A stretch of 64,000 nt of DNA from Maribacter sp. 1_MG-2023 (lineage in GTDB: Bacteria; Bacteroidota; Bacteroidia; Flavobacteriales; Flavobacteriaceae). The notes below the pieces were generated by a model that ran no database searches, was not told where the DNA came from, and saw nothing but the letters and a program-made list of their open reading frames with translations. This document shows positions 1 to 64,000 of the stretch, piece after piece. The stretch spans positions 62,001 through 126,000 of the forward strand of contig NZ_JAUOPN010000001.1 of assembly GCF_030547005.1 (NCBI RefSeq), read 5' to 3'. The translations under genes were made by a program, and so were the position numbers. The first letter of the stretch is position 1; each line of letters opens with the position of its first letter.

Positions 1-207
1 TTTGAAATAGATGCCAATGAAATGTACCATATGTATAGTAACGTATTTTCTATTTCACCAGATGTTGTAGTATCTGAACGTAATTTTACACGTCTTAATA
101 ATTGGTTACGTCAACAAGGTTTTACTGTAGAAGAAATTGCGTATGCCGAAATTTCAAAACAAGAAGGGCTGTTACGTTGTAGTACTCTGCCTTTAATAAG
201 AGCTTAA
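1..207 (+). CDS. Amidinotransferase/DDAH-superfamily protein, C-terminal part (cut by window edge)
   Basis: The reading frame is open from base 1 (Phe-Glu-Ile-Asp...) to the stop, so the annotated gene begins upstream of the window; the internal ATG at 22 is not a real start. The last residues, GLLRCSTLPLIRA, match the usual end of arginine-deiminase/dimethylargininase-type enzymes, where the Cys in '(L)RCxTxPLxR' is the catalytic nucleophile. Such enzymes hydrolyse or transfer amidino groups of arginine derivatives. It sits 42 bp before another member of the same superfamily, so the two are probably cotranscribed. Substrate cannot be told from the fragment. Confidence 0.75.
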   Translation, partial: FEIDANEMYHMYSNVFSISPDVVVSERNFTRLNNWLRQQGFTVEEIAYAEISKQEGLLRCSTLPLIRA

Positions 208-249
208 TTTTAAAGATTTATAAAAAAGAAAATTTTAATTAGTACCCCT

Positions 250-1179
250 ATGCAAATAACAAATACCATACTCATGATTCGCCCGGTGTCGTTTAGAATG
301 AACGAGCAGACCGCTGTCAATAACTATTTCATGGAAGATATTGACTTGAAGAATCAAAAGATAAATCAGAAAGCTCAAGAAGAGTTTGATGCCTTTGTAT
401 CCGCATTAAAGGATAAGGGAGTTAATATTATCGTTGTTCAGGACACTAAAGAGCCAGACACTCCAGATAGTATTTTTCCTAATAACTGGATCTCTTTTCA
501 TGCAAATGGTACAGTCGGTGTTTACCCAATGTTTGCTGAGAATAGAAGAAATGAACGTAGAGAAGATATTTTTGAGATATTAGAACAGAACGGTTTTAAA
601 ATCAATGATGTCGTTGATTATACTTCTGCTGAAGAAGAAGAATTATTTCTTGAGGGTACGGGTAGTATATTAATAGATAGAGTAAATAAAAAAGCATATT
701 GCGCATTATCTGAACGTGCAGATGAAGATTTGTTTATTGAGTTTTGTGAAGATTTTGATTTCTTCCCAGTTATTTTTACAGCAAATCAGTATGTTGATGG
801 TAAGCGATTACCTATTTATCATACAAATGTGATGATGGCTTTGGCCGAAAATTTTGTTGTCATTTGTACAGATTCTATTGATGATAAAAAGGAAAGAAAA
901 AATGTGTTGGACCATCTCAAAAAAGATGGAAAAGAAGTCATTATTATTACCGAACAGCAAATGCATCATTTTGCTGGTAATATGCTTCAGGTTTTAGGTG
1001 GTAATGACAAAAAATATATGGTTATGAGCTCTGCGGCATATAATAGCTTGCGATCAGAGCAGATAGCTCAAATAGAAAATCATTGCGCTATTCTACATAG
1101 CACATTACATACTATTGAAACTTGTGGTGGTGGTAGTGCGCGTTGTATGATGGCAGAGGTTTTTCTTCCTAAGAGATAA
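250..1179 (+). CDS. ctlX: CtlX-like citrulline/arginine-derivative hydrolase (DDAH superfamily)
   Basis: This 309-residue protein has the full layout of the CtlX branch of the dimethylargininase/amidinotransferase superfamily: the N-terminal 'ILMIRPVSFRMNEQT', the FPNNW motif near residues 76-80, an acidic 'FLEGTGS' segment in mid-protein, a His in 'LPIYHTNVMM', and the nucleophile Cys at about 299 in 'GGGSARCMMAEVF'. CtlX is described as a citrulline-utilisation hydrolase; the reaction here is taken from the family. It follows a second superfamily member by 42 bp. The product is expected to be cytosolic since no signal peptide is seen. The family assignment is firm, the substrate is inferred. 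Confidence 0.85.
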   Translation: MQITNTILMIRPVSFRMNEQTAVNNYFMEDIDLKNQKINQKAQEEFDAFVSALKDKGVNIIVVQDTKEPDTPDSIFPNNWISFHANGTVGVYPMFAENRRNERREDIFEILEQNGFKINDVVDYTSAEEEELFLEGTGSILIDRVNKKAYCALSERADEDLFIEFCEDFDFFPVIFTANQYVDGKRLPIYHTNVMMALAENFVVICTDSIDDKKERKNVLDHLKKDGKEVIIITEQQMHHFAGNMLQVLGGNDKKYMVMSSAAYNSLRSEQIAQIENHCAILHSTLHTIETCGGGSARCMMAEVFLPKR

Positions 1180-1269
1180 ATCCTTTGGTTTGCCTATTTA
1201 ATTATTTGTTTTAATGGGTCAAAAAAAGTCAAAGCCTTTCGTTATCTTCATAGAAATCAGATTTTAATT

Positions 1270-1881
1270 ATGAAGCTGAAACCATTTTACACTTTTGTGT
1301 CACTTTTTGTTGTTGGTGCTATACTTGTATTTGCAAATACTCCGAAAATATCTGGTTATTCACATGTAGAAAATGAGGTAGTGAATGAGACAAAATCTGA
1401 CGATTCTTATAATAAGATGATGGATGTACTTACCCATCAACGTTGTATGAATTGTCATCCTAGTGATCACATACCAAAACAGGGCGATGAAAGCCATCCT
1501 CATTATTTTGGAATGGCAAGGGGTGAAGATAATCATGGTTTTGAAGCGACTAGCTGTAACACTTGTCATCAATCTGAAAATAATCTAAATTCTGGTGTGC
1601 CTGGTGCTCCGCATTGGGCATTAGCACCAGCTTCTATGGCTTGGGAAGGACTTACTCGCGCGCAAATTGCAGAACGCTTACTTGATAAGAATACGAATGG
1701 TAATCGAAGTCATCAAGAGCTTATTAAGCATATGACCGAAGATGATTTGGTGCTTTGGGCATGGGAACCTGGCGTTGATGCAGATGGTGAGCCAAGAACG
1801 ATACCACCAGTTTCAAAAGAAGAATTTAAGAAAGCTGTTGAAAACTGGTTTGCTGACGGAGCAGTAATACCTTCTAAATAA
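1270..1881 (+). CDS. Dihaem c-type cytochrome of a molybdenum hydroxylase operon
   Basis: The 203-residue product starts with an uncleaved anchor or signal peptide (hydrophobic residues 8-23) and carries two CxxCH haem-attachment motifs at 59-63 (CMNCH) and 96-100 (CNTCH), so it should hold two haem c groups in the periplasm. It lies 9 bp before a 2Fe-2S subunit and a Mo-binding subunit, and this trio is the arrangement annotated elsewhere as isoquinoline 1-oxidoreductase. The likely job is to accept electrons from the iron-sulfur subunit and pass them to the respiratory chain. The substrate of the enzyme is unknown. Confidence 0.85.
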   Translation: MKLKPFYTFVSLFVVGAILVFANTPKISGYSHVENEVVNETKSDDSYNKMMDVLTHQRCMNCHPSDHIPKQGDESHPHYFGMARGEDNHGFEATSCNTCHQSENNLNSGVPGAPHWALAPASMAWEGLTRAQIAERLLDKNTNGNRSHQELIKHMTEDDLVLWAWEPGVDADGEPRTIPPVSKEEFKKAVENWFADGAVIPSK

Positions 1882-1890
1882 TAAAATTTT

Positions 1891-2382
1891 ATGGAAATTT
1901 CCTTGACTGTAAACGGTGTTTTAAAAACCGTAGATATAGCAGATGAAAACACACCTTTACTTTGGGTCGTTAGAGATACTTTAGATTTAAAGGGTACAAA
2001 GTTCGGTTGTGGAAAAGCGGCTTGTGGTGCCTGTACTTTGCATGTAGATGGTGAAGCGGTCAGGTCTTGTTCATACCCCGTAAAGTTTGCAGAAGGAAAA
2101 AAAGTGACTACGATAGAAGGGTTGGGAGATAGAGAAAATCCGCACCCTGTTCAACAGGCTTGGATCGAAGAGATTGTACCGCAATGTGGTTATTGTCAAC
2201 CAGGATTTATGATGGCGACGGCTGCTTTACTAAATAAGGTACCTAAACCAACAGATGAAGATATTGATAAGAACATTATAAATGTATGTCGTTGTGGTAC
2301 CTACTACCGAATGCGAAAAGCCATTCATAAGGCGGCGGAGTTGCAAGCAGAGAAGGTAATTAGTGAATCTAAAGAGTTATAA
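1891..2382 (+). CDS. 2Fe-2S subunit of isoquinoline-1-oxidoreductase-type molybdenum hydroxylase
   Basis: The 163-residue protein has the two-domain layout of xanthine-oxidase-family small subunits. The N-terminal plant-type ferredoxin cluster is ligated by C40, C45, C48 and C60 ([11 protein letters not shown]...RSC); the C-terminal helical cluster domain has C99, C102, C133 and C135 ([10 protein letters not shown] ... NVCRCG). It transfers electrons from the molybdenum centre to the adjacent dihaem cytochrome. Its stop codon TAA is followed after 3 bp by the ATG of the large subunit, so the two are translationally close. No signal peptide is visible; by family knowledge it is probably carried across the membrane with the Tat substrate encoded next. 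Confidence 0.92.
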
Positions 2383-2385
2383 TTG

Positions 2386-4560
2386 ATGGCTGATAAAGAA
2401 AAAGATTCAAAGAAAGTGTCTAGAAGAAAATTTTTGGTCAAAGGCGGATTAGGAACCATAGGTGTGGTAGCTATTGGTGCCTACTTATTTAGAAGTCCTA
2501 TTCGACGTCAAATTTTAGGCGTGGTAAATTCACTTGAAGCGCCTTATCTAGATAATATTGACCAACCAATGATTTGGTTTGAGGTAACTTCTGATAATAA
2601 CATCCTATTACATTCTCCGAAAATGGAAATGGGGCAGGGCACATTTACAGGTATTGCCCAAATGGCTGCCGAAGAATTGTCTGTATCTATGAATCAAATT
2701 CAAGTAGTACATGCAGCTTCATCAACTGGAAATGTAGATAGTTTTGCCACTGGTGGTAGTACTTCTATATCTGGACTGTGGAAACCGCTTAGAGAACTTT
2801 CTGCCATGCTTCGGGTAATGCTTTTAAAAGAAGCTGCTCTTAAGATGAATGTAGATGTCGATCAGATTTCTGTTGTAGATGGCGTTATATCCGGCAACGG
2901 AAAAACATTGACTTATTCGCAAGCGGCAGAGGGAGTTGAGAATTGGGAGGTGCCAGATGTTCCTGTATTAAAAGATGCTAAAGATTATAAATACATAGGT
3001 CAACCAATTGCTAGGGTTGATTTGGATGAGAAAGTATACGGAGATCCGATATTCGGTATGGATGCGGAAATGCCAGATATGCTTTATGGTGCCGTGGTTA
3101 GACCTACGAAAATAGGTTCAATTTTCGTCAGTGCAGATACTAAAGCAGCAGAGCATATGCCTGGTGTAGTTAAGATTGTTGTTGAAGATGATTTTGTAGG
3201 TGTAGTGGCAAACTCTATGCTAGAAGCGGAGAAAGCAAAAGATGCCATTATCGTTACATGGGATAGCTATGATAATTTAAATACCGACGCAATTGTCAAA
3301 ATGATGACCGTGGGAAACGGAAATTCTTCTGTGATTCAAAAGAACGGAGATTCTTTTGATGATCAAGATGAAATAGTCACTTTAGAATTCAGAAGTCCGA
3401 TTGGGGCGCATGCTCAAATTGAACCAAATGGGGTTGTTGCATTTGTTGATGGCGATAGTGCTACTATAAAAATATCAACTCAAGTTGTTGGTCTTACAAG
3501 AAAAGAGGTTGCAAAACGATTAGATTTAGATGCGGAAAAGGTTAATGTAGTACCTACTTATTTGGGTGGTGGTTTTGGCAGAAGATTACATACACCACAT
3601 GCTGTGCAGGCTGCTATTATGTCTAAAGCTGTCGGTAAACCTGTTAAATACTTTTTTAGTAGAAAAGAAGAGTTTCAGCATGATATGTTTCGACCGCCAA
3701 CACATCATGTTATAAAAGGAAAATTAAATGCGGAAGGTTATCTAGAAGGACTGGAACACCAATTCGTGAGTGGTGATGTTGCTACAGATTCTGCCTTAAT
3801 ACCTAATGCACTTACTAACTTTTTAGGTGTCGATGTTGGTGCCATTCGTGGCGGATTCATTCAATATACAGCAATACCTAATTTTAAAGCGGAGTGCTGG
3901 CATGTTGAGTTGCCTTTTGCTACGAGTTGGTGGCGTAGTCTAGGGTTGTTGGCTAATACGTTCGCCATGGAAAGTTTTATGGACGAAATGGCGCTAAAAG
4001 CGAATAAGAATGCGGTCGATTTTAGATTGCATCAAATAGCAGATGAACCTATTGATATTCGTTTAAAAAATGTAATTAAAGCCGCTGCTGAAAAATCTAA
4101 TTATAACGAAGAGGTAAAAGATGGTCGTGCTATGGGCTTTGCTGCCTCAATAGATGCAAATACGCCATGTGCGCAAGTAGCTGAAGTTTCTATTGTAGAT
4201 AATGAAATTATAGTGCATAAGGTAATCGTTGCCATGGATCCAGGTTTAGCGGTTAATCCTGATCAGATTCGTGCGCAATGTGAAGGTTGTGTAATTATGG
4301 GGATGAGTGCTGTGCTTTACGAGCAAATGTTTGTGGAGGATGGAGAATTAACTCCGACAATCTACGGACCTTATCAAATGGCTTTAATGAAAAATGCTCC
4401 AAAAGAAATTGATGTAGTTTTATTGCAAGGTAAAGACACACCAGGTGCGGTAGGGGAGCCGCCTCTAGGACCAATTGGAGCTGCAATCGCAAATGCCGTT
4501 AGACGCTTAACGGGAGAACGCTTAACTGAGTTGCCTTTAAAGCTTTCAAAGAAGGCTTAA
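2386..4560 (+). CDS. Molybdopterin-binding large subunit, isoquinoline-1-oxidoreductase type
   Basis: This is the catalytic subunit of a xanthine-dehydrogenase-family molybdenum hydroxylase (about 724 residues). A twin-arginine signal 'SRRKFLVKGGLG' near the N-terminus predicts Tat export of a folded cofactor-bearing enzyme. Family motifs include 'GGGFGRR' in the first Mo-pterin domain, 'MEMGQGTFTGIAQMAAEEL' early on, and 'GAVGEPPLGPIGAAIANA' near the C-terminus, where the catalytic Glu lies in 'VGEPP'. A TTG sits in frame directly before the ATG at 2386; the ATG is preferred. It is the third gene of the cytochrome/2Fe-2S/Mo operon. Hydroxylation of an N-heterocycle or aldehyde is expected but the substrate is not readable. 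Confidence 0.92.
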   Translation: MADKEKDSKKVSRRKFLVKGGLGTIGVVAIGAYLFRSPIRRQILGVVNSLEAPYLDNIDQPMIWFEVTSDNNILLHSPKMEMGQGTFTGIAQMAAEELSVSMNQIQVVHAASSTGNVDSFATGGSTSISGLWKPLRELSAMLRVMLLKEAALKMNVDVDQISVVDGVISGNGKTLTYSQAAEGVENWEVPDVPVLKDAKDYKYIGQPIARVDLDEKVYGDPIFGMDAEMPDMLYGAVVRPTKIGSIFVSADTKAAEHMPGVVKIVVEDDFVGVVANSMLEAEKAKDAIIVTWDSYDNLNTDAIVKMMTVGNGNSSVIQKNGDSFDDQDEIVTLEFRSPIGAHAQIEPNGVVAFVDGDSATIKISTQVVGLTRKEVAKRLDLDAEKVNVVPTYLGGGFGRRLHTPHAVQAAIMSKAVGKPVKYFFSRKEEFQHDMFRPPTHHVIKGKLNAEGYLEGLEHQFVSGDVATDSALIPNALTNFLGVDVGAIRGGFIQYTAIPNFKAECWHVELPFATSWWRSLGLLANTFAMESFMDEMALKANKNAVDFRLHQIADEPIDIRLKNVIKAAAEKSNYNEEVKDGRAMGFAASIDANTPCAQVAEVSIVDNEIIVHKVIVAMDPGLAVNPDQIRAQCEGCVIMGMSAVLYEQMFVEDGELTPTIYGPYQMALMKNAPKEIDVVLLQGKDTPGAVGEPPLGPIGAAIANAVRRLTGERLTELPLKLSKKA

Positions 4561-4572
4561 CAGAAGTTCTGG

Positions 4573-6012
4573 TTATTGATTAGCATTTTTCTGATCAGCG
4601 ATGTTTTTAATCATTCCGCCAAAAATGAAGTAGTGGAACGGTACTATGCTGTACCAGTATAATCTACCTCTTAATCCACGTGGTCTAAAAGTCGCGGTTT
4701 GATGTAGCACATTGTTCTCATCTATTTTAAACTCTAACCAAGCTTCGCCCGGTAATTTCATTTCGGCAAATAGCAGTAGTCGTTTCGCTTTTTTATCTGC
4801 TAAGAGCACTCGCCAAAAATCTAAAGAATCACCAGCAAATATTTTATGGGCGTGCGTTCTACCACGTCTTAAACCGACACCTCCAGAAAGCTTGTCCATA
4901 AATCCGCGTATTTTCCAAAGCCAATTTCCGTAATACCATCCGGTTTCACCGCCAATGCTCCAAATACGTTCTAAAACTTCCTCAGGATTTGAAATTTTTA
5001 CTTGTTTATAATCCTTTAGTACTCCAAATTTAGGGACTTGTATATGCTTTTCAAGATTATCTACAAATCGTCCGCTGATCATACTATCCTTCCAACTACT
5101 TATTACTAAGTTTTGCTCAATTTTTTTAAAGGCTAAATTAATTGCTTCTTTGTAGGTGTGTGGAGTAATGCCGAGAATATCTTGTAATCGTGTGTCTTTT
5201 GCCACTACTTCGATCTTCATGCTATCTACCAGATTCAATGCTAGTTTGTATGAGGTTGAGGTTACAAAATATAACCAGTAGGAAGATAGTTTAGGGGTCA
5301 TAACTGGTACGGTCCATATCCAGTTTTTGAATCCTCTAACTTCGGCATATTTATGCAACATTTCTTTATAGGTCATTACATTGGGTCCGGCAATATCGAA
5401 GGAATCATTATATGTTTTTTCATTTCCTAATACACCTGTTAGAAATGTAATGACATCACGTATGGCAATAGGTTGCGTTTTTGTTAATACCCATTTCGGC
5501 GTAATCATAACCGGTAATTTTTCACACAAATCGCGAATGATTTCAAAAGAAGAACTTCCAGATCCTACAATGATACCTGCTCTTAATACCGTTAATTTGA
5601 AGTTACCTTGATATAAAATATCTTCTACATTTTTTCTAGATTGTAGGTGTTTAGAAAGGTTGTTGTCATTCACAATTCCGCTCAAATAAATTACTTGTTT
5701 AATTTGAGTTTCAGCGACATATTTGTTGAAGTTTTCAGCAGTATTAGCCTCCATTTCATCAAAGTCTTGTGTTGACGAACTCATAGAGTGAATTAGAAAA
5801 TAGGCAGCATCAATGTCTTTTGGTACTGCATTTTCTTTAGGTTCTTCTAGAAAGTCAATTTCAATGACATCTATTTGTTGCCTAGTCTCTTTATCTACAG
5901 AAAGTCTGGTTTCATCTCGTACAGCACAAACTATCTCATGCCCCATTTCTAAAAGCTGCGGTAGTATGCGCATACCTATATAACCATTGGCTCCTGTAAG
6001 TAGTATTTTCAT
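4573..6012 (-). CDS. SDR-family NAD(P)-binding protein with C-terminal DUF2867
   Basis: The N-terminus 'ILLTGANGYIGMRILP' is an extended/atypical SDR Rossmann motif (GxxGxxG) and 'YLSGIVND' resembles the usual nucleotide-sugar-epimerase-like core; there is no clear YxxxK pair. The C-terminal 150 residues ('GGETGWYYGNWLWKIRGFMDKL ... GDSLDFWRVL') match the DUF2867 domain found fused to such folds. The result is a 479-residue protein of unknown substrate, probably NAD(P)H dependent. Its start overlaps the stop of the upstream gene by 4 bp (ATGA), showing translational coupling with the 141-residue protein. It converges on the molybdenum hydroxylase operon. Confidence 0.85.
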   Translation of the reverse strand: MKILLTGANGYIGMRILPQLLEMGHEIVCAVRDETRLSVDKETRQQIDVIEIDFLEEPKENAVPKDIDAAYFLIHSMSSSTQDFDEMEANTAENFNKYVAETQIKQVIYLSGIVNDNNLSKHLQSRKNVEDILYQGNFKLTVLRAGIIVGSGSSSFEIIRDLCEKLPVMITPKWVLTKTQPIAIRDVITFLTGVLGNEKTYNDSFDIAGPNVMTYKEMLHKYAEVRGFKNWIWTVPVMTPKLSSYWLYFVTSTSYKLALNLVDSMKIEVVAKDTRLQDILGITPHTYKEAINLAFKKIEQNLVISSWKDSMISGRFVDNLEKHIQVPKFGVLKDYKQVKISNPEEVLERIWSIGGETGWYYGNWLWKIRGFMDKLSGGVGLRRGRTHAHKIFAGDSLDFWRVLLADKKAKRLLLFAEMKLPGEAWLEFKIDENNVLHQTATFRPRGLRGRLYWYSIVPFHYFIFGGMIKNIADQKNANQ

Positions 6013-6434
6013 AAATCTTCTATAGAGGTTGGTGCGTTATCGGCTTTGTAGCCTAATATTTTTTTAAAGAATTTCTGTACTGCTTTGGTGTCAGACTCCA
6101 ATTTTATAAAATGATGGTCGCGGTAAATTGAATATACAGATGCTTCACCTTTATACATAGAGAGTTTGTAGTATGGTATCACCAAAGCATAAGATTCTAA
6201 TAATGACCTAAACCCAACTATGATTCCATCAGGTCTCATTTCTATATTACAGATATCTCTATTATTATCTAGAATTAGCAGGTTTCTTATCTCAACACTT
6301 GTTTCTGTAATAATCAATTTAGGAGAGCCAATACCGCCCATTGCCCATCGTTGTTTTAAGGTAAAAGGCTTGCCGACCGCATCATCTATTTTTCGAGTAG
6401 CCTCTTTATTGTTGTAAGATACATTTACAAGCAT
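6009..6434 (-). CDS. Conserved hypothetical protein coupled to the SDR gene
   Basis: A 141-residue soluble protein with no signal peptide, no long hydrophobic segment and no motif I recognise. Its sequence alternates beta-rich hydrophobic patches (for example 'LIITETSVEIRNLLIL', 'ALVIPYYKLSMYKG') with a Phe-Phe-Lys-Lys helix near the end ('AVQKFFKKILGYKA'), which suggests a small PH-like or beta-barrel fold, but that is only an impression. The overlap of 4 bp with the downstream SDR/DUF2867 gene implies a functional link. The gene is divergent from argS. Confidence 0.7.
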   Translation of the reverse strand: MLVNVSYNNKEATRKIDDAVGKPFTLKQRWAMGGIGSPKLIITETSVEIRNLLILDNNRDICNIEMRPDGIIVGFRSLLESYALVIPYYKLSMYKGEASVYSIYRDHHFIKLESDTKAVQKFFKKILGYKADNAPTSIEDL

Positions 6435-6521
6435 ACGAATTCAATTACATTGTTTTTATTAAAGTTAGCGAAATGCCAAATGAATACAGCATCTGTTTAC
6501 CTTAAAAGCCTAAAAAATGAT

Positions 6522-6529
6522 TAGTTTTG
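6522..6529 (+). promoter_or_regulatory. Bacteroidota -7 promoter box of argS
   Basis: TAGTTTTG matches the consensus TAnnTTTG used by the Bacteroidota housekeeping sigma factor. It lies 21 bp before the chosen GTG start of argS, which leaves room for a short leader. No clear TTG -33 box is present at the right distance. Confidence 0.5.
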
Positions 6530-6550
6530 CAGCCTTAATTAAACGTTTTG

Positions 6551-8332
6551 GTGAATATTCAAGAGGTACTATCAGATAAAGTAAAAGAAGCGGTTAAATC
6601 TATTTTTGACAAAGAATTGCCAAATGTAGAATTTCAACCTACCCGTAAAGATTTTGAAGGCGATATCACGATTGTGGTTTTTCCGATGTTGCGCGTGGTA
6701 AAGGGCAATCCAGTTCAGATTGGTGAACAAATTGGCGGGTATTTAGAAGAACATGTAGACGCCGTTGCAGGCTTTAATGTGATTAAAGGCTTTTTAAATA
6801 TTGTTATCAATGATGGTTTCTATTTAGATTTTTTCAATTCAATTTCTTCAGTGGAGAATTTCGGATTTGTAAAGGAGTCTGATGATGCCGTAATGGTAGA
6901 ATATTCTTCTCCTAATACCAATAAGCCATTGCACTTAGGTCATATTCGTAATAACTTATTAGGATATTCCGTTGCTGAAATTTTAAAGGCATCAGGTAAA
7001 AAAGTGTACAAGACCCAGATTATTAATGACCGCGGAATCCATATTTGCAAGAGTATGGTGGCTTGGCAGAAATTCGGAAACGGAGAGACGCCTGCTTCTA
7101 CAGGTCTTAAGGGTGATAAACTAGTTGGTAATTATTACGTTGCTTTTGATAAAGCATATAAAGAACAAATAGCAAAATTAGTAGCTGAAGGTACTGACCT
7201 AAAAGTTGCTGAAAAAGAAGCGCCGATTTTATTAGAAGCAAAAGATATGCTTTTAAAATGGGAAGCTGGTGATGCCGAAACAGTAGCACTTTGGAAAACC
7301 ATGAACGGATGGGTGTACAAAGGTTTTGAGGTTACTTACAAGAATTTAGGAGTCGATTTTGATAACCTATACTATGAAAGTGATACCTATCTTTTAGGTA
7401 AAGATGTTGTTGCAGAGGGATTAAAAAAAGGAGTTTTCTTTAAAAAAGAAGATGGAAGTGTTTGGATCGATTTGACCGAAGACGGATTAGATGAGAAAAT
7501 TGTTCTTCGTTCAGATGGTACTGCGGTTTACATGACCCAAGATATTGGTACTGCTATACAACGTGTAAAAGACCACCCAGATGTAAATGGTATGGTGTAC
7601 ACTGTTGGTAACGAACAAGATTATCACTTTAAAGTATTATTCTTAATACTACAAAAACTCGGATTCTCTTGGTCGAATAAATTACACCACCTAAGTTATG
7701 GTATGGTCGATTTACCTAGTGGAAAAATGAAGAGTAGAGAAGGTACTGTTGTTGATGCTGATGATTTAATGGCAGATATGACACGAACTGCCGCTACAAT
7801 TTCTGAAGAATTAGGTAAGCTTGAAGATTATAATGAGGAAGAAAAGCAATCGTTGTATAAGATGATTGGCTTAGGTGCTTTAAAATACTACATATTAAAA
7901 GTAGATCCTAAAAAACGAATCTTATTTGACCCTGAAGAGTCGGTTGATTTTCAAGGGAACACAGGTCCGTTTATACAGTATACTTATGCACGTATTCAGT
8001 CTATCTTAAGAAAGGCAGAAAGCATGGGTATTGATATTTCTAAGGATGCCAAGGTTACGGAATTACACGCAAAAGAAAAGGAGCTGATTAAACAACTTCA
8101 AATCTTCCCAGATATCATTCAATTAGCTGCGGAGAATTATAGTCCGGCATTGATTGCCAATTATACGTATGATTTGGTGAAGGAATTTAATTCGTTCTAT
8201 CAGCAAGTTTCGATACTTGGCGAGTCTGACGATGAGAAGAAAGTATTACGTGTTCAGTTATCTAAGAAAGTAGCTGAGGTTATACAAGATGCATTCAAAT
8301 TATTGGGTGTTGAAGTGCCTGAGCGCATGTAA
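6551..8332 (+). CDS. argS: Arginyl-tRNA synthetase
   Basis: ArgS charges tRNA-Arg with arginine. The 593-residue product has the N-terminal additional domain, the class I HIGH-type motif 'NTNKPLHLGHIRNN' near residues 120-133, a KMSKS-type loop 'GKMKSREGTVVDADDL', and the C-terminal DALR anticodon-binding domain ending in 'FKLLGVEVPERM'. There is no ATG at the N-terminus; a TTG (6548) and a GTG (6551) are adjacent, and the GTG gives the typical flavobacterial start Met-Asn-Ile-Gln. It is apparently monocistronic, with its own -7 box, and converges on the TonB receptor gene only 2 bp away. Confidence 0.97.
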   Translation: MNIQEVLSDKVKEAVKSIFDKELPNVEFQPTRKDFEGDITIVVFPMLRVVKGNPVQIGEQIGGYLEEHVDAVAGFNVIKGFLNIVINDGFYLDFFNSISSVENFGFVKESDDAVMVEYSSPNTNKPLHLGHIRNNLLGYSVAEILKASGKKVYKTQIINDRGIHICKSMVAWQKFGNGETPASTGLKGDKLVGNYYVAFDKAYKEQIAKLVAEGTDLKVAEKEAPILLEAKDMLLKWEAGDAETVALWKTMNGWVYKGFEVTYKNLGVDFDNLYYESDTYLLGKDVVAEGLKKGVFFKKEDGSVWIDLTEDGLDEKIVLRSDGTAVYMTQDIGTAIQRVKDHPDVNGMVYTVGNEQDYHFKVLFLILQKLGFSWSNKLHHLSYGMVDLPSGKMKSREGTVVDADDLMADMTRTAATISEELGKLEDYNEEEKQSLYKMIGLGALKYYILKVDPKKRILFDPEESVDFQGNTGPFIQYTYARIQSILRKAESMGIDISKDAKVTELHAKEKELIKQLQIFPDIIQLAAENYSPALIANYTYDLVKEFNSFYQQVSILGESDDEKKVLRVQLSKKVAEVIQDAFKLLGVEVPERM

Positions 8333-8334
8333 TT

Positions 8335-10854
8335 CTAAAAACTGATTCGTATGCTGGCATTGGGCGTAATACCTAATGATAAGCGCTCAATAGTTTCAAT
8401 GGTATTATCATCTTGCAGCCTGTAATAGGTGTTTAGGGTATTTTGCCTGTTCGTAAAATTTAATACGGATACGCCAAAAATAGCATTCATTTTATCGCTC
8501 ATTTTTAAGGTGTAATTTGCAGATGCGTCTGCCCTAAAGTATTCGGGTAGTCTGCTGCTATTAGGTTCTTCGTAATTTATTTCGGTTGGGAAAACATTAG
8601 CATTTATGGGTTCATTTTCATCTGGTTGTGTAAAGGGTTTTCCTGATTTGTAATTTAAGCCAACACCTAATTTAAGATCACGGATTGTATAGTTGCCTGC
8701 TAGGGTGATAGCATGTCTAACATCTAAATTATTAGGAAAAGTAGCTGGATTTAAGACATCAAATGTATAATCGTTTTTATTGAAGGTGTAGCTAAGCCAT
8801 GCGCTATAGTCGTTATTCTTTGTATTGATTAAAAACTCTGCTCCTTTAACTGCGTATGATCCAATCTCACCATTAAATTGATTCTGATTTTGGAAACCTT
8901 GAGTATAAACATTAATACCATTTACTTCTTTGTAAAAAGTATCTATACCCACATATAAGTTGTTGGTATCATAATTAAAACCAATAGAGCCTTGTTTACT
9001 TTTTGTAATGGGCAAGGCATCACCGTCAGAAAGAATCCATCTTCTTTTTTCTATACCTAGAAAGTTCTGTTCTAAATCGATTATCTGATTGGTGACCTGA
9101 CTTTTAAATTCACCTAATACTTCGGTTTTAAAATTTGGTAACAGCTCATAACTAATATTAATACGAGGCTCAAAAATGTATTCTTGAAACGTATTAAGAT
9201 TTTCAAAATAGTTTAATCTTCCTCCAATGAAACCCGTTAATTTCTCATCTTCTGAGCTATAGGAGATTTCGCTGAATACCCCGTGTTTGCGAATTACGCC
9301 TTTTATATTGCTGGCAAATGGCGGCTGGTTAACGTTGGTGGTATTTTCAATTCCTGTTTCTGTAAACTCATAGCCGTTAATCCAGACTAAGTTCTCTTTT
9401 AAATTGTAATTGGTAGTGAGTTTTATGTTAGATTCCTTTACTAAATTATTCTGCTTTAATTGCTGCGTCTGATTGTTTGATATGGATAAGGCATCTAAAT
9501 CATACTGTGTGTAATAGAAACTTAGCTGAGACGATAAATCATCTGTCCATTCGCTCTGTAATTCACCCCCAACAGAAAAATTATCCTGATTCAGATTACT
9601 CCTGTTTGGGGCAATGGTGTCATTAGCTGTTTCAATATAATTTAGGTTATTGCTCATGTTAATTAAACTCACGCTTACTCTCTGATGGGGTTTAATTTCG
9701 TAAATAAACTTAGCAGTGAAATCATAGAAATAGAAATCACTTTCGCTATTTACTTCTGTATCTTGAAATGCTTTTTCTGAAAATTTAGTGTATGTTGGTG
9801 TGTTTAAGAAATCGGTATATGATCGGCGGGCAGAAACTTGTAATGCCATGTTATCTTGAATAGGAATTACTCCGTAAACATCTCCTGAAATTAAATTGAA
9901 TCCAGCTCCGCCGCTAAAATTTAAAGGTAATTCTTCCGTAGTTCGCATACTCAAAGTCCCACTAACGCCACCACTATAGAGGGCAGAAGTACCGTTTTTT
10001 ATGATTGCTACTTTTTCGGTGACATAGGGGTTGAATGCTGATATCAATCCGAAAAAATGACCGGTTTGGTACATTTTTATTCCGTCCCAAAGAATGAGAT
10101 TTTGATCATTTGTACCACCTCTAATATTAATATCCGAAACGGTTTCATCAACACTTTTTATACCAGGTAAGGCCTGTACAGTCTGTAGAATATCTGGTTC
10201 GCTAACTCCAGGCAAGATTCCGAATTCTGAGGGATTCAATTCGATACTAGCGTTATTAAGTTTCTTTAGTCCCGTAGTTAGAAATTGGGTAACAACGACT
10301 TCTTCTAATTCTTGATAGCTGAGCGCCATGGCAATCGCTTTACATTCGGTAGTTTTTATAAGCTCTTTTGCCTCAATGAAAATGGGTTTGTAACCAAGGT
10401 GTTTTATATGCACCAATGAATTAACGGGTACGTTTTCAAAGCTGAAAGAACCATAATCATCTGTAATGCCAGATAAGTTAGATTCATAGATTTCAATTGT
10501 GGCACCTGGTATATTGTTTTCTTCAAAATTGTCTAGCACAAATCCACAGATAGAAATGGTCGATGTTTTGGCTAAGGTGTAGTAGCGATCGCTTAATTTG
10601 TTGATGGTAATTCCGGTTTCATCTTGTAGGCCATTTATAATATCGTCAAGAAAACTGGATGTTGGTTTTGTAATGTAAACCGATTTCACATCGGTATCTG
10701 CATATGAGAATTTTACATCGAACGAAGTTTCTAATTCAGACAGATAGTTGCGTAAAGCGACACTATCTTTCTTTGCGGTTTGGGCATAACTAGTCCCACT
10801 GAAAATCAGTAAGAAAATTAAGGTGATAAGCGTATTAAGGTGCTTCTTCAGCAT
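8335..10854 (-). CDS. TonB-dependent outer-membrane receptor with STN signalling domain
   Basis: An outer-membrane receptor of about 839 residues. Order: signal peptide ending at 'GTSYAQ', a secretin/TonB N-terminal short domain ('LETSFDVKFSYADTDVKSV'), a carboxypeptidase-like regulatory beta-sandwich ('ISICGFVLDNFEENNIPGA'), a plug with 'DINIRGGTNDQNLILWDG', then the beta-barrel with the terminal aromatic 'ASIRISF'. The STN domain is what talks to a FecR-type anti-sigma, whose gene lies immediately upstream. The frame opens earlier at 10875, but the Met at 10854 gives a proper signal peptide (MLKKHLNTLI) and overlaps fecR by 20 bp. The ligand is unknown; absence of a SusD neighbour argues against a classic glycan SusCD pair. 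Confidence 0.9.
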   Translation of the reverse strand: MLKKHLNTLITLIFLLIFSGTSYAQTAKKDSVALRNYLSELETSFDVKFSYADTDVKSVYITKPTSSFLDDIINGLQDETGITINKLSDRYYTLAKTSTISICGFVLDNFEENNIPGATIEIYESNLSGITDDYGSFSFENVPVNSLVHIKHLGYKPIFIEAKELIKTTECKAIAMALSYQELEEVVVTQFLTTGLKKLNNASIELNPSEFGILPGVSEPDILQTVQALPGIKSVDETVSDINIRGGTNDQNLILWDGIKMYQTGHFFGLISAFNPYVTEKVAIIKNGTSALYSGGVSGTLSMRTTEELPLNFSGGAGFNLISGDVYGVIPIQDNMALQVSARRSYTDFLNTPTYTKFSEKAFQDTEVNSESDFYFYDFTAKFIYEIKPHQRVSVSLINMSNNLNYIETANDTIAPNRSNLNQDNFSVGGELQSEWTDDLSSQLSFYYTQYDLDALSISNNQTQQLKQNNLVKESNIKLTTNYNLKENLVWINGYEFTETGIENTTNVNQPPFASNIKGVIRKHGVFSEISYSSEDEKLTGFIGGRLNYFENLNTFQEYIFEPRINISYELLPNFKTEVLGEFKSQVTNQIIDLEQNFLGIEKRRWILSDGDALPITKSKQGSIGFNYDTNNLYVGIDTFYKEVNGINVYTQGFQNQNQFNGEIGSYAVKGAEFLINTKNNDYSAWLSYTFNKNDYTFDVLNPATFPNNLDVRHAITLAGNYTIRDLKLGVGLNYKSGKPFTQPDENEPINANVFPTEINYEEPNSSRLPEYFRADASANYTLKMSDKMNAIFGVSVLNFTNRQNTLNTYYRLQDDNTIETIERLSLGITPNASIRISF

Positions 10855-11746
10855 AGAACAGCACTTTATTCCCATCTAAGTTAAACTTAATTTGTAAAGG
10901 AACGCTAATGCTCTTTAAGGCAAGGTCTAGGTTTTTATTACTAAAGGATCCCGTAAAAAGTTGAGCAGTATCAATATCTTTAGCGCTGACTTCAACATTA
11001 AATTGTCGTTGTAACTCATCTAAAACATAGTGTAGCGGAATACTTTTAAAAGAACTCTCTTGAGATAACCATGAAGGTGTGCCGTTAAGGGTAGTTTTTA
11101 GCATAGTTGTATTTCCGTTAATGGACAATAAGGAGTTTCCGGCAGGTAATTTAGTTTCTTTCCCGTTGATAGTGACACTTACCAAGCCTTCAAAACAGGT
11201 AACTTCAAAATAATCATCTCTGGTTTCTACATTGAATTGAGTTCCTAATACAGTAACTAGCCCTTCAGAAGTTTCAACGGTGAATTTTTTTCCTTTGGCT
11301 ACTTTAAAATACGCTTCACCTTTAAGGTCTACATTTCTATTAGCATCCCATTTTTTCTCACTGAAAGCTAATTCAGATTCAGCATTCAAAATAACTTCAG
11401 AGGCATCTGGTAAAGTAATTGATTTGTTCTCAGCATATTCTGTCGTAAAAGATTCGTTTAGTGTACTTAAGTAAAAGAATGAACTGGCAAGCAATACAGC
11501 AATTACTGCGGCCACGCGAAGAAACTTTTTAAATGGAGATAATATAAATACTTTGGTTTCTTCTACAGTCTTTGTTTGATCAATAGATTGCCATGCTTTA
11601 TCCATATCAAATTCAGGAGATTCTAACCGAGCGGAAGAATCCTTAATTTTTTGATATGTTTCATAAGCTTCCGACTTCTTGAACTCCGCCAACTCGGCTT
11701 CGGTCAATTCATCATTAAGCCATTTTGCTAAGTAATTGTCTTGCAT
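10835..11746 (-). CDS. FecR-family anti-sigma factor
   Basis: A 303-residue inner-membrane regulator: an N-terminal cytoplasmic sigma-binding part ('DNYLAKWLNDELTEAEL'), one membrane span ('LRVAAVIAVLLASSFFYL'), the periplasmic FecR domain ('NKSITLPDASEVILNAESEL ... GEAYFKVAKGKKFTVET') and a C-terminal DUF4974 module ('LHYVLDELQRQFNVEVSA'). It should hold the ECF sigma factor encoded upstream inactive until the TonB receptor binds its ligand. It lies between that sigma gene and the receptor gene, overlapping the latter. Confidence 0.93.
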   Translation of the reverse strand: MQDNYLAKWLNDELTEAELAEFKKSEAYETYQKIKDSSARLESPEFDMDKAWQSIDQTKTVEETKVFILSPFKKFLRVAAVIAVLLASSFFYLSTLNESFTTEYAENKSITLPDASEVILNAESELAFSEKKWDANRNVDLKGEAYFKVAKGKKFTVETSEGLVTVLGTQFNVETRDDYFEVTCFEGLVSVTINGKETKLPAGNSLLSINGNTTMLKTTLNGTPSWLSQESSFKSIPLHYVLDELQRQFNVEVSAKDIDTAQLFTGSFSNKNLDLALKSISVPLQIKFNLDGNKVLFYAEEAP

Positions 11747-11807
11747 GTTTTTAGCTTTGTATTAGTATAACAACTAAGTAGATGAATACCCTACTTTTTT
11801 ATTTTTT

Positions 11808-11842
11808 TATTAAGTATTAAGTATTAAGTATTAAGTAAAAAG
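11808..11842. repeat. Tandem heptamer repeat TATTAAG (4 exact units plus 1 degenerate)
   Basis: Four exact copies of TATTAAG run from 11808 to 11835, followed by a fifth changed unit (TAAAAAG). It lies in the gap between the ECF sigma gene and fecR, inside what should be the operon leader of fecR. Unit number could vary by slippage. Confidence 0.9.
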
Positions 11843-11855
11843 TATTATTTTATTT

Positions 11856-11894
11856 CCAACAACCAACAACCAACAACCAACAACCAACAACCAA
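11856..11894. repeat. Tandem heptamer repeat CCAACAA (5 exact units plus partial)
   Basis: Five exact CCAACAA units cover 11856-11890 and a partial unit runs into the stop codon of the sigma factor gene at 11895. Together with the TATTAAG array 14 bp away this makes two different 7-bp satellites in a 150-bp intergenic gap. Confidence 0.9.
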
Positions 11895-12407
11895 TTAAAT
11901 TCCATCAATTTGTTCTCGTAAACTTTTTAATGCTAAATGCATCCTTTTTTCGATTGCTTTGACACTTACACCTTCCATTTCGGCTATCTCGGCATATTTT
12001 TTTCCGTCTATCCTATTTAATAAAAAAGTAGTGCGTTGATTTTCTGGAAGACCGTTTAATGCATTATCCAATTTTTCTTTGAATTGATTTTCCTCCATAA
12101 TAAACTCTGGAGATTCATTGGTGGTCTTTATGGTAGCATCGGCATATTTTAACCGTACTTTTTCTGCCTTAATAACATTAAGATAAAGATTGTTCGCTAC
12201 CGTGTACAAATATGATTTTGCTTTTTCTGGTGCAACCTTGGCGCAATTCTCCCACAGCTTTACAAATGCTTCTTGTACGGCATCATTCGCTTTCGCTTCA
12301 TTGCCAAATTTGTAATAAATATAATTGAAGATGGTTTTAGACGTTTCGTTAAAAACCCTTTTGTAAACCTGCTCTTCGCACACATTTAATTGTTGGTCTG
12401 CTTTCAA
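11895..12407 (-). CDS. ECF (FecI-like) RNA polymerase sigma factor
   Basis: Sigma-70 region 2 ('FNYIYYKFGNEAKANDAVQ', 'AFVKLWENC', 'AKSYLYTVANNLYLN') and region 4 with its helix-turn-helix ('LNRIDGKKYAEIAEMEGVS', 'AIEKRMHLALKSLRE') identify an ECF sigma factor. It should activate transcription of the downstream fecR-receptor genes. The frame is open up to 12506 (TTG) with an ATG at 12488, but those starts add an odd hydrophobic tail and lie almost on the start of the divergent gene. A perfect -7 box at 12423-12430 points to the TTG at 12407, giving about 170 residues, the normal length for this family. The start is therefore uncertain. Confidence 0.85.
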   Translation of the reverse strand: MKADQQLNVCEEQVYKRVFNETSKTIFNYIYYKFGNEAKANDAVQEAFVKLWENCAKVAPEKAKSYLYTVANNLYLNVIKAEKVRLKYADATIKTTNESPEFIMEENQFKEKLDNALNGLPENQRTTFLLNRIDGKKYAEIAEMEGVSVKAIEKRMHLALKSLREQIDGI

Positions 12408-12422
12408 TAGATTGCTTTTTAT

Positions 12423-12430
12423 CAAAGATA
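12423..12430 (-). promoter_or_regulatory. Candidate -7 box of the ECF sigma gene
   Basis: On the minus strand this reads TATCTTTG, a perfect TAnnTTTG box, 15 bp before the TTG start proposed at 12407. It lies inside the longer open frame, so it also argues against the upstream start codons. Confidence 0.4.
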
Positions 12431-12512
12431 TTTGAAAAATATTAAAAAGAAGGTAGGGTATTTTTAAAGTCAGTTGTTTTAGAAGCATAATAACAAACAA
12501 TACCAAGTCATT

Positions 12513-14282
12513 ATGAAAAAATATTTCAAATATGCAATGTACGTTAGCCTACTAACAATTGCACTGAGCTTTACTGCTTGTCAAGATGAGATAGAAGAAA
12601 TTAATAACGGTGAAGAACCAACTGCAATTACAGCAAATTCTTCTACCGCCGATTTAATTCAACGTACCAGTTCTAACGACGGTTCTTGCGATAATATCGT
12701 TGATGGTACAAGTTGTTATGAAATCAATTTTCCATACACGGTAGAAGTAAATGGAATAACACTTACTATCGATTCTGAAGAAGATATTGAACAAATAGAA
12801 GCCATTTTTGATAGTGTTGAGGATGATGAAAATCTTCTAGATATCATTTTCCCTATTACCATAACTGCAGGTGATTTCTCTGAAATTACAATTAATGGTT
12901 TTGACGAGTTACGTTCATTAGCAGCAGATTGTAAAGAAGGCGGTGAAGATGATGATATAGAATGTATAGATTTTGTTTACCCAATGACTCTATTTACATT
13001 CAATGTAAATCTAGAGCAGACTAGTACTGTTGAGGTTACAAGTGATCGCGAGTTGCGTTTGTTCTTTAAAGATTTAGGGGGTGATAATTTAATAAGTTTT
13101 GATTTTCCTGTGACTTTAAAATTATCAGATGAAACTACCATTGTAGTAGAGAGTAATGAAGAATTAGCAATTGCGATTGAAAATGCAAAAGACGATTGCG
13201 ATGAAGATGATGACGATGATTACAACGATGATGATTTTGACCAAGATGAGTTAAATGAAGAATTAATAGAGTGTGTGTGGTTCGTAACAGAGTTTAAAAG
13301 AAACGATATTGACCAGACGCCGCAATACGTAAATTACATTTTAAACTTTAAAGAAGATGGTACGGTAAGTACTGGGTTTAACGGTGCAACTGTAGTTGAA
13401 GGTACTTGGACAACAACCGTTGGAGATGATGGTGCAAAACTTACGATGGAATTCGAGAATTCTACCGATTTTAACCTAGAGTGGGATGTCTACGACTTAG
13501 GAGATGATAAAATTAAATTGTACAGTGGCGATAGTAATCGAGTTGTTATGAAGCAATTCTGCGATGAAGACTTAGAAGAAGTGACTATTGAAAGTATCAC
13601 TGAAACCTTAAGTGATTGCTCTTGGATTGTTAAAAGAGTGAAAAATAACGGAGACCAGATCAATAGATTATTAGGTAGCGAATTTGAATTTCAAGCAGAT
13701 GGTATTGTAACTCTAACTAATGATGCAACTGTTTCTGAAGGTACTTGGGTTGTTACCACAAATACACAAGGTAGATTGGTAGTTGCTATTAACATGGATG
13801 ATGAACCAGCGGTAAGTTTCGATTGGTTGTTGACGGATCTTGAAGAAGGAATGGTAAAATTCAATGTAGAAGAGGAATTCTATGAATTGGTGATCGTTAA
13901 AAATTGTATCGTGGATAACGATGAAGAAGAAGATATCACTTTCATAAAAAGCATATTCAACAATATGGAATGGGATGTGGCTTACTTCTCTGAAAATGAT
14001 GATGAGTCTACAGTACTTTTTGCAGATGTAAAATTGTACTTGGAAAATGACGGCACTTTAGAAGTTAGAAATTTAGAAGGAGAAGTCTATAGCAATGGCA
14101 CGTGGTTTGTATATAGAAATGCATTTAGCGGTAAGTTAGAAATGATTATTTCTTTTGAAACAGGTAGTAATTACGAGCCTTTGGCAAACGATTATCAAAT
14201 TCTAGAGATAGATGAAACAAGAATAGAGCTTAAACATGAAAATGATACTGGTTTATATGACCATTTAGTTTTAGAAAGATAG
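12513..14282 (+). CDS. Large acidic lipoprotein with repeated beta domains
   Basis: The 589-residue product begins with a lipoprotein signal ending in the lipobox 'SFTAC'. It is strongly acidic, with an Asp/Glu run near residue 230. Internal repeats are visible: two N-terminal modules built around 'FPYTVEVNGITLTI' / 'FPVTLKLSDETTIVVES', then three lipocalin-like modules, each with a Trp near the start and a 'G(T)W' turn: 'ECVWFVTEFKRN..VVEGTWTT', 'DCSWIVKRVKNN..VSEGTWVV', 'NMEWDVAYFSEN..YSNGTWFV'. Location on the cell surface or in the periplasm is inferred. It is divergent from the ECF sigma/FecR/receptor set and may share its regulation. No enzymatic residues are seen. Confidence 0.8.
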   Translation: MKKYFKYAMYVSLLTIALSFTACQDEIEEINNGEEPTAITANSSTADLIQRTSSNDGSCDNIVDGTSCYEINFPYTVEVNGITLTIDSEEDIEQIEAIFDSVEDDENLLDIIFPITITAGDFSEITINGFDELRSLAADCKEGGEDDDIECIDFVYPMTLFTFNVNLEQTSTVEVTSDRELRLFFKDLGGDNLISFDFPVTLKLSDETTIVVESNEELAIAIENAKDDCDEDDDDDYNDDDFDQDELNEELIECVWFVTEFKRNDIDQTPQYVNYILNFKEDGTVSTGFNGATVVEGTWTTTVGDDGAKLTMEFENSTDFNLEWDVYDLGDDKIKLYSGDSNRVVMKQFCDEDLEEVTIESITETLSDCSWIVKRVKNNGDQINRLLGSEFEFQADGIVTLTNDATVSEGTWVVTTNTQGRLVVAINMDDEPAVSFDWLLTDLEEGMVKFNVEEEFYELVIVKNCIVDNDEEEDITFIKSIFNNMEWDVAYFSENDDESTVLFADVKLYLENDGTLEVRNLEGEVYSNGTWFVYRNAFSGKLEMIISFETGSNYEPLANDYQILEIDETRIELKHENDTGLYDHLVLER

Positions 14283-14410
14283 TAAGATTAGAACATCCAG
14301 AAATATACCGTCAACAGTAAAGAGTTGGGCCTCGTTGGCGGTATTGATGGAGGTTTTGAACTTGCAGCTTATGAAAATGTAATACCTTTTTTGCCCCACA
14401 ACTAAGTTTA

Positions 14411-14441
14411 GAGCATCCATTTTATAATGGGTGCTCTTTTG
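14411..14441 (+). terminator. Rho-independent terminator after the acidic lipoprotein gene
   Basis: An 11-bp stem (GAGCATCCATT pairing with AATGGGTGCTC, one G-T) with a TTAT loop is followed by TTTT. It lies about 130 bp after the lipoprotein stop and before ffh. Confidence 0.8.
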
Positions 14442-14488
14442 TTTTGTTTATTTTATGGTACTTGCTACTGAATTTACGCTGATATTAT

Positions 14489-14496
14489 TAAATTTG
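14489..14496 (+). promoter_or_regulatory. Bacteroidota -7 promoter box of ffh
   Basis: TAAATTTG matches TAnnTTTG and lies 22 bp before the ffh ATG, after the terminator at 14411, so ffh most likely has its own promoter here. Confidence 0.5.
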
Positions 14497-14518
14497 TAAC
14501 CCCTTAAAAAAGAAAAGA

Positions 14519-15856
14519 ATGTTCGATAATTTAAGCGATAAGCTAGATAAGGCTTTACATGTACTAAAAGGACATGGTCAGATTACAGAAATTAATGTTG
14601 CAGAGACTACCAAAGAAGTACGCCGAGCCTTATTGGATGCGGATGTTAACTTTAAAATAGCCAAAGAATTTACCAATAAGGTAAAAGAAAAGGCATTGGG
14701 GCAAGATGTATTGACCACCTTACAACCTGGTCAGCTAATGGTCAAGATTGTAAAAGATGAATTAACTCAATTAATGGGTGGTGAATCTGAAGGTATTAAT
14801 CTATCTGGCAATCCGTCTATTATTTTAATGTCCGGTTTGCAGGGTTCTGGTAAGACTACCTTTTCTGGTAAGCTTGCAAATTTCCTAAAAACAAAAAAAT
14901 CTAAAAAACCATTATTGGTTGCTTGTGATGTTTATCGTCCGGCGGCAATAGATCAATTGCACGTAGTAGGTGAGCAAATTGATGTTCCTGTATATTCAGA
15001 TAGAGAAAATACAGATCCGGTTTCTATTGCTCAAGCAGGTATTGCTAAGGCAAAGGCAGAAGGTTTTAATGTTGTTATAATTGATACCGCTGGTCGTTTA
15101 GCTGTAGATGAGAAAATGATGGCAGAGATATCTGATATTCATAAAGCAATACAGCCTCAAGAAACATTGTTCGTTGTAGATTCTATGACGGGTCAAGATG
15201 CTGTGAATACGGCAAAAGCCTTTAACGATATCTTAAATTTTGACGGTGTTATCTTAACCAAATTAGATGGTGATACCCGTGGTGGTGCCGCTATATCTAT
15301 TAAGTCGGTTGTTGATAAGCCAATTAAATTTATAGGTACTGGTGAAAAGATGGAAGCTATTGATGTTTTCTATCCATCACGTATGGCAGATCGTATCTTG
15401 GGTATGGGTGATGTTATTTCACTTGTAGAAAGAGCGCAAGAACAGTTTGATGAAGAGGAAGCTAGAAAGATTCAAAAGAAGATTGCCAAGAATAAATTCG
15501 GATTCGATGATTTCCTGAGCCAAATTCAGCAAATTAAGAAAATGGGTAATATGAAAGACCTTATGGGGATGATTCCTGGTGCAGGAAAAGCCTTAAAAGG
15601 TTTAGATATTGATGATGATGCCTTTAAGCATATTGAAGCTATTATTTATTCAATGACACCAGAAGAACGTTCTACACCTTCTAAATTAAATGCTAGTAGA
15701 AAAAAACGTATTGCAAAGGGTGCAGGTAGAGAAGTTCAAGAAATCAATCAGCTTTTAAAGCAATTTGATCAAATGAGCAAGATGATGAAAATGATGCAAG
15801 GCGGCGGCGGTAAGAAGATGATGCAGATGATGGGCGCCATGAAAGGAATGAAATAA
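14519..15856 (+). CDS. ffh: Signal recognition particle protein Ffh
   Basis: Ffh binds 4.5S RNA and the signal sequences of nascent membrane proteins and delivers them to FtsY. The 445-residue product shows the N domain, the GTPase G domain with P-loop 'GLQGSGKTT', 'DVYRPAAIDQL', 'DTAGRL' and 'TKLDGD', and the methionine-rich M domain ending in 'KMMQGGGGKKMMQMM'. Length is normal for the family. It precedes folD by 33 bp, so the two are probably cotranscribed. Confidence 0.98.
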   Translation: MFDNLSDKLDKALHVLKGHGQITEINVAETTKEVRRALLDADVNFKIAKEFTNKVKEKALGQDVLTTLQPGQLMVKIVKDELTQLMGGESEGINLSGNPSIILMSGLQGSGKTTFSGKLANFLKTKKSKKPLLVACDVYRPAAIDQLHVVGEQIDVPVYSDRENTDPVSIAQAGIAKAKAEGFNVVIIDTAGRLAVDEKMMAEISDIHKAIQPQETLFVVDSMTGQDAVNTAKAFNDILNFDGVILTKLDGDTRGGAAISIKSVVDKPIKFIGTGEKMEAIDVFYPSRMADRILGMGDVISLVERAQEQFDEEEARKIQKKIAKNKFGFDDFLSQIQQIKKMGNMKDLMGMIPGAGKALKGLDIDDDAFKHIEAIIYSMTPEERSTPSKLNASRKKRIAKGAGREVQEINQLLKQFDQMSKMMKMMQGGGGKKMMQMMGAMKGMK

Positions 15857-15889
15857 CAACCAAACAACACAACTTAAAAAGAAGCGGAT

Positions 15890-16774
15890 ATGGAATTATT
15901 GGATGGTAAAAAAGTATCCAACGAAATAAAAGAGGAGATCAAGGCCGAGGTTGCCAAGATGAAAGAACGTGGTGAAAAAGTACCACACTTGGCAGCAATT
16001 ATTGTTGGTAGTGATGGCGCTAGTTTAACCTATGTAGGTAGTAAAGTTCGTTCTTGCGAGCGTATAGGTTTTGAATCTACTTTAATTCAAATGCCGAGTA
16101 CTACCTCTGAACAAGAGTTATTGAACAAGATTAAAGAATTGAACGTTAATGATGACATCGATGGTTTTATTGTTCAACTACCGTTACCAGAACAAATAGA
16201 TACCCAAAAGGTAATTATGGCCGTAGATCCAGATAAGGATGTTGACGGATTTCATCCTACCAATTTCGGTAAAATGGCTTTGGATATGAGTACGTTCATA
16301 CCTGCTACTCCGTTCGGTATTCTTGAATTATTAGAACGCTACAAGGTAGATACAAAAGGTAAACATACCGTAGTTATTGGTCGTAGTCATATTGTAGGTA
16401 GACCAATGAGTATTTTAATGGGTAGAAAAGGATGGCCAGGTAATTCGACCGTAACCCTTACTCATAGTCATACAAAAAACATTACACAAATTATTTCGCA
16501 GGCAGATATTGTTATTTCTGCATTAGGGGTACCTAAATTCTTAAAAGCAGAAATGGTGAAAGATGATGCTGTTGTAATTGATGTGGGTATTACTAGAGTA
16601 CCAGACGAAACTAAAGAAAAAGGATATTATATTACGGGTGATGTTGACTTTGAAAATGTAAGTAAAAAAGCATCATTCATAACTCCCGTACCTGGAGGCG
16701 TTGGTCCTATGACGATTGCAATGCTATTGAAAAATACATTGTTAGCTCGTGAGAGACATAGAAGTAGAAACTAA
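15890..16774 (+). CDS. folD: Methylenetetrahydrofolate dehydrogenase / methenyl-THF cyclohydrolase
   Basis: FolD interconverts 5,10-methylene-, 5,10-methenyl- and 10-formyl-tetrahydrofolate using NADP. The 294-residue product has the signature 'YVGSKVRSCERIGFES' with the catalytic Lys, 'GFIVQLPLPEQID', the NADP-binding 'VIGRSHIVGRPM' and the C-terminal 'TPVPGGVGPMTIAMLL'. All key family motifs are present. It follows ffh by 33 bp and is followed by a terminator. Confidence 0.98.
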   Translation: MELLDGKKVSNEIKEEIKAEVAKMKERGEKVPHLAAIIVGSDGASLTYVGSKVRSCERIGFESTLIQMPSTTSEQELLNKIKELNVNDDIDGFIVQLPLPEQIDTQKVIMAVDPDKDVDGFHPTNFGKMALDMSTFIPATPFGILELLERYKVDTKGKHTVVIGRSHIVGRPMSILMGRKGWPGNSTVTLTHSHTKNITQIISQADIVISALGVPKFLKAEMVKDDAVVIDVGITRVPDETKEKGYYITGDVDFENVSKKASFITPVPGGVGPMTIAMLLKNTLLARERHRSRN

Positions 16775-16797
16775 TTTCCGTAGAAATTTATAAAATG

Positions 16798-16828
16798 AGC
16801 CTTGCAATATAATTGTGAGGCTTTTTTT
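16798..16828 (+). terminator. Rho-independent terminator after folD
   Basis: An 11-bp stem AGCCTTGCAAT / ATTGTGAGGCT (two G-T pairs) with a 3-nt loop is followed by six T residues. It ends the ffh-folD unit; its T run abuts the stop codon of a small convergent lipoprotein gene. Confidence 0.8.
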
Positions 16829-16973
16829 ATGCCGGTAATTTCTTGATTTCTACTCCTGTTTCTGTAGTGTCATTTGGAGTTAAGATATCAATGTCATTAC
16901 TGTCATCATAATCACAACTTGCTAGTCCGGTTATTGAAATTCCTATTAATAAAGTGTATAGTAGTTTTTTCAT
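16827..16973 (-). CDS. Very small lipoprotein (48 residues)
   Basis: A short frame on the minus strand encodes 48 residues beginning MKKLLYTLLIGISITGLASC, a complete lipoprotein signal with the lipobox 'GLASC'. The rest (DYDDSNDIDILTPNDTTET...) is acidic and Thr-rich. It has a proper ATG, ends in TAA and lies between the folD terminator and the esterase gene. It looks like a real tiny surface or periplasmic lipoprotein, but no function can be given. Confidence 0.6.
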   Translation of the reverse strand: MKKLLYTLLIGISITGLASCDYDDSNDIDILTPNDTTETGVEIKKLPA

Positions 16974-17088
16974 AATAAAGGATTTATGCTGTCAAATAAA
17001 TAGGACATGTATATAAAACGGTGAAATATTAGTCTTGGTATTTGATGTGAATTTAGAATGCTGTACCTTTTGTGAAACATTTATCCTT

Positions 17089-18822
17089 ATGAGAAAAATT
17101 CTTTTGGTACTAGTGGTCGTTGCTTTTGTAATTGGATGTACGGAACCTCCTAAATTAGAGCATAAATTTTCAATAAAGGTTAGTTATTCTGCTGAGGTAG
17201 ATTCTTTGGTTAAAGATGGTCGTTTGCTGCTCATGCTTTCTACAGATGATAGTAATGAACCTCGGTTTCAAATCAATGACGGACTCAATACACAACTGAT
17301 ATTCGGTGTGAATGTGGAGAATTGGGCTAAGGATTCAGTTATAACTTTTGATGAGAATGTTTTTGGGTATCCGTACGAAAGCTTAAAAGATGTTCCGCCG
17401 GGTGAGTATAATGTACAGGCGCTTTTGAACGTATATGAAACTTTTAATCTTTCTACCGGTCATACCGTAAAGTTGCCTATGGATAATGGCGAGGGACAAC
17501 AATGGAATAAATCTCCTGGTAACTTATATAGCAAACCATTTAAAATTAGAGTTGCTGGTAACGGATTTGAAAATGTGTCGGTCGATTTAGATCAGGTGAT
17601 TGCACCAATTGAAGAACCAGAAGATACTAAGTGGATTAAGCATGTAAAAGTGAAGTCAGAAAAGCTTTCTGAGTTTTGGGGACGTGATATTTTCTTAGGA
17701 GCGCATGTATTGCTGCCAAAAGGATTTGAAGAACATCCAGAAGCTAAGTATCCACTGATGGTTTTTCACGGACATTTTCCTTCAGATTTTGGCGGATTCA
17801 GAACTACGCCTCCAGATCCTAAAATGAAACCAGAATATTCTGAACGATTTAGTTTAGAAGGCTATAATGTTATTCAACAACAAGAAGCTTACGATTTTTA
17901 TAAACGTTGGAACGAGCCAGATTTCCCTCGTTTTATTATAATCGAGATTCAGCATCCTACACCATATTACGATGATTCATATGCAGTAAACTCCGCTAAT
18001 CAAGGTCCGTATGGCGACGCCATTACCTATGAACTTATTCCTGAAATAGAAAAACAATTTAGAGGAATGGGAGAGGGGTGGTCTCGTTTTCTATATGGCG
18101 GTTCAACCGGTGGTTGGGAAGCTTTGGCGGTTCAGGTGAAATACCCAGATGAATATAACGGTTGTTTTGCGGCATGCCCAGATCCGATAGATTTTAGAGC
18201 GTATACCTTAACGAATATATACGATGATGAAAATGCCTACTTCTATAAGAGTGCACATAAAACTTTAGAAGTACCATCGCATAGAAATTACTTAGGTCAA
18301 ATTCAATCTACCTTAAAACAAGGAAATCACTTAGAATTAGTATTGGGTGATAAGTCAAGATCAGGTCAACAATGGGATATTTGGGAGGCTACCTATTCAC
18401 CACAAGGGGAAGATGGGTACCCAGAGAGAATTTGGGATAAAAAGACAGGCGATATCGACCATGAGGTTGCTGAATACTGGAAAGAGAATTTCGATTTAAG
18501 ACATATTCTAGAACGAGACTGGGATAAATTAGGTGATAATCTAAAAGGTAAAATTCATATCTATTGTGGAGATATGGATAACTACTACCTCAACAATGCT
18601 GTATACCTAATGGAAGATTTCTTGGAAAGTACTACAGATCCTTATTATGAGGGAGAAGTAAAATATGGAGATAGAGACGAACATTGTTGGAACGGAGATC
18701 CAGACCAACCAAATGCAATTACTCGCTTAAGATATAATACTATGTATGTACCAAAGATTATGGAACGTATAGAAAAAAGTGCACCCAAAGGGGCAGATTT
18801 GACAAGTTGGAGGTATAAGTAA
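17089..18822 (+). CDS. Esterase-like alpha/beta-hydrolase lipoprotein
   Basis: The product is a lipoprotein ('MRKILLVLVVVAFVIGC'); this signal fixes the start at 17089, not at the in-frame codon 54 bp upstream. About 570 residues follow: an N-terminal region of unclear fold (roughly to residue 190), then an alpha/beta hydrolase of the esterase-D/putative esterase type with 'PLMVFHGHFPSDFGG' (oxyanion region), the nucleophile elbow 'YGGSTGGWEAL' (Ser), an Asp in 'YCGDMDNYYL' and a His in 'GDRDEHCWNG'. A serine hydrolase in the periplasm or on the outer membrane is likely; the substrate is unknown. Confidence 0.8.
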   Translation: MRKILLVLVVVAFVIGCTEPPKLEHKFSIKVSYSAEVDSLVKDGRLLLMLSTDDSNEPRFQINDGLNTQLIFGVNVENWAKDSVITFDENVFGYPYESLKDVPPGEYNVQALLNVYETFNLSTGHTVKLPMDNGEGQQWNKSPGNLYSKPFKIRVAGNGFENVSVDLDQVIAPIEEPEDTKWIKHVKVKSEKLSEFWGRDIFLGAHVLLPKGFEEHPEAKYPLMVFHGHFPSDFGGFRTTPPDPKMKPEYSERFSLEGYNVIQQQEAYDFYKRWNEPDFPRFIIIEIQHPTPYYDDSYAVNSANQGPYGDAITYELIPEIEKQFRGMGEGWSRFLYGGSTGGWEALAVQVKYPDEYNGCFAACPDPIDFRAYTLTNIYDDENAYFYKSAHKTLEVPSHRNYLGQIQSTLKQGNHLELVLGDKSRSGQQWDIWEATYSPQGEDGYPERIWDKKTGDIDHEVAEYWKENFDLRHILERDWDKLGDNLKGKIHIYCGDMDNYYLNNAVYLMEDFLESTTDPYYEGEVKYGDRDEHCWNGDPDQPNAITRLRYNTMYVPKIMERIEKSAPKGADLTSWRYK

Positions 18823-18970
18823 AAATAATAGTTCAGTTAAAATATAAGTGTCACTTCTAATGAATTTTGAGGTGCAAAAAATTAATATCGAGAATCTTTG
18901 ATTTTAGGTTGGCGAAAACGGTCTATTAGGTAAATCAAGATTTAATAATAAAAGGATAAGATTCTAAAGA

Positions 18971-19942
18971 ATGAAATACAGAAGATTCGGGCGTACAGAT
19001 TGGCAAGTAAGTGAAGTAGGATACGGAATGTGGGGAATGGCTGGTTGGACGGCTAGTGATGATGCCCAATCTGCGAAATCATTAGATCTGGCAGTTGAAA
19101 ACGGAGTTAATTTCTTTGATACCGCTTGGGGTTACGGAGAAGGCCATAGTGAGGAGTTGCTTGGGGAGTTGGTAAAGAGACATCCTTCTAAGAAAATATA
19201 TACAGCAAGTAAAATTCCGCCAAAAAACTTTCAATGGCCAGCAAAACCTGAATATGCTTTTGAGGATTCTTATCTAACAGAACATATTATGGAATACACT
19301 CATAAAACTTTGAAGAATTTAGGTTTGGAGCAACTAGACCTCATGCAATTTCATACTTGGGATGACGGTTGGAGTGATAGGGAGGAATGGCAGCGCGCTA
19401 TTGAAGATTTAAAAACTTCAGGTAAAGTAGCTGCAATGGGTATTAGTATGAATCGTTGGGAGCCTGAAAATGGAATAAAAGCCTTAAAAACAGGATTGCT
19501 AGATGCTGTACAGGTCATTTACAACATATTCGATCAAGCACCAATAGATAACTTGTTTCCGCTCTGTAAAGAGCTAGACATAGCAACCATTGCACGTGTA
19601 CCTTTTGATGAAGGAACATTAACGGGTACGATGACCAAAGAAACCACTTTCCCTGAAGGCGATTGGCGCGGAACATATTTTGTTCCCGAGAATTTAATTT
19701 CTTCTGTTGAGCATGCAGATGCTTTACGGCCTTTGATACCTGAAGGTATGACCATGGCAGAAATGGCATTGCGTTTTATTCTAATGAATGATAATGTTGG
19801 TACAACCATACCTGGTATGCGTAAACAACGCAATGTATTGGCAAATACTGCCACCAGTGATGGTAAATTATTGTCTAATGAACTGTATGAAGAATTAAAA
19901 AAGCATCGTTGGGATAGAGTACCGACTTCTTGGTCACAGTAG
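18971..19942 (+). CDS. Aldo/keto reductase
   Basis: A 323-residue NADPH-dependent oxidoreductase of the aldo/keto reductase superfamily. The signature 'NFFDTAWGYGEGHSEELLG' carries the Asp and Tyr of the catalytic tetrad; a Lys occurs in 'IYTASKI', and the His position corresponds to 'MQFHTWDD'. The cofactor-binding C-terminus reads 'VGTTIPGMRKQRNVLAN'. There is no signal peptide, so it is cytosolic. Substrate unknown. Confidence 0.92.
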   Translation: MKYRRFGRTDWQVSEVGYGMWGMAGWTASDDAQSAKSLDLAVENGVNFFDTAWGYGEGHSEELLGELVKRHPSKKIYTASKIPPKNFQWPAKPEYAFEDSYLTEHIMEYTHKTLKNLGLEQLDLMQFHTWDDGWSDREEWQRAIEDLKTSGKVAAMGISMNRWEPENGIKALKTGLLDAVQVIYNIFDQAPIDNLFPLCKELDIATIARVPFDEGTLTGTMTKETTFPEGDWRGTYFVPENLISSVEHADALRPLIPEGMTMAEMALRFILMNDNVGTTIPGMRKQRNVLANTATSDGKLLSNELYEELKKHRWDRVPTSWSQ

Positions 19943-19946
19943 ATAG

Positions 19947-20777
19947 TTAATTTAAGTTGATAATTTCTTTCTTTAACAATTTAAAAACAACGCTATCCTT
20001 TTGTTGAGATAATAGCCAATTATCAATTACGGTCTTAAAAACAGCATCTTTTTCAATCAAATATCCAAAATCGAAAAAATTGAAAGGTTGGTTGGGGTTA
20101 ACTGCCTCCAGTTCTTTGTGAATTTGTTCTTGCATAAGCGTTTCTACTGCATCGGTTACCATAACATCAGCTTCACCGTCCACTAATTTTTGAAAAATAT
20201 CTAAATTGTTATCGTTGAGTATGAGCCTAGCCTTTGGGAAATTTGCTCTAGCAAAAGCTTCATTGGTGCCGCCAGGATTAAAAATAACTCTTACGTTTTG
20301 TTTATTGATTTTTTCAATGCTATTATAATTAAGTGAGTTTTCATCTCTTGTAATAGCTGCCTTTCCACTAGATAAAACGGGTATACTAAAAAATGCCTTT
20401 GTCTGTCGTTCTGGAGTAATGGTTATACCACTCATTCCAATATCAAATTTACCATTCCTTAAATCTTCCATTAATGTTGGCCAGCTAGTCTCAATAAATG
20501 CTACTTCTACGTCAAGAGATTTAGCTAAAGTCTTAGCCATTTCTATGTCTAAGCCTGCATAGATTTTATTGGAATCGATTTTATAAGAAAAAGGCATAAA
20601 ATCTCCCGTAGTACCAACTCTAAGAGTGTCTCTATCCTTAATAGTTTTTAATGTAGAGGTTTTACTATCAGTGAATGAATCAGAATGTTTTACAATCTTT
20701 GGTCCACAACTTATGGTTAACGAAGTTGTAATCAATAAAAGAAAACTATTTAATAAGTAATTATAGGTCTTTAACAT
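19947..20777 (-). CDS. Periplasmic binding-fold lipoprotein resembling cyclohexadienyl dehydratase (PheC)
   Basis: The 276-residue protein begins with a lipoprotein signal (lipobox 'LTISC') and is a type-3 solute-binding fold. Several segments look like the enzyme PheC, not transport receptors: 'LRVGTTGDFMPFSY', 'TSWPTLMEDL', 'DIGMSGITITPERQ', 'NPGGTNEAFARANFPKA', and 'DGEADVMVTDAVETLM'. PheC converts prephenate or arogenate to phenylpyruvate or phenylalanine in the periplasm. No ABC transporter genes are nearby, which fits an enzyme. I infer PheC-like activity; a generic amino-acid binding protein is the alternative. Confidence 0.75.
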   Translation of the reverse strand: MLKTYNYLLNSFLLLITTSLTISCGPKIVKHSDSFTDSKTSTLKTIKDRDTLRVGTTGDFMPFSYKIDSNKIYAGLDIEMAKTLAKSLDVEVAFIETSWPTLMEDLRNGKFDIGMSGITITPERQTKAFFSIPVLSSGKAAITRDENSLNYNSIEKINKQNVRVIFNPGGTNEAFARANFPKARLILNDNNLDIFQKLVDGEADVMVTDAVETLMQEQIHKELEAVNPNQPFNFFDFGYLIEKDAVFKTVIDNWLLSQQKDSVVFKLLKKEIINLN

Positions 20778-20786
20778 TTGTAAAGT

Positions 20787-21212
20787 CTATTTCGCAAACA
20801 ACTGCCCCATATCTTTGAAAGCTTTAAACTCTAAAGCATTACCTGCTGGGTCATAGAAAAACATGGTAGCTTGTTCGCCAACTTTACCTGCAAAACGAAC
20901 ATATGGTTCAATGACGAACTTTACACCTTTTGATTTCAGCTCCTCTGAAAAGCTTTGAAATACATCCCAAGGTAAAACTACTCCGTAATGTGGTACGGGA
21001 ACATCATGACCATCTACAGGATTATGGTGCACACTTTCTGTCTCAGATTTAGGTTTATAATGGATTACTAATTGATGTCCGAATAAATTGAAATCTACCC
21101 AGTGGTCACTACTACGACCTTCTTCGCAATTTAAGATGTCTCTATAAAAGGTTCTGCATTCCGCTAAGTTATGAACGGGAATGGCAATATGGAAAGGTGT
21201 TACGTTTTGCAT
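20787..21212 (-). CDS. VOC-family (glyoxalase/dioxygenase-fold) protein
   Basis: A 141-residue vicinal-oxygen-chelate protein: '[20 protein letters not shown]' at the N-terminus supplies the first metal His, 'HQLVIHY' and 'PHYGVVLPW' are typical beta strands, and '[15 protein letters not shown]' supplies the last metal Glu. Such proteins bind divalent metal and act on small molecules or bind antibiotics. It lies 9 bp before the PheC-like gene and 2 bp after the next one, so these three form a short operon. Confidence 0.88.
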
Positions 21213-21214
21213 AA

Positions 21215-21466
21215 TCAGTTATTTCTTAAGGCTGAAATTAACTCTTTTTTGCTCATTTTGGAACGTCCGTCAATACCAATTTCTTTAGCTTGGTCATAAA
21301 GCTCTTTTTTAGTTCTTTCTTCATAGGTAGAAGCTTTACCGCCTTTCTTTCCCGCATCTTTAGTGTTTGCTATTCTTGCAGCTTTTTCTTTACTGTATCC
21401 TTTGTCTACTAAAGCTTCGTACTGCTCTTCGTTCTGTATTTGTGGTATGTTGTTTGATTTTGCCAT
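21215..21466 (-). CDS. Small DUF7218-like / Rho-N-type protein
   Basis: An 83-residue basic protein: '[20 protein letters not shown]' in the middle and a C-terminal SAP/Rho-N-like helix-extended-helix, '[20 protein letters not shown]'. This layout is common in short bacterial proteins thought to bind nucleic acid. It leads the operon with the VOC and PheC-like genes (2 bp spacing to the former). The function is not known. Confidence 0.75.
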
Positions 21467-21523
21467 TTTTATTTTAAATTTAAATAAAAAGTGACTTTTG
21501 GGTGTGCTGTATACAATCGGAAA

Positions 21524-22363
21524 TTATCCTTCTAAAAAAGAAACAATCTTTTCATTTACCCCATCTTGGTGCATAGAATGACCTAAACCTTCAGTGCTTA
21601 CAAATTCACTTCCTTTCCAATGTTTATGTACATCAACAGAGGCGTGGTACGGAGCTATCATATCAAACCTGTCATGAAAAAGTAATCCTTTTTTCTGGTT
21701 AGTTTTAACAAATTTGGAACTAGAAAATTCTTCTGCCGTAAATTTAAATTTGTTGTACACTAAGTTTTTTAGTGCTTTTAAAACTTTACTATTAAATCCT
21801 AACAAGTTTTTGTAGTGCGTAAGTATTTCATGAAATTCTGATGGTGAGCCTATCGTAACTATTTTTTCTAAAGTTTTGTTTGGGTGTAAAGATTCATTAT
21901 ATAAAACAGTCATACCTCCCATAGAATGTCCTATGACTATTGTTGGTTTGTATTTATTTAATACCTGCTGTATGGTTTCTGCATAAAGTGGCACATGTAA
22001 CATGTCGCCTGAAGAATACCCATGTGCAGGAGCATCAAAAGCAATGATATTGTAATCTGCTTCCTGTAATGTTTCTATGAGTTTATGCCAGCGCCAGGTA
22101 TTGCTTTCCCAACCGTGAACAAGTACAACTGTTTCTTTGTTTCCTGACCAGTTGTATACTTGAATTTCATTTTCATCTAATGATAATACCTCTAATTTGG
22201 CTTGGTCTAAAAATGCTTTTTGATTTGGTAGTACACGACCTTTTCTAACCTTTGTGAATACTAAAAAAGCCTTGTAAGCGGCTTTCTTTGGAGAAAACCA
22301 AACAAGGATATTAAGGTAGAAACCTATTAATTTAGGTATAAGCTTTTGAAGGAATACTGGCAC
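21524..22363 (-). CDS. Alpha/beta hydrolase
   Basis: The 279-residue product has the alpha/beta-hydrolase core: oxyanion segment 'VLVHGWESNTWRWHKL', 'DAPAHGYSSG', the nucleophile elbow 'GHSMGGMTVLY', an acidic residue in 'HDRFDMIAPY' and the catalytic His in 'GLGHSMHQDG'. The N-terminal 30 residues are hydrophobic and Lys-flanked and may associate with the membrane. The start codon is GTG (22363). Esterase/lipase-type activity is expected; the substrate is unknown. Confidence 0.88.
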   Translation of the reverse strand: MPVFLQKLIPKLIGFYLNILVWFSPKKAAYKAFLVFTKVRKGRVLPNQKAFLDQAKLEVLSLDENEIQVYNWSGNKETVVLVHGWESNTWRWHKLIETLQEADYNIIAFDAPAHGYSSGDMLHVPLYAETIQQVLNKYKPTIVIGHSMGGMTVLYNESLHPNKTLEKIVTIGSPSEFHEILTHYKNLLGFNSKVLKALKNLVYNKFKFTAEEFSSSKFVKTNQKKGLLFHDRFDMIAPYHASVDVHKHWKGSEFVSTEGLGHSMHQDGVNEKIVSFLEG

Positions 22364-22428
22364 CTGATAAAATTTTGAAATGTATAGAAGTTATCCGAAG
22401 GAAATCAAATTTTAGGGTATTAAGAATA

Positions 22429-22983
22429 TCAATCCCATCCTACCATCATGTATTTTACTTTTGCAGTATCTGGTATTTGTACCTCTTCAATTGTACTATT
22501 GGTATTGTATCGTAGGCTTTCCGGTAATTCTTTTTTATCAATAGTGAAATATAAATCACTATCCTTCAATAGAACCACTACATTATTAATAGCGCTTATG
22601 ATTTTTTTAATAGGATAGTTTTCTCGTATTTCTTTAAAAGTACTCAGTTTAGAAATGCCCTTATCTGTAACAAATCGTTCATCATTGACCATTACATTCT
22701 GTATAGTAGCAATGCTATCGTTATTCGGTGTTAACGTCAATAGTAAAGCACCACCTTTTTCAAAGATTTTTATTTTACTTGCACCATTACCGAAATTTAG
22801 CTTGACAGTATCTTGTATTACCGAGTCTTTTTCGAAAATTAATTCAATATCGCGTGCTAAGCTTTCCTTTGATAATCTACCAACTTGATCACCAGATATT
22901 TGAAAATCTGTATTTTTTTCTTCAGTGCAATTTATTAGTAAACCACAACAGAAAATTAATAAAAGGGTATATCTAAACTTCAT
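22429..22983 (-). CDS. Lipoprotein, possibly DUF1131/YfeY-like
   Basis: A 184-residue lipoprotein with signal 'YTLLLIFCCGLLINC'. The C-terminal half ('NVMVNDERFVTDKGISKLST', 'NNVVVLLKDSDLYFTI', 'VKYMMVGWD') recalls the DUF1131 fold of the sigma-E-regulated lipoprotein YfeY, but the match is from memory and weak. It lies 3 bp after the HerA-like ATPase gene on the same strand, so they are likely cotranscribed. Confidence 0.6.
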   Translation of the reverse strand: MKFRYTLLLIFCCGLLINCTEEKNTDFQISGDQVGRLSKESLARDIELIFEKDSVIQDTVKLNFGNGASKIKIFEKGGALLLTLTPNNDSIATIQNVMVNDERFVTDKGISKLSTFKEIRENYPIKKIISAINNVVVLLKDSDLYFTIDKKELPESLRYNTNSTIEEVQIPDTAKVKYMMVGWD

Positions 22984-22986
22984 ATG

Positions 22987-24492
22987 CTATCTCATCACTT
23001 TTTTTAATACTCCAAGTACGCCTCTAATAAAAGTAGCGCTTGTTAATACCTTAATAACCGGGTTTTGTCTAGTACTCGCTCGGCTTGTTTTTTTTCTTGC
23101 AGCAGGCTTACTCTTTTCTTTTTCAGCTAATTTTTCTGCAGTTTCTATCTTTTCATTTAGAATTTCATAAGCACTTTCTCTATCGATGATTTCACCATAT
23201 TTTTTAACCAATGAAGAACTGTTATTTACTTCTTTTAATTCTTTATCTGTCAAGACATCCATACGGCTCATAGGTGCACGCAGTAATGTGGCTGCAAGTG
23301 GCGTAGGTCTGCCTTTTTCATCTAATGCAGATATCAAAGCTTCACCAATACCCAATGAGGTAAGTACTTCTTTGGTATCGTAAAACTCAGATTCAGGGTA
23401 GTTTTCTGCCGTCAATTTAATTGCTTTTCTATCTCTAGCGGTAAATGCCCTTAATGCATGTTGCACTTTTAACCCTAATTGAGACAATACATCATTTGGT
23501 ACATCTGTTGGGTTTTGGGTTACAAAATACAAGCCAATTCCTTTTGAACGTATCAGTTTAACAATACTTTCTATTTGATCCAGCAATGCTTTTGAAGCTT
23601 CTTTGAAAATAAGATGTGCTTCATCTATAAACAATATTAATTCTGGTCTGTCGCTATCGCCCTGTTCTGGAAACGTGTCATATATTTCTGCTAATAAACT
23701 TAACATAAACGTAGAGAATAACTTTGGTCTGTCTTGAATATCAGTTAGGCGTAAAATGTTGATATAGCCTCTACCTTTCTCATCAATACGGGTTAGGTCA
23801 TTTACATCAAAAGACTTTTCGCCAAAGAACAATTCTGCACCTTGTTGCTCTAACTCTATGATTTTTCTAAGAATGGTACCGGTAGAACTTGTAGAAATAC
23901 GACCATATTCTTTTGTAAATTCTGCCTTACCGGCTCCTGTTGCATATTGCAATACTTTTTTGAAATCTTTTAAATCTAGCAACGGCATTTTTTGGTCATC
24001 ACAGTATTTAAATACAACGGCAACAATACCTGATTGCGTTTCAGAGAGGTCAAGTATACGTGATAATAATACAGGGCCAAATTCAGAAACCGTGGCTCTC
24101 AACTTAACACCGTCTTGCTCAGATAACGAAAGTATCTCAACAGGAAAGCTACTTGCTTCAAAAGGAAAACCGATTTTAGCATGGCGTTCGTCTATTTTTG
24201 CGTGACCGGGACTAGGTTGTGCCAATCCGCTTAAATCTCCTTTTAAATCCATCAACATTACAGGGATACCTTTTTCAGATAAATTCTCTGCAAGCACTTG
24301 CAATGTTTTTGTTTTACCAGTACCCGTAGCACCTGCAATAAGCCCGTGCCTGTTTAAAGTTTTTAACGGAATTTTTACGAATGCATTAGTAACAGCTTCA
24401 CCATTAAGCATAGCTGCGCCCATATTAATGTAATCGCCTTTCGTAGTATATCCCTTTTCTATATGGTCAAAAAAATCTTCGGTACCGGCCAT
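22987..24492 (-). CDS. HerA/DUF853-type ATPase (YjgR-like)
   Basis: The product of about 501 residues is a FtsK/HerA-superfamily P-loop ATPase of the DUF853 (YjgR) kind: Walker A 'AGATGTGKTKTLQVL', 'VMLMDLKGDLSGLAQPSPGH', Walker B 'LILFIDEAHLIFKEAS', and 'YFVTQNPTDVP'. A basic Ala/Lys-rich tail ends the protein. An ATG at 24492 (MAGTEDFF) is preferred to the start 51 bp upstream because the extra segment is not conserved-looking. The role is unknown; members are proposed to work on DNA or protein export. Confidence 0.88.
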   Translation of the reverse strand: MAGTEDFFDHIEKGYTTKGDYINMGAAMLNGEAVTNAFVKIPLKTLNRHGLIAGATGTGKTKTLQVLAENLSEKGIPVMLMDLKGDLSGLAQPSPGHAKIDERHAKIGFPFEASSFPVEILSLSEQDGVKLRATVSEFGPVLLSRILDLSETQSGIVAVVFKYCDDQKMPLLDLKDFKKVLQYATGAGKAEFTKEYGRISTSSTGTILRKIIELEQQGAELFFGEKSFDVNDLTRIDEKGRGYINILRLTDIQDRPKLFSTFMLSLLAEIYDTFPEQGDSDRPELILFIDEAHLIFKEASKALLDQIESIVKLIRSKGIGLYFVTQNPTDVPNDVLSQLGLKVQHALRAFTARDRKAIKLTAENYPESEFYDTKEVLTSLGIGEALISALDEKGRPTPLAATLLRAPMSRMDVLTDKELKEVNNSSSLVKKYGEIIDRESAYEILNEKIETAEKLAEKEKSKPAARKKTSRASTRQNPVIKVLTSATFIRGVLGVLKKVMR

Positions 24493-24651
24493 TTTATATA
24501 TTTTCGATAAAAATAGGGGATTTTTAACCAAACCTAAAGACATGTGCAGCCTTAAATGTCACGACTTTTTAACATTTAATGTGCGAACAGTACGTGCCTG
24601 AGTACAGAATTTACCGATGTCTACTTCTAACAGAATTTGTCAACTAAAACG

Positions 24652-24659
24652 TATCTTTG
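24652..24659 (+). promoter_or_regulatory. -7 promoter box very close to the queE start
   Basis: TATCTTTG is a perfect TAnnTTTG box that ends 4 bp before the ATG at 24664. If used, transcription would begin at or next to the start codon, giving a leaderless mRNA. Confidence 0.5.
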
Positions 24660-24663
24660 CCGA

Positions 24664-25296
24664 ATGAAAAATGAGGAGGTACTTGAGAAAGTGAATAAAG
24701 GGGTGTATTTACCCTTAATGGAAGAGTTTTACACCATACAGGGTGAAGGCTTTCATAAAGGAACTGCAGCTTACTTTATTCGTGTTGGCGGGTGTGATGT
24801 TGGTTGCCATTGGTGTGATGTAAAAGAAAGCTGGAATGCAGAAACGCATCCGCCTACTGCCATCGAACAAATTGTTGATAATGCCGCTAAGTATTCTGAT
24901 ACTATTGTTATTACAGGAGGAGAACCATTAATGTGGGATATGAACCCTATTACAAAAGCATTAAAGAATAAAGGTCTAAAAACACATATTGAAACTTCTG
25001 GTGCCTACACGCTTTCTGGGGATTGGGATTGGATCTGTCTTTCTCCAAAAAAGAATAAATTACCTGAAGGTCGTATTTATGACGATGCCCATGAGCTAAA
25101 GGTGATTGTTTATAATAAGCACGATTTAATTTTTGCTGAAGAACAAGCTGCGAAAACTAATACTAATTGCATTTTATACTTGCAGCCAGAATGGAGTGTT
25201 CGAGATAAAGTGGTACCCATGATTGTTGACTATGTAATGAACAACCCAAAATGGAAAGTGTCATTGCAAACACACAAGTATTTGAATATCCCTTAA
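24664..25296 (+). CDS. queE: 7-carboxy-7-deazaguanine synthase QueE
   Basis: QueE is a radical-SAM enzyme that converts 6-carboxytetrahydropterin to 7-carboxy-7-deazaguanine in queuosine synthesis. The 210-residue product has 'EEFYTIQGEGFHKGTAAYFI' at the N-terminus, the cluster motif CDVGCHWC (Cx3Cx2C), 'TGGEPLMW' and 'ETSGAY'. The ATG at 24664 is preferred to the TTG 27 bp upstream because it begins the conserved region. The other que genes are not in this window. Confidence 0.95.
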   Translation: MKNEEVLEKVNKGVYLPLMEEFYTIQGEGFHKGTAAYFIRVGGCDVGCHWCDVKESWNAETHPPTAIEQIVDNAAKYSDTIVITGGEPLMWDMNPITKALKNKGLKTHIETSGAYTLSGDWDWICLSPKKNKLPEGRIYDDAHELKVIVYNKHDLIFAEEQAAKTNTNCILYLQPEWSVRDKVVPMIVDYVMNNPKWKVSLQTHKYLNIP

Positions 25297-25312
25297 AATA
25301 TATGGATATTGT

Positions 25313-26221
25313 TTAACGCCCTCCGTTAGCTTGAATATCTAATACACATTCGGCATCTAAAGGTACCGTGTTTGTAGTTTTAGCAGTGTGCTGTTGTAAC
25401 AAGCTTAAGACGGTTGTGCCAGATAATCTACAGCCAGATTTTACGCCGTCTTCATATTGGGCAAGGGTATTAGATTGTAAAGATTTACCAGAAGAACCAC
25501 CGAATTGTAATTCTGCACGCATAAGGCAAACAGCTTGGTTGCAATGGTTATCAGCTACTAGCTGACCATCTTCGTTTTCAGATTCAGACTCATGGTCATT
25601 TACCATATCAGAACCTAAATTGACCAAACCGAAAAGGTGTCCGAACTCGTGATTTAAAGTGGTGGTTTCTACATCCGCTTCGCTAATAGAAGAACTCAAA
25701 CTAGCTAAATCTCTTACGGTAGCTTCATGTATAACCATAGAAGTGTTGCGGTAAACAGAACCTAACGTTACAAGACCGCCTTCTAAATCATCACCTTCTG
25801 CTGGCGTATCTGCAAAGTAAATATAGATAGCCAATGTGCTACCTGTATTAAAGGCTGTTCTGTTCGAGGTTTCTAAATCTGCAATTTCTTGTAGTGTAAG
25901 TTCATCTTCTGACGGGCTAGATAATTCTTTATATACTAACTCAATATCTTCTTTGAAGGTGTGCTCTTTTAGATACGCTGTAAAATCTGTCATTGCAGCT
26001 TCGGTCGGTTTAAAACCGGTTACATATGCTATTTCAATTAGAAGTTTATCGTAGGTATCGTTAGAGAGAATGTCTTTAGCAGAATCACCTGTTGCCAGTA
26101 AATTAGCAGCCTTGTCAACTTTGGCTTCTGAATTGTCACCATCAGAATCTGAAGAACTTTTAGAGCAAGAAACGGCAAATGCCATAATACCAATTAGCAA
26201 TAAACTTTTGAACTTATTCAT
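25313..26221 (-). CDS. Zinc-metalloprotease-like lipoprotein
   Basis: A 302-residue lipoprotein (lipobox 'FAVSC', followed by a Ser/Asp-rich linker). The central zincin motif 'LNHEFGHLFGLVNLG' (HExxH with a following Gly-Leu-Val) and the Met-turn-like 'CLMRAELQFG' indicate a metzincin-type peptidase. Predicted location is periplasmic or surface-anchored. An in-frame start 24 bp upstream exists, but the lipoprotein signal begins at MNKFKSLL (26221). The substrate is unknown. Confidence 0.82.
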   Translation of the reverse strand: MNKFKSLLLIGIMAFAVSCSKSSSDSDGDNSEAKVDKAANLLATGDSAKDILSNDTYDKLLIEIAYVTGFKPTEAAMTDFTAYLKEHTFKEDIELVYKELSSPSEDELTLQEIADLETSNRTAFNTGSTLAIYIYFADTPAEGDDLEGGLVTLGSVYRNTSMVIHEATVRDLASLSSSISEADVETTTLNHEFGHLFGLVNLGSDMVNDHESESENEDGQLVADNHCNQAVCLMRAELQFGGSSGKSLQSNTLAQYEDGVKSGCRLSGTTVLSLLQQHTAKTTNTVPLDAECVLDIQANGGR

Positions 26222-26266
26222 AAAATTGTTTTGTACAAATAGCATAACGAAAAAAAAGAGTCGCTA

Positions 26267-26980
26267 TTACTTCATATGCGTCAATCTTGCTAAATAGTCG
26301 TAATGTTCGCCTTCCATTACAAGGTCACATGTTAAATTACTATAATTTGCTGCTCTTTGTAAGGTGTTATAGTCTACATATAACCACGGGAAAGATGCAC
26401 TCCTTTCCTTTTTATATTCCATTTTAAAGCTTACTTCACCGTAGTAATTAACGTTATCCGGAATCCAGTACCCGCCATCTTCGTCATCTTCGAACATGTA
26501 AATAATGTCGCTGGAGTCTAGCAGAATTTGCCCGTCTTCTTTTAAAAGCGATTTTAATTTAGAGAAGAAAGGTTCTAGTCCGTCTAACGTACCTGCCAAA
26601 CCCACGCCGTTCATTAAAATTAGAATCGTATCGAATTTCTCATCTTCGTATTTTAAGAGTTCGGAGTGTACAGTTTTTTTGAGTCCGCGAAGTGTACTGA
26701 CTTCAATTGCGCCTTTAGATGCATCTAGCCCTATAACCTGAAACTCTTTTTCTTGTAAATACAGCCCATGGCTACCGGCGCCACAACCAACATCTAGCAC
26801 GTTGCCTTTACATAATTGTAAAGCTTTTTGCTCTAGCTCTGGCATTTCTTTAAAACCTCTGAACATATAGGGTAAGGGTAAAACATCATCTTCAAGTAGT
26901 GATGAATACGTAATGATATCTTCAGAATAGTTTCCGTTCTGAAAATCTAAAAGTGCAGTACCTAATATGTCTTTGTTCAA
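26267..26980 (-). CDS. Class I SAM-dependent methyltransferase
   Basis: A 237-residue protein with the SAM-binding motif I 'VLDVGCGAGSHGLYL', an acidic residue after beta 2 ('VIGLDASKGAIEV') and 'DTILILMNGVGLAGTL' at motif IV. The N-terminal ('YSSLLEDDVLPLPYMFRG') is typical of the flavobacterial orthologue group. There is no ATG; a TTG at 26980 is the only sensible start. The substrate is unknown. Confidence 0.85.
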   Translation of the reverse strand: MNKDILGTALLDFQNGNYSEDIITYSSLLEDDVLPLPYMFRGFKEMPELEQKALQLCKGNVLDVGCGAGSHGLYLQEKEFQVIGLDASKGAIEVSTLRGLKKTVHSELLKYEDEKFDTILILMNGVGLAGTLDGLEPFFSKLKSLLKEDGQILLDSSDIIYMFEDDEDGGYWIPDNVNYYGEVSFKMEYKKERSASFPWLYVDYNTLQRAANYSNLTCDLVMEGEHYDYLARLTHMK

Positions 26981-27030
26981 AATTCTTGTATTTCTAGCTA
27001 CAAAAGTCTCGCTTTTTGGTACTACTTTCC

Positions 27031-27038
27031 TAGTTTTG
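27031..27038 (+). promoter_or_regulatory. -7 promoter box upstream of the Cys-cluster gene
   Basis: TAGTTTTG fits TAnnTTTG and lies 17 bp before the ATG at 27056, in the short divergent gap with the methyltransferase gene. Confidence 0.45.
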
Positions 27039-27055
27039 AAGAATTAATTTCGCAC

Positions 27056-27547
27056 ATGGAAGAGGTTTTACGTGAACTGCCGCAAAAGGCAAAAGAAAAA
27101 CATAACGAGAATAAAAAGTTCTTTGTCAAGCTACGGAAGAAGCCGCCAAAGAATCTGGACTATATCATGCAAGAACTTCATGAGGCGGAATTTGAACGTA
27201 CAGATTGTTTAACCTGTGCCAATTGTTGCAAAACCACAGGACCGTTATTTACCAATGCAGATGTGGAGCGTATTTCAAAGTCGTTTCGAATGAAACCCCA
27301 AAAATTCATTGAAACCTATTTACGGGTCGATGAAGAAAATGATTTTGTACTGCAAGAAACGCCCTGTACTTTTTTAGGATCCGATAATTACTGTTCTATT
27401 TACGATGTTCGCCCAAAAGCATGTCGTGAATTTCCGCATACAGATAGAAAGAAGTTTCAGCAAATAAGTAACCTTACCCTTAAAAATGTAGCTATTTGCC
27501 CTGCTGCTTTTAATATTGTTGAGGAAATGAAGAAGTTGATAAAGTAA
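27056..27547 (+). CDS. YkgJ-type zinc/iron cysteine-cluster protein
   Basis: A 163-residue protein of the YkgJ/UPF0153 family. Conserved cysteines occur in 'CLTCANCCKTTGPLF' near residue 55 and 'PCTFLGSDNYCSIYDVRPKA', 'CREFPH' later, which together should bind one metal or an iron-sulfur cluster. Biochemical role is not established for the family. It lies 25 bp before the DTW-domain gene and may be cotranscribed. Confidence 0.9.
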   Translation: MEEVLRELPQKAKEKHNENKKFFVKLRKKPPKNLDYIMQELHEAEFERTDCLTCANCCKTTGPLFTNADVERISKSFRMKPQKFIETYLRVDEENDFVLQETPCTFLGSDNYCSIYDVRPKACREFPHTDRKKFQQISNLTLKNVAICPAAFNIVEEMKKLIK

Positions 27548-27572
27548 GAAGGAAAAACAAAAGTAATTTATA

Positions 27573-28298
27573 TTGCAAGTCCAAAATAATAATCCAAGAG
27601 TAAAATGTTACAAATGCATGCGGCCTTCGAGCACCTGTATTTGTAATCACATTAGAACTGTCGAGACTAAAACACGTTTCATAATTTTGATGCACCCTAA
27701 GGAGTACAAGAAAGAAAAGAATGGAACAGGGTATATGACGAATCTTCAGCTCGCAAATTCAGAAATTATAGTTGGTGTAGATTTTAGTAAGAATGATCGT
27801 GTAAATGAAATTTTGACTAATGAAGAAATTGGTTCTTTCTTACTCTATCCTGGTAAAGAGAGTTTTAATCTATCTAAAAGAAAAGGTTCAGAAATGAATT
27901 CTTTTATGGGTAAAAATCCTCACCTCTTCATTCTAGATGGCACATGGCCCTGCGCCCGTAAAATGCTCAAGCTAAGTACCAACTTGCAAAAATTGAAAAG
28001 AGTGAGTTTTGATAATAGTATAGAATCAAAGTTTATAATCAAGCAGCAGCCAGAGGCGCTTTGTCTTAGTACGATTGAATCGGTTTATACAGTTTTAAAC
28101 TTGCTTAACAAAGGTGGAGTGGAACAATGTTATACGACGGACTTCCTAGTTCCGTTTGAAAAGATGATCGAACATCAACTCGACTATATTCTAAACCCAA
28201 ATAATAAAAACTATAGCTCAACTGCGAACAGAGATATTGGTCCGAAGACAATGTATAAGAATAATAAGGAGAGAAATGTTGTTTTTGAGTTGGAATAG
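27573..28298 (+). CDS. DTW-domain tRNA-uridine aminocarboxypropyltransferase (TapT/TapA-like)
   Basis: DTW-domain proteins add a 3-amino-3-carboxypropyl group from SAM to uridine in tRNA. The 241-residue product has the N-terminal Cys-rich zinc-like motif 'CYKCMRPSSTCICNHI', 'FIILMHPKEYKKEKNGTGY', and the family signature in the form 'LDGTWPCARKML'. The start must be the TTG at 27573: the first in-frame ATG lies inside the Cys motif and would destroy it. Cytosolic. The precise tRNA position is inferred only. Confidence 0.88.
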   Translation: MQVQNNNPRVKCYKCMRPSSTCICNHIRTVETKTRFIILMHPKEYKKEKNGTGYMTNLQLANSEIIVGVDFSKNDRVNEILTNEEIGSFLLYPGKESFNLSKRKGSEMNSFMGKNPHLFILDGTWPCARKMLKLSTNLQKLKRVSFDNSIESKFIIKQQPEALCLSTIESVYTVLNLLNKGGVEQCYTTDFLVPFEKMIEHQLDYILNPNNKNYSSTANRDIGPKTMYKNNKERNVVFELE

Positions 28299-28336
28299 GT
28301 GATATTACAATCTGAATTTATTATTCCTAAAATATT

Positions 28337-28888
28337 ATGAAACATCTATCCATTTTCCTGGTTTTAATATTCATTAGCTGCAAGAACGACGCTAAGAAAG
28401 AAATACTAACAGAAAATGGTATTGACGCATCTGTCTATGAAATGTGGAATGACTATATCGTATCTACCCCTCAAGCTAACAAAGAAGAATTACCAGAATC
28501 TTGGTTTTTTCATGATAATAAAGAAGATGCCGATAGATTGGCAGCGTTGACAGTAAACGGAAAAAAGACCGCTACTACTTCAGGATTGTATAAATGGTAT
28601 GTTGAAGCAGAAGCTGACTTGCCGCAAATTGGCACAAATCATATTATTACAGATTTTGATGGTAAAGCACAAGCTATTGTTGAAATAACAAAGGTTGACA
28701 CGATACCTTTCAATCAACTTTCAGAATCTTTAGCGGCTTTAGATATAGGGACTGATATAGAGCCTCTTCAAAAATGGAGAAAAGCGCATTGGGATTTCTT
28801 TCAAAGTGTAATGGTTGAAAACGGAGAAGAACCAACCGAAGAAATGCTGATCGTTTTTGAGACATTTAAAACAGTTTGGAAGAAGTAA
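28337..28888 (+). CDS. ASCH-domain protein with a lipoprotein signal
   Basis: The 183-residue product combines an N-terminal lipoprotein signal (MKHLSIFLVLIFISC, lipobox 'FISC') with an ASCH/PUA-like domain: 'SWFFHDNKEDADRLAALTVN', 'GKKTATTSGLYKWY', 'IIITDFDGKAQAIVEITKVD'-like strand and the late 'WRKAHWDFF'. ASCH proteins usually act in the cytosol on RNA or modified nucleosides, so an exported copy is unexpected. It could bind or hydrolyse nucleoside-like ligands in the periplasm; this is inference. Confidence 0.8.
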   Translation: MKHLSIFLVLIFISCKNDAKKEILTENGIDASVYEMWNDYIVSTPQANKEELPESWFFHDNKEDADRLAALTVNGKKTATTSGLYKWYVEAEADLPQIGTNHIITDFDGKAQAIVEITKVDTIPFNQLSESLAALDIGTDIEPLQKWRKAHWDFFQSVMVENGEEPTEEMLIVFETFKTVWKK

Positions 28889-29194
28889 TTATATTTTCGG
28901 AAGTCAAGAATTCTTGAAGAATATTAAAACACTCGAAATAGGACCAGTATCCTACTGGCTGAAAATCAGTGACCATCTACCCATAATATGTGAGTTTTAG
29001 CAAATCTTCAAGCCTTGTATTTTTGAAACAAGATTTTTAAAAAGTACAATTCTCAGTTATGAAATCAACAAAAGTTTATTATATTGGGTGATTAGTTGCG
29101 AATTTATCATAATTCATATTTTTTATTGATGATACAATAATTAAGTATTAGAATGTTTATTTGCGGCTCATAACTTAAACGACTCCCTCATTTA
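28889..29194. other. Intergenic gap with short inverted repeats, no gene seen
   Basis: This 306-bp gap holds a small inverted repeat CCAGTA-TCC-TACTGG near 28945-28960 and several AT-rich stretches, but I find no open frame with a start, no terminator with a T run and no clear promoter box. Confidence 0.4.
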
Positions 29195-30049
29195 ATGGAA
29201 CAACTTATAACATATTTCGAATCGATCCCGGCAGCTCATAGATCACTTATTTTAGTTGGCGGGATTACATTTTTTTGGATACTAGAAGGTATTGTACCCT
29301 TATTTAATGGAAGCTATAACAAGTGGAAACATTCGCTGCCTAATTTCTTTTTTACATTGACCACTATAGTTATCAATTTTCCACTAGCATTTTTATTATT
29401 AAAAACTTCTGATTGGGCAGTTGCAAATGATTTCGGTATCATTAATTGGTTGCCAGAAATGCCATTATGGGCATATGTGTTTTTAGGTGTGGCGTTGTTA
29501 GATTTAATTGGAGCTTACATGGCTCATTTAGTAGAGCATAAAGTAAAACCATTGTGGATGGTGCATTTGGTGCATCATACGGATCATAATGTAGATACGA
29601 CTACTGCGAACAGACACCATCCTTTAGAAAGTATCATTCGCTATATATTTACTTTAGTTGGTGTTTTTGTAGTTGGTGCACCGGTAGGTATTATTATGTT
29701 GTATCAAAGTTTATCGGTAGTCTTATCTCAATTTAACCATGCAAATATAAAGTTGCCAAAAGGAGTTGATAAAGCGATTAGTTATATAATTATTTCACCA
29801 GATATGCATAAAGTGCATCATCATTATGTACTACCATATACAGATAGTAATTATGGGAACATCTTCTCTTGGTGGGATCGCTTATTTGGTACGTATATGC
29901 ATTTAGACAGAGAGAAAATTATCTACGGTGTAGACACTTTTCCTGATGAGGTGGCTAATGGTCAAATTAGCTCTTTGCTGAAATATCCTTTTGTAGGGTA
30001 TAGAAAACCAACGACTGATATTGCTGGCGAACAACCTTTAGTAAAGTAG
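29195..30049 (+). CDS. Sterol desaturase / fatty acid hydroxylase family membrane enzyme
   Basis: The 284-residue integral membrane protein has about four hydrophobic segments and the di-iron histidine clusters of the family: 'HLVEH' near residue 110, 'HLVHHTDHN' with 'RHHPLE', and 'DMHKVHHHYVLPYTD'. Such enzymes hydroxylate or desaturate lipids. It converges on the NamZ-like gene and overlaps its 3' end by 12 bp. Substrate is not known. Confidence 0.9.
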   Translation: MEQLITYFESIPAAHRSLILVGGITFFWILEGIVPLFNGSYNKWKHSLPNFFFTLTTIVINFPLAFLLLKTSDWAVANDFGIINWLPEMPLWAYVFLGVALLDLIGAYMAHLVEHKVKPLWMVHLVHHTDHNVDTTTANRHHPLESIIRYIFTLVGVFVVGAPVGIIMLYQSLSVVLSQFNHANIKLPKGVDKAISYIIISPDMHKVHHHYVLPYTDSNYGNIFSWWDRLFGTYMHLDREKIIYGVDTFPDEVANGQISSLLKYPFVGYRKPTTDIAGEQPLVK

Positions 30050-31276
30050 ATACTTTGCTCTAATTTTTTTGAACTTTTCAATGTCATCTTGCCAAGTTGC
30101 TTTTATTTCGGCATTGGTAGCACCAGCTTCAATTTGCTTTTGTAGTCTGTTGTTACCTGCGTGTTTGGTGAATCCGCTAGTGATAAAGAATTTACTCTTG
30201 TCGACCGTATTAGTATAGGCATCAATAATGTAATCCATCGTTACCTCATTCATACGCTCAGATTTAGATAAGTCTTTACCGTAGCATAATTTTCCTTCTT
30301 CTTTTGGGTATTTAGAGCCGAAATTTGGCTCAGGAGTATAGGTGAAATCGTATATTTTTGAATCTAAAAATGAAGCGCCGTAGCGTTGAAACTGAAACTC
30401 TGTTCCGCGACCGGCATTAATGTTGGTACCTTCAAACATTCCTAAACTAGGGTATAGCGTAATAGAAGTGTCATTTGGTAAATTTGGAGAAGGTCGAATT
30501 GGTAAACTGTAAAACATATCATGTGTCCAGTTTTCTAAAGGGATTACGGTTAATTCAGCTTTTTTATCACCTTCCAACCACTTTTCATTATTGATCATAT
30601 TAGCATATTCACCGATGGTCATTCCGTACACTAACGGAATTTCAGTCATCCCTAGAAAAGAGGTGTTTGCAGCTTCCATGGTTGGTCCGTCTACATAATG
30701 ACCGTTCGGGTTAGGGCGGTCCAAAACTAAAATAGGAATTCCTTTTTCGGCACAAGCTTCCATCACCAATTGCATAGTCGAGATATAGGTATAAAAACGA
30801 ACGCCCACATCTTGTATATCGAATACAACTAAATCTACACCTTCTAATTGCTCTTGACTTGGCTTTCTGTTTTTACCGTGTAATGATATTAAATCTAGTC
30901 CTGTTTTAATGTCTTTACTATTGTTTACGTGTTCACCTGCATCAAAATTCCCTCTAAATCCGTGTTCTGGGGCAAATACGTGTTTAATATCTATATTTAA
31001 AGAAAGCAGACTATCTACCAAATGTGTATGCCCGTCAGATTTAAAAATAACACTGGTCTGGTTAGCGACAATAGCTATTTTTTTTCCTTTTAAAAGCGGT
31101 ACATATACCTCTGTACGGTTGGCGGCGACAACAATTTCTTTTGCTTCTTGTTCTATTAGGGGTTCATTGGTTGGTGATGTGGTAATGGCTTGCTCTTTGG
31201 TTTCGTTTCCGCAGGTAGCCAATACCAAAAACCATAATAAAACTGTACTTTTGAAATTGGATAAAAATAACATCAT
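30038..31276 (-). CDS. NamZ-type exo-beta-N-acetylmuramidase (DUF1343) lipoprotein
   Basis: The 412-residue product has a lipoprotein signal (lipobox 'LATC') and the full DUF1343 fold: 'KKIAIVANQTSVI', 'HVFAPEHGFRGNFDAGE', 'DLISLHGKNRKPSQEQLEGV', 'VFDIQDVGVRFYTYISTMQ', 'LDRPNPNG', 'SLGMFEGTNINAGRGTE'. NamZ enzymes remove N-acetylmuramic acid from the non-reducing end of peptidoglycan fragments, so this may recycle wall material in the periplasm. The ATG pair (31276/31273) directly abuts the start of the divergent permease gene. Confidence 0.88.
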   Translation of the reverse strand: MMLFLSNFKSTVLLWFLVLATCGNETKEQAITTSPTNEPLIEQEAKEIVVAANRTEVYVPLLKGKKIAIVANQTSVIFKSDGHTHLVDSLLSLNIDIKHVFAPEHGFRGNFDAGEHVNNSKDIKTGLDLISLHGKNRKPSQEQLEGVDLVVFDIQDVGVRFYTYISTMQLVMEACAEKGIPILVLDRPNPNGHYVDGPTMEAANTSFLGMTEIPLVYGMTIGEYANMINNEKWLEGDKKAELTVIPLENWTHDMFYSLPIRPSPNLPNDTSITLYPSLGMFEGTNINAGRGTEFQFQRYGASFLDSKIYDFTYTPEPNFGSKYPKEEGKLCYGKDLSKSERMNEVTMDYIIDAYTNTVDKSKFFITSGFTKHAGNNRLQKQIEAGATNAEIKATWQDDIEKFKKIRAKYLLY

Positions 31277-32518
31277 TTGAATCTAGAATATTTTATCGCC
31301 AAACGGCTTATAAAGGGTAAGGAGCATAAAATTAGCATATCTGCACCAATAATAAAAATAGCCATTGCAGCAATTGCAATAGGGGTTATCATGATGTTGG
31401 TCGCCATTGCTACAGGAGGTGGTTTAAAAGAGAAAATACGTGAAAAAATAACTGCTTTCAACGGTCACGTTCAAATCTATAATTACGACAATAATAATTC
31501 TGAAGTTTCTGTGGTGCCCGTGAGTACGGAGCAAGAGTTTTATCCGGACTTCAATATGGTCGATGGCATTGTACATATACAAGCTGTGGCGACCAAGGCG
31601 GGTATTATCCGTACTGAAGAAACCTTTGAGGGTATTATCGCCAAGGGTGTAGGAAAGGAATATAATTGGGAGCCGTTCGATGAGTTTTTAATTGACGGCG
31701 TTTTACCTGATTATTCCGGAGAGTTAAATTCTGATGTTCTTATTTCGAGAATCATGTCAAATCGTTTGAACTTAAAAGTGGGAGATTCTTTCTTTACCTT
31801 TTTTTTGCGAGATGATGCTGCTGATAAAATACCCAATCAAAGAAAATTTACTATTACCGGAATTTACGATAGCGGATTTGAAGAAATTGACGGACTCTAT
31901 ATTTTTACAGACATACGCCATATACAGCGCATGAATAAATGGGAAGATAACGAAGTTGGTAATTTTGAAATTTTCTTGAATAGTTTTGATGATATAGATC
32001 AAAAAGCGAATGAGATTTACGGTGAAACGGTAGCAAGTTTAGATACTAAAACTATAAAAAATAAATACTATAAAATCTTTGAATGGATAGGCTTGTTCGA
32101 TTTTAATATAGCCCTTATCATTGGCATCATGATCATTGTTGGTGGTATAAATATGATTACTGCATTACTCGTTTTAATATTAGAGCGTACGCCAATGATT
32201 GGTATTTTAAAAGCATTGGGTACTAACAACTGGAGTATTAGAAAGGTCTTTTTGTATAATGCAGCCTATCTTATTGTTGTTGGTTTATTTTGGGGCAATC
32301 TTATTGGGCTTGGTATTATATTTATTCAAGAGAAGTTTCGAATTTTCAAATTCCCGAACCCGAAAGAATATTACATTGAGTACATACCTGTAAGTATAGA
32401 TCTTTGGACTGTTCTTCTTTTAAATGCGGGAGTGTTGTTACTTTGTTTATTGATGCTTTTGATCCCGTCATACATTATTACTAGAATTACACCGGTGAAA
32501 GCTATTCGGTTTGAGTAG
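31277..32518 (+). CDS. FtsX/LolE-type ABC transporter permease
   Basis: The 413-residue membrane protein has one N-terminal span ('IIKIAIAAIAIGVIMMLVAI'), a large periplasmic MacB-like domain, and three C-terminal spans, ending in 'SYIITRITPVKAIRFE', as usual for LolC/LolE/FtsX-type permeases. These work in lipoprotein export or mechanotransmission with an ATPase, which is not encoded nearby. The start is a TTG (31277) that touches the NamZ-like gene's ATG; no Shine-Dalgarno-like site is visible upstream. Confidence 0.88.
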   Translation: MNLEYFIAKRLIKGKEHKISISAPIIKIAIAAIAIGVIMMLVAIATGGGLKEKIREKITAFNGHVQIYNYDNNNSEVSVVPVSTEQEFYPDFNMVDGIVHIQAVATKAGIIRTEETFEGIIAKGVGKEYNWEPFDEFLIDGVLPDYSGELNSDVLISRIMSNRLNLKVGDSFFTFFLRDDAADKIPNQRKFTITGIYDSGFEEIDGLYIFTDIRHIQRMNKWEDNEVGNFEIFLNSFDDIDQKANEIYGETVASLDTKTIKNKYYKIFEWIGLFDFNIALIIGIMIIVGGINMITALLVLILERTPMIGILKALGTNNWSIRKVFLYNAAYLIVVGLFWGNLIGLGIIFIQEKFRIFKFPNPKEYYIEYIPVSIDLWTVLLLNAGVLLLCLLMLLIPSYIITRITPVKAIRFE

Positions 32519-32535
32519 TGTTGGGAGGGTTTGAA

Positions 32536-32829
32536 CTATAGATGTTCAATAAAGTTCATTCGTTTTCCAAGAACTCTTACTATATAAATTTCGTTCTCAT
32601 TTTCGAATTGATAGAAAATGACGTGGGCTTTATAATTATAGAATTTCAATCCGTTGGCTATGGTTGAAGCATCTTTTGCCAATGTAGGTCTGTCGGATAA
32701 TTCAATTAAAAAGTTTTCTAACTCTTGCAAGTAAGTGGTTGCGGGCGATTGTCCAAAAAATTTAATTCCATATTTGTAAATAGCAATTAAATCTCGTTGC
32801 GCTTTTGCAGATAAATTATAGTTTGCCAT
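32536..32829 (-). CDS. parE: RelE/ParE-family toxin
   Basis: A 97-residue toxin of the RelE/ParE fold: 'YNLSAKAQRDLIAIYKYGIK', 'FGQSPATTYLQELENFLIEL', and 'YNYKAHVIFYQFENENEIYI', ending 'VLGKRMNFIEHL'. ParE members poison DNA gyrase, RelE members cut mRNA; the short beta-hairpin pattern here is nearer ParE. Its start overlaps the antitoxin gene by 14 bp. Target inferred from family. Confidence 0.9.
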   Translation of the reverse strand: MANYNLSAKAQRDLIAIYKYGIKFFGQSPATTYLQELENFLIELSDRPTLAKDASTIANGLKFYNYKAHVIFYQFENENEIYIVRVLGKRMNFIEHL

Positions 32830-33058
32830 TATCTACTTGCTCAATAATATCACTGATTTTTAATGAGCTTCTTCCGTTTTGTAAACCTTCATCAATGGCA
32901 TTTTTTAGTTCTGCCAATTTCATATTTTCTTGCTGGTCTTTTCTGACTAAATCACGAATATATTCGCTGTCATTCGTATAATCGCCATTTTCAACTTTTA
33001 GCTTTATCCAATTGTCTTGCTGATCGGTAAAGGTTATAGATTTTCGTATCGTTGCCAT
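32816..33058 (-). CDS. parD: ParD-type antitoxin
   Basis: An 80-residue antitoxin: 'RKSITFTDQQDNWIKLKVEN' followed by 'YTNDSEYIRDLVRKDQQ' is the ribbon-helix-helix of ParD/CopG-type proteins, and the C-terminal acidic helix 'ISDIIEQVDNGKL' should wrap the toxin. It is first in the pair and probably represses the operon. A 14-bp overlap with parE couples the two. Confidence 0.9.
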   Translation of the reverse strand: MATIRKSITFTDQQDNWIKLKVENGDYTNDSEYIRDLVRKDQQENMKLAELKNAIDEGLQNGRSSLKISDIIEQVDNGKL

Positions 33059-33166
33059 AAAAAATGATTATGGTGCAATATAGTAATTATTCGCACCACA
33101 TTTTATTTTACTCTAGAGCTTAACATAGTAAGTGGTTTATTCTCGTTATAAATTAAGTGTTTTTGG

Positions 33167-33174
33167 TAAATTTG
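33167..33174 (+). promoter_or_regulatory. -7 promoter box of the peptidase/epimerase operon
   Basis: TAAATTTG fits TAnnTTTG and lies 16 bp before the ATG at 33191. It would start the run of genes from the M20 peptidase onward. Confidence 0.45.
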
Positions 33175-33190
33175 ATGTAAAACAGACCAC

Positions 33191-34486
33191 ATGCATCAAA
33201 AACTACTACTTACCCTAATTGCTGTGTTTTTATTGACAGGCGTCAATGCACAGAAACTTTCAAAGAACGAGAAGAAGGTTGTAAAATCTATTGAGCAAAA
33301 TAATGCCGAGGCAATTTCATTTTTAGAAAAAGTCGTAAACATTAATAGCGGTACCTTAAATCTAAAAGGTGTTGAAATGGTAGGTCAAGAATTTGCTTCT
33401 GCTTTCACCGATATCGGTTTTGAAAGTACCTGGATACCTATGCCTGAAGAAATGAATAGAGCGGGACATTTATTTGCTGAAATTAAAGGGACAAAAGGAA
33501 AGAAGTTATTACTTATTGGTCATCTAGATACGGTGTTTGAAGAAGACAGTCCGTTTCAAACTTTTGAGATGGTGAACGACTCTATTGCTCATGCACCAGG
33601 TGGTAATGATATGAAAGGTGGCGATGTTATAGTGCTGTATGCTTTAAAAGCGCTACAACAAAACGGATTGCTAAATGATGCTCAAATTATTGTTGCCTTT
33701 ACAGGTGATGAAGAAAGTACAGGTAGTCCGCTAGAGAAAAGTAGACATGATTTAATTGAAGCTGCTAAAAGAAGTGACATAGGTTTAGGTTTTGAAAACT
33801 CCACCGGATTCAATTATGCAACTGTTGCCAGAAGAGGTTCTTCAGGGTGGAAAGTTGAGGTAGAGGGTAAGAGAGCGCACTCATCTGGTATCTTTAGTGA
33901 AGATACAGGTGCAGGAGCTATTTTTGAAATGTCGAGAATCTTAAACGGATTTTATACCGATGTTAGAGGAGAAGATTTATTGACTTTTAATCCTGGGACT
34001 TTAGTTGGTGGTACTTTTGTAGAATTTGATGAAATGACCAGTAAGGGAACTGTTTTTGGTAAGACCAATGTAGTGGCTCAAAAAGCAGAAGTCCGTGGCG
34101 GACTACGTTTTATATCTGAAGAACAAAAAGAACGTGCTCGTGATAATATGCGAACCGTAGTGGCGAATAATTTACCACATACATCTGCAACAGTAACTTT
34201 CAAAGATAGTTACCCAGCAATGCAACCTACTGAAGGTAATAAGGCGTTATTGACAAAACTGAACAATGTGAGTTTAGATTTAAAACAAGGTGAGGTTTTA
34301 GCATACGATCCGGGTAAAAGAGGTGCGGCAGATACTTCTTTTGTAGCGGAGTATGTAGATTGTTTAGACGGACTGGGTACTATGGGTAATGCAGCCCACA
34401 CTCCCGAAGAAACGGTGAATTTGAATACTATTGAAGCATTAACGAAAAGAACAGCATTATTAATTTATAGATTGATAAATGAGTAA
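33191..34486 (+). CDS. M20-family metallopeptidase (glutamate carboxypeptidase-like), secreted
   Basis: The 431-residue product has a cleavable signal peptide (MHQKLLLTLIAVFLLTGVNAQ) and M20 motifs: metal His-x-Asp in 'IGHLDTVFEED', 'APGGNDMKGGDVIV', the catalytic/metal Glu pair in 'FTGDEESTGSP', and 'RAHSSGIFSEDTGAGAI' of the lid domain. It resembles carboxypeptidase G2-type enzymes, so it may cleave C-terminal glutamate or other amide bonds in the periplasm. Its stop overlaps the aldose epimerase start by 8 bp. Confidence 0.92.
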   Translation: MHQKLLLTLIAVFLLTGVNAQKLSKNEKKVVKSIEQNNAEAISFLEKVVNINSGTLNLKGVEMVGQEFASAFTDIGFESTWIPMPEEMNRAGHLFAEIKGTKGKKLLLIGHLDTVFEEDSPFQTFEMVNDSIAHAPGGNDMKGGDVIVLYALKALQQNGLLNDAQIIVAFTGDEESTGSPLEKSRHDLIEAAKRSDIGLGFENSTGFNYATVARRGSSGWKVEVEGKRAHSSGIFSEDTGAGAIFEMSRILNGFYTDVRGEDLLTFNPGTLVGGTFVEFDEMTSKGTVFGKTNVVAQKAEVRGGLRFISEEQKERARDNMRTVVANNLPHTSATVTFKDSYPAMQPTEGNKALLTKLNNVSLDLKQGEVLAYDPGKRGAADTSFVAEYVDCLDGLGTMGNAAHTPEETVNLNTIEALTKRTALLIYRLINE

Positions 34487-35264
34487 TATAACAACATTAA
34501 GAGTAAGTGACCAGCAAGTGACAATTGAAGCAGGAGAATTGGTAGGCTACCAAGTTTCTGGTTATGAATTTATGCACCAAAAGGGAAACCCTGGATGGCG
34601 CAGTGTAGACACTGAAATGTTTCCGTTGATCGGACCAACAAATGAGGTAGATTTTAAAGTGAAAACTCCCAAGGGTTTTGCTACTCAAGATCAGCACGGT
34701 CTGCTGCGGGAAATGAAATATAAGTTGGTAGAAAGCTCAGCAAGTAAAGCTGTGTTCTCTAAAAAATATACAGCAAATACTGAGGTTTTAAATTCAAAAT
34801 ATCCTAAAAAATCTACAGCAGAGAAATTAAGCTGGCCTTACGATTTTGAATTTGTAAAGTCACTTGAATTAATAGACAATTCGTTGGTGGTTACGTTTTC
34901 AATTTCTGGCGAAGAAGGCATGCCTTTTATGTTGGGCTATCACCCTGCGTTTATGCTACATTCTGAAAATGCGATCATTTCTGCCGGAGAACAAAATATT
35001 ACCATACCCGAGGTTTTGGAAGTTGGCAGTAGAGCATTACAAGTGCCAAATACAGATGTAATTACTTTAAAAGATGAGAAATCGCTACAAATAACGTCTG
35101 AAGGTTTTAGTCATTTTATGCTTTGGACGGAGGTACCTAATATGGTCTGTATAGAGCCAATTACCTTTTATCCGTATGCGGTAGAACAAGATGATTTAGC
35201 AGAAGGTTTTATGGTATTAAAGAAAGAGCCGGCTATTTTTACAGTTACGTTAAAACCTGTATAG
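34479..35264 (+). CDS. Aldose 1-epimerase (galactose-mutarotase-like)
   Basis: The 261-residue beta-sandwich protein shows 'YEFMHQKGNPGWRSVDTEMF' and 'LIGPTNEVDF' early, a catalytic His in 'DQHGLLREMKY', a second in 'LGYHPAFML', and the Glu region 'MVCIEPITFYPYAVEQDDL'. It should interconvert hexose anomers. It is cytosolic and translationally coupled to the peptidase gene. Confidence 0.88.
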   Translation: MSNITTLRVSDQQVTIEAGELVGYQVSGYEFMHQKGNPGWRSVDTEMFPLIGPTNEVDFKVKTPKGFATQDQHGLLREMKYKLVESSASKAVFSKKYTANTEVLNSKYPKKSTAEKLSWPYDFEFVKSLELIDNSLVVTFSISGEEGMPFMLGYHPAFMLHSENAIISAGEQNITIPEVLEVGSRALQVPNTDVITLKDEKSLQITSEGFSHFMLWTEVPNMVCIEPITFYPYAVEQDDLAEGFMVLKKEPAIFTVTLKPV

Positions 35265-35292
35265 TTTAAAATTCATCACTAAAGAATAGTGT

Positions 35293-36066
35293 ATGTGTTA
35301 TGATGTAAAAACCAGCTTAGAGGCGCAGTTAAAAAGAGCAAAGAGAAGTCAAGATTTAAAGGCGATTGAAGAGATTGTTGAGAAACTTGCACCGTTGACC
35401 GATTTGCCGCTTCACCATGCATCAGGGTTTTCGCATCCTGAGGTTTTAATTTATACCAATGATGATCCGTTTTATCCTATTGTAGCAATTTGGGGATTGA
35501 TTCCGCATTGGGTGAATAGTGTTGAACAACAAAAGAAAATTTGGAATAGTACCTTGAACGCTCGGGTAGAAACCATTTTCGAGAAACCCGCTTTTAGAGA
35601 TGCTGCCAACGAAAAACGCTGCATACTTTATGTTGACGGCTTTTACGAGCATCACCATTATAACGATAATACCTATCCGTTTTTTATCCACCGAAAAAAT
35701 AATGAACCTTTAGCGTTAGCTGCATTGTGGTCTGAGTGGATACACCCTGAACATAACGGTACTATCAATTCATTTTCAATTGTAACTACAGTCGGAAATG
35801 GTATGATGGCTAAAATTCATAATAACCCGAAACTGAAAGAACCACGTATGCCATTAATGTTGGGGGAAGATATGGAAGAGCAGTGGTTAACATCATCTGC
35901 AGATTTTGAAAAAGAATTAGAAGGGCTGCTGAGCTCAAATAATAATGTGGCACTGCAAGCACACACCGTGGGCAAACTCCGTGGTAAAAGCTATGCGGGA
36001 AATATAGAATCAATTGCCGAAGAAGTAGTGTATAAAGAACTAGAACCAGAAGAACTTAATTTCTAA
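35293..36066 (+). CDS. SRAP-domain protein (YedK/HMCES-like)
   Basis: SRAP proteins shield abasic sites in single-stranded DNA by linking Cys2 to the sugar. The product begins Met-Cys2-Tyr and has 'LNARVETIFEKPAFRDA' (Asn and Arg) and 'YVDGFYEHH' (Glu). The family's 'iHxRMP' segment appears as 'KIHNNPKLKEPRMPLML', with about six extra residues between the His and the Arg-Met-Pro, a subfamily variation. All catalytic positions therefore seem present. It lies 29 bp after the epimerase. Confidence 0.92.
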   Translation: MCYDVKTSLEAQLKRAKRSQDLKAIEEIVEKLAPLTDLPLHHASGFSHPEVLIYTNDDPFYPIVAIWGLIPHWVNSVEQQKKIWNSTLNARVETIFEKPAFRDAANEKRCILYVDGFYEHHHYNDNTYPFFIHRKNNEPLALAALWSEWIHPEHNGTINSFSIVTTVGNGMMAKIHNNPKLKEPRMPLMLGEDMEEQWLTSSADFEKELEGLLSSNNNVALQAHTVGKLRGKSYAGNIESIAEEVVYKELEPEELNF

Positions 36067-36069
36067 GCA

Positions 36070-36414
36070 ATGGCATATAGTGAGTATTTAGCAGATAGGG
36101 TTAGACCTCGTTTAAAAGGCAAAGGTCATCTGGAGGAGAAGAAAATGATGGGCGGACTCACCTTTATGGTCAATGGTAAAATGTGCATTGGTATTATGTT
36201 CGACAAAAAAAGCGAAGAAGATAAGTTAATGGTGCGTGTTGGTAAATTGAATTATGAAGAACTACTAAACAAACCGGGTAGCAGACCAATGGACTTTACT
36301 GGCAAGCCAATTCGAGGTTTTTTATTTGTAGGTCCCGATGGATTCGACTCCGAAGATGATCTTGATTTCTGGGTAGAAAATGCTCTGGAGTTTAACAGAC
36401 TTCTGAATCAATAA
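36070..36414 (+). CDS. TfoX/Sxy N-terminal-domain protein
   Basis: The 114-residue protein matches the TfoX N-terminal domain: 'VRPRLKGKGHLEEKKMMGGL', 'TFMVNGKMCIGIMFDKK', 'LMVRVG', and 'MDFTGKPIRGFLFV'. In gamma-proteobacteria TfoX/Sxy drives competence genes; in this phylum the role is unknown. It starts 4 bp after the SRAP gene, so the two are one unit. Confidence 0.9.
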   Translation: MAYSEYLADRVRPRLKGKGHLEEKKMMGGLTFMVNGKMCIGIMFDKKSEEDKLMVRVGKLNYEELLNKPGSRPMDFTGKPIRGFLFVGPDGFDSEDDLDFWVENALEFNRLLNQ

Positions 36415-36456
36415 AGTAATGGTTTTAAAATCTGATTTTATGCCCTTTGAAATGAT

Positions 36457-36464
36457 TAAATTTG
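36457..36464 (+). promoter_or_regulatory. -7 promoter box just upstream of the SulP GTG
   Basis: TAAATTTG fits TAnnTTTG. It ends 4 bp before the GTG at 36469, so transcription would start at the initiation codon, again a possible leaderless mRNA. Confidence 0.45.
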
Positions 36465-36468
36465 ACCT

Positions 36469-38217
36469 GTGAAAAACATTTTCCCTTTTTTGGAATGGGT
36501 TTCAACCTATAAAAAAGCTTACTTCATTAAAGATTTGTTGGCTGGTCTTACTGTGGGTATCGTATTAGTGCCGCAAGGTATGGCGTATGCAATGATTGCA
36601 GGATTACCGCCAGTTCATGGTCTATACGCTTCATTATTTCCTATACTAACCTATGCACTTTTAGGAACATCACGAAAAATAGCCGTAGGTCCTGTAGCGA
36701 TGGATTCGTTATTGGTTGCCGTAGGTTTGGGGACATTGGCAATTACCGGTGTAGAAAACTACATTATAATGGTCGTGTTGCTTACCTTAATGGTGGGTTG
36801 CATACAGTTTTTATTAGGTGTTCTACGAATGGGGTTTTTGGTCAATTTTCTTTCTAAACCCGTTATTAGTGGCTTTACATCCGCGGCAGCGATTATCATT
36901 GTATTAAGTCAGCTGAAACATTTATTGGGTGTTTCTATACCAGGCAGTAATAAAATCTATGAAACCGTTTTTAATATCTTTTACAAACTAGGTGAAATCA
37001 ATTGGGTAGATTTTAGTATTGGTATTGTTGGTATAGCATTATTGCTGGGCTTTAAAAAATGGAATAAAAACATCCCAGGAATATTAATAATAGTAGTGCT
37101 AGGTATATTGGCTGTCTATCAGTTTCAGCTTGATGTCTATGGAGTTAAATTAGTAGGTGAAGTCACTAGCGGATTTCCAACTTTTGTAATGCCAACATTA
37201 GATATTGTAGACATGGAAAAATTAGCACCTATTGCAATTGCTTTGGCGTTGGTTGGGTATCTAGAAGCTATTTCTATTGGTAAGGCCATAGAAGATAAAA
37301 CAGGTGAAGATACTATAGATGCTAATCAAGAATTAATAGCTATTGGTTCGTCAAATATTGTTGGGTCTTTCTTTCAAGGTTACCCAGTTACCGCAAGTTT
37401 TTCTAGATCTGCAATTAGTTACGATGCTGGTACAAAAACGAATCTTTCAGCAATATTCAGTGTTATATTGGTGGTACTGACCTTATTGTTTTTAACGCCG
37501 TTATTTCAATATTTGCCCAATGCAATCTTGGCAAGTATTATTATGGTATCTGTAGTAAAACTTATTGATATTGCTTACTTCAAACATTTATGGCTCAATA
37601 GAAAAGATGAGTTTTTTATAATGTTGCTTACCTTTATAATCACACTATTTATAGGTATAACGGAAGGTATTCTAATTGGTGTGTTATGCTCTTTATTGTT
37701 AATGGTATATAGAACGTCTAAACCGCATTTTGTGGAGATAGGTAACATTGGTAATTCTGACTACTACAAGAATGTTATTCGTTTTGCAGATGAGGTGGTG
37801 GTGCGTAATGATCTTTTAATTGTTCGATTTGATTCGCAATTATATTTTGGTAATTCTGCCTATTTTAAAAAGCAGTTATTAAAACATATGAGAGCAAAAG
37901 GACCCCAATTAAAAGGGATAATTCTAAATGCTGAATCTATAAATTATATAGATGCTACTGCAGCAGATATGCTATCAAAGTTAATACACGATATTCGTGA
38001 AAGAGGACTACAATTTTTTATTGCAGGAGCAATTGGACCAACGCGTGATATCATTTTTAATACAGGAATCATTAAAGAATTGCAACGGGAGTTTTTATTT
38101 GTAAAAACGAAGGAAGCAGTGGATTTCTTTGATGATCCAAATGAAATTTCATTATTGGCCGCAAAAGTAGCTTATGAAAATAGTAGAATGGCTAAAGCTA
38201 AAAGAAGTCTAAATTAA
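36469..38217 (+). CDS. SulP-family anion transporter with STAS domain
   Basis: The 582-residue inner-membrane protein has the SulP signature 'KDLLAGLTVGIVLVPQGMAY', then 'AGLPPVHGLYASLFPILTYA', 'LGTSRKIAVGPVAMDSL', about ten to twelve hydrophobic segments, and a cytoplasmic C-terminal STAS domain ('SINYIDATAADMLSKL'). SulP members carry sulfate, bicarbonate or other anions. The start codon is GTG. It lies 53 bp before an MBL-rhodanese gene, suggesting sulfur use; substrate inferred. Confidence 0.92.
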   Translation: MKNIFPFLEWVSTYKKAYFIKDLLAGLTVGIVLVPQGMAYAMIAGLPPVHGLYASLFPILTYALLGTSRKIAVGPVAMDSLLVAVGLGTLAITGVENYIIMVVLLTLMVGCIQFLLGVLRMGFLVNFLSKPVISGFTSAAAIIIVLSQLKHLLGVSIPGSNKIYETVFNIFYKLGEINWVDFSIGIVGIALLLGFKKWNKNIPGILIIVVLGILAVYQFQLDVYGVKLVGEVTSGFPTFVMPTLDIVDMEKLAPIAIALALVGYLEAISIGKAIEDKTGEDTIDANQELIAIGSSNIVGSFFQGYPVTASFSRSAISYDAGTKTNLSAIFSVILVVLTLLFLTPLFQYLPNAILASIIMVSVVKLIDIAYFKHLWLNRKDEFFIMLLTFIITLFIGITEGILIGVLCSLLLMVYRTSKPHFVEIGNIGNSDYYKNVIRFADEVVVRNDLLIVRFDSQLYFGNSAYFKKQLLKHMRAKGPQLKGIILNAESINYIDATAADMLSKLIHDIRERGLQFFIAGAIGPTRDIIFNTGIIKELQREFLFVKTKEAVDFFDDPNEISLLAAKVAYENSRMAKAKRSLN

Positions 38218-38270
38218 ATAAATCTCGTACCTTAAAGGGGAAGGGATATTTTAAAATAAAAAAGTATAGA

Positions 38271-39680
38271 ATGAATATAGAACAGATATATACAGGTTGT
38301 TTGGCTCAAGGAGCATATTATATTGAGAGTGATGGAGAGGTAGCAATAATTGACCCATTAAGAGAGGTGAGTCCTTATATTAAAAGGGCTGAGAACGACA
38401 ATGCAAAAATCAAGTATATATTTGAAACCCATTTCCACGCAGATTTTGTAAGTGGACACGTAACCTTATCGAAAGAAACTGGTGCGCCAATAATTTATGG
38501 TCCTACAGCAAACCCTTCTTTTGATGCTATCATTGCCGAAGACGGACAAGAGTTTAAATTGGGTAAGATTACCTTTAAGGTGTTACATACACCAGGGCAT
38601 ACCATGGAAAGTACGACCTATTTGTTAAGAGATGAAAATGGTAAAGACCATGCAATTTTCTCAGGAGACACTTTGTTTTTAGGTGATGTAGGTAGACCGG
38701 ATTTAGCTCAGAAATCTGCGGATATGACCCAAGAGCAACTGGCTGGTACGTTGTTCGATAGTTTACGTACTAAAATTATGCCGTTGGCAGATGATGTTAT
38801 TGTGTACCCTGCTCATGGTGCAGGCTCTGCATGTGGTAAGAATATGATGAAGGAAACGGTCGATACCTTGGGGAATCAGAAAAAAATGAATTATGCCCTT
38901 AGGGCAGATATGACCAAAGAAGAATTTGTGAAAGAAGTAACCGATGGTCTGTTGCCACCGCCTAAATATTTTCCTTTGAACGTAAAGATGAATAAGGAAG
39001 GGTATGAAGATATTGGAGATGTACTTGATCGTGGTAATGTTGAATTGTCGCCCGATGAGTTTGAAAAAGCAGCGAACGATACTGAAGCTTTGGTATTAGA
39101 TGTAAGACATCAAGATGAATTTGTGAAAGGTCATATACCGAGATCTATTTTTATAGGACTTAACGGTGATTTTGCTCCGTGGGTAGGCGATTTAATTGCT
39201 GATACCAAACAGCCTTTATTATTGGTTATACCTGAAGGAAAGGAAGAAGAAGCAATTACTAGATTATCGCGTGTTGGTTTTGATTCTGCCATAGGATATT
39301 TAAAAGGCGGAATTGAAGCTTGGAAAGCTGCTGGTAAAGAAATTGACCAAATAACATCTATAACAGCATCAGAAGCTAAAAACCTTATTGATAAAGGTAA
39401 TGTTGGTATTTTTGATGTTCGTAAAGATGGAGAATATCAAAGTGAGCACTTAGTAGGTGCAGTTCATACGCCGTTGAGTGAATTGAACAAGCATTTATCT
39501 GAATTTCCTGAGAAAGGAGAATTTTTAGTGCATTGTGCTGGCGGATATCGTTCTGTTATAGCATCGTCTATTTTAAAGAGTCGCGGAATCCACAATCTTA
39601 TTGATGTAAAAGGTGGGTACGGAGCACTTAAAAATGAAGATTTAGAGAAGACAGACTATGTTTGTCCAACCACCTTATAG
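38271..39680 (+). CDS. MBL-fold hydrolase fused to two rhodanese domains (persulfide dioxygenase-like)
   Basis: The 469-residue product has an N-terminal metallo-beta-lactamase domain with 'THFHADFVSGHVTL' , 'HTPGHTMESTTYLL', 'GDTLFLGDVGRPDLA' and 'YPAHGAGSACG', the pattern of ETHE1-like persulfide dioxygenases. Two C-terminal rhodanese domains follow. The first ('ALVLDVRHQDEFVKGHIPRS') lacks an active-site Cys where the loop reads 'LLLVIPEGKEEEA'; the second ('VGIFDVRKDGEYQSEH') has Cys in 'HCAGGYRSVIASS'. It likely oxidises and transfers sulfane sulfur. The SulP neighbour supports this. Confidence 0.93.
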   Translation: MNIEQIYTGCLAQGAYYIESDGEVAIIDPLREVSPYIKRAENDNAKIKYIFETHFHADFVSGHVTLSKETGAPIIYGPTANPSFDAIIAEDGQEFKLGKITFKVLHTPGHTMESTTYLLRDENGKDHAIFSGDTLFLGDVGRPDLAQKSADMTQEQLAGTLFDSLRTKIMPLADDVIVYPAHGAGSACGKNMMKETVDTLGNQKKMNYALRADMTKEEFVKEVTDGLLPPPKYFPLNVKMNKEGYEDIGDVLDRGNVELSPDEFEKAANDTEALVLDVRHQDEFVKGHIPRSIFIGLNGDFAPWVGDLIADTKQPLLLVIPEGKEEEAITRLSRVGFDSAIGYLKGGIEAWKAAGKEIDQITSITASEAKNLIDKGNVGIFDVRKDGEYQSEHLVGAVHTPLSELNKHLSEFPEKGEFLVHCAGGYRSVIASSILKSRGIHNLIDVKGGYGALKNEDLEKTDYVCPTTL

Positions 39681-39697
39681 GTATTGTAGTACTGAAC

Positions 39698-41062
39698 TTA
39701 TAAAGCAAATACGGCAGTAGGATTATTTCTTACATAGCTTTCAACAATACGCTGGGTTTCCAGCGTATTTTTTTGTGGCGTAATGAACATCTCAAGATCT
39801 TCAATTTGCTTTATGGCAACATCGGTAGGGGCGAACCCGTAACCGGAATAATTGTTTTCTCTGATGACAACAAATCCGTTTTCATCCATAGTTCTGCCGT
39901 TGGTTTTGATGACCAGCGTAGCTTCTACTTCTTTAATACTTTGTAAGGCATCTTGTACGCGTTGGTTGTATTCTTCTACAATATCTAAATCAGAACAAAT
40001 ACCTATGCATTGTTTAATTTTATAATGAGAGCAAACAGCCACATTTTCTTGTAGATGGCAATACTTAGGGCAAAGCTCAAAAGTGCTGCACAGGGTTTCT
40101 AAATACTGCCTAGCTTCGGTTGGACTATAACAAATAGCAACCGGATTCGGAGTCATCTTTATTTTATTGAACGCAAGGTGTATAATGCCGTTTCGGTCTT
40201 CGTAAGTGAAAATGCCGTATTGTTGAATAGACCTTTTTTGTGCACTATTGTATTTAGGGTAGTGGTGTTTAATTTCGGCAGATTCTTTTAGTAAGGCAAT
40301 TAGTTCATTACCTGTCTCCTCAAAATCTAATGAAGTAGTTTCTGCACAGAGGGTAATTTCTTTTGTCTTTTTATCATAAAAATGACCAAGCACTCTTTTC
40401 TTAATGTTTTTGGCTTTACCTACATATATGATTTTCCCCTTACTGTCTTTAAAATAATACACACCAGCAGTGGTTGGTAGTTTTAGATATTCCTCTTTTG
40501 GCAACCCAGGAGGTAAAGTAGCTTCTTGAGATTTTGAATTCAAAAATTGTTTAAAAACGGTATCTGCATTTTCGGCTCTCAGTAATTTATGGAATAAAAG
40601 TACCGTAGCATGTGCATCGCCTCGGGCTCGGTGTCGATCTGTTAATGGTATACCTAATGCAGCAGTTAACTTTCCTAAACTGTAGGAGTTGTAGCCAGGT
40701 AGCAATTTTCTTGATAAACGAACCGTACATAGTTTCTTTCTAGAGAAATCATGACCAAGTAATTTAAACTCGTTTTTGATGACATTGTAATCGAAATTGA
40801 CACTATGGGCTACAAAAATGGTGTCTTTGGTGATTTCTACGATCTGCGGAATTAGTTCTTCTAACAACGGAGCATTCCGTACCATGTCATCGTCAATACC
40901 TGTAAGTCCGGTTATAAAGGCGGGTATCGGGCATTCTGGATTTACCAAAGAAGTAAACTCATCAATGACCTCGTGACCATCATATTTAAAAATGGAAATT
41001 TCGGTAATTCGATTACCCTTTATGCCGTTTCCGGTAGTTTCTATGTCAATTATCGTATACAA
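39698..41062 (-). CDS. DnaQ-type exonuclease fused to a GIY-YIG (UvrC/Cho-like) nuclease
   Basis: The 454-residue protein begins with a DEDDh 3'-5' exonuclease domain: 'TIIDIETTGNGIKGNRITE' (ExoI), 'VAHSVNFDYNVIKNEF' (ExoII) and 'DRHRARGDAHATVLLF' (ExoIII). A GIY-YIG domain follows: 'AGVYYFKDSKGKIIYVGKAK' and 'KRVLGHF'. The C-terminal region carries Cys pairs ('CPKYCHLQENVAVC', 'IKQCIGICSD'). Related fusions are known in this phylum and are taken as DNA repair nucleases. The start is TTG (41062). Confidence 0.9.
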   Translation of the reverse strand: MYTIIDIETTGNGIKGNRITEISIFKYDGHEVIDEFTSLVNPECPIPAFITGLTGIDDDMVRNAPLLEELIPQIVEITKDTIFVAHSVNFDYNVIKNEFKLLGHDFSRKKLCTVRLSRKLLPGYNSYSLGKLTAALGIPLTDRHRARGDAHATVLLFHKLLRAENADTVFKQFLNSKSQEATLPPGLPKEEYLKLPTTAGVYYFKDSKGKIIYVGKAKNIKKRVLGHFYDKKTKEITLCAETTSLDFEETGNELIALLKESAEIKHHYPKYNSAQKRSIQQYGIFTYEDRNGIIHLAFNKIKMTPNPVAICYSPTEARQYLETLCSTFELCPKYCHLQENVAVCSHYKIKQCIGICSDLDIVEEYNQRVQDALQSIKEVEATLVIKTNGRTMDENGFVVIRENNYSGYGFAPTDVAIKQIEDLEMFITPQKNTLETQRIVESYVRNNPTAVFAL

Positions 41063-41368
41063 AAAGAGAAGAATGATTTAGTACTGCAAAGTTAGCAGAA
41101 AATGCATTAATACAGGTGCTTCGCTTATATGTTTGGCATTTAACTAAAATGTAGGTATGTATAAGGTGCTTGAGCGTATTTGCGAATAAATGTTGAGGTT
41201 ATGCACTTTTAATACCAAGTAAAATATAGTGGTTACTACAGCGTAAAGATTGTGGTCTTCAAAAACAGCCAGATAAGATTTCTAGCTTTTAATACAATTT
41301 AAAATAAGTTGGTGCTTGTAGAAGGTAAACAAACCAGTTTTAAAAAGGATTGTTTATATTTCTTGATG
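41063..41368. other. AT-rich gap with a -7 box for the DnaQ-GIY-YIG gene
   Basis: The 306-bp gap has no convincing frame. On the minus strand at 41087-41094 TAACTTTG fits TAnnTTTG and lies about 25 bp upstream of the TTG start of the nuclease gene, so this is its likely promoter. Nothing else is seen. Confidence 0.45.
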
Positions 41369-41572
41369 CTACTTTATAGAACTTACATTATCAATAACCG
41401 CTACTCCAAAATTGTTGCTGTCGGTGGTATTGTTTGATATTACTTTTTCAGCGTTATCTCGTACTACGTATTCTGAAACTAGGTCATAATCCTTGCCGCA
41501 AGAAGATAAACTTAAAAGGAAAATAATGGCTGCTACAGGGACGAAAAAGGTTTTGGTAGGGTATAATTTCAT
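41369..41572 (-). CDS. Small lipoprotein (67 residues)
   Basis: A short minus-strand gene with a complete lipoprotein signal ('AAIIFLLSLSSC', Cys25) followed by 42 mostly polar residues (GKDYDLVSEYVVRDNAEKV...). It has a normal ATG and stands alone between AT-rich gaps. I recognise no family. Sequence composition fits a true gene, but the function is unknown. Confidence 0.6.
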   Translation of the reverse strand: MKLYPTKTFFVPVAAIIFLLSLSSCGKDYDLVSEYVVRDNAEKVISNNTTDSNNFGVAVIDNVSSIK

Positions 41573-42009
41573 GTAATTGGTGGTAAAAATTATCTCGCTA
41601 TTTTATTAGCGCATTTCGAAAATATTTAAACTTTATTCATTAACGACGAAAAGTTGGTTTTATTCGATGAAATGCACATAAATGTTATTAACACCGGTTG
41701 TTGATAACAAAAATGGTGTATAATATAAGTGTATTGACTTATATTGTATGTAGAATTATTTTGATTTTTTAATATAAAATTGAAAGTCATACCTTTTTTT
41801 TACTCGACTTAGGTTTCTTGATTGACTATATCATTGATGGTTAAAATTATGAGTAGAATTTTTTATGACCATAGCGTAATTTGTATGTTCAAGTTGGCGT
41901 ATATTGAAAGGTGATTTTAAATTCTTTTTATTGTTGAGGTGTCCTATGTATCTGCTAAATAAACTTCAAAAGACAAAGAATTTAAAGTTACCTTGATGTT
42001 TAGATAAAC
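41573..42009. other. AT-rich region without a gene
   Basis: A stretch of about 440 bp with long A/T runs and many stops in all frames. It holds no terminator or -7 box that I trust. Confidence 0.4.
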
Positions 42010-42105
42010 TTGAAATTAATAATTGAATGCATCTTTGCATCGAGTTTAGAATAAGTTTGAGTTAGTTGAACAACCGGTACATCCTCAAAGTGTATCGGTT
42101 TTTTT
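42010..42105 (+). ncRNA. Candidate small RNA with its own promoter and terminator
   Basis: A TTG at 42010-42012 is followed after 17 bp by CATCTTTG (42030-42037), one base off the TAnnTTTG -7 box. Transcription would start near 42044. The terminator lies at 42072-42105: stem AACCGGTACA / TGTATCGGTT, a 9-nt loop (TCCTCAAAG) and a T run. No start codon with a reasonable frame lies between. The product would be about 60 nt. There is no gene upstream in the same direction that this terminator could serve. Confidence 0.35.
42072..42105 (+). terminator. Rho-independent terminator
   Basis: Ten-base-pair stem (one G-T) AACCGGTACA / TGTATCGGTT with a 9-nt loop and T5-7. The nearest upstream gene on this strand is far away, which suggests a small transcript. 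Confidence 0.7.
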
Positions 42106-42150
42106 ATGCTCTATATTACAGGTTAAATATAGTAGGAAGTTAAGTTTAAA

Positions 42151-42381
42151 TTAAAGTTGAACTTTAATCTCATTGATTCTAAAAACTTGAGTCCTTAGAA
42201 GATTCTGAAAAATCAGAACAATTTTCTCTTGATTCTTTTCAGGAATACGACCACCAATAATCCAGTTTTTTTTAACGTATTTGGTGCTTTCCAAATTAAA
42301 CTCTGACTTCAAAAGTAGCAGCGCTTCATTGCGAGTTTCGTCGTTCATTTTACTGAACATTTGTCTAATATTTTCAGTCAT
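42151..42381 (-). CDS. Conserved-looking small protein of unknown function (76 residues)
   Basis: The frame is open to 42468, but the Met at 42381 (MTENIRQMFSKMNDETRN) starts the part that looks like a protein; the upstream residues are a Phe/Ile-rich translation of AT-rich DNA. The product is helical and has 'SEFNLESTKYVKKNWIIGGR' and 'PEKNQEKIVLIFQNLLR'. The 'KKNWI.GG.IPEEN' style suggests a winged or HTH-like DNA-binding protein, which I cannot prove. It is isolated. Confidence 0.5.
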   Translation of the reverse strand: MTENIRQMFSKMNDETRNEALLLLKSEFNLESTKYVKKNWIIGGRIPEKNQEKIVLIFQNLLRTQVFRINEIKVQL

Positions 42382-43102
42382 GGTTGGTTTTGGTAGAATC
42401 CAAAAATAAATAAAAAAGCGTTTCAACTGCGTAATTAAATGAAATAGATATAAGCATGTTGATAACAATGTAATTCACATTTGTTCGTAACCTAGGTTTT
42501 TGGTTGATTTTTAAATATGCATTTAATGGTTTTACAGATAATGAGTTATATATAGTTTTAGCTGTAGTTAATTAATTATTGGAGTCCACATTTTTTTGAC
42601 ACTTAATGCTAATCGTTGAGAAGAAATTTTATTAAAACGGATTAGATGATTTATATAGAATATAAATGCTAGGTAGTTCTTATTTGGTGTGATTAAAAAG
42701 ATTGTCATTTATATACTAGCAGCTTCCATCATAATCTTTAGTGCTTGTAATTTTTGACTATTTTATTTGAAAGTGTTAAAAGTTAGAACTCTTTAATATT
42801 TTCTTTCAATACATAAAAACAAATGTATTTTTTTATGAAGAATATTTTCTTACTGTATTAAGATACTAAGTATTCTTTTTGTGAAATTCTTTCGTATTTT
42901 TTTTTGATTTTCGTAAATTATCAGTAGTAAATGGCTGATGTTGAGTTGATTTCATGCTTTTTAAATGAAAATTTAAATACTCAAAATTGACCTTTATATG
43001 ATAAATATTAGTTTTTAGTAAAATTAATTTGTAAGTTTTATCTTGTTAAAATTATTATAACGTATATTTATTATATAAAGTTTTCCCAAAAAATGAATTG
43101 AT
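42382..43102. other. AT-rich 720-bp gap with a broken lipoprotein start
   Basis: Very AT-rich. It holds the short lipoprotein-signal frame at 42689-42757 and a weak hairpin AATACAT / ATGTATT followed by T7 near 42808-42835. No -7 box clearly precedes the receiver-domain gene at 43103. Confidence 0.4.
42689..42757 (+). pseudogene. Lipoprotein signal peptide followed by a premature stop
   Basis: From GTG 42689 the frame reads Met-Ile-Lys-Lys-Ile-Val-Ile-Tyr-Ile-Leu-Ala-Ala-Ser-Ile-Ile-Ile-Phe-Ser-Ala-Cys-Asn-Phe and then TGA. This is a perfect lipoprotein signal with lipobox 'FSAC', then nothing. Either the body of a lipoprotein gene was lost or a stop arose just after the Cys. It could be a chance frame, but the signal is unusually good. 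Confidence 0.35.
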
Positions 43103-43507
43103 ATGAAAGTTGACACAGTTTGTATTATAGACGACGATCCCATTTGTGTTTATGGCACCAAGATTCTTTTGAATCACAATAACTTTGTGAGTGCTAATAT
43201 TCTAGTTTATGAAGATGGTTATGAGGCTTTGAACAATTTAACTTCTCTTTTAAAAAGTGGGGAGAGATTGCCTGATATTATCTTATTAGATTTAAATATG
43301 CCAGTTATGAACGGTTGGCAGTTTTTAGATAAATTCCAAAAATTAACTTTCAGTAATAAACCGCAAGTATTTATTGTGAGTTCTCATTTTGATCAATCTG
43401 AAATCAAAAAAGGAAGAAGTTATGAGTTGGTTCGTGATTTTATCTCAAAACCTTTAATTGCTAAAAATTTGAATGATATTATTGCGATGAGTAAAATTGC
43501 GGTATAA
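43103..43507 (+). CDS. Single-domain response regulator (receiver)
   Basis: The 134-residue protein is only a receiver domain: the acidic pocket Asp10-Asp11-Asp12, the phosphorylated Asp63 in 'ILLDLNMPVMNGWQF', Ser in 'FIVSSHF' and the conserved Lys in 'DFISKPL'. No output domain follows, so it likely relays phosphate or acts by protein contact (CheY-like). No histidine kinase is encoded in the window. It is the last chromosomal gene before the island. Confidence 0.92.
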   Translation: MKVDTVCIIDDDPICVYGTKILLNHNNFVSANILVYEDGYEALNNLTSLLKSGERLPDIILLDLNMPVMNGWQFLDKFQKLTFSNKPQVFIVSSHFDQSEIKKGRSYELVRDFISKPLIAKNLNDIIAMSKIAV

Positions 43508-43660
43508 AAATTTCAAATTCATTCATAGATATAATAACCTAGAATGTGGTTTTATTTTGTGGAGCCGGAGACGACCTTACGTTAATAAAAGGTCTAGTAG
43601 ACCTATTTAGCACGGTGCGAGCTGATGTGCTGGCTTTCGAATCCCGCAGGTGTAACGAAA

Positions 43661-43684
43661 AAAACCACCCAGAAGGTGGTTTTT
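43661..43684 (+). terminator. Hairpin/terminator in the repeat patch
   Basis: AAAACCACC and GGTGGTTTT pair around a CAGAA loop, giving a 9-bp stem with a short T run at the 3' end on the plus strand and an A/T run on the other, so it may be bidirectional. Confidence 0.6.
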
Positions 43685-43786
43685 ATTAGTGGAGCCGGAG
43701 GATTACCTTACGGTGTTCCCAACTAGCTCACGTTCTGTAAATGCAATTGGCTGTCCAAAAAAATGGCCAGACTCTTTAAAACAACA

Positions 43787-43820
43787 AAGTCCGATCAAGT
43801 AAACTTGTCGGACTTTTTTT
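43787..43820 (+). terminator. Strong rho-independent terminator before the integrase
   Basis: AAGTCCGA and TCGGACTT form an 8-bp stem, extended by CAAG/CTTG past one bulged T, with a loop of TAAA and a T7 run. It would stop transcription coming from the receiver-domain side. Confidence 0.75.
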
Positions 43821-44032
43821 GTTCTAAAGCGCAAACCAATTGCGCTTAATCGTGGAGCCGGAGGCTATTCCCCTTTATAGTTTTAGATAATCAGTTTTAA
43901 TGTGTATGTTTCTAAAAAACAGATGTTTATGTCTGTTTTTTATATCTGTTTATAACTTTTTTTAATAAAGAGTTATAACATTTTTGTCAACGATTTTGTC
44001 AACGCATCTATAAACTGCATTTTTTTAAAATT

Positions 44033-45268
44033 ATGAAATATTCTTTTTATCTCAGAAATTCCAAATCCGAAACTGAAACGCTAATTCTTTTTTCTTGCTA
44101 TTTCAATCAAGAAAAAAAGAAGTTTGTTTATTCTACCCAAAAATCAATTCTTCCAATACATTGGGATTTTATAAATAAAAGACCAAATAAAGTAGGGAAA
44201 TTGGTTTCTAAAAACCAACTAGCTATATCTAAAAGAATAAGAGATTTTGAAGATGCTTTTCAGCTAATTAAATCTAGGTCAGAACTTGGGGAATTGGAGT
44301 TTGATAGTAGTACGTTAAAAGAACACTTTGATAAGGTTTTTGAGAGAGTTAGTATGGCTAGTTCATTCTTTGAAGTTTTCGACAAGTTTACTCAAGAAAA
44401 GATTAAATTAAAAGAGTGGAAAAAATCTACTATAAAGCGTTACAAAAACATTAAAAATTTATTGATTGAATTTGAACGCGTTTATAATTACAAACTCACT
44501 TTCGGAAAAATCAATAAAAAGTTCTTTACCGAGTTTACGGATTTCTGCTATGAATATAAGAATCATTATACCAATACGTTTAGTAGAAATGTTGGTCTAT
44601 TTAAGACCTTTATGTTTTGGTCGTTGAAAAACGGTTATGCTTATAATGATACATTTACAACTTTTAAAAAACCACAACGGGTTTTAACCCGGGAAGAAGT
44701 GCTTAGTTTAGAGCATTTGGTTGAGATTTACAATACGGATTTTGAAACAGAGCATTTACAAAAGGTTGCTGATACCTTTGTTTTTCAATGTTTAACCGGA
44801 ATGAGATATGGTGAGCTTAAGTTGATAAACAAGAGATTGATTACACCAAGTAATTGCATACTACTAAAAGAAGAAAAAAACAGTAATAAAATACCTAGGT
44901 TAATACCACTGTCTAAATTGGCATTGTCAATTCTTAAAAAATACGATTATCAATTACCGGTAATATCTAACCAAAAACAGAATGATGCAATAAAGGAAGT
45001 TATTGCAAAAGTCGGATTGACGCATGATGTGGAATATTCTAGGTTAAAAGGTGTCGTTCAGCAAAGATTCATTAAGCCTTTTAATAAAAGGATAGGAACG
45101 CATACCGCTAGAAGAAGCTTCATCACCATAATGCGTAATAAGGGTATTGCAGATAAGACGATTATGAGTATATCAGGACACACGGATATAAAATCGTTTA
45201 ATCAATACCATCAAGTTGATAATTCTGCTAGGATTAGTGCAGTTAATTCGGTCTTTGATGAATTTTAA
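44033..45268 (+). CDS. Tyrosine recombinase (integrase) of the island
   Basis: A 411-residue site-specific tyrosine recombinase of the Bacteroidota type. The N-terminal ARM-like and SAM-like core-binding domains (about 1-210; 'FFEVFDKFTQEKIKLKEWKK') are followed by the catalytic domain with Arg in 'CLTGMRYGELKLI', 'HTARRSFITIMR' (HxxR), His in 'SISGHTDIKSF' and nucleophile Tyr in 'NQYHQV'. It lies beside the repeat patch and the HipBST cassette and probably inserted the region. A damaged copy of its 3' end is at 50226. Confidence 0.94.
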   Translation: MKYSFYLRNSKSETETLILFSCYFNQEKKKFVYSTQKSILPIHWDFINKRPNKVGKLVSKNQLAISKRIRDFEDAFQLIKSRSELGELEFDSSTLKEHFDKVFERVSMASSFFEVFDKFTQEKIKLKEWKKSTIKRYKNIKNLLIEFERVYNYKLTFGKINKKFFTEFTDFCYEYKNHYTNTFSRNVGLFKTFMFWSLKNGYAYNDTFTTFKKPQRVLTREEVLSLEHLVEIYNTDFETEHLQKVADTFVFQCLTGMRYGELKLINKRLITPSNCILLKEEKNSNKIPRLIPLSKLALSILKKYDYQLPVISNQKQNDAIKEVIAKVGLTHDVEYSRLKGVVQQRFIKPFNKRIGTHTARRSFITIMRNKGIADKTIMSISGHTDIKSFNQYHQVDNSARISAVNSVFDEF

Positions 45269-45399
45269 AATTTATATACAAACTTATGTTCTATTATATT
45301 AAAAGGAGTATAAGTCCATTTAGAATTTATTAGACCATGTAATGAAATAGTTAAAAATATAAGCTCAAAGAAAATAATTCTTTGAGCTTAGTAAATTGT

Positions 45400-46887
45400 C
45401 TACATAGATATTATAATTTGTCCATTTACTACTTCGAAACTTGAGACCAAATTAGAATCATTTTCGGAACTCAAACTACCTGAAAATGATTGCTGGAACC
45501 CAAGTCCATCACTAATTTTGATTGTGTAACTAGTAGAAGGACAAATATCTAACTCACAACCGAAATAAACAACAGATACGCTATATATACCGTCAGGATA
45601 ATTTCCATTCCAAAAGATATTTTCAGGTCCAAAACCATCTATGTCATCTCTATCTAAAAAGCCACCTGATGACGATGTAGGATTTTCCCAAAAAATAGTC
45701 GTACCCAAAGGGTCTACTACATGCAAATCAATATCGGTATTATTAGTATTCCACGATAATCCAATTTGAAGTACACCATTACTGTCAGGTAAATCATTTA
45801 GATTTTCATTATTTACTAAAAGTTCAAAGTCTTCTATGTCATCAAGAATTTCAGAAGTTGATAATTGATTTAGATTATCATTCAAAAATGTAGAAGTATT
45901 ATCGCTATAACCTTCAATAATTTCAACCAAGCTTGAAATATTAGAGTTAACATCATTTCCTATGTCGCTAAAGTCACTTTGAACTTCTTCGATGAAATCT
46001 GAAAAATCATCTGAAATGAAGAATTCTAATGCCGTCGCTGTAGCTGTTAAGGCCGCGGCTCCTATGAATAGTGGTGCTGCTCCTGCTGATCCAACCAAAA
46101 CAGCTGCTCCAGCACCTAATGTTGCTACAATTCCAACATCTTTGAGAACTCCTAAAAACTCTGGAATTTGATTGTTTCTAAAATCTGTTAAGTCATTGAC
46201 CCAATCATTTATTAAATCACTTGACCTCAAGGTTTGGGAATGTGATTTGCCACTTTCAAAATTATCAAGTCTAAATATTGGGATTTTAAAAGATGTTCCG
46301 GACTTATTTGATTTAGAAGTTGTGTTTGTCGTGGTTTCAAACACTGGGGAGCTAGTGAAAGTGTCACCATTTTTTGTTATTATAGTTTCAAAAAGTAGTG
46401 TGCCTAATCGATTTGTCCAGTCATAATCATATAAGCGGACATAAAAACTATTGATATCAATCCTCTCAAATTCAGTAACACCGCTTGATTTTTCACCAGT
46501 AGCAATATCTACACCGTAAATGAAAGATGGTTCATTATTGTCATCCAAAAGCATTATAGATTCAATGCCTTCGGTTGCGTTGTAAGTGTAAATTTTTTCG
46601 ATTCCTGTTGCAAAACCATCAACACCTATTTGACCAAATGTTGAAATCTGTATATCATTGGAAATGGTTATGGTAGATTGAAGAAGATTTGAATAGTTAA
46701 TTCCTTCTTGACTGTTAACTTCATTAAAACTTACGTTAATGTTGTCAAAATTAGTTCCGTTATCAATTGGAACTTCATCAGTTGGAGTTTCAACAGTAGA
46801 TGTCTCATCAATTTCTGTAGTATCATTTGTCTTATTACAAGAAAGAATGATAGCAAGAAAACTTAGTAATACTATATTTTTTTTCAT
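45400..46887 (-). CDS. Lipoprotein with hydrophobic Gly/Ala core and C-terminal DUF2135-like domain
   Basis: The 495-residue lipoprotein (lipobox 'IILSC', then a Thr/Glu-rich linker) has three parts. An N-terminal part (to about residue 240) is beta-rich. Around residues 258-296 sits a long Gly/Ala-rich hydrophobic run ('GIVATLGAGAAVLVGSAGAA' and on), followed by acidic helices. The C-terminal part has 'DIDLHVVDPLGTTIFWEN', 'GGFLDRDDIDGFGPENIFW' and 'PDGIYSVSVVYFG', matching DUF2135 (YfaP-like) domains. The hydrophobic core resembles membrane-inserting toxins, but this is inference. It lies inside the island, between the integrase and the HipBST genes. Confidence 0.75.
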   Translation of the reverse strand: MKKNIVLLSFLAIILSCNKTNDTTEIDETSTVETPTDEVPIDNGTNFDNINVSFNEVNSQEGINYSNLLQSTITISNDIQISTFGQIGVDGFATGIEKIYTYNATEGIESIMLLDDNNEPSFIYGVDIATGEKSSGVTEFERIDINSFYVRLYDYDWTNRLGTLLFETIITKNGDTFTSSPVFETTTNTTSKSNKSGTSFKIPIFRLDNFESGKSHSQTLRSSDLINDWVNDLTDFRNNQIPEFLGVLKDVGIVATLGAGAAVLVGSAGAAPLFIGAAALTATATALEFFISDDFSDFIEEVQSDFSDIGNDVNSNISSLVEIIEGYSDNTSTFLNDNLNQLSTSEILDDIEDFELLVNNENLNDLPDSNGVLQIGLSWNTNNTDIDLHVVDPLGTTIFWENPTSSSGGFLDRDDIDGFGPENIFWNGNYPDGIYSVSVVYFGCELDICPSTSYTIKISDGLGFQQSFSGSLSSENDSNLVSSFEVVNGQIIISM

Positions 46888-47056
46888 TTTAAATAGTTTT
46901 TGGTTATGATAGTAAAAGAAATGATTTGACCATATTTAAACAATACCTATTACTGGGTATATATGTCTATAAATTAGTTGTTTACGGATTAAGATTGACT
47001 TTTCTCATTATAATTTTATATGCTTTTACATATAGAATAATAATAAAATATATTTT

Positions 47057-47116
47057 TATACGTTTAAGCATATAATATTGTATTTTAGAATAAAATTATA
47101 TTTAATTGCATATAAT
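47057..47116 (+). promoter_or_regulatory. Promoter/operator region of the first hipB
   Basis: A 60-bp AT-rich region before hipB carries two GCATATAAT direct repeats (47068-47076 and 47108-47116, the second overlapping the ATG). It aligns almost base for base with the region 50463-50522 ahead of the second hipB copy. Repeated TATATG/CATATA half-sites would suit HipB binding. Confidence 0.45.
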
Positions 47117-47336
47117 GAAGGAGTTATCCGAATTTGTAAAAGAACGAAGAAAAGAAGTTAATCTAACCCAAGAAGAGTTTGCTGAAAGGGCAGGGGTGGC
47201 ATTAACAGTAGTACGTAAAATAGAACAAGGCAAGACTAATCTTAATCTTGAAAAGGTAGACCAAGTACTGAAAATGTTTGGACACAAATTAATTCCGGTA
47301 AGTTTAAAAGATTTGGAAAGAGATGAGACAAGCTAA
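47115..47336 (+). CDS. hipB: HipB-type HTH antitoxin/repressor, copy 1
   Basis: A 73-residue Xre-family HTH protein: 'FVKERRKEVNLTQEEFAERA' and 'VALTVVRKIEQGKTNLNLEK' form the helix-turn-helix, then 'LKMFGHKLIPVSLKDLERDE'. HipB binds the operator and the kinase toxin. The ATG at 47115 is preferred over a TTG 9 bp upstream. Its 3' end overlaps hipS by 14 bp. It is over 85% identical by eye to the copy at 50521. Confidence 0.92.
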   Translation: MKELSEFVKERRKEVNLTQEEFAERAGVALTVVRKIEQGKTNLNLEKVDQVLKMFGHKLIPVSLKDLERDETS

Positions 47337-47655
47337 AATATTTTATGATGCTATTTATTGTGGTCTATTAATAGAAACTGATGACGGGGAATATACATTT
47401 GCTTATGACGAAGTTTATGTAAACGATTACCCTAATCAATTTATTACCTTTAAAATGCCGGTTAGTAATGAATTATATACGGATAATAGGTTATTTCCAT
47501 TTTTTGAAGGATTGATACCCGAAGGTTGGTTATTAAACATTGCTTCCAATAGTTGGAAAATTAATAGAAATGATCGCATGGGACTATTAATGGCATGTTG
47601 CCAAAATTGTATAGGAGCGGTAAGTGTTGAACCTGTAATACAAGAAAATGAATAG
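47323..47655 (+). CDS. hipS: HipS-like protein (HipA N-terminal subdomain as a separate gene)
   Basis: The 110-residue protein matches the N-terminal subdomain of HipA: 'YCGLLIETDDGEYTFAYDEV', 'YPNQFITFKMPVSNE', 'LFPFFEGLIPEGWLLNIAS', 'GLLMACCQNCIGAVSV'. In HipBST systems this piece is a separate protein that can serve as the antitoxin. Here it overlaps hipB by 14 bp and hipT by 8 bp, so the three are translated as a unit. The assignment to HipS rests on gene order and sequence style. Confidence 0.85.
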   Translation: MRQAKIFYDAIYCGLLIETDDGEYTFAYDEVYVNDYPNQFITFKMPVSNELYTDNRLFPFFEGLIPEGWLLNIASNSWKINRNDRMGLLMACCQNCIGAVSVEPVIQENE

Positions 47656-48580
47656 GTGCCTATACTGCTATAAAGAAATCGATGGAGAAGGTGATTTTCA
47701 TAAATCATGTAGTCTTGAATTTTTTGGTGCCGAAACGCCACCAAAAATAGAATATTCATTAAATCAAATGAGTGAGCTGGCCGAACAAGTGGTAGAACGT
47801 AGTATTGCGGTACCAGGGGTGCAGCCAAAGCTTTCTATGTCCGTTTTAGATGAAACAGGTAAAGAAAGTAGGTTAACCGTTGTTGGCGCCTTAGGTGGTA
47901 ATTATATATTTAAACCACCATCTAAAGATTTTCAAGAAATGCCGGCGAACGAACATTTGACAATGAAGATCGCTAAATTATTAGAAATAGAAGTGGTACC
48001 ACAATCGTTAATACGATTGTCCTCAGGAGAGCTCTCGTATATTACTAAGCGTATAGATAGAGAAGAGGATGGTACCAAGATTCATATGCTGGATATGTTT
48101 CAGATTACTGAAGCTTTTGATAAATACAAAGGTTCAATGGAACGTATTGGGAAGGCTATTACTTCCTATGCTGAAAACACGTTATTGGATAAGCTACGAT
48201 TTTTTGAACTGACAATATTTAGTTATTTAACCGGTAACAACGATATGCATTTGAAAAATTTTTCAATGATAAAAACTTCATATGGTTGGGCTTTATCACC
48301 TGCATATGATTTATTGAATGTTGCTATTTTGAACCCGGATGATGCTGAAGAGATGGCATTGAGTATAGGTGGAAAAAAAAGGAAACTTAAAAAGGACCAT
48401 TTTATAGAATTTGCAATAAACCTTGGCTTGAATAAGATGCAAATTGCTGGTGTCCTTAATCGTTTTAATGGTTCTATAGATGACATTAAGAATTTAATTA
48501 AATCGTCATTCTTGTCTGAGGAAATGCAAGGGTTTTATCTTGAAATTTTCATTGATAGAATAAAGAAAATTACTAAATAA
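47648..48580 (+). CDS. hipT: HipT/HipA-type serine/threonine kinase toxin
   Basis: The 310-residue kinase lacks the N-terminal subdomain, as HipT does. Residues 1-26 add a Cys/His motif (C4-x2-C7 ... H18-x2-C21). 'VVERSIAVPGVQPKLSMS' (near 52-64) is the Gly/Ser loop; the first Ser is retained and the second Ser of the SxS motif is Ala. 'TGNNDMHLKNFS' (Asp199) and 'LSPAYDLLN' (Asp221) correspond to the catalytic and metal-binding Asp of HipA. HipA/HipT kinases inactivate aminoacyl-tRNA synthetases; the target here is unknown. Confidence 0.9.
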   Translation: MNRCLYCYKEIDGEGDFHKSCSLEFFGAETPPKIEYSLNQMSELAEQVVERSIAVPGVQPKLSMSVLDETGKESRLTVVGALGGNYIFKPPSKDFQEMPANEHLTMKIAKLLEIEVVPQSLIRLSSGELSYITKRIDREEDGTKIHMLDMFQITEAFDKYKGSMERIGKAITSYAENTLLDKLRFFELTIFSYLTGNNDMHLKNFSMIKTSYGWALSPAYDLLNVAILNPDDAEEMALSIGGKKRKLKKDHFIEFAINLGLNKMQIAGVLNRFNGSIDDIKNLIKSSFLSEEMQGFYLEIFIDRIKKITK

Positions 48581-48625
48581 AAGGCTTATATTTAATGAGT
48601 TATATTTTAAAAAAAATAGATTGTT

Positions 48626-48760
48626 ATGGAAAGAATAATACAAAAGTTAGATAGTTTTGAAACAAACCTAATCACTAAATTTAAAATCCTTCAATGGGTG
48701 GTAAGTGTGGCTTTGGCATTGGTTTTAGTTTTCCTAATTATACTTGCTTACAAAGGTTAG
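48626..48760 (+). CDS. Very small single-span membrane peptide (44 residues)
   Basis: A frame with ATG and TAG encodes 44 residues: a charged amphipathic N-terminus 'MERIIQKLDSFETNLITKF' and one hydrophobic span 'VVSVALALVLVFLIILAY' ending Lys-Gly. It lies 45 bp after hipT on the same strand. It resembles small membrane toxins or holin-like peptides in size and layout, but composition alone cannot prove a role. Confidence 0.5.
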   Translation: MERIIQKLDSFETNLITKFKILQWVVSVALALVLVFLIILAYKG

Positions 48761-48784
48761 GATATATTTTATTTACTACCGGTA

Positions 48785-48985
48785 TTAAGAAAAAATGCCA
48801 TGCTCAATTCTGCCCAATTCATCATTAACTAGTTGTATTCCCTCTTCAGTTTCTAATAGAGATTTTGGGGTAATGTTTCCTAAGGCTTTACTTTCTAAGT
48901 TAAGCCATATTTGGAAGTTTGATTTATCTCCGAAAACTTTTTCTCCATGACTCATTAACTTGCGTATTTCGTTTTCTTTATTCAT
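48785..48985 (-). CDS. Orphan MbcA/ParS-type antitoxin toxin-binding domain (DUF2384)
   Basis: The 66-residue protein consists only of the DUF2384 toxin-binding domain: 'LMSHGEKVFGDKSNFQIWLN', 'ALGNITPKSLLETEEGIQLV', 'DELGRIEHGIFS'. Full-length family members have an N-terminal Xre-type HTH of 50-70 residues, absent here. They bind RES-domain toxins, and none is next to it. It could be a truncated survivor of a RES-Xre pair or an antitoxin acting in trans. Confidence 0.82.
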   Translation of the reverse strand: MNKENEIRKLMSHGEKVFGDKSNFQIWLNLESKALGNITPKSLLETEEGIQLVNDELGRIEHGIFS

Positions 48986-49009
48986 TATAGGAGTAATTAA
49001 TTAAATGTT

Positions 49010-49645
49010 TCAATGAAGATTATCTAGCCATGATTCAATTTTGTAATCAAGAGAATCTACTGATTTTAATTTATTTAAGTTGATTTTTTGGTCATATAAT
49101 AGTCCTGGACTTGGAACATAACACGTTGCATTTATACAATACTTCTTAAATGCATCTTGTGATATAGATGATGTTACAAAAACAAACTTTTCATTTTCCA
49201 ATTTGTACAGACCTTCTTTGTCTAATTTCTTAATCAGGGAATTTAATTTGGCTTGTTCCGGGTATTTATAGTGCGTTTCGTTTCCTTTTTTACTAGTAGC
49301 AACTATTATTCCACGATTCAAAGGAGATATAAAAAACTGCGTATTCACGAATAAAATAGAATCGTTGATGAGATCAGATTCGAAAGGAACTAGTAAAACA
49401 GTCGAATCCTTTAAGTTTCCAAGTATGCGCATCTCTCTAGTACGACTGTCAGAGCAATTAAATATAGCTTTATTTAAATATATATTATTGTTGAGATATA
49501 GGGTATCGTTCGTTATGATTTTGTCTTTTGATGCGCTATCAAGTAACAAAAGTTTTTCTGTAGCATAAATTCCACGATAACATCTGTAGGTACTGCAAGA
49601 GGCAAAGGCAAAAACCAGTATTAAAATTCCAAATTTGAAGTTCAC
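49010..49645 (-). CDS. Lipoprotein of unknown function
   Basis: The 211-residue product (GTG start) has a lipoprotein signal 'GILILVFAFASC' followed by 'STYRCYRG'. It contains several Cys residues outside the lipobox ('FNCSDSRTREMRI', 'KYCINATCYVPSPG'), which could form disulfides. Beta-strand-rich segments alternate with short helices. I recognise no family. Its gene is 24 bp upstream of the orphan antitoxin gene on the same strand. Confidence 0.6.
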   Translation of the reverse strand: MNFKFGILILVFAFASCSTYRCYRGIYATEKLLLLDSASKDKIITNDTLYLNNNIYLNKAIFNCSDSRTREMRILGNLKDSTVLLVPFESDLINDSILFVNTQFFISPLNRGIIVATSKKGNETHYKYPEQAKLNSLIKKLDKEGLYKLENEKFVFVTSSISQDAFKKYCINATCYVPSPGLLYDQKINLNKLKSVDSLDYKIESWLDNLH

Positions 49646-49707
49646 TATTTAGTTTATAGTATTAATCCTTTAGATTTAAATGAATCATTCAGGCGTTATC
49701 AAAAGAC

Positions 49708-50082
49708 TTATGAATCGGATGGAATAAGCCTTGACTTAATAATCAAAAGACAAGAACCTGTGCAAATAAAAATATAACATAGTCTCGGGATTAAACTTAT
49801 ATCTATTTGCCAATGGACTGTTATATTCATAATTCCAATTACAATAGCGATTAGTATAAATATAGCGTTTGCAATCTTGTTCTTTGGGATTAATATGTCC
49901 AAAATAGATATATAACCAAATGTTATGATACCGATAAAGCCTCCACCTAAAAGGGTTATCAAAATTATCGAAAGATTAGATAGCTTTTCAAATAATACAA
50001 AGAGGAAGCCAAGTAGATAAAAGAATACAAATAAAGAAACCAGACTCAATAGGAAAAAAATAACTTTTTTAATTACATTCAT
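49708..50082 (-). CDS. Four-span membrane protein of unknown function
   Basis: The 124-residue product has four hydrophobic segments: 'VIFFLLSLVSLFVFFYLLGF', 'IILITLLGGGFIGIITFGYI', 'AIFILIAIVIGIMNITV' and 'CYIFICTGSCLLII'. The N-terminus is Lys-flanked, so it is probably inside. No conserved motif is seen. It lies upstream of the lipoprotein gene and could be cotranscribed. Confidence 0.6.
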   Translation of the reverse strand: MNVIKKVIFFLLSLVSLFVFFYLLGFLFVLFEKLSNLSIILITLLGGGFIGIITFGYISILDILIPKNKIANAIFILIAIVIGIMNITVHWQIDISLIPRLCYIFICTGSCLLIIKSRLIPSDS

Positions 50083-50225
50083 TAACTACATAATTTAATT
50101 GTTACAAACTTATACAGACGCTTCGGTAGATATAAACTAACGTATTTTAAAACTGTTTCGTATTATGCTATAATGCGTGCTAATTTCTAGACATTGGAAA
50201 AAATGGACTTATTTATTATGTTTAG

Positions 50226-50459
50226 TATTCTTGGGTAAAAGGTGTAGTTCAAAAAAGATTCGTAAAACAGTTAAATAACAAAATTTCGGCACCTACCTCT
50301 AGAAGAAGTTTTATTACGATTATGAGAAATAAAGGTGTACCTGATAAAGTTATTATGAGTATTACAGGACACACCGATATAAAATCATTTAACCAATATC
50401 ATCAGGTGGATGATACAGCTCGAATAAATGCTGCTAATACGGTTTTTGATGGTTTTTAA
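50226..50459 (+). pseudogene. C-terminal fragment of a second tyrosine recombinase
   Basis: From 50226 the frame reads 'YSWVKGVVQKRFVKQLNNK', then '...TSRRSFITIMRNKGVPDK', 'VIMSITGHTDIKSFNQYHQV', matching the last 77 residues of the intact integrase (44033-45268). A stop (TAG) lies directly before it and no start codon is present. The HxxR His has become Pro ('SAPTSRR' against 'GTHTARR'), so it could not be active. It is a decayed duplicate lying 61 bp before a second hipB. Confidence 0.9.
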
Positions 50460-50470
50460 AACTATACGTA

Positions 50471-50494
50471 ATAACATATAATTTTATATGTTAT
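50471..50494 (+). promoter_or_regulatory. Perfect palindromic operator ahead of the second hipB
   Basis: ATAACATATAA and TTATATGTTAT are perfect 11-bp inverted repeats separated by TT. The site is 26 bp before the ATG of the second hipB, a normal position for a HipB operator. The matching region of copy 1 has lost the perfect symmetry. Confidence 0.6.
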
Positions 50495-50520
50495 AGTGAA
50501 ATTATATCTAATTGCATATA

Positions 50521-50742
50521 ATGAAAGAATTAGCTGAATTCGTAAAAGAAAGAAGAAAACGAGTGAATCTTACTCAGGAGGAATTTGCTGAAAGGGCAGG
50601 AGTAGCATTAACTGTTGTTCGTAAAATTGAACAAGGTAAGACAAACCTTAACCTTGCAAGGGTTAATCATGTTTTAGAAATGTTTGGACATACCCTTATT
50701 CCGGTAAGTTTAAAAGATTTGGAAAGAGATGAGACAAGCTAA
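50521..50742 (+). CDS. hipB: HipB-type HTH protein, copy 2
   Basis: A 73-residue Xre-type protein nearly identical to copy 1: 'FVKERRKRVNLTQEEFAERA', 'VALTVVRKIEQGKTNLNLAR', 'LEMFGHTLIPVSLKDLERDE'. Differences are few and conservative, so it may still bind DNA. No intact hipS or hipT follows, so it is an orphan that could repress the intact operon in trans. Confidence 0.9.
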   Translation: MKELAEFVKERRKRVNLTQEEFAERAGVALTVVRKIEQGKTNLNLARVNHVLEMFGHTLIPVSLKDLERDETS

Positions 50743-50758
50743 ATATTTCATGATTTAA
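50729..50758 (+). pseudogene. Frameshifted start of a second hipS
   Basis: The ATG overlapping the second hipB begins Met-Arg-Gln-Ala-Lys as in hipS copy 1, then one A is missing relative to copy 1 (AAGCTAAATATT against AAGCTAAAATATT). The frame ends after nine residues. The DNA similarity continues only a little further. The kinase gene is absent. Confidence 0.8.
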
Positions 50759-50807
50759 TTATTAATGTTTTAGCAAATTAGATTAGATAGTTAAATATTC
50801 AGTATTC

Positions 50808-51407
50808 TTATCTCTTCGCGATAAAAGAATCGATTGCCCCCCTAAGATTGTACGAGAATTTTGATGATGAGGGATGTGGAAGAACGAGTAGTGGATAGTC
50901 TTTTTCAAACTTGAAATATGCGAAGGTATTAGACGCTGGGTTACGTTTGCCTGATATATCCTCCTTTCGAATATTACACCACAATCTATCACCCCAAAGA
51001 AAAATTAAGTCTGGGTCAACAGTTTTTACAGCTTTTTTAAAATCAGGATAGCTCAAATCAAAATCCTGATGTGAAGGTGATTGGCGCGGTTTTTTCATTG
51101 GGACTTGTACAAAATTATAGAATGACACACTTTCCCAAAATTTGATTGAATCTTTATTTGATTGTTTAGTGCCGTTTAGCACATTGGAAAATTTTGTAAA
51201 AGTATTCATCCATCTGCCATAATATCCTGAACCTCTTTTATAATTTAAATACTCCTGAAGCACTTGCGCCGTTTTGGAAATACATTTCAATTGAGAAGGT
51301 TCATTAAAGCAACATGCTGGCTTCTTACAATAATGACTTTCACCTAAAACAAGTAATTTTATAGGTGAATTTGAGTAGGTTTCACCTATATAAGGATGGA
51401 ATTTCAT
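50808..51407 (-). CDS. Possible uracil-DNA-glycosylase-fold protein, last gene of the defence operon
   Basis: The 199-residue product has 'IKLLVLGESHYCKKPAC' near the N-terminus (GESHY at 22-26), 'SFYNFVQVPM' (Asn98), 'PDLIFLWGDRLW' (138-) and a late 'LPHPSSSKF' (HPSS at 178-181). The order (beta strand with a catalytic loop, NF segment, hydrophobic strand, HPS loop) recalls the UDG superfamily, but canonical motif A (GQDPY) is replaced by GESHY. It follows the Nmad2-like gene by 30 bp. The fold is inferred; acting on modified DNA bases would fit the neighbours. Confidence 0.55.
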   Translation of the reverse strand: MKFHPYIGETYSNSPIKLLVLGESHYCKKPACCFNEPSQLKCISKTAQVLQEYLNYKRGSGYYGRWMNTFTKFSNVLNGTKQSNKDSIKFWESVSFYNFVQVPMKKPRQSPSHQDFDLSYPDFKKAVKTVDPDLIFLWGDRLWCNIRKEDISGKRNPASNTFAYFKFEKDYPLLVLPHPSSSKFSYNLRGAIDSFIAKR

Positions 51408-51437
51408 AAAATTTTGGAGTATTTAATAATTATGATT

Positions 51438-52067
51438 TTAGCATTTAGAAGAACAGTTCTGTAGATGACGATGTTTAAAATCTAATACAATTTGTGGTTT
51501 TCCATGTAGTTGATTTGGGTCATATGGTGTTTTTTCTAACCAGTCAACAAAATCAAGTTTATAAAGTTCATTTGCATCGGATTTATGTGCCTGACCTTGT
51601 TTAATAATAGGCCATAATCTTTTGGGTAAATCTATCGCATTATCTCCGAAATAATAAAAGTGATTAGATAGTAATACATTTTTACCGTTAAGATCCCTTT
51701 CTCTATTAAGACAATTATGAACGCTATCTCTTAATTTTGGTTCACTTTGCGAGTAATCATAAATTGAATCGCCCACATTTAATCGATAATCGTTGTTATT
51801 AATGTCTGGAACTTTTTTAGGTAAATACTTTAAACAATAATCATCATATTCTTTCATGGTCATTTTATTGGTAACCTTCATAGCATAGACCAATTTATTT
51901 CGATAGCTCTTTCCTCTAACATTTACAGAACCAACACCAGCAATCCAATCACCAATTTTTGCTACGCTTCTTATTTTAGGTTTACAAATAGCAAGAGTAC
52001 AAGTACCCCAATAGGGATTGGGGGCTGCTCCGTCGTCTACTGGAAGACAATAACTAAAGAGTCTCAT
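51438..52067 (-). CDS. Nmad2-like protein (nucleotide modification associated domain 2)
   Basis: The 209-residue protein begins 'RLFSYCLPVDDGAAPNPYWG', then 'TCTLAICKPKIRSVAKIGDW' and 'VYAMKVTNKMTMKEYDDY', which I recognise as the Nmad2 domain, a family named for its neighbourhood with DNA base-modification genes. The C-terminus is Cys-rich ('LQNCSSKC'). Its start overlaps the PD-(D/E)XK-like gene's end by 14 bp, so the two are coupled. Biochemical activity is unknown. Confidence 0.7.
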   Translation of the reverse strand: MRLFSYCLPVDDGAAPNPYWGTCTLAICKPKIRSVAKIGDWIAGVGSVNVRGKSYRNKLVYAMKVTNKMTMKEYDDYCLKYLPKKVPDINNNDYRLNVGDSIYDYSQSEPKLRDSVHNCLNRERDLNGKNVLLSNHFYYFGDNAIDLPKRLWPIIKQGQAHKSDANELYKLDFVDWLEKTPYDPNQLHGKPQIVLDFKHRHLQNCSSKC

Positions 52068-52524
52068 TGGTTAAGTTGGCTTGTGGCAATTGTTCCGATT
52101 TTTTTAATTTATTATTCAAGATTCCTAAATTTACAGCGGTAACTGTGGTAGATATATTTCGATAAAACTTCCTGTTACCTTCTTTCAAAAATTGGTTGAT
52201 ATACTTCCCTGGTCCGTTATAAATAACCTCCAACGTACCATTTGGCTCTATATGAACAGCTATATAGTGTTCTAAATCTATATTATAAGGGTAACTGAAG
52301 TAATAACCCATGCTTGCTTTTATTTGAACTTCTATTTTACTCTGTCTATGAATACCATCATATACAGGTGCATTTTTACCATAAAGTTCAATGTCAAACA
52401 TTTCGCTAACCAAAGCTTCACCTATGTCACCTACCAATCTACCGTCTAAAGAAAAATCTAGCTTTCCTTCAAATTGCTTCTTTAATGAAGCGGTAATGTC
52501 TAATAATTGTTGGATTTCTTTCAT
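52054..52524 (-). CDS. DUF6998/PD-(D/E)XK-like nuclease-fold protein
   Basis: The 156-residue product shows a likely restriction-endonuclease-like core: Glu36 in 'LVGDIGEALVSEMF', Asp56 in 'APVYDGIHRQ', and 'IEVQIKASMGYYF' where Gln67-x-Lys69 replaces the (D/E)xK pair. This E-D-QxK arrangement is a known variant of the fold. The family resembles DUF6998. It could bind or cut DNA with the neighbouring HNH protein. It lies 11 bp after the HNH gene and overlaps the Nmad2 gene. Confidence 0.65.
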   Translation of the reverse strand: MKEIQQLLDITASLKKQFEGKLDFSLDGRLVGDIGEALVSEMFDIELYGKNAPVYDGIHRQSKIEVQIKASMGYYFSYPYNIDLEHYIAVHIEPNGTLEVIYNGPGKYINQFLKEGNRKFYRNISTTVTAVNLGILNNKLKKSEQLPQANLTNETL

Positions 52525-52535
52525 TTAAAATAAAG

Positions 52536-53534
52536 TTAAACCCTTTTTGAAGTTCTTATGAGTTCATCAACTATATCTTTCTTGAACTTACTGAAGGGTC
52601 TTTTATGATAGTTGGATTCATCTATTTCGATACCGAAAATAAGGCGGTATTTATCTGATTTGGAAACTTCCAAATTCTCAAAAGTCTTATTTAAAAGAGT
52701 ATCTAGATAGTTATCGGAATATTTATAACGTAAGTCAATTAAATCTTGAAGTTCTTTCTTTGAGTGTCCCTTATATAATAATTTTGTTTCTAAAATATCA
52801 ATAGTGTTTTGGGCTTTTAAACCAGAAGGGTCATATTTTTTACATATTACTTCATATTCAGAAGGAGATTTCGCGAGGTAACTAAATCGAAACGATTTTG
52901 AAATTCCAGTATCAATATAAGGATGTAAATGGTCTTCTAAGTTTAAGGTTGCCGTAGATTTTATAGAGCTGTTACATATGCTGCATGAAGGAATTAAATT
53001 ATAAAATGACAGTGCAAGCAAAGGATGTTTGCTCTTTGTAAACCAATGATCAAACTGAGGTACCATTCCCTTTTCACCATTAGTTTTCCTCATGACCAAA
53101 ATATATTGTCTGTTACAGTAAGTGCAGGTATGAATGTCTAACCATTGGGCTAATTGATAATTGAGATTTTTATAGAAGTAGTTTTCATACCCGGCTTTGA
53201 CAAAAAGCTTTTTACACTCTTCTTTAAAATCATTTTCATCATATCCTCTTCCTGTGAACATTCTCTTAATTACCTCTTCAATCAGAAGCAGTTCGTCAGG
53301 TTTTGAGGCTATAATATATTCTATATTACGCTGGGTAAAGCAGCCGACAAAATCGGGATTTAGATCCGATTTAATCTTTAATGGTTTCGAACATGTTTTA
53401 CACAATTCATTACCACAATTATGACCGTGAGGATTAGCGACAGAATGTTTTCCCCAAAGTTTAATTTTTAACCAGCATGTAATTTCATTACTGTAATTTT
53501 GTAGCGCTTCTTTTTGCTCTCCTAGGTAAATCAT
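52536..53534 (-). CDS. HNH endonuclease, PtuB-like partner of the ATPase
   Basis: The 332-residue protein has an N-terminal Cys/His cluster (H36-G-H38-x-C40 ... C45-x2-C48) and a C-terminal-half HNH nuclease: C137-x2-C140 ('CTYCNRQY'), D162-H163 ('PQFDHWFTKSKHPLLALSF'), N179 and C184-x2-C187 ('CSICNSSIKS'). Its start overlaps the ATPase stop by 4 bp (ATGA). A RecF-like ATPase coupled to an HNH nuclease is the design of Septu (PtuA-PtuB) and of the retron effectors. DNA or tRNA cleavage during phage attack is therefore a reasonable inference. Confidence 0.8.
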   Translation of the reverse strand: MIYLGEQKEALQNYSNEITCWLKIKLWGKHSVANPHGHNCGNELCKTCSKPLKIKSDLNPDFVGCFTQRNIEYIIASKPDELLLIEEVIKRMFTGRGYDENDFKEECKKLFVKAGYENYFYKNLNYQLAQWLDIHTCTYCNRQYILVMRKTNGEKGMVPQFDHWFTKSKHPLLALSFYNLIPSCSICNSSIKSTATLNLEDHLHPYIDTGISKSFRFSYLAKSPSEYEVICKKYDPSGLKAQNTIDILETKLLYKGHSKKELQDLIDLRYKYSDNYLDTLLNKTFENLEVSKSDKYRLIFGIEIDESNYHKRPFSKFKKDIVDELIRTSKRV

Positions 53535-55471
53535 TGCTCGCCAAAATTTATATCAAGACCATATCGTTGTGCCATTTCCATTAAATGCTGTTTTTTACTT
53601 TCTTTATCCGTTTCATCCCTGAAGACTTCATAGTACATGTCTTCCAACTTAGTACTCAGAATGGGTTCATCTACAATCCTGATTAAATCTTTATGATATT
53701 CTTTCTCATCTAAATTTCGATTTTCATTCCTTAGCCAATTGATTGTTTCTTGAATTTTATCTTTTGCAAAATCTCCCATTAGAGAATCTTGTAAAAAGAA
53801 AGAATCCGCTAATAAATCAGTGAGATTGGCTCCAAAGGAGTGCCTCGGTTTATGAAGGTCTGAATCAGATATTATGTAACTAGAAGAATTATCTTGAGAC
53901 TTATTCACATAAACTATATTGTTCGAAGGTAAGTCACTCAGTGACAATGGATCATGTGTGGTAAAAATGATTTGTACTTTCGCATCTATTTTTTTGAATA
54001 GTTTTGTAGAAAACTCAATTAACGTTTTCACAAAATATCTTTTCCAAATAGGATGAAAACCCAAATCCGCCTCATCCAACAATAAAAGATAGTGCTTGTA
54101 CTTTCTTTCTGTTGGCATTTCTGAAATTACATTGGTATCAAAATACTCATGGATTCTACTGAACAGGTTCAACATGGCAGTTTCTCCTGAACTTAAATTT
54201 CTGGATGACGGTTCCAAATTGATATAGTTTGGAATTTCGTTTACCGTCCTATATTCAATGTTATCATTTGAATCACTTACCGCATAATATTTACTTAAAC
54301 TGCTAATTAATTTGCGTTCTAACTCATACAATTCGTCTACTTTTTCGGTCTCCAGAAATATTGACTTTAAACTCCAATCAAAGTAAATCGACCCTCTTTG
54401 ATTACTATCAAATTCAATATTATCAATATAATTAAAAAGAAAATCCAATAAACTTAAAATTTCCTTATCCGGTAAATTCTTTTGTCCTCCTTTGGAGTAA
54501 TAATAGTCTTCAAACCAAATTTTATATAATTTAAATGGATTGTTGGCTTCTATAAGTTTTTCATCATACACATCAATTTTATCAAAATGCCCCTCTTTAA
54601 GATACGAGTTTTCCATTTCCATTAACTTTATGAGAAGACAGAAAATATCCATCAAAATGTAATTCTTCATTAAATTTTTCTGAAGGATGAATTGATCTTT
54701 ATCGGTATCCCTTTTGGAATTTCTAATTTGATAGGACTCTGTTTTTATTTTTTTATATAAACCTTTTAAAAATGGTCGAAAATCATTGGGCGTATTATCA
54801 AAAAAAACTTCGTATTCGTCAGCATCGATTCTATATCTGGTAAATGTGATACGGTGCAAATTATCATCGGGAAAATCAAATATTTCCTTAATTGGCTTAG
54901 CTAATTCCGAAACTTTTAAATTCCTTATCCTTCGGTAATTCGCTCGCTTGATTACCTCTTTCGGTAATACGAATCCAGATGGCGGCGATAAATAGGATAA
55001 AGATTCTAAATCCTTACTTAAAATATTATCAAAACTTAAATCAACTCCGCTTAAAGCTGGTTTAAAATCAAGAAAAGGACTATAATAAATCGTATTGATA
55101 TCAACTTCGATATTTTTGAAGGAAAAAGGGATAGCAAGCTTTTTATTTATTCTCATAAAGTTATGAAAGATGGCTGTTTCTCCATCTTCAAAAATTATAA
55201 CTTGATTACCACTGTTTCTATCAATAGCTTCAACTATTTCATACATCAAAGAAGTTTTTCCTGCACCATTAGACCCAACTATAGCTGAAACATTAAGTAA
55301 TGTTTTTGATTCATCAAAAAAACTTTCTAAATATTTAGGGTTTCGCTCTCGGGTTATATTTATAGTCTTTGGATCTTCTTCTAATTTGTATATATATTTT
55401 CCACCAAAATTTAATGTAAAAGGTGTTTCAAATAAATGATAGTCAAATATGTAAATAGCGGCTAGAGTCAT
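53531..55471 (-). CDS. RecF/OLD-like AAA ATPase, PtuA-like
   Basis: The 646-residue protein is an ABC/SMC-like AAA_15-type ATPase. Walker A is 'GSNGAGKTS' (66-74), signature 'NLSSGETAMLNLF' (425-437), Walker B 'YLLLLDEADLGFHP' (461-474) and the H-loop 'IIFTTHDPLSL' (His506). The C-terminus contains 'HSFGANLTDLLADSFFLQDS', as in PtuA-type proteins; no TOPRIM domain is seen, so it is not a complete OLD nuclease. The paired HNH gene overlaps by 4 bp. It starts 11 bp after hsdS, so it lies in the restriction operon. Confidence 0.85.
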   Translation of the reverse strand: MTLAAIYIFDYHLFETPFTLNFGGKYIYKLEEDPKTINITRERNPKYLESFFDESKTLLNVSAIVGSNGAGKTSLMYEIVEAIDRNSGNQVIIFEDGETAIFHNFMRINKKLAIPFSFKNIEVDINTIYYSPFLDFKPALSGVDLSFDNILSKDLESLSYLSPPSGFVLPKEVIKRANYRRIRNLKVSELAKPIKEIFDFPDDNLHRITFTRYRIDADEYEVFFDNTPNDFRPFLKGLYKKIKTESYQIRNSKRDTDKDQFILQKNLMKNYILMDIFCLLIKLMEMENSYLKEGHFDKIDVYDEKLIEANNPFKLYKIWFEDYYYSKGGQKNLPDKEILSLLDFLFNYIDNIEFDSNQRGSIYFDWSLKSIFLETEKVDELYELERKLISSLSKYYAVSDSNDNIEYRTVNEIPNYINLEPSSRNLSSGETAMLNLFSRIHEYFDTNVISEMPTERKYKHYLLLLDEADLGFHPIWKRYFVKTLIEFSTKLFKKIDAKVQIIFTTHDPLSLSDLPSNNIVYVNKSQDNSSSYIISDSDLHKPRHSFGANLTDLLADSFFLQDSLMGDFAKDKIQETINWLRNENRNLDEKEYHKDLIRIVDEPILSTKLEDMYYEVFRDETDKESKKQHLMEMAQRYGLDINFGEQ

Positions 55472-55482
55472 GTTAATTGAAT

Positions 55483-56769
55483 TCAGATTTTTTCTTTTCG
55501 CAACTCCTCTATCTCCCTCAACAAATCTTTGGCATCACCATCTGTAGGTAATTGCTCTACTAGCTCCCCTTTAAAAGCTTTATGTAAAATGGCTTGGGGT
55601 AGCGAATCAATTTTATTTTTTAAAATTTTATATTTTTTGTTTATCTCATTTGCAGTTGCCAAAAGAAAATCAACACGTTGTACAATTTCTAATTGTTCCG
55701 CTTTTTGGGGAAGATTTATTTGTAAATTTTGAGTTTGTGTTTTTGTTAAAGCTTGCCTTGTGACACCGTAATTTTCATTAAATATGTAGTTTTGAATTTG
55801 TGAAGAGGATAAGTACATATTTACATATTTTGGTGAAATACCTTCATTCAATCTAATTATATTTACATGTTGATTAACTCTTCCTCCAACAATATAATCC
55901 TCTGCTATACAAACTCTACCGATTGAAGCCCCAGTGATATTTAATAAAATATCATTTTTATGTATTTCAACATTTTTAAGCTTTTCAGCTTGTTTTTTAT
56001 CTAGAAAAGCTAGTCCATCCGATTTAATTCCATTAAAATGAATATTCATAGAACGAACTAGGGGAATACCTGTCTTCTTATAATTTTTAGAACCACCTTT
56101 TGGAGTCGAACCACTACCTATTTTATTGGTGATATCTTTTAGAAATACCAAATTCCATTTTTCCAACTCCTTCCCCTCACGCCACTCCTCCGTCAACTTA
56201 CCGGTAACCGCTTGGGTGAGCACCTGCTGTCGAAAATCTTTTAAGAGTTGGGGTATCCGCTCCAAACTTTTTTGCATGGTTGACACCTGAGCCATTAAAA
56301 TATCTACTTTAGCAACAATACGGTCCTGTTCGGGGCGGGGTGGTAAAGGAACTTGAACTTCTTTAAGAATTTTAAAATGCCTACTATAGCCTAAATCTGG
56401 TATTTTTAATGATTTTAAGTAATAATAATAGAATTTCTCATTAAGAATTGACGAAGGCTTTAAAATTTTCGTACCATCTGCACCAACTGCAAAAGTGAAA
56501 TCTATGTATTTAATATGTCTAGTGTGATCCCCAAAAATAATTACTGGAGTATCTCCTTTATAAATGGACTTTTCATCATCAATATATCCAGCAATTAAGG
56601 TGTCACCTTGATCAACTACTGGATATTTCCCTTGCAATGCCAATCCCTTAGTTTTGTGTTTAACGTACTTGGGTGCTTTTTTCAAGGCTTCCTCAAACCC
56701 AATTTTAATCCAGTTATGATATAAAGTTGGTTGTACTTTAATAAAATCAATATCGCCTCTACTTGCCAT
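55483..56769 (-). CDS. hsdS: Type I restriction-modification specificity subunit HsdS
   Basis: The 428-residue subunit has two target-recognition domains separated by conserved helices ('VPLPPRPEQDRIVAKVDILM', 'FRQQVLTQAVTGKLTEEWR'), and a second helix set at the end ('LPQAILHKAFKGELVEQLP'). The second TRD starts 'WNLVFLKDITNKIGSGSTPK'. HsdS sets the DNA sequence read by the M and R subunits. Its ATG overlaps the hsdM stop by one base (TAATG). Recognition sequence cannot be deduced. Confidence 0.93.
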   Translation of the reverse strand: MASRGDIDFIKVQPTLYHNWIKIGFEEALKKAPKYVKHKTKGLALQGKYPVVDQGDTLIAGYIDDEKSIYKGDTPVIIFGDHTRHIKYIDFTFAVGADGTKILKPSSILNEKFYYYYLKSLKIPDLGYSRHFKILKEVQVPLPPRPEQDRIVAKVDILMAQVSTMQKSLERIPQLLKDFRQQVLTQAVTGKLTEEWREGKELEKWNLVFLKDITNKIGSGSTPKGGSKNYKKTGIPLVRSMNIHFNGIKSDGLAFLDKKQAEKLKNVEIHKNDILLNITGASIGRVCIAEDYIVGGRVNQHVNIIRLNEGISPKYVNMYLSSSQIQNYIFNENYGVTRQALTKTQTQNLQINLPQKAEQLEIVQRVDFLLATANEINKKYKILKNKIDSLPQAILHKAFKGELVEQLPTDGDAKDLLREIEELRKEKI

Positions 56770-58229
56770 TAACCTAGTTCTTTTATCATCGCCTGCAACT
56801 GCTGGGTAATGGTTTCCAATTCTGTCAAAGCCTCTTTGGCTATATCAATAGGTTCTCCTAAATCCTCGCCATTACTAACACTATCATCAGCAATTAAACC
56901 TAAATCCAAGGAGTCGTTTTTCTTGGTTATGGTTTCTCGATCTATATATTGCCAACGTTCATTTTTTATCTTTTTTCTAGCGGTTTCATCAATAACGCTA
57001 TCAAAATCGTTCGCTAACTTCTCAGGTTCCACACCACCGGTATAGGCTTCTATAAATTCATTAAATGCCGCTCTAGTAAATGGGGTGCGTTTACCATAAT
57101 TAGGTACGTTGGTTCGCATATCAAAATACCAGACACCTTTTGTATTTTCAGTTTCGGTAGTGCCCCTGGTAAAGAAAAGTACATTGGTTTTTACTCCTGC
57201 AGCATAGAAAATACCTGTTGGTAAGCGTAAGATGGTATGCAGATTGCATTTATCCATTAAATCACGCCTAATCTTTTGCCCATCACCATCCTCAAACAAG
57301 ACATTATCGGGCAATACTACAGCTGCACGTGCTTTACCATCTTTTTTTAAACTTCTATAAATATGCTGTAAAAAGTTAAGCTGCTTGTTACTGGTTGGGT
57401 AGGTAAAATCATCACGGGTTGGGCGCTCACCTCCCTTTTTAGTCCCAAACGGTGGGTTAGCCAATACGCCATCATAGCCTTTAAGTTCTTTTCCCATTTC
57501 CGTTAGGGTATCACCTAAAATAATTTGGCTTTCCATACCGTGCAATCTCGCATTCATTAAAGCCAAACGGTGGGCATCACCCACCAGCTCAACACCACTA
57601 AATGCTTTTTCTACTTGAAACTTTCGGTCTTTTTCGTCCAGTTCAAAATAGTTATCATGTTTGGTGCGTAAGTATTCATCCGCAGAAATCATAAATCCAA
57701 AAGTTCCTGCTGCAGGGTCGTTCCAACGTTCTCCCAATTTGGGTGCCATCAATTCCACCATCACATTAATCAATGGTCTTGGTGTAAAATACTGCCCAGC
57801 ACCACTTTTCTTTTCACCTGCATTTTTTTCCAATAGGCTTTCATAAATATCGCCCATGACATCACGGTCGGTTTCCTCATACCAATCCAAGTCATCTATG
57901 GCTTGCACCAACGTATTAAAGTTTACCGGTTTTCTAAGACTTGTAGAGGCATTAGCATAAATCTCCTTAATACCTGCACTGGTAGTCTCATTACTCACTT
58001 CTGCCAAGAAACTACGGTAACGCTGAAAAGATTCTGCATTATCGGTCTCCTCCACAAAAGAACGCCAACGGTATTGCTCAGGAATATGTTCTTCAAAACC
58101 CTTTACTTCACTCAGCTTCAAGAATAGAATGTACGTAAGCTCATTTAAATATTGGTGATAGGTAACCCCATCATCCCGTAATACGTTACAAAGGTTCCAA
58201 AGCTTATTGGCTATTTCATCTGCACTCAT
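56769..58229 (-). CDS. hsdM: Type I restriction-modification methyltransferase HsdM
   Basis: The 486-residue adenine-N6 methyltransferase carries the HsdM N-terminal helical domain ('LWNLCNVLRDDGVTYHQYLN'), SAM motif I as D171-PAAGTFGF, and motif IV N258-PPF. 'GAGQYFTPRPLINVM' is the classical HsdM segment. It pairs with HsdS to modify the host DNA. It begins 20 bp after hsdR. Length and motifs are complete, so it should be active. Confidence 0.97.
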   Translation of the reverse strand: MSADEIANKLWNLCNVLRDDGVTYHQYLNELTYILFLKLSEVKGFEEHIPEQYRWRSFVEETDNAESFQRYRSFLAEVSNETTSAGIKEIYANASTSLRKPVNFNTLVQAIDDLDWYEETDRDVMGDIYESLLEKNAGEKKSGAGQYFTPRPLINVMVELMAPKLGERWNDPAAGTFGFMISADEYLRTKHDNYFELDEKDRKFQVEKAFSGVELVGDAHRLALMNARLHGMESQIILGDTLTEMGKELKGYDGVLANPPFGTKKGGERPTRDDFTYPTSNKQLNFLQHIYRSLKKDGKARAAVVLPDNVLFEDGDGQKIRRDLMDKCNLHTILRLPTGIFYAAGVKTNVLFFTRGTTETENTKGVWYFDMRTNVPNYGKRTPFTRAAFNEFIEAYTGGVEPEKLANDFDSVIDETARKKIKNERWQYIDRETITKKNDSLDLGLIADDSVSNGEDLGEPIDIAKEALTELETITQQLQAMIKELG

Positions 58230-58249
58230 GTAATTGTTGTATTTTATGA

Positions 58250-61200
58250 TTAGGCAACGTAAAGATTAGCATTAATGGTCTCTAACACATCATCTAATTG
58301 TTGCTCAAATTGTTTGTTAATGCGGTTATAACCGCCTTCGCCCTTAAATGGCTCTTTGTCCAAATCTTCTTTGCTAAGAACTGTTTCTGCCAATAGCTGC
58401 TTTTGAAAACGGTCTAGCCATTTTTGCTGAATCTTGTTCCAGGGTTTCATACCTTTTACTTTTTCAAAAGCTCTATGAACACGTTCTTCATGCCCTACCA
58501 AATCTACATCTAAGGTAAGTGTACGAATATAGGCAATAATGTCTGCAGCAATATCTTCGTTTTTAGCATCGTGCCAAGCGGCATTCAAGGTTTTTGCATT
58601 GAACCCTTCTTGGTCTAACAGAAGGCGGAGCTCTTTAAGTGACTTTCTATCAAGGGTACTAGGTTTAGACACAATCACTTTTAAAGCGGCTATTTTATTC
58701 TGATTCTCTAATAAGAATTTTTTAAAATTTTCTATGTAGTCTTCTGGCTTTTTGGCTTTCCCATAATCGCGTTCTGTACCTAAGTATTCATCTTTATGGT
58801 CTGATAATAATTGATGCTTTGGTTTGTAGACTTTAGTGTCAAGATAATTCCACAGCCCTTTAAATTCTTTAATAATCGCTTTTACTTCTTGTGCACTAGC
58901 TTCTTTAATTGCTTGTATGACTTCTTTAGGTTCTTTACCGCCAGCCATATAAATAAACTCTTCTAAGCTATTTTCTTCAATCTTACGGCGTTTGCGTTGT
59001 AATTTTGCAATAAGCTGTTCTCCTTGAGATTTGGCGCGCTCATCGGACTCGATAGCATCTAATTCATTCACCAATTGCGTAAATGTTGTAGATGGATTAG
59101 AAACCGGTTTCATTTGCGTGTAATCCTGTAAGGCTTCATGCACTCTTACAGCATCGAATATTTTGAAATCTTCTTTACCTATTTCTTCACATAGACGGGT
59201 AGCACGACCTATCATCTGTTCATACAAAATTCTAGAACCTACCCGGCGCATAAATACCAAGTTGCAAATTTTAGGAACATCTATGCCCGTGGTCAATAAG
59301 TCTACCGTTACCGCAATGTTCGGAAATTTCTCGTTCTTAAATTCCTTGGTCAGTTGCTCAGGGTCATACGCTGCCCCTGTTATTTTCCTGATAGCATTTT
59401 GGGGCACTTCAAGTCCTATTTTTTCGAACTCTTCATAAAGCATCTCCACGATCATATCTGCATGTGAATCACGAACGGAAAAAATCAAGGTTTTTTCATC
59501 GCTATCCGGATCTAGATGTTGCACCAGTTCTTTTAAAACGACCCTATTAAAATCAGGAGTGATGACCAGCTTGTTGAACTGCTCAATTTCTACCAATAGG
59601 TCATCTTCCAATTCTGCAAGTTCTTCAATACTATTCGTCTCTGGATTAAATACTTTAGGGCGTTCACCCTTTTTCCAAAGTATGCCTTCTTCGCTCAATC
59701 GTGTTTTTATACGATACGGAGGTTCATGGTCCGACAAATACCCATCAATTACAGCCTGGCGATACGAATACGAATAAACCGGTTTGCCAAAAATTTCAGT
59801 GGTATGTAATGCAGGTGTTGCAGTTAAACCTATTATATAGGCATTGAAATATTCTATAACTTTCTTGTACTGGCTAACATAATCATCTTGATTTTTGAAC
59901 TCCAAATCTTCTTCATCGAGCTCTTTATCTAGATTGTAACCACGGTGGGCTTCATCAATGATAATGCAATCATAAGTGTCAATAGGCAGCTCGTTATCAC
60001 CATAAAATAGCCGTTTTACCATACTTTGTACTGTAGCAAAGTGCAAACGTGTTTCCGAATCAGGAATCAGCGTTTTCACGTATTCCATTTTATAGACATC
60101 TGCAAAGGTGTTAATGCGTTCTATCTTAACATCTTGATAGCTTCCAAAAGCCTGTTGTGCTAAAAGTTTTCTATCCGTTAAAAATAATATTCGCTTAAAA
60201 CGATTGGCTTTAATCAATCGGTAAGAAAGTCCAATAACGGTTCTGGTTTTTCCGGTACCCGTTGCCATGACCAAAAGAGAACGATTTTCATCAAAGTTTG
60301 TTCGAATGTTCTTTTCAACACTTTGTATCGCATCTATTTGATAATCTCGAAGGCTTAAACCGTTTTTATCTTGTAAATAATCGTAATCGCTTTGTTCTAA
60401 CTTTTGATTCTCTGCTTCTATATCACGTTCGTAAAGTTCAACCAAGCCAGTAGGTGAAAACCAACCTCGTATTGGATAAGCTCTATTTCTTTCTTTACGT
60501 ATATCTAAAAACCAAATACCGCTTTTTGTTTTTATTTGCTCTAGAAATTCACGCCCATTTGTTGAAAATAAAAAAGGTGCTTTATAATCTTGCCATTCTC
60601 CTAAGATTTCAAAATTGTCATCTACAGAAATACGTTTTGCATAAATATCGGACTGTCTTAAGTCAGTTGAAATATCACTGGCGTATTTCTTAGCTTCTAC
60701 AATACCGTATAGTTTTGTTCCCACAAATAAAGCATAGTCCGCCCATTTGCCATCACAAGGCCATTCGGCAATTGCGATATTTCTACCTTTTTGAGGAAGG
60801 GTTTTATTTTTCTTATAATTAAGTTCAAGGGTGTCACATTCCCAACCAGCTTCAATTAACTTTGGGTCTATAAGCGTTAGTCTTGTATCTTCCTCGCTTA
60901 AGTCAAGATTCTTGGCTCGGGCATCACTTCGTTGTTTACGAGCCGTAACTTCTTCTTTATTTTTATTAAGCTCAGCTATTTTATTTTTATAATCGGTAAA
61001 CTCTTTAGAAAGCTTTTCTAATTTCTCACTGAGTTCATCAGATGCGGTATCTTCCTTCTCAGGTAGGGTATAAGTATTTATTTCTATATAATCTTGCTCA
61101 TAGGTTTCATAAAACCATTTTGCTAATTGAAAGCACTTTTTTAGAATGAAATGAGCTTGCGGAAAAGTGCCGGTACCATCGTGGCTGGCTTGATTTCCAG

Positions 61201-61462
61201 ATTTACGTACCGTATGTAGAATGCTTGTAATAATATCTGGTGCAATATTTAGCGAAGACAACCTATAAATACGGTCATTCTGAGTCCCCATAAAGTCGCC
61301 TAATTCTTCAAATTCCCAAACTAGTTGACTAAGTTTCTCAGAAAACAACCTAGACTTAGAAAGAGATGAACTAGGGTCTATATAAATTAATTTTTCTGAA
61401 AGTTCGCTTATGGCGAAAAGGCTAGGATATTGCTGTTCTAAAAAACTGAAATTCGTATTCAT
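58250..61462 (-). CDS. hsdR: Type I restriction enzyme subunit HsdR
   Basis: The 1070-residue subunit has an N-terminal DUF4145-like helical domain (1-120), a coiled-coil (about 139-178), the HSDR_N nuclease (Asp242 in 'WADYALFVG', E256-x-K258 in 'GIVEAKKY'), a superfamily 2 motor with Walker A 'MATGTGKTRTVI' (399-410) and DEAH box (503-506), and an EcoEI-type C-terminal domain. It translocates and cuts unmodified DNA. It is the first gene of the minus-strand operon; its upstream gap has no obvious -7 box. Confidence 0.96.
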   Translation of the reverse strand: MNTNFSFLEQQYPSLFAISELSEKLIYIDPSSSLSKSRLFSEKLSQLVWEFEELGDFMGTQNDRIYRLSSLNIAPDIITSILHTVRKSGNQASHDGTGTFPQAHFILKKCFQLAKWFYETYEQDYIEINTYTLPEKEDTASDELSEKLEKLSKEFTDYKNKIAELNKNKEEVTARKQRSDARAKNLDLSEEDTRLTLIDPKLIEAGWECDTLELNYKKNKTLPQKGRNIAIAEWPCDGKWADYALFVGTKLYGIVEAKKYASDISTDLRQSDIYAKRISVDDNFEILGEWQDYKAPFLFSTNGREFLEQIKTKSGIWFLDIRKERNRAYPIRGWFSPTGLVELYERDIEAENQKLEQSDYDYLQDKNGLSLRDYQIDAIQSVEKNIRTNFDENRSLLVMATGTGKTRTVIGLSYRLIKANRFKRILFLTDRKLLAQQAFGSYQDVKIERINTFADVYKMEYVKTLIPDSETRLHFATVQSMVKRLFYGDNELPIDTYDCIIIDEAHRGYNLDKELDEEDLEFKNQDDYVSQYKKVIEYFNAYIIGLTATPALHTTEIFGKPVYSYSYRQAVIDGYLSDHEPPYRIKTRLSEEGILWKKGERPKVFNPETNSIEELAELEDDLLVEIEQFNKLVITPDFNRVVLKELVQHLDPDSDEKTLIFSVRDSHADMIVEMLYEEFEKIGLEVPQNAIRKITGAAYDPEQLTKEFKNEKFPNIAVTVDLLTTGIDVPKICNLVFMRRVGSRILYEQMIGRATRLCEEIGKEDFKIFDAVRVHEALQDYTQMKPVSNPSTTFTQLVNELDAIESDERAKSQGEQLIAKLQRKRRKIEENSLEEFIYMAGGKEPKEVIQAIKEASAQEVKAIIKEFKGLWNYLDTKVYKPKHQLLSDHKDEYLGTERDYGKAKKPEDYIENFKKFLLENQNKIAALKVIVSKPSTLDRKSLKELRLLLDQEGFNAKTLNAAWHDAKNEDIAADIIAYIRTLTLDVDLVGHEERVHRAFEKVKGMKPWNKIQQKWLDRFQKQLLAETVLSKEDLDKEPFKGEGGYNRINKQFEQQLDDVLETINANLYVA

Positions 61463-61849
61463 TGAGATGGTCTACCGTAATATTACTAAAACTCCATTAT
61501 GGTACTTATTAGGGGAACTTCGTTTTTGTGAGAATAAATATACAATTCTAGAATTATACAATTATATAAATTCATGCCTTTTGTTTAACTAGTTCGAATT
61601 GGCTTTTCGATTTGATTAAATATTGACCCTTTTTATATTGATACATAATAGGTGAAATTTTCAGATTGCTCACAAGTTATATATTTATATAAATCTATAA
61701 TTACGGGAAACCGTAAAGGAGATTAAAAATTTCGTTATTTTTTTATCAGTAAATATCAATAAACTTTAGAGTATTTTTAAAATAGCGTATAAGATATTAA
61801 TGTTGAGTAACCAACGAGTGAAAATATGATGTCCTAAAACTTATTATTT
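61463..61849. other. AT-rich gap at the right end of the defence operon
   Basis: A 387-bp gap with no convincing frame. It holds the first copy of a 24-bp direct repeat (61683-61706) and a small inverted repeat around 'ACGGGAAACCGT' (61703-61714). The promoter of hsdR should be here, but I cannot identify it. Confidence 0.4.
61683..61706. repeat. 24-bp direct repeat, copy 1 of 2
   Basis: ATTTATATAAATCTATAATTACGG here matches 62275-62298 with two changes. The two copies flank the 125-residue gene at 61850. An 11-bp AGGTGAAATTT also occurs near both (61652, 62397). Confidence 0.6.
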
Positions 61850-62227
61850 ATGGAAATTAAGGTAGTTAAAGAATATGTGGCGACAATATATGAGATTGAT
61901 GAATTAGAAATACATTCAATTCTAGAAGATTATCAATCACCATATGTTATATTATTGAAGGGAGGGCGCAATGTATTGGTGCCATTCGAATATTTGACCA
62001 AAGTAAGTTTTGTTACTAAGAATGGAAAGCGAAAATATTTTGATATGAGTCTTAATAATGCAGAATTATTTGACACTTTTGAAGAAGCTAACAAAGTGGC
62101 AAGAAAATTTAAGAATATTGATGAAACAGGAAATGAACGTTTTTATATTGTTGGATATAAGGAAGCTCAAATTGTACAAATGATAATAGATGAACGATTT
62201 GATGGTTATAATTTAATTAGGGATTAA
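61850..62227 (+). CDS. Hypothetical protein, 125 residues
   Basis: A soluble protein with no signal peptide or recognised domain. Features are two beta-rich segments ('YVILLKGGRNVLVPFEYL', 'KRKYFDMSLNNAELFDTF') and a helical C-terminus ('KEAQIVQMIIDERFDGYNLI'). It is flanked by a 24-bp direct repeat. Its neighbours do not suggest a role. Base use resembles the island rather than the core genes. Confidence 0.6.
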   Translation: MEIKVVKEYVATIYEIDELEIHSILEDYQSPYVILLKGGRNVLVPFEYLTKVSFVTKNGKRKYFDMSLNNAELFDTFEEANKVARKFKNIDETGNERFYIVGYKEAQIVQMIIDERFDGYNLIRD

Positions 62228-62274
62228 TAATTAAACTAGATTAAAATTACCATGGCAAGGATTGTTTGAAGTTT

Positions 62275-62298
62275 ATTTATATAAATCCATAATTATGG
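62275..62298. repeat. 24-bp direct repeat, copy 2 of 2
   Basis: ATTTATATAAATCCATAATTATGG matches 61683-61706 at 22 of 24 bases. See copy 1. Confidence 0.6.
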
Positions 62299-62422
62299 AA
62301 GAATCTCGTCTTAAGTCAGAATCAAAACCCAAATCTTACCAAAACTAATACTATGAAGTGCGAGGGTTTTTATTTCAATAATTATTAATTTAGGACAGGT
62401 GAAATTTAAACTTTTTGTGTCT

Positions 62423-62539
62423 ATGGAAAATTCAACTATGATCAAGAAAGTAGAAAATAAATTAAATCTAGTTATATCGGGAGTAATTTTATTTGGAACA
62501 ATAGCTTCTGTAATGTTAACAGTTGTTCTATTTAAATAG
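62423..62539 (+). CDS. Very small single-span membrane peptide (38 residues)
   Basis: An ATG-to-TAG frame encodes 38 residues: a polar Lys-rich start 'MENSTMIKKVENKLN' and one hydrophobic span 'LVISGVILFGTIASVMLTVV' ending Leu-Phe-Lys. Its layout is the same as that of the 44-residue peptide at 48626 in the same island, although the sequences differ. It converges on the next gene with 2 bp between the stops. Function unknown. Confidence 0.45.
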   Translation: MENSTMIKKVENKLNLVISGVILFGTIASVMLTVVLFK

Positions 62540-62541
62540 GC

Positions 62542-63510
62542 TTAATAATCTCGGTTCTCAGGATTATCCAAAAACCTGTTGAGGATATTTGCTATATGCT
62601 CCGGTTCTTTATGTATAGGTTTATTTTTAGCAACAATTATATCAGATGTTGGAGTTAATGTAAGCCAGGCATCATCATGATCCCTATCCCAGACTCCGTA
62701 TAGGCATTTTGTGCCTTTTTCTAAATAGACATCTTCTTTAATTAAAAGTGTCCCGCTAAAACGTGGTGTGTGGATATTTCGGTAAGTTTTATTTTTTTCT
62801 AATAAGAAGCTTAATCTAGACCAGGTATTCGCATTTGTAGGTTTGGATGCTAATGATTCCTGTTTAATTTCACAAAGTAATAAATCTTTAAGTTCTTCAG
62901 GATAGGAAATCACAACATATTCATTTGCAAAATTTTCTTCTATATGTATAAGTTCTAGTAATTTGAGTTTATAAAAATTTAGATAATTTTCGTTGTAATA
63001 AGATAAAGATATTCTATTTGGGCAGGTATTGATAAAATGAATCATAAACCTTGCTTCATCTTCATGTATTCTTGTTTCTTTATATCTTTCAATTGCGGAA
63101 TTGAATGCTGTTTGCTGTTGGTATTTTATTTCTGCTAACTCATGTTCTTTTCTACGAATTTCGATTAATCTTTTGTTTTCCTCATCTTGTTTTAATCTTT
63201 GTTTATCAATGCATTCTTCACATAATGGTAAATTTCTAAGAGTACTTAGAAAATGTGTTTGTGAAGTAACTTCTTGTTTTAAGATTTCATTACAAGCGCC
63301 GCAATTGCATTCTAGACATACATCAGAATATTCTTTAATAGTTAGAAATAAATCGTGAAGACTAATATTGTAATTATTAGATAACTGCTTTGGTTTATTT
63401 TCAAACTCTCCTTTTTTATAGCTCCAATATGAATTAACTAGATATAGGGTTTCTTTATCTGGGTTGTTCTTGATGATTACTGAGTAATTAATTTCTTGTG
63501 TATTGTCCAT
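62542..63510 (-). CDS. Zinc-finger and coiled-coil protein of unknown function
   Basis: The frame is open to 63585, but the first 25 residues are translated from a structured GC-rich leader; the ATG at 63510 (MDNTQEINYSVII) is the likely start, giving 322 residues. A Cys-rich motif 'CLECNCGACNEIL' and a later 'LCEECIDKQR' could bind zinc, followed by a charged coiled-coil ('ENKRLIEIRRKEHELAEIKY'). No enzyme motif is seen. No name can be given. The unusual leader suggests post-transcriptional control. Confidence 0.65.
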   Translation of the reverse strand: MDNTQEINYSVIIKNNPDKETLYLVNSYWSYKKGEFENKPKQLSNNYNISLHDLFLTIKEYSDVCLECNCGACNEILKQEVTSQTHFLSTLRNLPLCEECIDKQRLKQDEENKRLIEIRRKEHELAEIKYQQQTAFNSAIERYKETRIHEDEARFMIHFINTCPNRISLSYYNENYLNFYKLKLLELIHIEENFANEYVVISYPEELKDLLLCEIKQESLASKPTNANTWSRLSFLLEKNKTYRNIHTPRFSGTLLIKEDVYLEKGTKCLYGVWDRDHDDAWLTLTPTSDIIVAKNKPIHKEPEHIANILNRFLDNPENRDY

Positions 63511-63670
63511 AAAAAAGCGTGGAACTGAACCCGTTAGCACTGAAGGTATCGCCAGACACCCGAACACCACACAAGAACAGCCCACGCCAGAGCGTGGGCA
63601 TTTGTCTTGATTGTAGTGTTCATTAAAACTGGCGATTTTATCAGTACTAAATCAAAAGCAAAATGCTTTT
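63511..63670 (-). promoter_or_regulatory. Structured leader with mutually exclusive stems before the zinc-finger gene
   Basis: Read on the minus strand, toward the gene: ATCGCCAG (63636-63629), CCCACGC (63598-63592), GCGTGGGCTG (63587-63578), CTGGCGAT (63555-63548), CAGTTCCACGC (63527-63517), then TTTTTT and the ATG. ATCGCCAG pairs perfectly with CTGGCGAT and encloses the CCCACGC/GCGTGGG hairpin, but GCGTGGGCTG can instead pair with CAGTTCCACGC beside the T run. A further hairpin AAAAGCA/TGCTTTT lies at 63654-63670. It may be an attenuator, an attC-like element or a remnant of a mobile element. Confidence 0.45.
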
Positions 63671-63775
63671 ATATCTTAAAATTCTTTGTTGTTCCTTATA
63701 TTTTTTGATTTATTATTGTTCAAATTTAGTTAAAATCACAGGACTTCAAATTTAGAAGTACATGACTTTTATTCA

Positions 63776-64000
63776 TTAATATTCGAAGCTAATTATAAAA
63801 TCCTCATCTTTATTTCGATTTGGATTTTTTAAAATATGAATAGGACTACCAGAGGTCTTGATCTGATTCCATATTACTTCTTCCCAGTTATTTGTAGTCG
63901 TGTGACCAACGTATGGCCAGGAGGTAGTAAAACGAACGTAATCTTCCGTTATATCGAACATGGCAATATTGCCACAATCGCACTTGGGGAAGGGACTTAC
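63776..64000 (-). CDS. Unidentified protein, C-terminal part (cut by window edge)
   Basis: The minus-strand frame is open from the right edge (64000) to the stop at 63776; the Met at 63961 is internal. The visible 74 residues include 'FPKCDCGNIAMFDITEDYVR' and 'RFTTSWPYVGHTTTNN', with a Cys-x-Cys pair that may belong to a zinc site starting outside the window, and end in 'EDFIISFEY'. No family is recognised. Confidence 0.6.
   Translation of the reverse strand, partial: VSPFPKCDCGNIAMFDITEDYVRFTTSWPYVGHTTTNNWEEVIWNQIKTSGSPIHILKNPNRNKDEDFIISFEY

Follow-up and report, generated by a model that had tools for sequence, protein, structure and literature searches.

Gene content and packing of the defence operon

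On the minus strand of the window, that is the whole stretch of 64,000 nucleotides of Maribacter DNA that was analysed, eight genes follow one another in the order hsdR-hsdM-hsdS-M62A-M62B-DUF6998-Nmad2-UDG-like. The run opens with a type I restriction-modification (RM) system that is complete, hsdR, hsdM and hsdS all being recognised by PADLOC, and the two genes that concern us here, DUF6998 and Nmad2, are the sixth and the seventh. The features, from upstream to downstream, are the following:

58250-61462, minus strand: HsdR, type I restriction subunit (PADLOC REase_I, E=3.9e-207)
56769-58229, minus strand: HsdM, type I methyltransferase (PADLOC MTase_I, E=1.4e-198)
55483-56769, minus strand: HsdS, type I specificity subunit (PADLOC Specificity_I, E=1.3e-78)
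53531-55471, minus strand: PDC-M62A, AAA ATPase, Septu/PtuA-like (PADLOC PDC-M62A, E=6e-62)
52536-53534, minus strand: PDC-M62B, HNH-type, Septu-like (PADLOC PDC-M62B, E=6.6e-51)
52054-52524, minus strand: DUF6998 (PF22522), BisI-like PD-QXK nuclease, 156 aa (Pfam E=6.9e-31)
52054-52067, minus strand: overlap of 14 bp between the 3' end of DUF6998 and the 5' end of Nmad2
51438-52067, minus strand: Nmad2 (PF18753), member of a non-TIR clade, possible PUA-like reader, 209 aa (Pfam E=1.7e-57)
50808-51407, minus strand: UDG-like small protein with GESHY ... HPSS motifs, family assigned by motif only

The junctions along the run measure 20, -1, 11, -4, 11, -14 and 30 bp, the last one separating the UDG-like gene from the end of Nmad2, and the eight genes are probably one operon. 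An earlier note on this DNA had described the two reading frames and their 14-bp overlap, and both genes were found on the minus strand as listed above. The ATG of Nmad2 at 52067 has no room to move upstream, an in-frame stop lying at 52073, and it is also backed by the agreement of the N-terminus with the homologues. The same note read the overlap as translational coupling of this pair: the overlap is there, but it gives the two genes no special tie, because tight junctions, from -14 to +30 bp, are found along the whole run. The overlap was thus discarded as a special feature of the pair, the neighbouring junctions being tight as well; nor does an overlap imply that the two products are made in a fixed ratio, as had been expected.

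M62A and M62B, the two genes just upstream of DUF6998, are related to PtuA and PtuB of Septu, but DUF6998 and Nmad2 are not components of that system; this assignment was rejected since neither gene turned up at L147 or L148, two other loci with M62. The first of these loci belongs to a genome of the same genus (G1084:C1:1286000-1299000), in which hsdR-hsdM-hsdS-M62A-M62B is followed by genes for a McrB-like protein and McrC, occupying the slot held in the window by DUF6998, Nmad2 and the UDG-like gene; this comparison is a single instance, and the two M62A proteins are 36% identical. The slot can therefore hold a known modification-dependent system.

The last gene of the run owes the name UDG-like only to the resemblance of its GESHY and HPSS motifs, read from the sequence and from an alignment with homologues on plasmids; it had no Pfam or PDB match, and a profile search of the PDB returned chance matches only. 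Its relatives are encoded on many plasmids of Escherichia, Salmonella and Klebsiella, very small ones included. Beside the 3' end of the operon lies an orphan HipB-like HTH gene (50512-50742), nearly identical to a second one (47106-47336) that heads an apparent hipBST set (47106-48580).

Kinship of DUF6998 with the BisI nucleases

Pfam lists DUF6998 as a family without a known function. The earlier note had recognised an E-D-QxK protein in it and, in fact, E36, D56 and Q67-I-K69 are invariant in an alignment of eight sequences (A6), whose invariant core consists of DGRLVGDIGE, which holds E36, of D56 and of VQIKA, which holds Q67 and K69; one member from outside this alignment (L016) differs within the core motif. 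Searches of PDB sequences with single proteins gave no match. A profile of DUF6998 built from a second alignment (A2), which takes in two weak members (L019 and L020) bridging the DUF6998 and BisI families, matched Eco15I with E=7.1e-11 and NhoI with E=4.4e-4, while the A6 profile matched Eco15I with E=1.4e-3; among all solved structures these two enzymes alone gave meaningful profile scores. DUF6998 aligns with Eco15I over 40 residues without gaps. The AlphaFold2 model (pLDDT 83) points in the same direction: its ten best Foldseek matches in the PDB are Eco15I and NhoI chains (E from 4.7e-4, probability 0.98-1.00), and then come PvuII and DpnI, PvuII being the next match of BisI itself as well. 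A TM of about 0.45 indicates a distant relation.

Eco15I and NhoI are both BisI-type enzymes. Members of this family require 5mC or 5hmC; they cut GCNGC carrying several of these modified bases by means of a D-QXK site, and mutation of active-site residues abolishes the activity of Eco15I (PMC11347163). The solved relatives of this type are dimers and cut methylated or hydroxymethylated double-stranded DNA. The profile and fold matches bear out the nuclease half of the earlier proposal and sharpen it to a BisI-like enzyme: DUF6998 is a relative of the modification-dependent nucleases BisI, Eco15I and NhoI and most likely works like a BisI nuclease, presumably with the same dependence on modification. 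It shares with that family the fold, the E-D-QIK site and about 120 alignable residues, but it forms a separate Pfam family marked by the motifs DGRLVGDIGE and NGPG, its gene lies within a type I RM operon beside that of Nmad2, and its cleavage is predicted. The profile alignments to Eco15I and NhoI stop before the position of the (H/R)(V/I/T/M) methyl-binding motif near the C-terminus.

DUF6998 is also found without Nmad2. Two type I RM operons contain it in this form, one together with an AriA-like gene (L123) and one with Gabija genes (L125); on plasmids it often stands alone. In three Flavobacteriaceae (L123, L124 and L125) it is adjoined by a gene for a PDDEXK_4 (PDC-S26) type nuclease, assigned in the last two by sequence similarity; in L123 and L125 this gene, like DUF6998, is part of the RM operon. 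Phage head-gene cassettes hold the gene too (L025, L026, L027, L028 and L031), directly after a minor-head-like gene in L025 and L026, which suggests that phages too carry this nuclease. One more locus (L126, G510:C1, about 7814-8029, minus strand) keeps a truncated remnant close to the C-terminal half of the window protein, again without Nmad2.

Overlapping genes for a nuclease and a small partner might recall a toxin and its antidote, with Nmad2 restraining DUF6998. We regard such an arrangement as very improbable: the nuclease gene comes first, DUF6998 is found in phages, on plasmids and in further RM operons where Nmad2 is absent, and Nmad2 likewise occurs without DUF6998. Kinship with BisI offers a testable activity for this family, the cutting of modified phage DNA, which would explain why DUF6998 is present in operons of type I RM, on plasmids and in phages.

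Fold and gene partners of Nmad2

Nmad2 stands for nucleotide modification associated domain 2. The window protein scores 194.6 bits against PF18753, for a curated cut-off of 26.1, and its AlphaFold2 model is confident, with a pLDDT of 93.8. Foldseek found no significant match for this model in the PDB (best E 0.14); the 50 best matches are nevertheless mostly members of the PUA superfamily (THYN1 with 5mC DNA, ASCH, YTH, EVE and the N-terminal domain of McrB), all with E of at least 0.14, and ASCH and EVE proteins are also among the viral matches. Comparison of Nmad2 with EVE and ASCH by hhalign gave no signal, in a setting of single template sequences where EVE failed to match ASCH too. For Nmad2 a PUA-like fold, as found in readers of modified bases, is no more than suggested. 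Modification-dependent restriction enzymes often consist of a PUA-superfamily reader fused to a nuclease (PMC7897488). Most likely Nmad2 reads modified bases or nucleotides; the idea that the partner of the nuclease senses or handles modified nucleotides, already present in the earlier note, remains plausible, and the PUA matches, at E of 0.14 or above, give it slight backing.

The relatives of Nmad2 were collected by scanning genome contigs of about 85,000 species, from which the best 80 of 169 relatives were kept, and a tree of 95 proteins was built. In 69 of these 95 the gene directly upstream of Nmad2, usually within about 16 bp, is a ThsB-like TIR gene (PF08937), in loci that span at least 12 phyla (L002-L005, L023 and L048-L111, e.g. 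L051:9465-10651), some of them near MazG_C or SLATT genes. TIR-Nmad2 is a strongly conserved pair and has the look of a separate defence system. The TIR gene thereby gives a domain of unknown function a partner, kept across these phyla. An Nmad3 gene is found downstream of Nmad2 in three members of the tree.

The window Nmad2 belongs to a clade of 19 members (support 100/97) with a different environment. As in the TIR pairs, the partner of Nmad2 in the window is directly upstream and overlapping or adjacent; the clade, however, has no TIR gene (0 of 18 loci), the place of the TIR gene being taken by DUF6998 in the window, and it is often found among restriction genes. Type I RM genes lie near 6 of the 19 Nmad2 genes of the clade and near 2 of the 66 others, nearly all TIR-linked (Fisher p = 0.001), in a strict count that leaves out L035, whose hsdR and hsdS are on a cut stretch. 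The direct neighbours of Nmad2 within the clade include a GIY-YIG/DUF4357 gene (L032, where DUF4357 is the Pfam label and GIY-YIG was read from the sequence), HsdR (L034), HNH (L035), Mrr (L038) and a DRT2 reverse transcriptase (L149); the mrr gene starts 10 bp after Nmad2.

Two further readings arise from these partners. According to the first, Nmad2 would act on, or sense, a free modified nucleotide or a second messenger and so switch a neighbouring effector, a TIR protein in most species and the BisI-like nuclease here. The widespread TIR linkage and the further MazG_C, SLATT and Nmad3 neighbours agree with it, but the window clade lacks the TIR partner and is often accompanied by DNA-restriction genes, and no recognised messenger-making gene is present in the window operon, so that we consider this switch improbable. 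The second, which we hold to be somewhat unlikely, is broader: Nmad2 would be an immune sensor of general use, responding to modified nucleotides or bases and adjacent in the genome to exchangeable effectors (ThsB-like TIR proteins in most phyla; BisI-like, Mrr and GIY-YIG nucleases in the window clade), and DUF6998-Nmad2 would be a new split modification-dependent restriction system. Sensing of a modified nucleotide by Nmad2 would matter for the forms linked to TIR genes as well as for those linked to nucleases.

Recurrence of the pair and its possible role

The DUF6998-Nmad2 pair is rare. Among the 95 members of the tree only two have DUF6998 beside Nmad2, the one in the window and one from an uncultured Aquimarina (L033). 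There the gene order is unchanged, the two genes overlap by 4 bp and stand behind a type I RM system, and a type III-A retron is found in place of the M62 genes; identity between the two loci is 64% for DUF6998 and 58% for Nmad2. Because the proteins are close and the genes ordered and overlapping in the same way despite the change from M62 to retron context, the pair appears, on comparison of these loci, to be one cassette moved between contexts, a view to be taken with caution given two instances. The Nmad2 proteins of L032 and L034, the nearest relatives, group with that of L033, yet DUF6998 is absent from both whole genomes; the pair was therefore either gained twice or partly lost.

The genome samples gave a similar picture: Nmad2 was found in 14 and DUF6998 in 5 of 395 Bacteroidota genomes, and in 3 and 7, respectively, of 397 genomes of the same family, and the only genome with both was, in each sample, that of the window. 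A widely conserved two-gene system was rejected on these counts. The idea of a dedicated two-protein system is weakly supported: the pair recurs once, in L033 and again beside type I RM genes, the sampled genomes add no further case, and the number of coupled pairs free of RM or Septu neighbours, which the earlier note had proposed to count, is zero. A tblastn search of a phage collection found no relatives of DUF6998 or Nmad2. DUF6998 and Nmad2 each come from known families. Neither their combination nor a DUF6998-BisI or Nmad2-TIR link was found in the part of the literature searched, and no relevant paper there mentions Nmad2 or DUF6998 by name. DefensePredictor counts an NMAD domain among its predicted defence domains, those without validation, and has NMAD in the legend of its Fig. 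3 as well, in passages that leave the Nmad family unspecified (PMC13092281).

The main rival to the reading that we prefer treats DUF6998 and Nmad2 as accessory genes independent of each other, which are stacked among the cargo of a type I RM operon and work each alone or with the RM core. This is a real possibility, though short of an even chance. Every junction in the run is tight and the overlap can be seen as operon compaction; the two genes mostly occur apart in the samples above; Nmad2 has many other neighbours, and PDDEXK_4 adjoins DUF6998 instead in the three Flavobacteriaceae. Random stacking, however, would not lead one to expect the ordered, overlapping pair to recur in L033, in another defence context and with both proteins close.

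We prefer to see in DUF6998-Nmad2 two genes that add modification-dependent restriction to a type I RM system, and tentatively give this reading a probability of about 0.4. As an accessory module, the pair would occupy the 3' end of a defence operon anchored by type I RM; DUF6998, a BisI-type nuclease with a PD-QXK site, would do the cutting and Nmad2 would read modified bases or nucleotides, the two acting jointly as a split, type IV-like module. Unmodified DNA would be attacked by the type I RM system and the M62 pair, and phage DNA with modified bases that block HsdR would be attacked by DUF6998-Nmad2. The analysis shows the domain identities, the conservation of the active site, the operon packing and the recurrence in one other species; dependence on modification, reading by Nmad2 and joint action of the two proteins are inferred. 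We favour the proposal because the solved structures that DUF6998 matches, by profile and by fold, are those of the BisI family and E-D-QIK is kept, because fusions of reader and nuclease are common among modification-dependent enzymes (PMC7897488), because the same ordered pair stands behind type I RM in L033, because McrBC fills the slot in G1084 and Mrr adjoins Nmad2 in L038, because type I RM is commoner near the window clade than in the TIR-linked set, and because DUF6998 sits in type I RM operons also without Nmad2 (L123, L125). Against it stand the presence of the pair in two genomes only, the lack of DUF6998 in L032 and L034 and its frequent occurrence alone on plasmids or in phage cassettes; moreover, the PUA-like match of Nmad2 is not significant, the methyl-pocket motif of BisI could not be placed, and the McrBC case is single, with M62A at 36%.

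In its proposed logic, a reader of modified DNA plus a nuclease, the pair resembles McrBC and the EVE- or SRA-nuclease type IV systems, but it has no AAA GTPase, and reader and nuclease would be separate small proteins, the fold of the reader being no more than suggested. Genes embedded in type I RM operons, as in the PDC set of PADLOC, are likewise accessory and reused in unrelated defence systems. The nuclease-protease pairs (PMC12799240), which are reused in the same way, set a precedent for accessory gene pairs that move between unrelated defence systems; the partner in the window is Nmad2 and not a protease, and two instances only are at hand.

Elsewhere in the genome of the window, an EVE-domain protein with an apparent C-terminal HNH region (L158, G000:C20:15773-16228) may be a modification-dependent nuclease.

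Follow-up and report, generated by a model that had tools for sequence, protein, structure and literature searches.

A two-state, attenuator-like RNA leader ahead of unrelated accessory genes in Maribacter and other Bacteroidota

Attenuators of the trp type consist of four RNA segments with the mutually exclusive pairings 1:2, 2:3 and 3:4 and a U-run after segment 4, and an attenuator usually serves a single gene or pathway. Related terminators have also been reported directly upstream of unrelated genes: the 'mobile attenuators' derive from insertion sequences or prophages and, in the part of the source used here, are described as highly conserved and recent (Naville and Gautheret 2010, PMC2965389). 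The passages of PMC8040213 considered here list palindromic candidate RNAs of Bacteroidetes (HMP2_4078, HMP2_4205 and HMP2_1032; 106-132 bp), two of the three being predicted terminators, and for a Flavobacterium the section of PMC9723704 that concerns us gives 64 structured 5' regions, of which many are unassigned. Here we analysed a leader from Maribacter sp. 1_MG-2023 within a stretch of 64,000 nucleotides (the window). In this case one and the same leader stands before unrelated accessory genes, it is found across a phylum that is major both in the gut and in the environment, and homologues of one gene may have it or lack it.

On the minus strand of the window, positions 63666-63511 hold a four-segment leader, flanked by a Bacteroidota-type promoter upstream and by the start codon (ATG) of an orphan gene downstream (Table 1). 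The available pairings are 1:2, 2:3 or 3:4, and the 3:4 helix stops at the U-run. A preliminary description of the window had proposed two alternative pairings for the segment 63587-63578 (GCGUGGGCUG, minus strand), and both are present. With the upstream partner GCCCACGC (63599-63592) it forms the 8-bp hairpin that had been described. The alternative partner is CAGUUCCACGC, whose last eight bases (63524-63517) directly adjoin the U6 (63516-63511) and then the ATG (63510-63508), again as proposed; the downstream gene begins at 63510, directly 3' of the U-run. Because both pairings occupy the same GCGUGGGCUG bases they are mutually exclusive, and that claim also holds. Absent from the preliminary description were the upstream promoter (63750-63721) and a third exclusive helix between 63666-63649 (segment 1) and 63611-63596 (segment 2), which completes the full 1:2 / 2:3 / 3:4 series. 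The minimum free energy of the 160-nt element is -69.8 kcal/mol compared to -37.8 (sd 3.4) in 200 shuffles (z -9.4, 0/200 as good). The element had been called GC-richer than its surroundings, and we measured a GC content of 0.42 against ~0.26-0.31 in 500-base intervals from 61.5 to 63.5 kb. A search of the genome detected this one copy. Along the leader the order is promoter, segment 1, P1, GAAA, P2, AAUUU, P3, segment 2 and loop for the 5' half, followed by segment 3, P3', GGKNU, P2', ACC, P1', segment 4, U-run and gene. The conserved loop bases beside P2 are GAAA, GGKNU and ACC.

Table 1. Positions of the leader elements and flanking features in the window, listed in the direction of transcription
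Feature	Position	Strand	Remark
-33-type promoter element TTTG	63747..63750	(-)	18 nt ahead of the -7 element; consensus presumed
-7-type promoter element TAAATTTG (TAnnTTTG)	63721..63728	(-)	motif enriched in other copies
Segment 1, partner of segment 2 in the terminator state	63649..63666	(-)	swap test z -14.9
P1 5' strand	63641..63650	(-)	swap test z -30.1
P2 5' strand AUCGCCAG	63629..63636	(-)	other complementary pairs substitute in distant copies
P3 5' strand	63612..63622	(-)	
Segment 2, includes GCCCACGC (63599-63592)	63592..63611	(-)	partner is segment 1 or segment 3
Segment 3, includes GCGUGGGC (63587-63580)	63570..63587	(-)	partner is segment 2 or 4; outer end approximate
P3 3' strand	63563..63573	(-)	ends approximate; overlaps end of segment 3
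GGGUGUCUGGCGAUACC, holds P2 3' strand (63555-63548)	63545..63561	(-)	own hairpin in the terminator state; 98.9% of cells paired
P1 3' strand	63534..63544	(-)	
Segment 4, ends in UUCCACGC (63524-63517)	63517..63532	(-)	joins segment 3 to close the terminator stem
U-run of the intrinsic terminator	63511..63516	(-)	U-run in 131/135 pattern copies
Downstream gene, 322 aa	62542..63510	(-)	CxxC pairs by eye; without Pfam match

The downstream gene had been described as a zinc-finger gene. CxxC pairs can indeed be seen by eye, but its product gave no Pfam match. Its frame stays open upstream across the leader's 3' half (63511-63585) as far as a GTG; the longer GTG-started ORF reaching into the leader is not needed and could mislead gene callers. 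The leader sits within an integrative mobilizable element, which comprises a tyrosine integrase (44.0 kb), genes for type I restriction (55.5-61.5 kb; named by eye), the leader with its gene and, past these and beyond the window, ribbon-helix-helix, ParA, relaxase and primase genes. Beside the restriction genes lies a defence-like cluster (51438-55471) with an Nmad2 domain protein, DUF6998 and an AbiEii-like AAA ATPase. Positions 47057-47337 and 50463-50743 form a direct repeat of 281 bases, 82% identical, with two similar helix-turn-helix genes.

A covariance search across Flavobacteriaceae had been named as a check on the element. We ran it with a model (R1) built from 28 copies and detected matches in 48/397 genomes of the family, 50/395 of the phylum and 4/36 of the genus, with one to six copies per leader-bearing genome; these genome counts are lower bounds, since stricter filters were applied in the larger searches and the model holds only 16 base pairs. 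With blastn the leader was found in 10/397 genomes of the family. As only a minority of the genomes at each of the three ranks carry copies, the leader is accessory and not core. A search of the collected bacterial and archaeal genomes with an exact pattern on the P2 stem gave at least 118 matching stretches, and viral contigs gave 12. Nearly all named records among the matches listed are Bacteroidota, with Flavobacterium segetis, Paraprevotella clara and Leyella lascolaii among the cultured carriers; the few others are metagenome-assembled genomes (Ignavibacteria, Marinimicrobia, Cloacimonadota and Lentisphaerae), in which binning errors are possible. The window element gave no blastn match to plasmids and phages and a Prevotella copy none to plasmids, single-sequence blastn being too weak for such variable stems. 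In Rfam 15 we found no match at the gathering score for the element in the window or in the 20 loci tested, and none up to E 5 for the element in 11 loci. Two contigs carry leader and gene in tandem (L190, 3001-3168 and 5371-5534; L045, 1509-1603 and 4621-4714), and on a third an rteR small RNA (Rfam RF04181; L171, 39-121) lies ~1.4 kb from a leader copy.

Several matches were set aside. From the 142 pattern matches we left out L033, L078, L126 and L138, which are coding-looking chance matches, and the structurally odd L100. L056 was left out of several early counts and included in the swap test described below. For the swap-test set, 4/137 copies were excluded for closeness to a contig end, 4/46 model matches had no parsable P2 and seven elements had no U-run by the rule used; in 2/38 parsed model matches P1 was probably mistaken for P2.

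To compare the pairings across copies we contrasted the energy of each segment with its own partner and with the partner from another copy, using 63 non-redundant copies (≤75% identical) and 2000 permutations. For 2:3 the energy was -32.2 kcal/mol with the own and -17.1 with the swapped partner (z -29.7), for 3:4 it was -22.7 and -13.9 (z -19.8), for 1:2 -14.8 and -10.0 (z -14.9) and for P1 -10.0 and -2.6 (z -30.1), with 0/2000 permutations in every case. As the copies share descent these z values exceed those that independent events would yield; the guard against this is the control pairings from the same set, which were flat (1:3 z -0.3, 2:4 +1.8, P1 with 4 +0.1, 1 with P1' 0.0). The 1:4 pairing, which lies outside the model, was slightly over the control (z -2.1, 37/2000). 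Among 13 close relatives 88.2% of the cells of the terminator state were paired, compared to at most 47.2% when slid, and 12 pairs had changed on both sides compared to 5.9 in shuffled data. The corresponding values for the rod were 81.0% against at most 43.6%, and 23 pairs against 12.6. P2 is invariant in the pattern-selected copies, being fixed by their selection, but the model-found copies substitute other complementary pairs (e.g. ACTGGTA/TACCAGT and CTGACA/TGTCAG), and hence P2 covaries too. On this comparative evidence we regard both exclusive states as being under selection, and the leader as a real, conserved, two-state RNA.

The median length of the 3:4 helix is 18 pairs, and in 154/168 copies its end is at most one base away from the U-run. 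The rod is more stable than the 3:4 state by a median of 11.8 kcal/mol across the 168 copies, and 3:4 appears in only 5/168 minimum-energy folds. In growing-chain folds of 15 copies, which give an equilibrium picture and not kinetics, 1:2 was dominant first in 14/15, and 2:3 supplanted 1:2 before segment 4 existed in 15/15. Since the rod is so strongly favoured, termination would need a kinetic trap or a factor, and we found none that favours termination. Under these folding models read-through is probably the default, and termination would require something that holds 1:2 or delays the rod.

For the promoter we relied on TTTG / TAnnTTTG, which we take to be the Bacteroidota consensus and which is said to go back to Bayley in 2000 and Chen in 2007. 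TAnnTTTG was observed at -135 to -55 from P2 in 94/164 copies, compared to 7/152 in a control stretch farther upstream; its antisense form occurred in 12/152 of the same stretches. In 123/129 cases the leader shares its strand with the nearest ORF downstream, 114 of these ORFs lying within 400 bases; for the nearest upstream ORF this holds in 82/132. From U-run to ATG the median is 55 nt, and just 3/114 of these gaps contain the promoter motif. Several features of an attenuator are found together, namely exclusive terminator and antiterminator helices, a flush U-run and a position between promoter and gene on one strand. The likeness to an attenuator that had been noted from the window alone is strengthened: both exclusive states covary, the U-run is flush, a promoter lies upstream and a same-strand gene downstream.

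Attenuation by a leader peptide was rejected for the window, where by eye no ATG or GTG lies between promoter and segment 1. Short ORFs were found in 78/134 copies overall compared to 59.9 (sd 6.1) in shuffled data. Many Bacteroidales copies (L013, L021, L070, L085 and others) show an ORF of 1-4 codons (e.g. UGCCUAUG-GGC-UGA or AUG-ACA-UAA) that lies past the promoter and ahead of segment 1. These ORFs cluster ~70 nt before P2: the -70 bin has 14/63, the other bins 0-7.

The genes behind the leader vary widely. A set of ten leaders at the level of Flavobacteriaceae showed 72-89% identity in the parts that align, yet their downstream proteins form five groups that do not match one another by blastp; L003 and L060 share 88.7% of the leader with unrelated downstream genes. 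For the window's gene, distant homologues with 22-28% identity occur in six genomes (two of the six broken by a stop), and no model match with E up to 1 was found near them. At L244 and L246 a small ORF that by eye resembles the window's ribbon-helix-helix gene precedes the homologue, and since only a few tens of bases separate the two there is no room for a leader; in the window promoter and leader lie between the two genes. A Pfam scan of 135/164 downstream proteins from across the phylum gave matches to 62 families in all with no dominant one, the commonest being BspA-type leucine-rich repeats (11) and DNA methylases (5). A reading confined to defence was rejected, as just 5/135 are type III methyltransferases and only a few others are restriction-related. 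By a crude rule without a control, 100/164 are signal-peptide-like, and we draw no claim from this. In genus g127 (L152, L154, L164, L165, L167, L169, L185-L188) the leader lies ~200-310 nt before genes that by eye encode SusC-like outer membrane receptors, with several such copies per genome. As to riboswitch features, conserved loop bases are present and the genes behind the leader have no common pathway; without a common function no signal can be guessed. The preliminary description held that a fixed repeat before unrelated genes would speak against a switch. The genes are indeed unrelated, but the repeat is not fixed, as the stems vary with pairing kept. Across copies the placement with respect to promoter and gene is kept as well, so that the leader would be a switch and a portable module at once.

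We consider it likely that the leader is a cis-acting transcription attenuator which, together with its promoter, forms a portable module ahead of single accessory genes. What the comparison of copies brought out is two states, covariation, a flush U-run, a promoter, a gene and sporadic spread before unrelated genes; from these we infer termination in cells, a regulated switch and the rod as the ON state. By every sequence test available the leader behaves like a transcription attenuator. In the emerging RNA segment 1 would pair with segment 2 first. Segment 3 would then appear, displace segment 1 and pair with segment 2, after which P3, P2 and P1 would zip into the long rod. Segment 4 would stay free and the polymerase would continue into the gene. 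If the 1:2 hairpin were held or the rod delayed, segment 3 could pair with segment 4, with GGU..ACC as a small cap inside the 3:4 hairpin, and would complete an intrinsic terminator at the U-run that stops transcription just ahead of the start codon.

There are several other possible explanations. The rod is by far the stabler state, conserved loop bases (GAAA, GGKNU, ACC) flank P2 and the window's ATG abuts the U-run, all of which would suit an RNA that acts after or beside transcription. The rod would then be an antitermination or processing signal, with put/EAR-like signals as its model, or would control access to the start codon, and 3:4 would be secondary. We consider this improbable: 3:4 covaries as a constraint of its own (z -19.8) and is flush with the U-run in 154/168 copies, neither of which a rod-only function needs. 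The promoter motif and the terminator-like end could belong to a separate small RNA gene that stands before other genes by chance. With the next gene on the same strand in 123/129 cases, a median of 55 nt from U-run to ATG, a promoter motif in just 3/114 of the gaps and a window ATG that touches the U-run, such a gene is very unlikely.

We give similarly little credence to an attenuator under the control of an antisense RNA from the opposite strand, as known from plasmid copy control (pT181, pIP501). P1, P2 and P3 differ even between copies within genome G546, as expected if each recognises only itself, but the antisense promoter motif is not enriched (counts of 0 to 6 in 50-base bins between -300 and +400, 63 copies); in all 168 copies, a redundant set, one bin inside the element reaches 19. 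It would be most surprising if the element were a mobile hairpin acting at the DNA level, an attC-like site or a MITE, with the RNA fold as a by-product. It is palindromic, GC-richer, sporadic, located before unrelated genes and inside an integrative mobilizable element; however, it has a single copy in this genome, and its orientation and distance to promoter and gene are fixed. The attC-like character suggested earlier was not borne out: the RYYYAAC/GTTRRRY box pair is absent from the window element and was seen in 2/63 copies per strand (shuffled ~0.9), and none of the 12 integron integrase matches in this genome exceeds the TIGR02249 curated cut-off. An origin from an insertion sequence or transposon was likewise rejected, with no transposase in the commonest 25 of 143 Pfam families for 119/148 upstream neighbours; two of the 119 are phage integrases.

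Returning to the attenuator, a wider claim is possible but doubtful when taken as a whole: that one two-state leader family has spread through Bacteroidota as a general-purpose control cassette under one common cue, that this cue is the speed or state of transcription and not a metabolite of the gene's pathway, that any accessory gene which gains the leader, be it a restriction enzyme, surface protein or mobile-element gene, answers to this cue, and that the scattered copies extend to the Ignavibacteria, Marinimicrobia, Cloacimonadota and Lentisphaerae assemblies. Should the leader work as proposed, it would give horizontally acquired genes in Bacteroidota a shared layer of control and could be used as a ready-made expression switch. 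The two-state model leads to precise and cheap predictions.

Among the systems described before, the Rfam motifs of Bacteroidetes (Flavo-1, Bacteroidales-1, Bacteroid-trp and others) are structured RNAs of the same phylum without a match to the leader. The leader is absent from Rfam 15 and we did not find it described in the literature searched; a prior listing elsewhere is possible. The candidates of PMC8040213 are, like the leader, palindromic and from Bacteroidetes, and the leader family may be included among them; in the part of that source used here they come without a two-state model, and the comparison is by description only. With trp-type attenuators the leader has in common the four segments, the exclusive 1:2, 2:3 and 3:4 pairings and the U-run after segment 4. 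Unlike them, the window leader has no leader peptide overlapping segment 1, a rod arises in which the long helices P1-P3 connect segments 2 and 3, and the genes are unrelated. The nearest idea in the literature is that of the mobile attenuators, as far as the portion of PMC2965389 considered here goes. In comparison with these the leader shows no transposase signal nearby, and it has a promoter and a deep covariation of two states.
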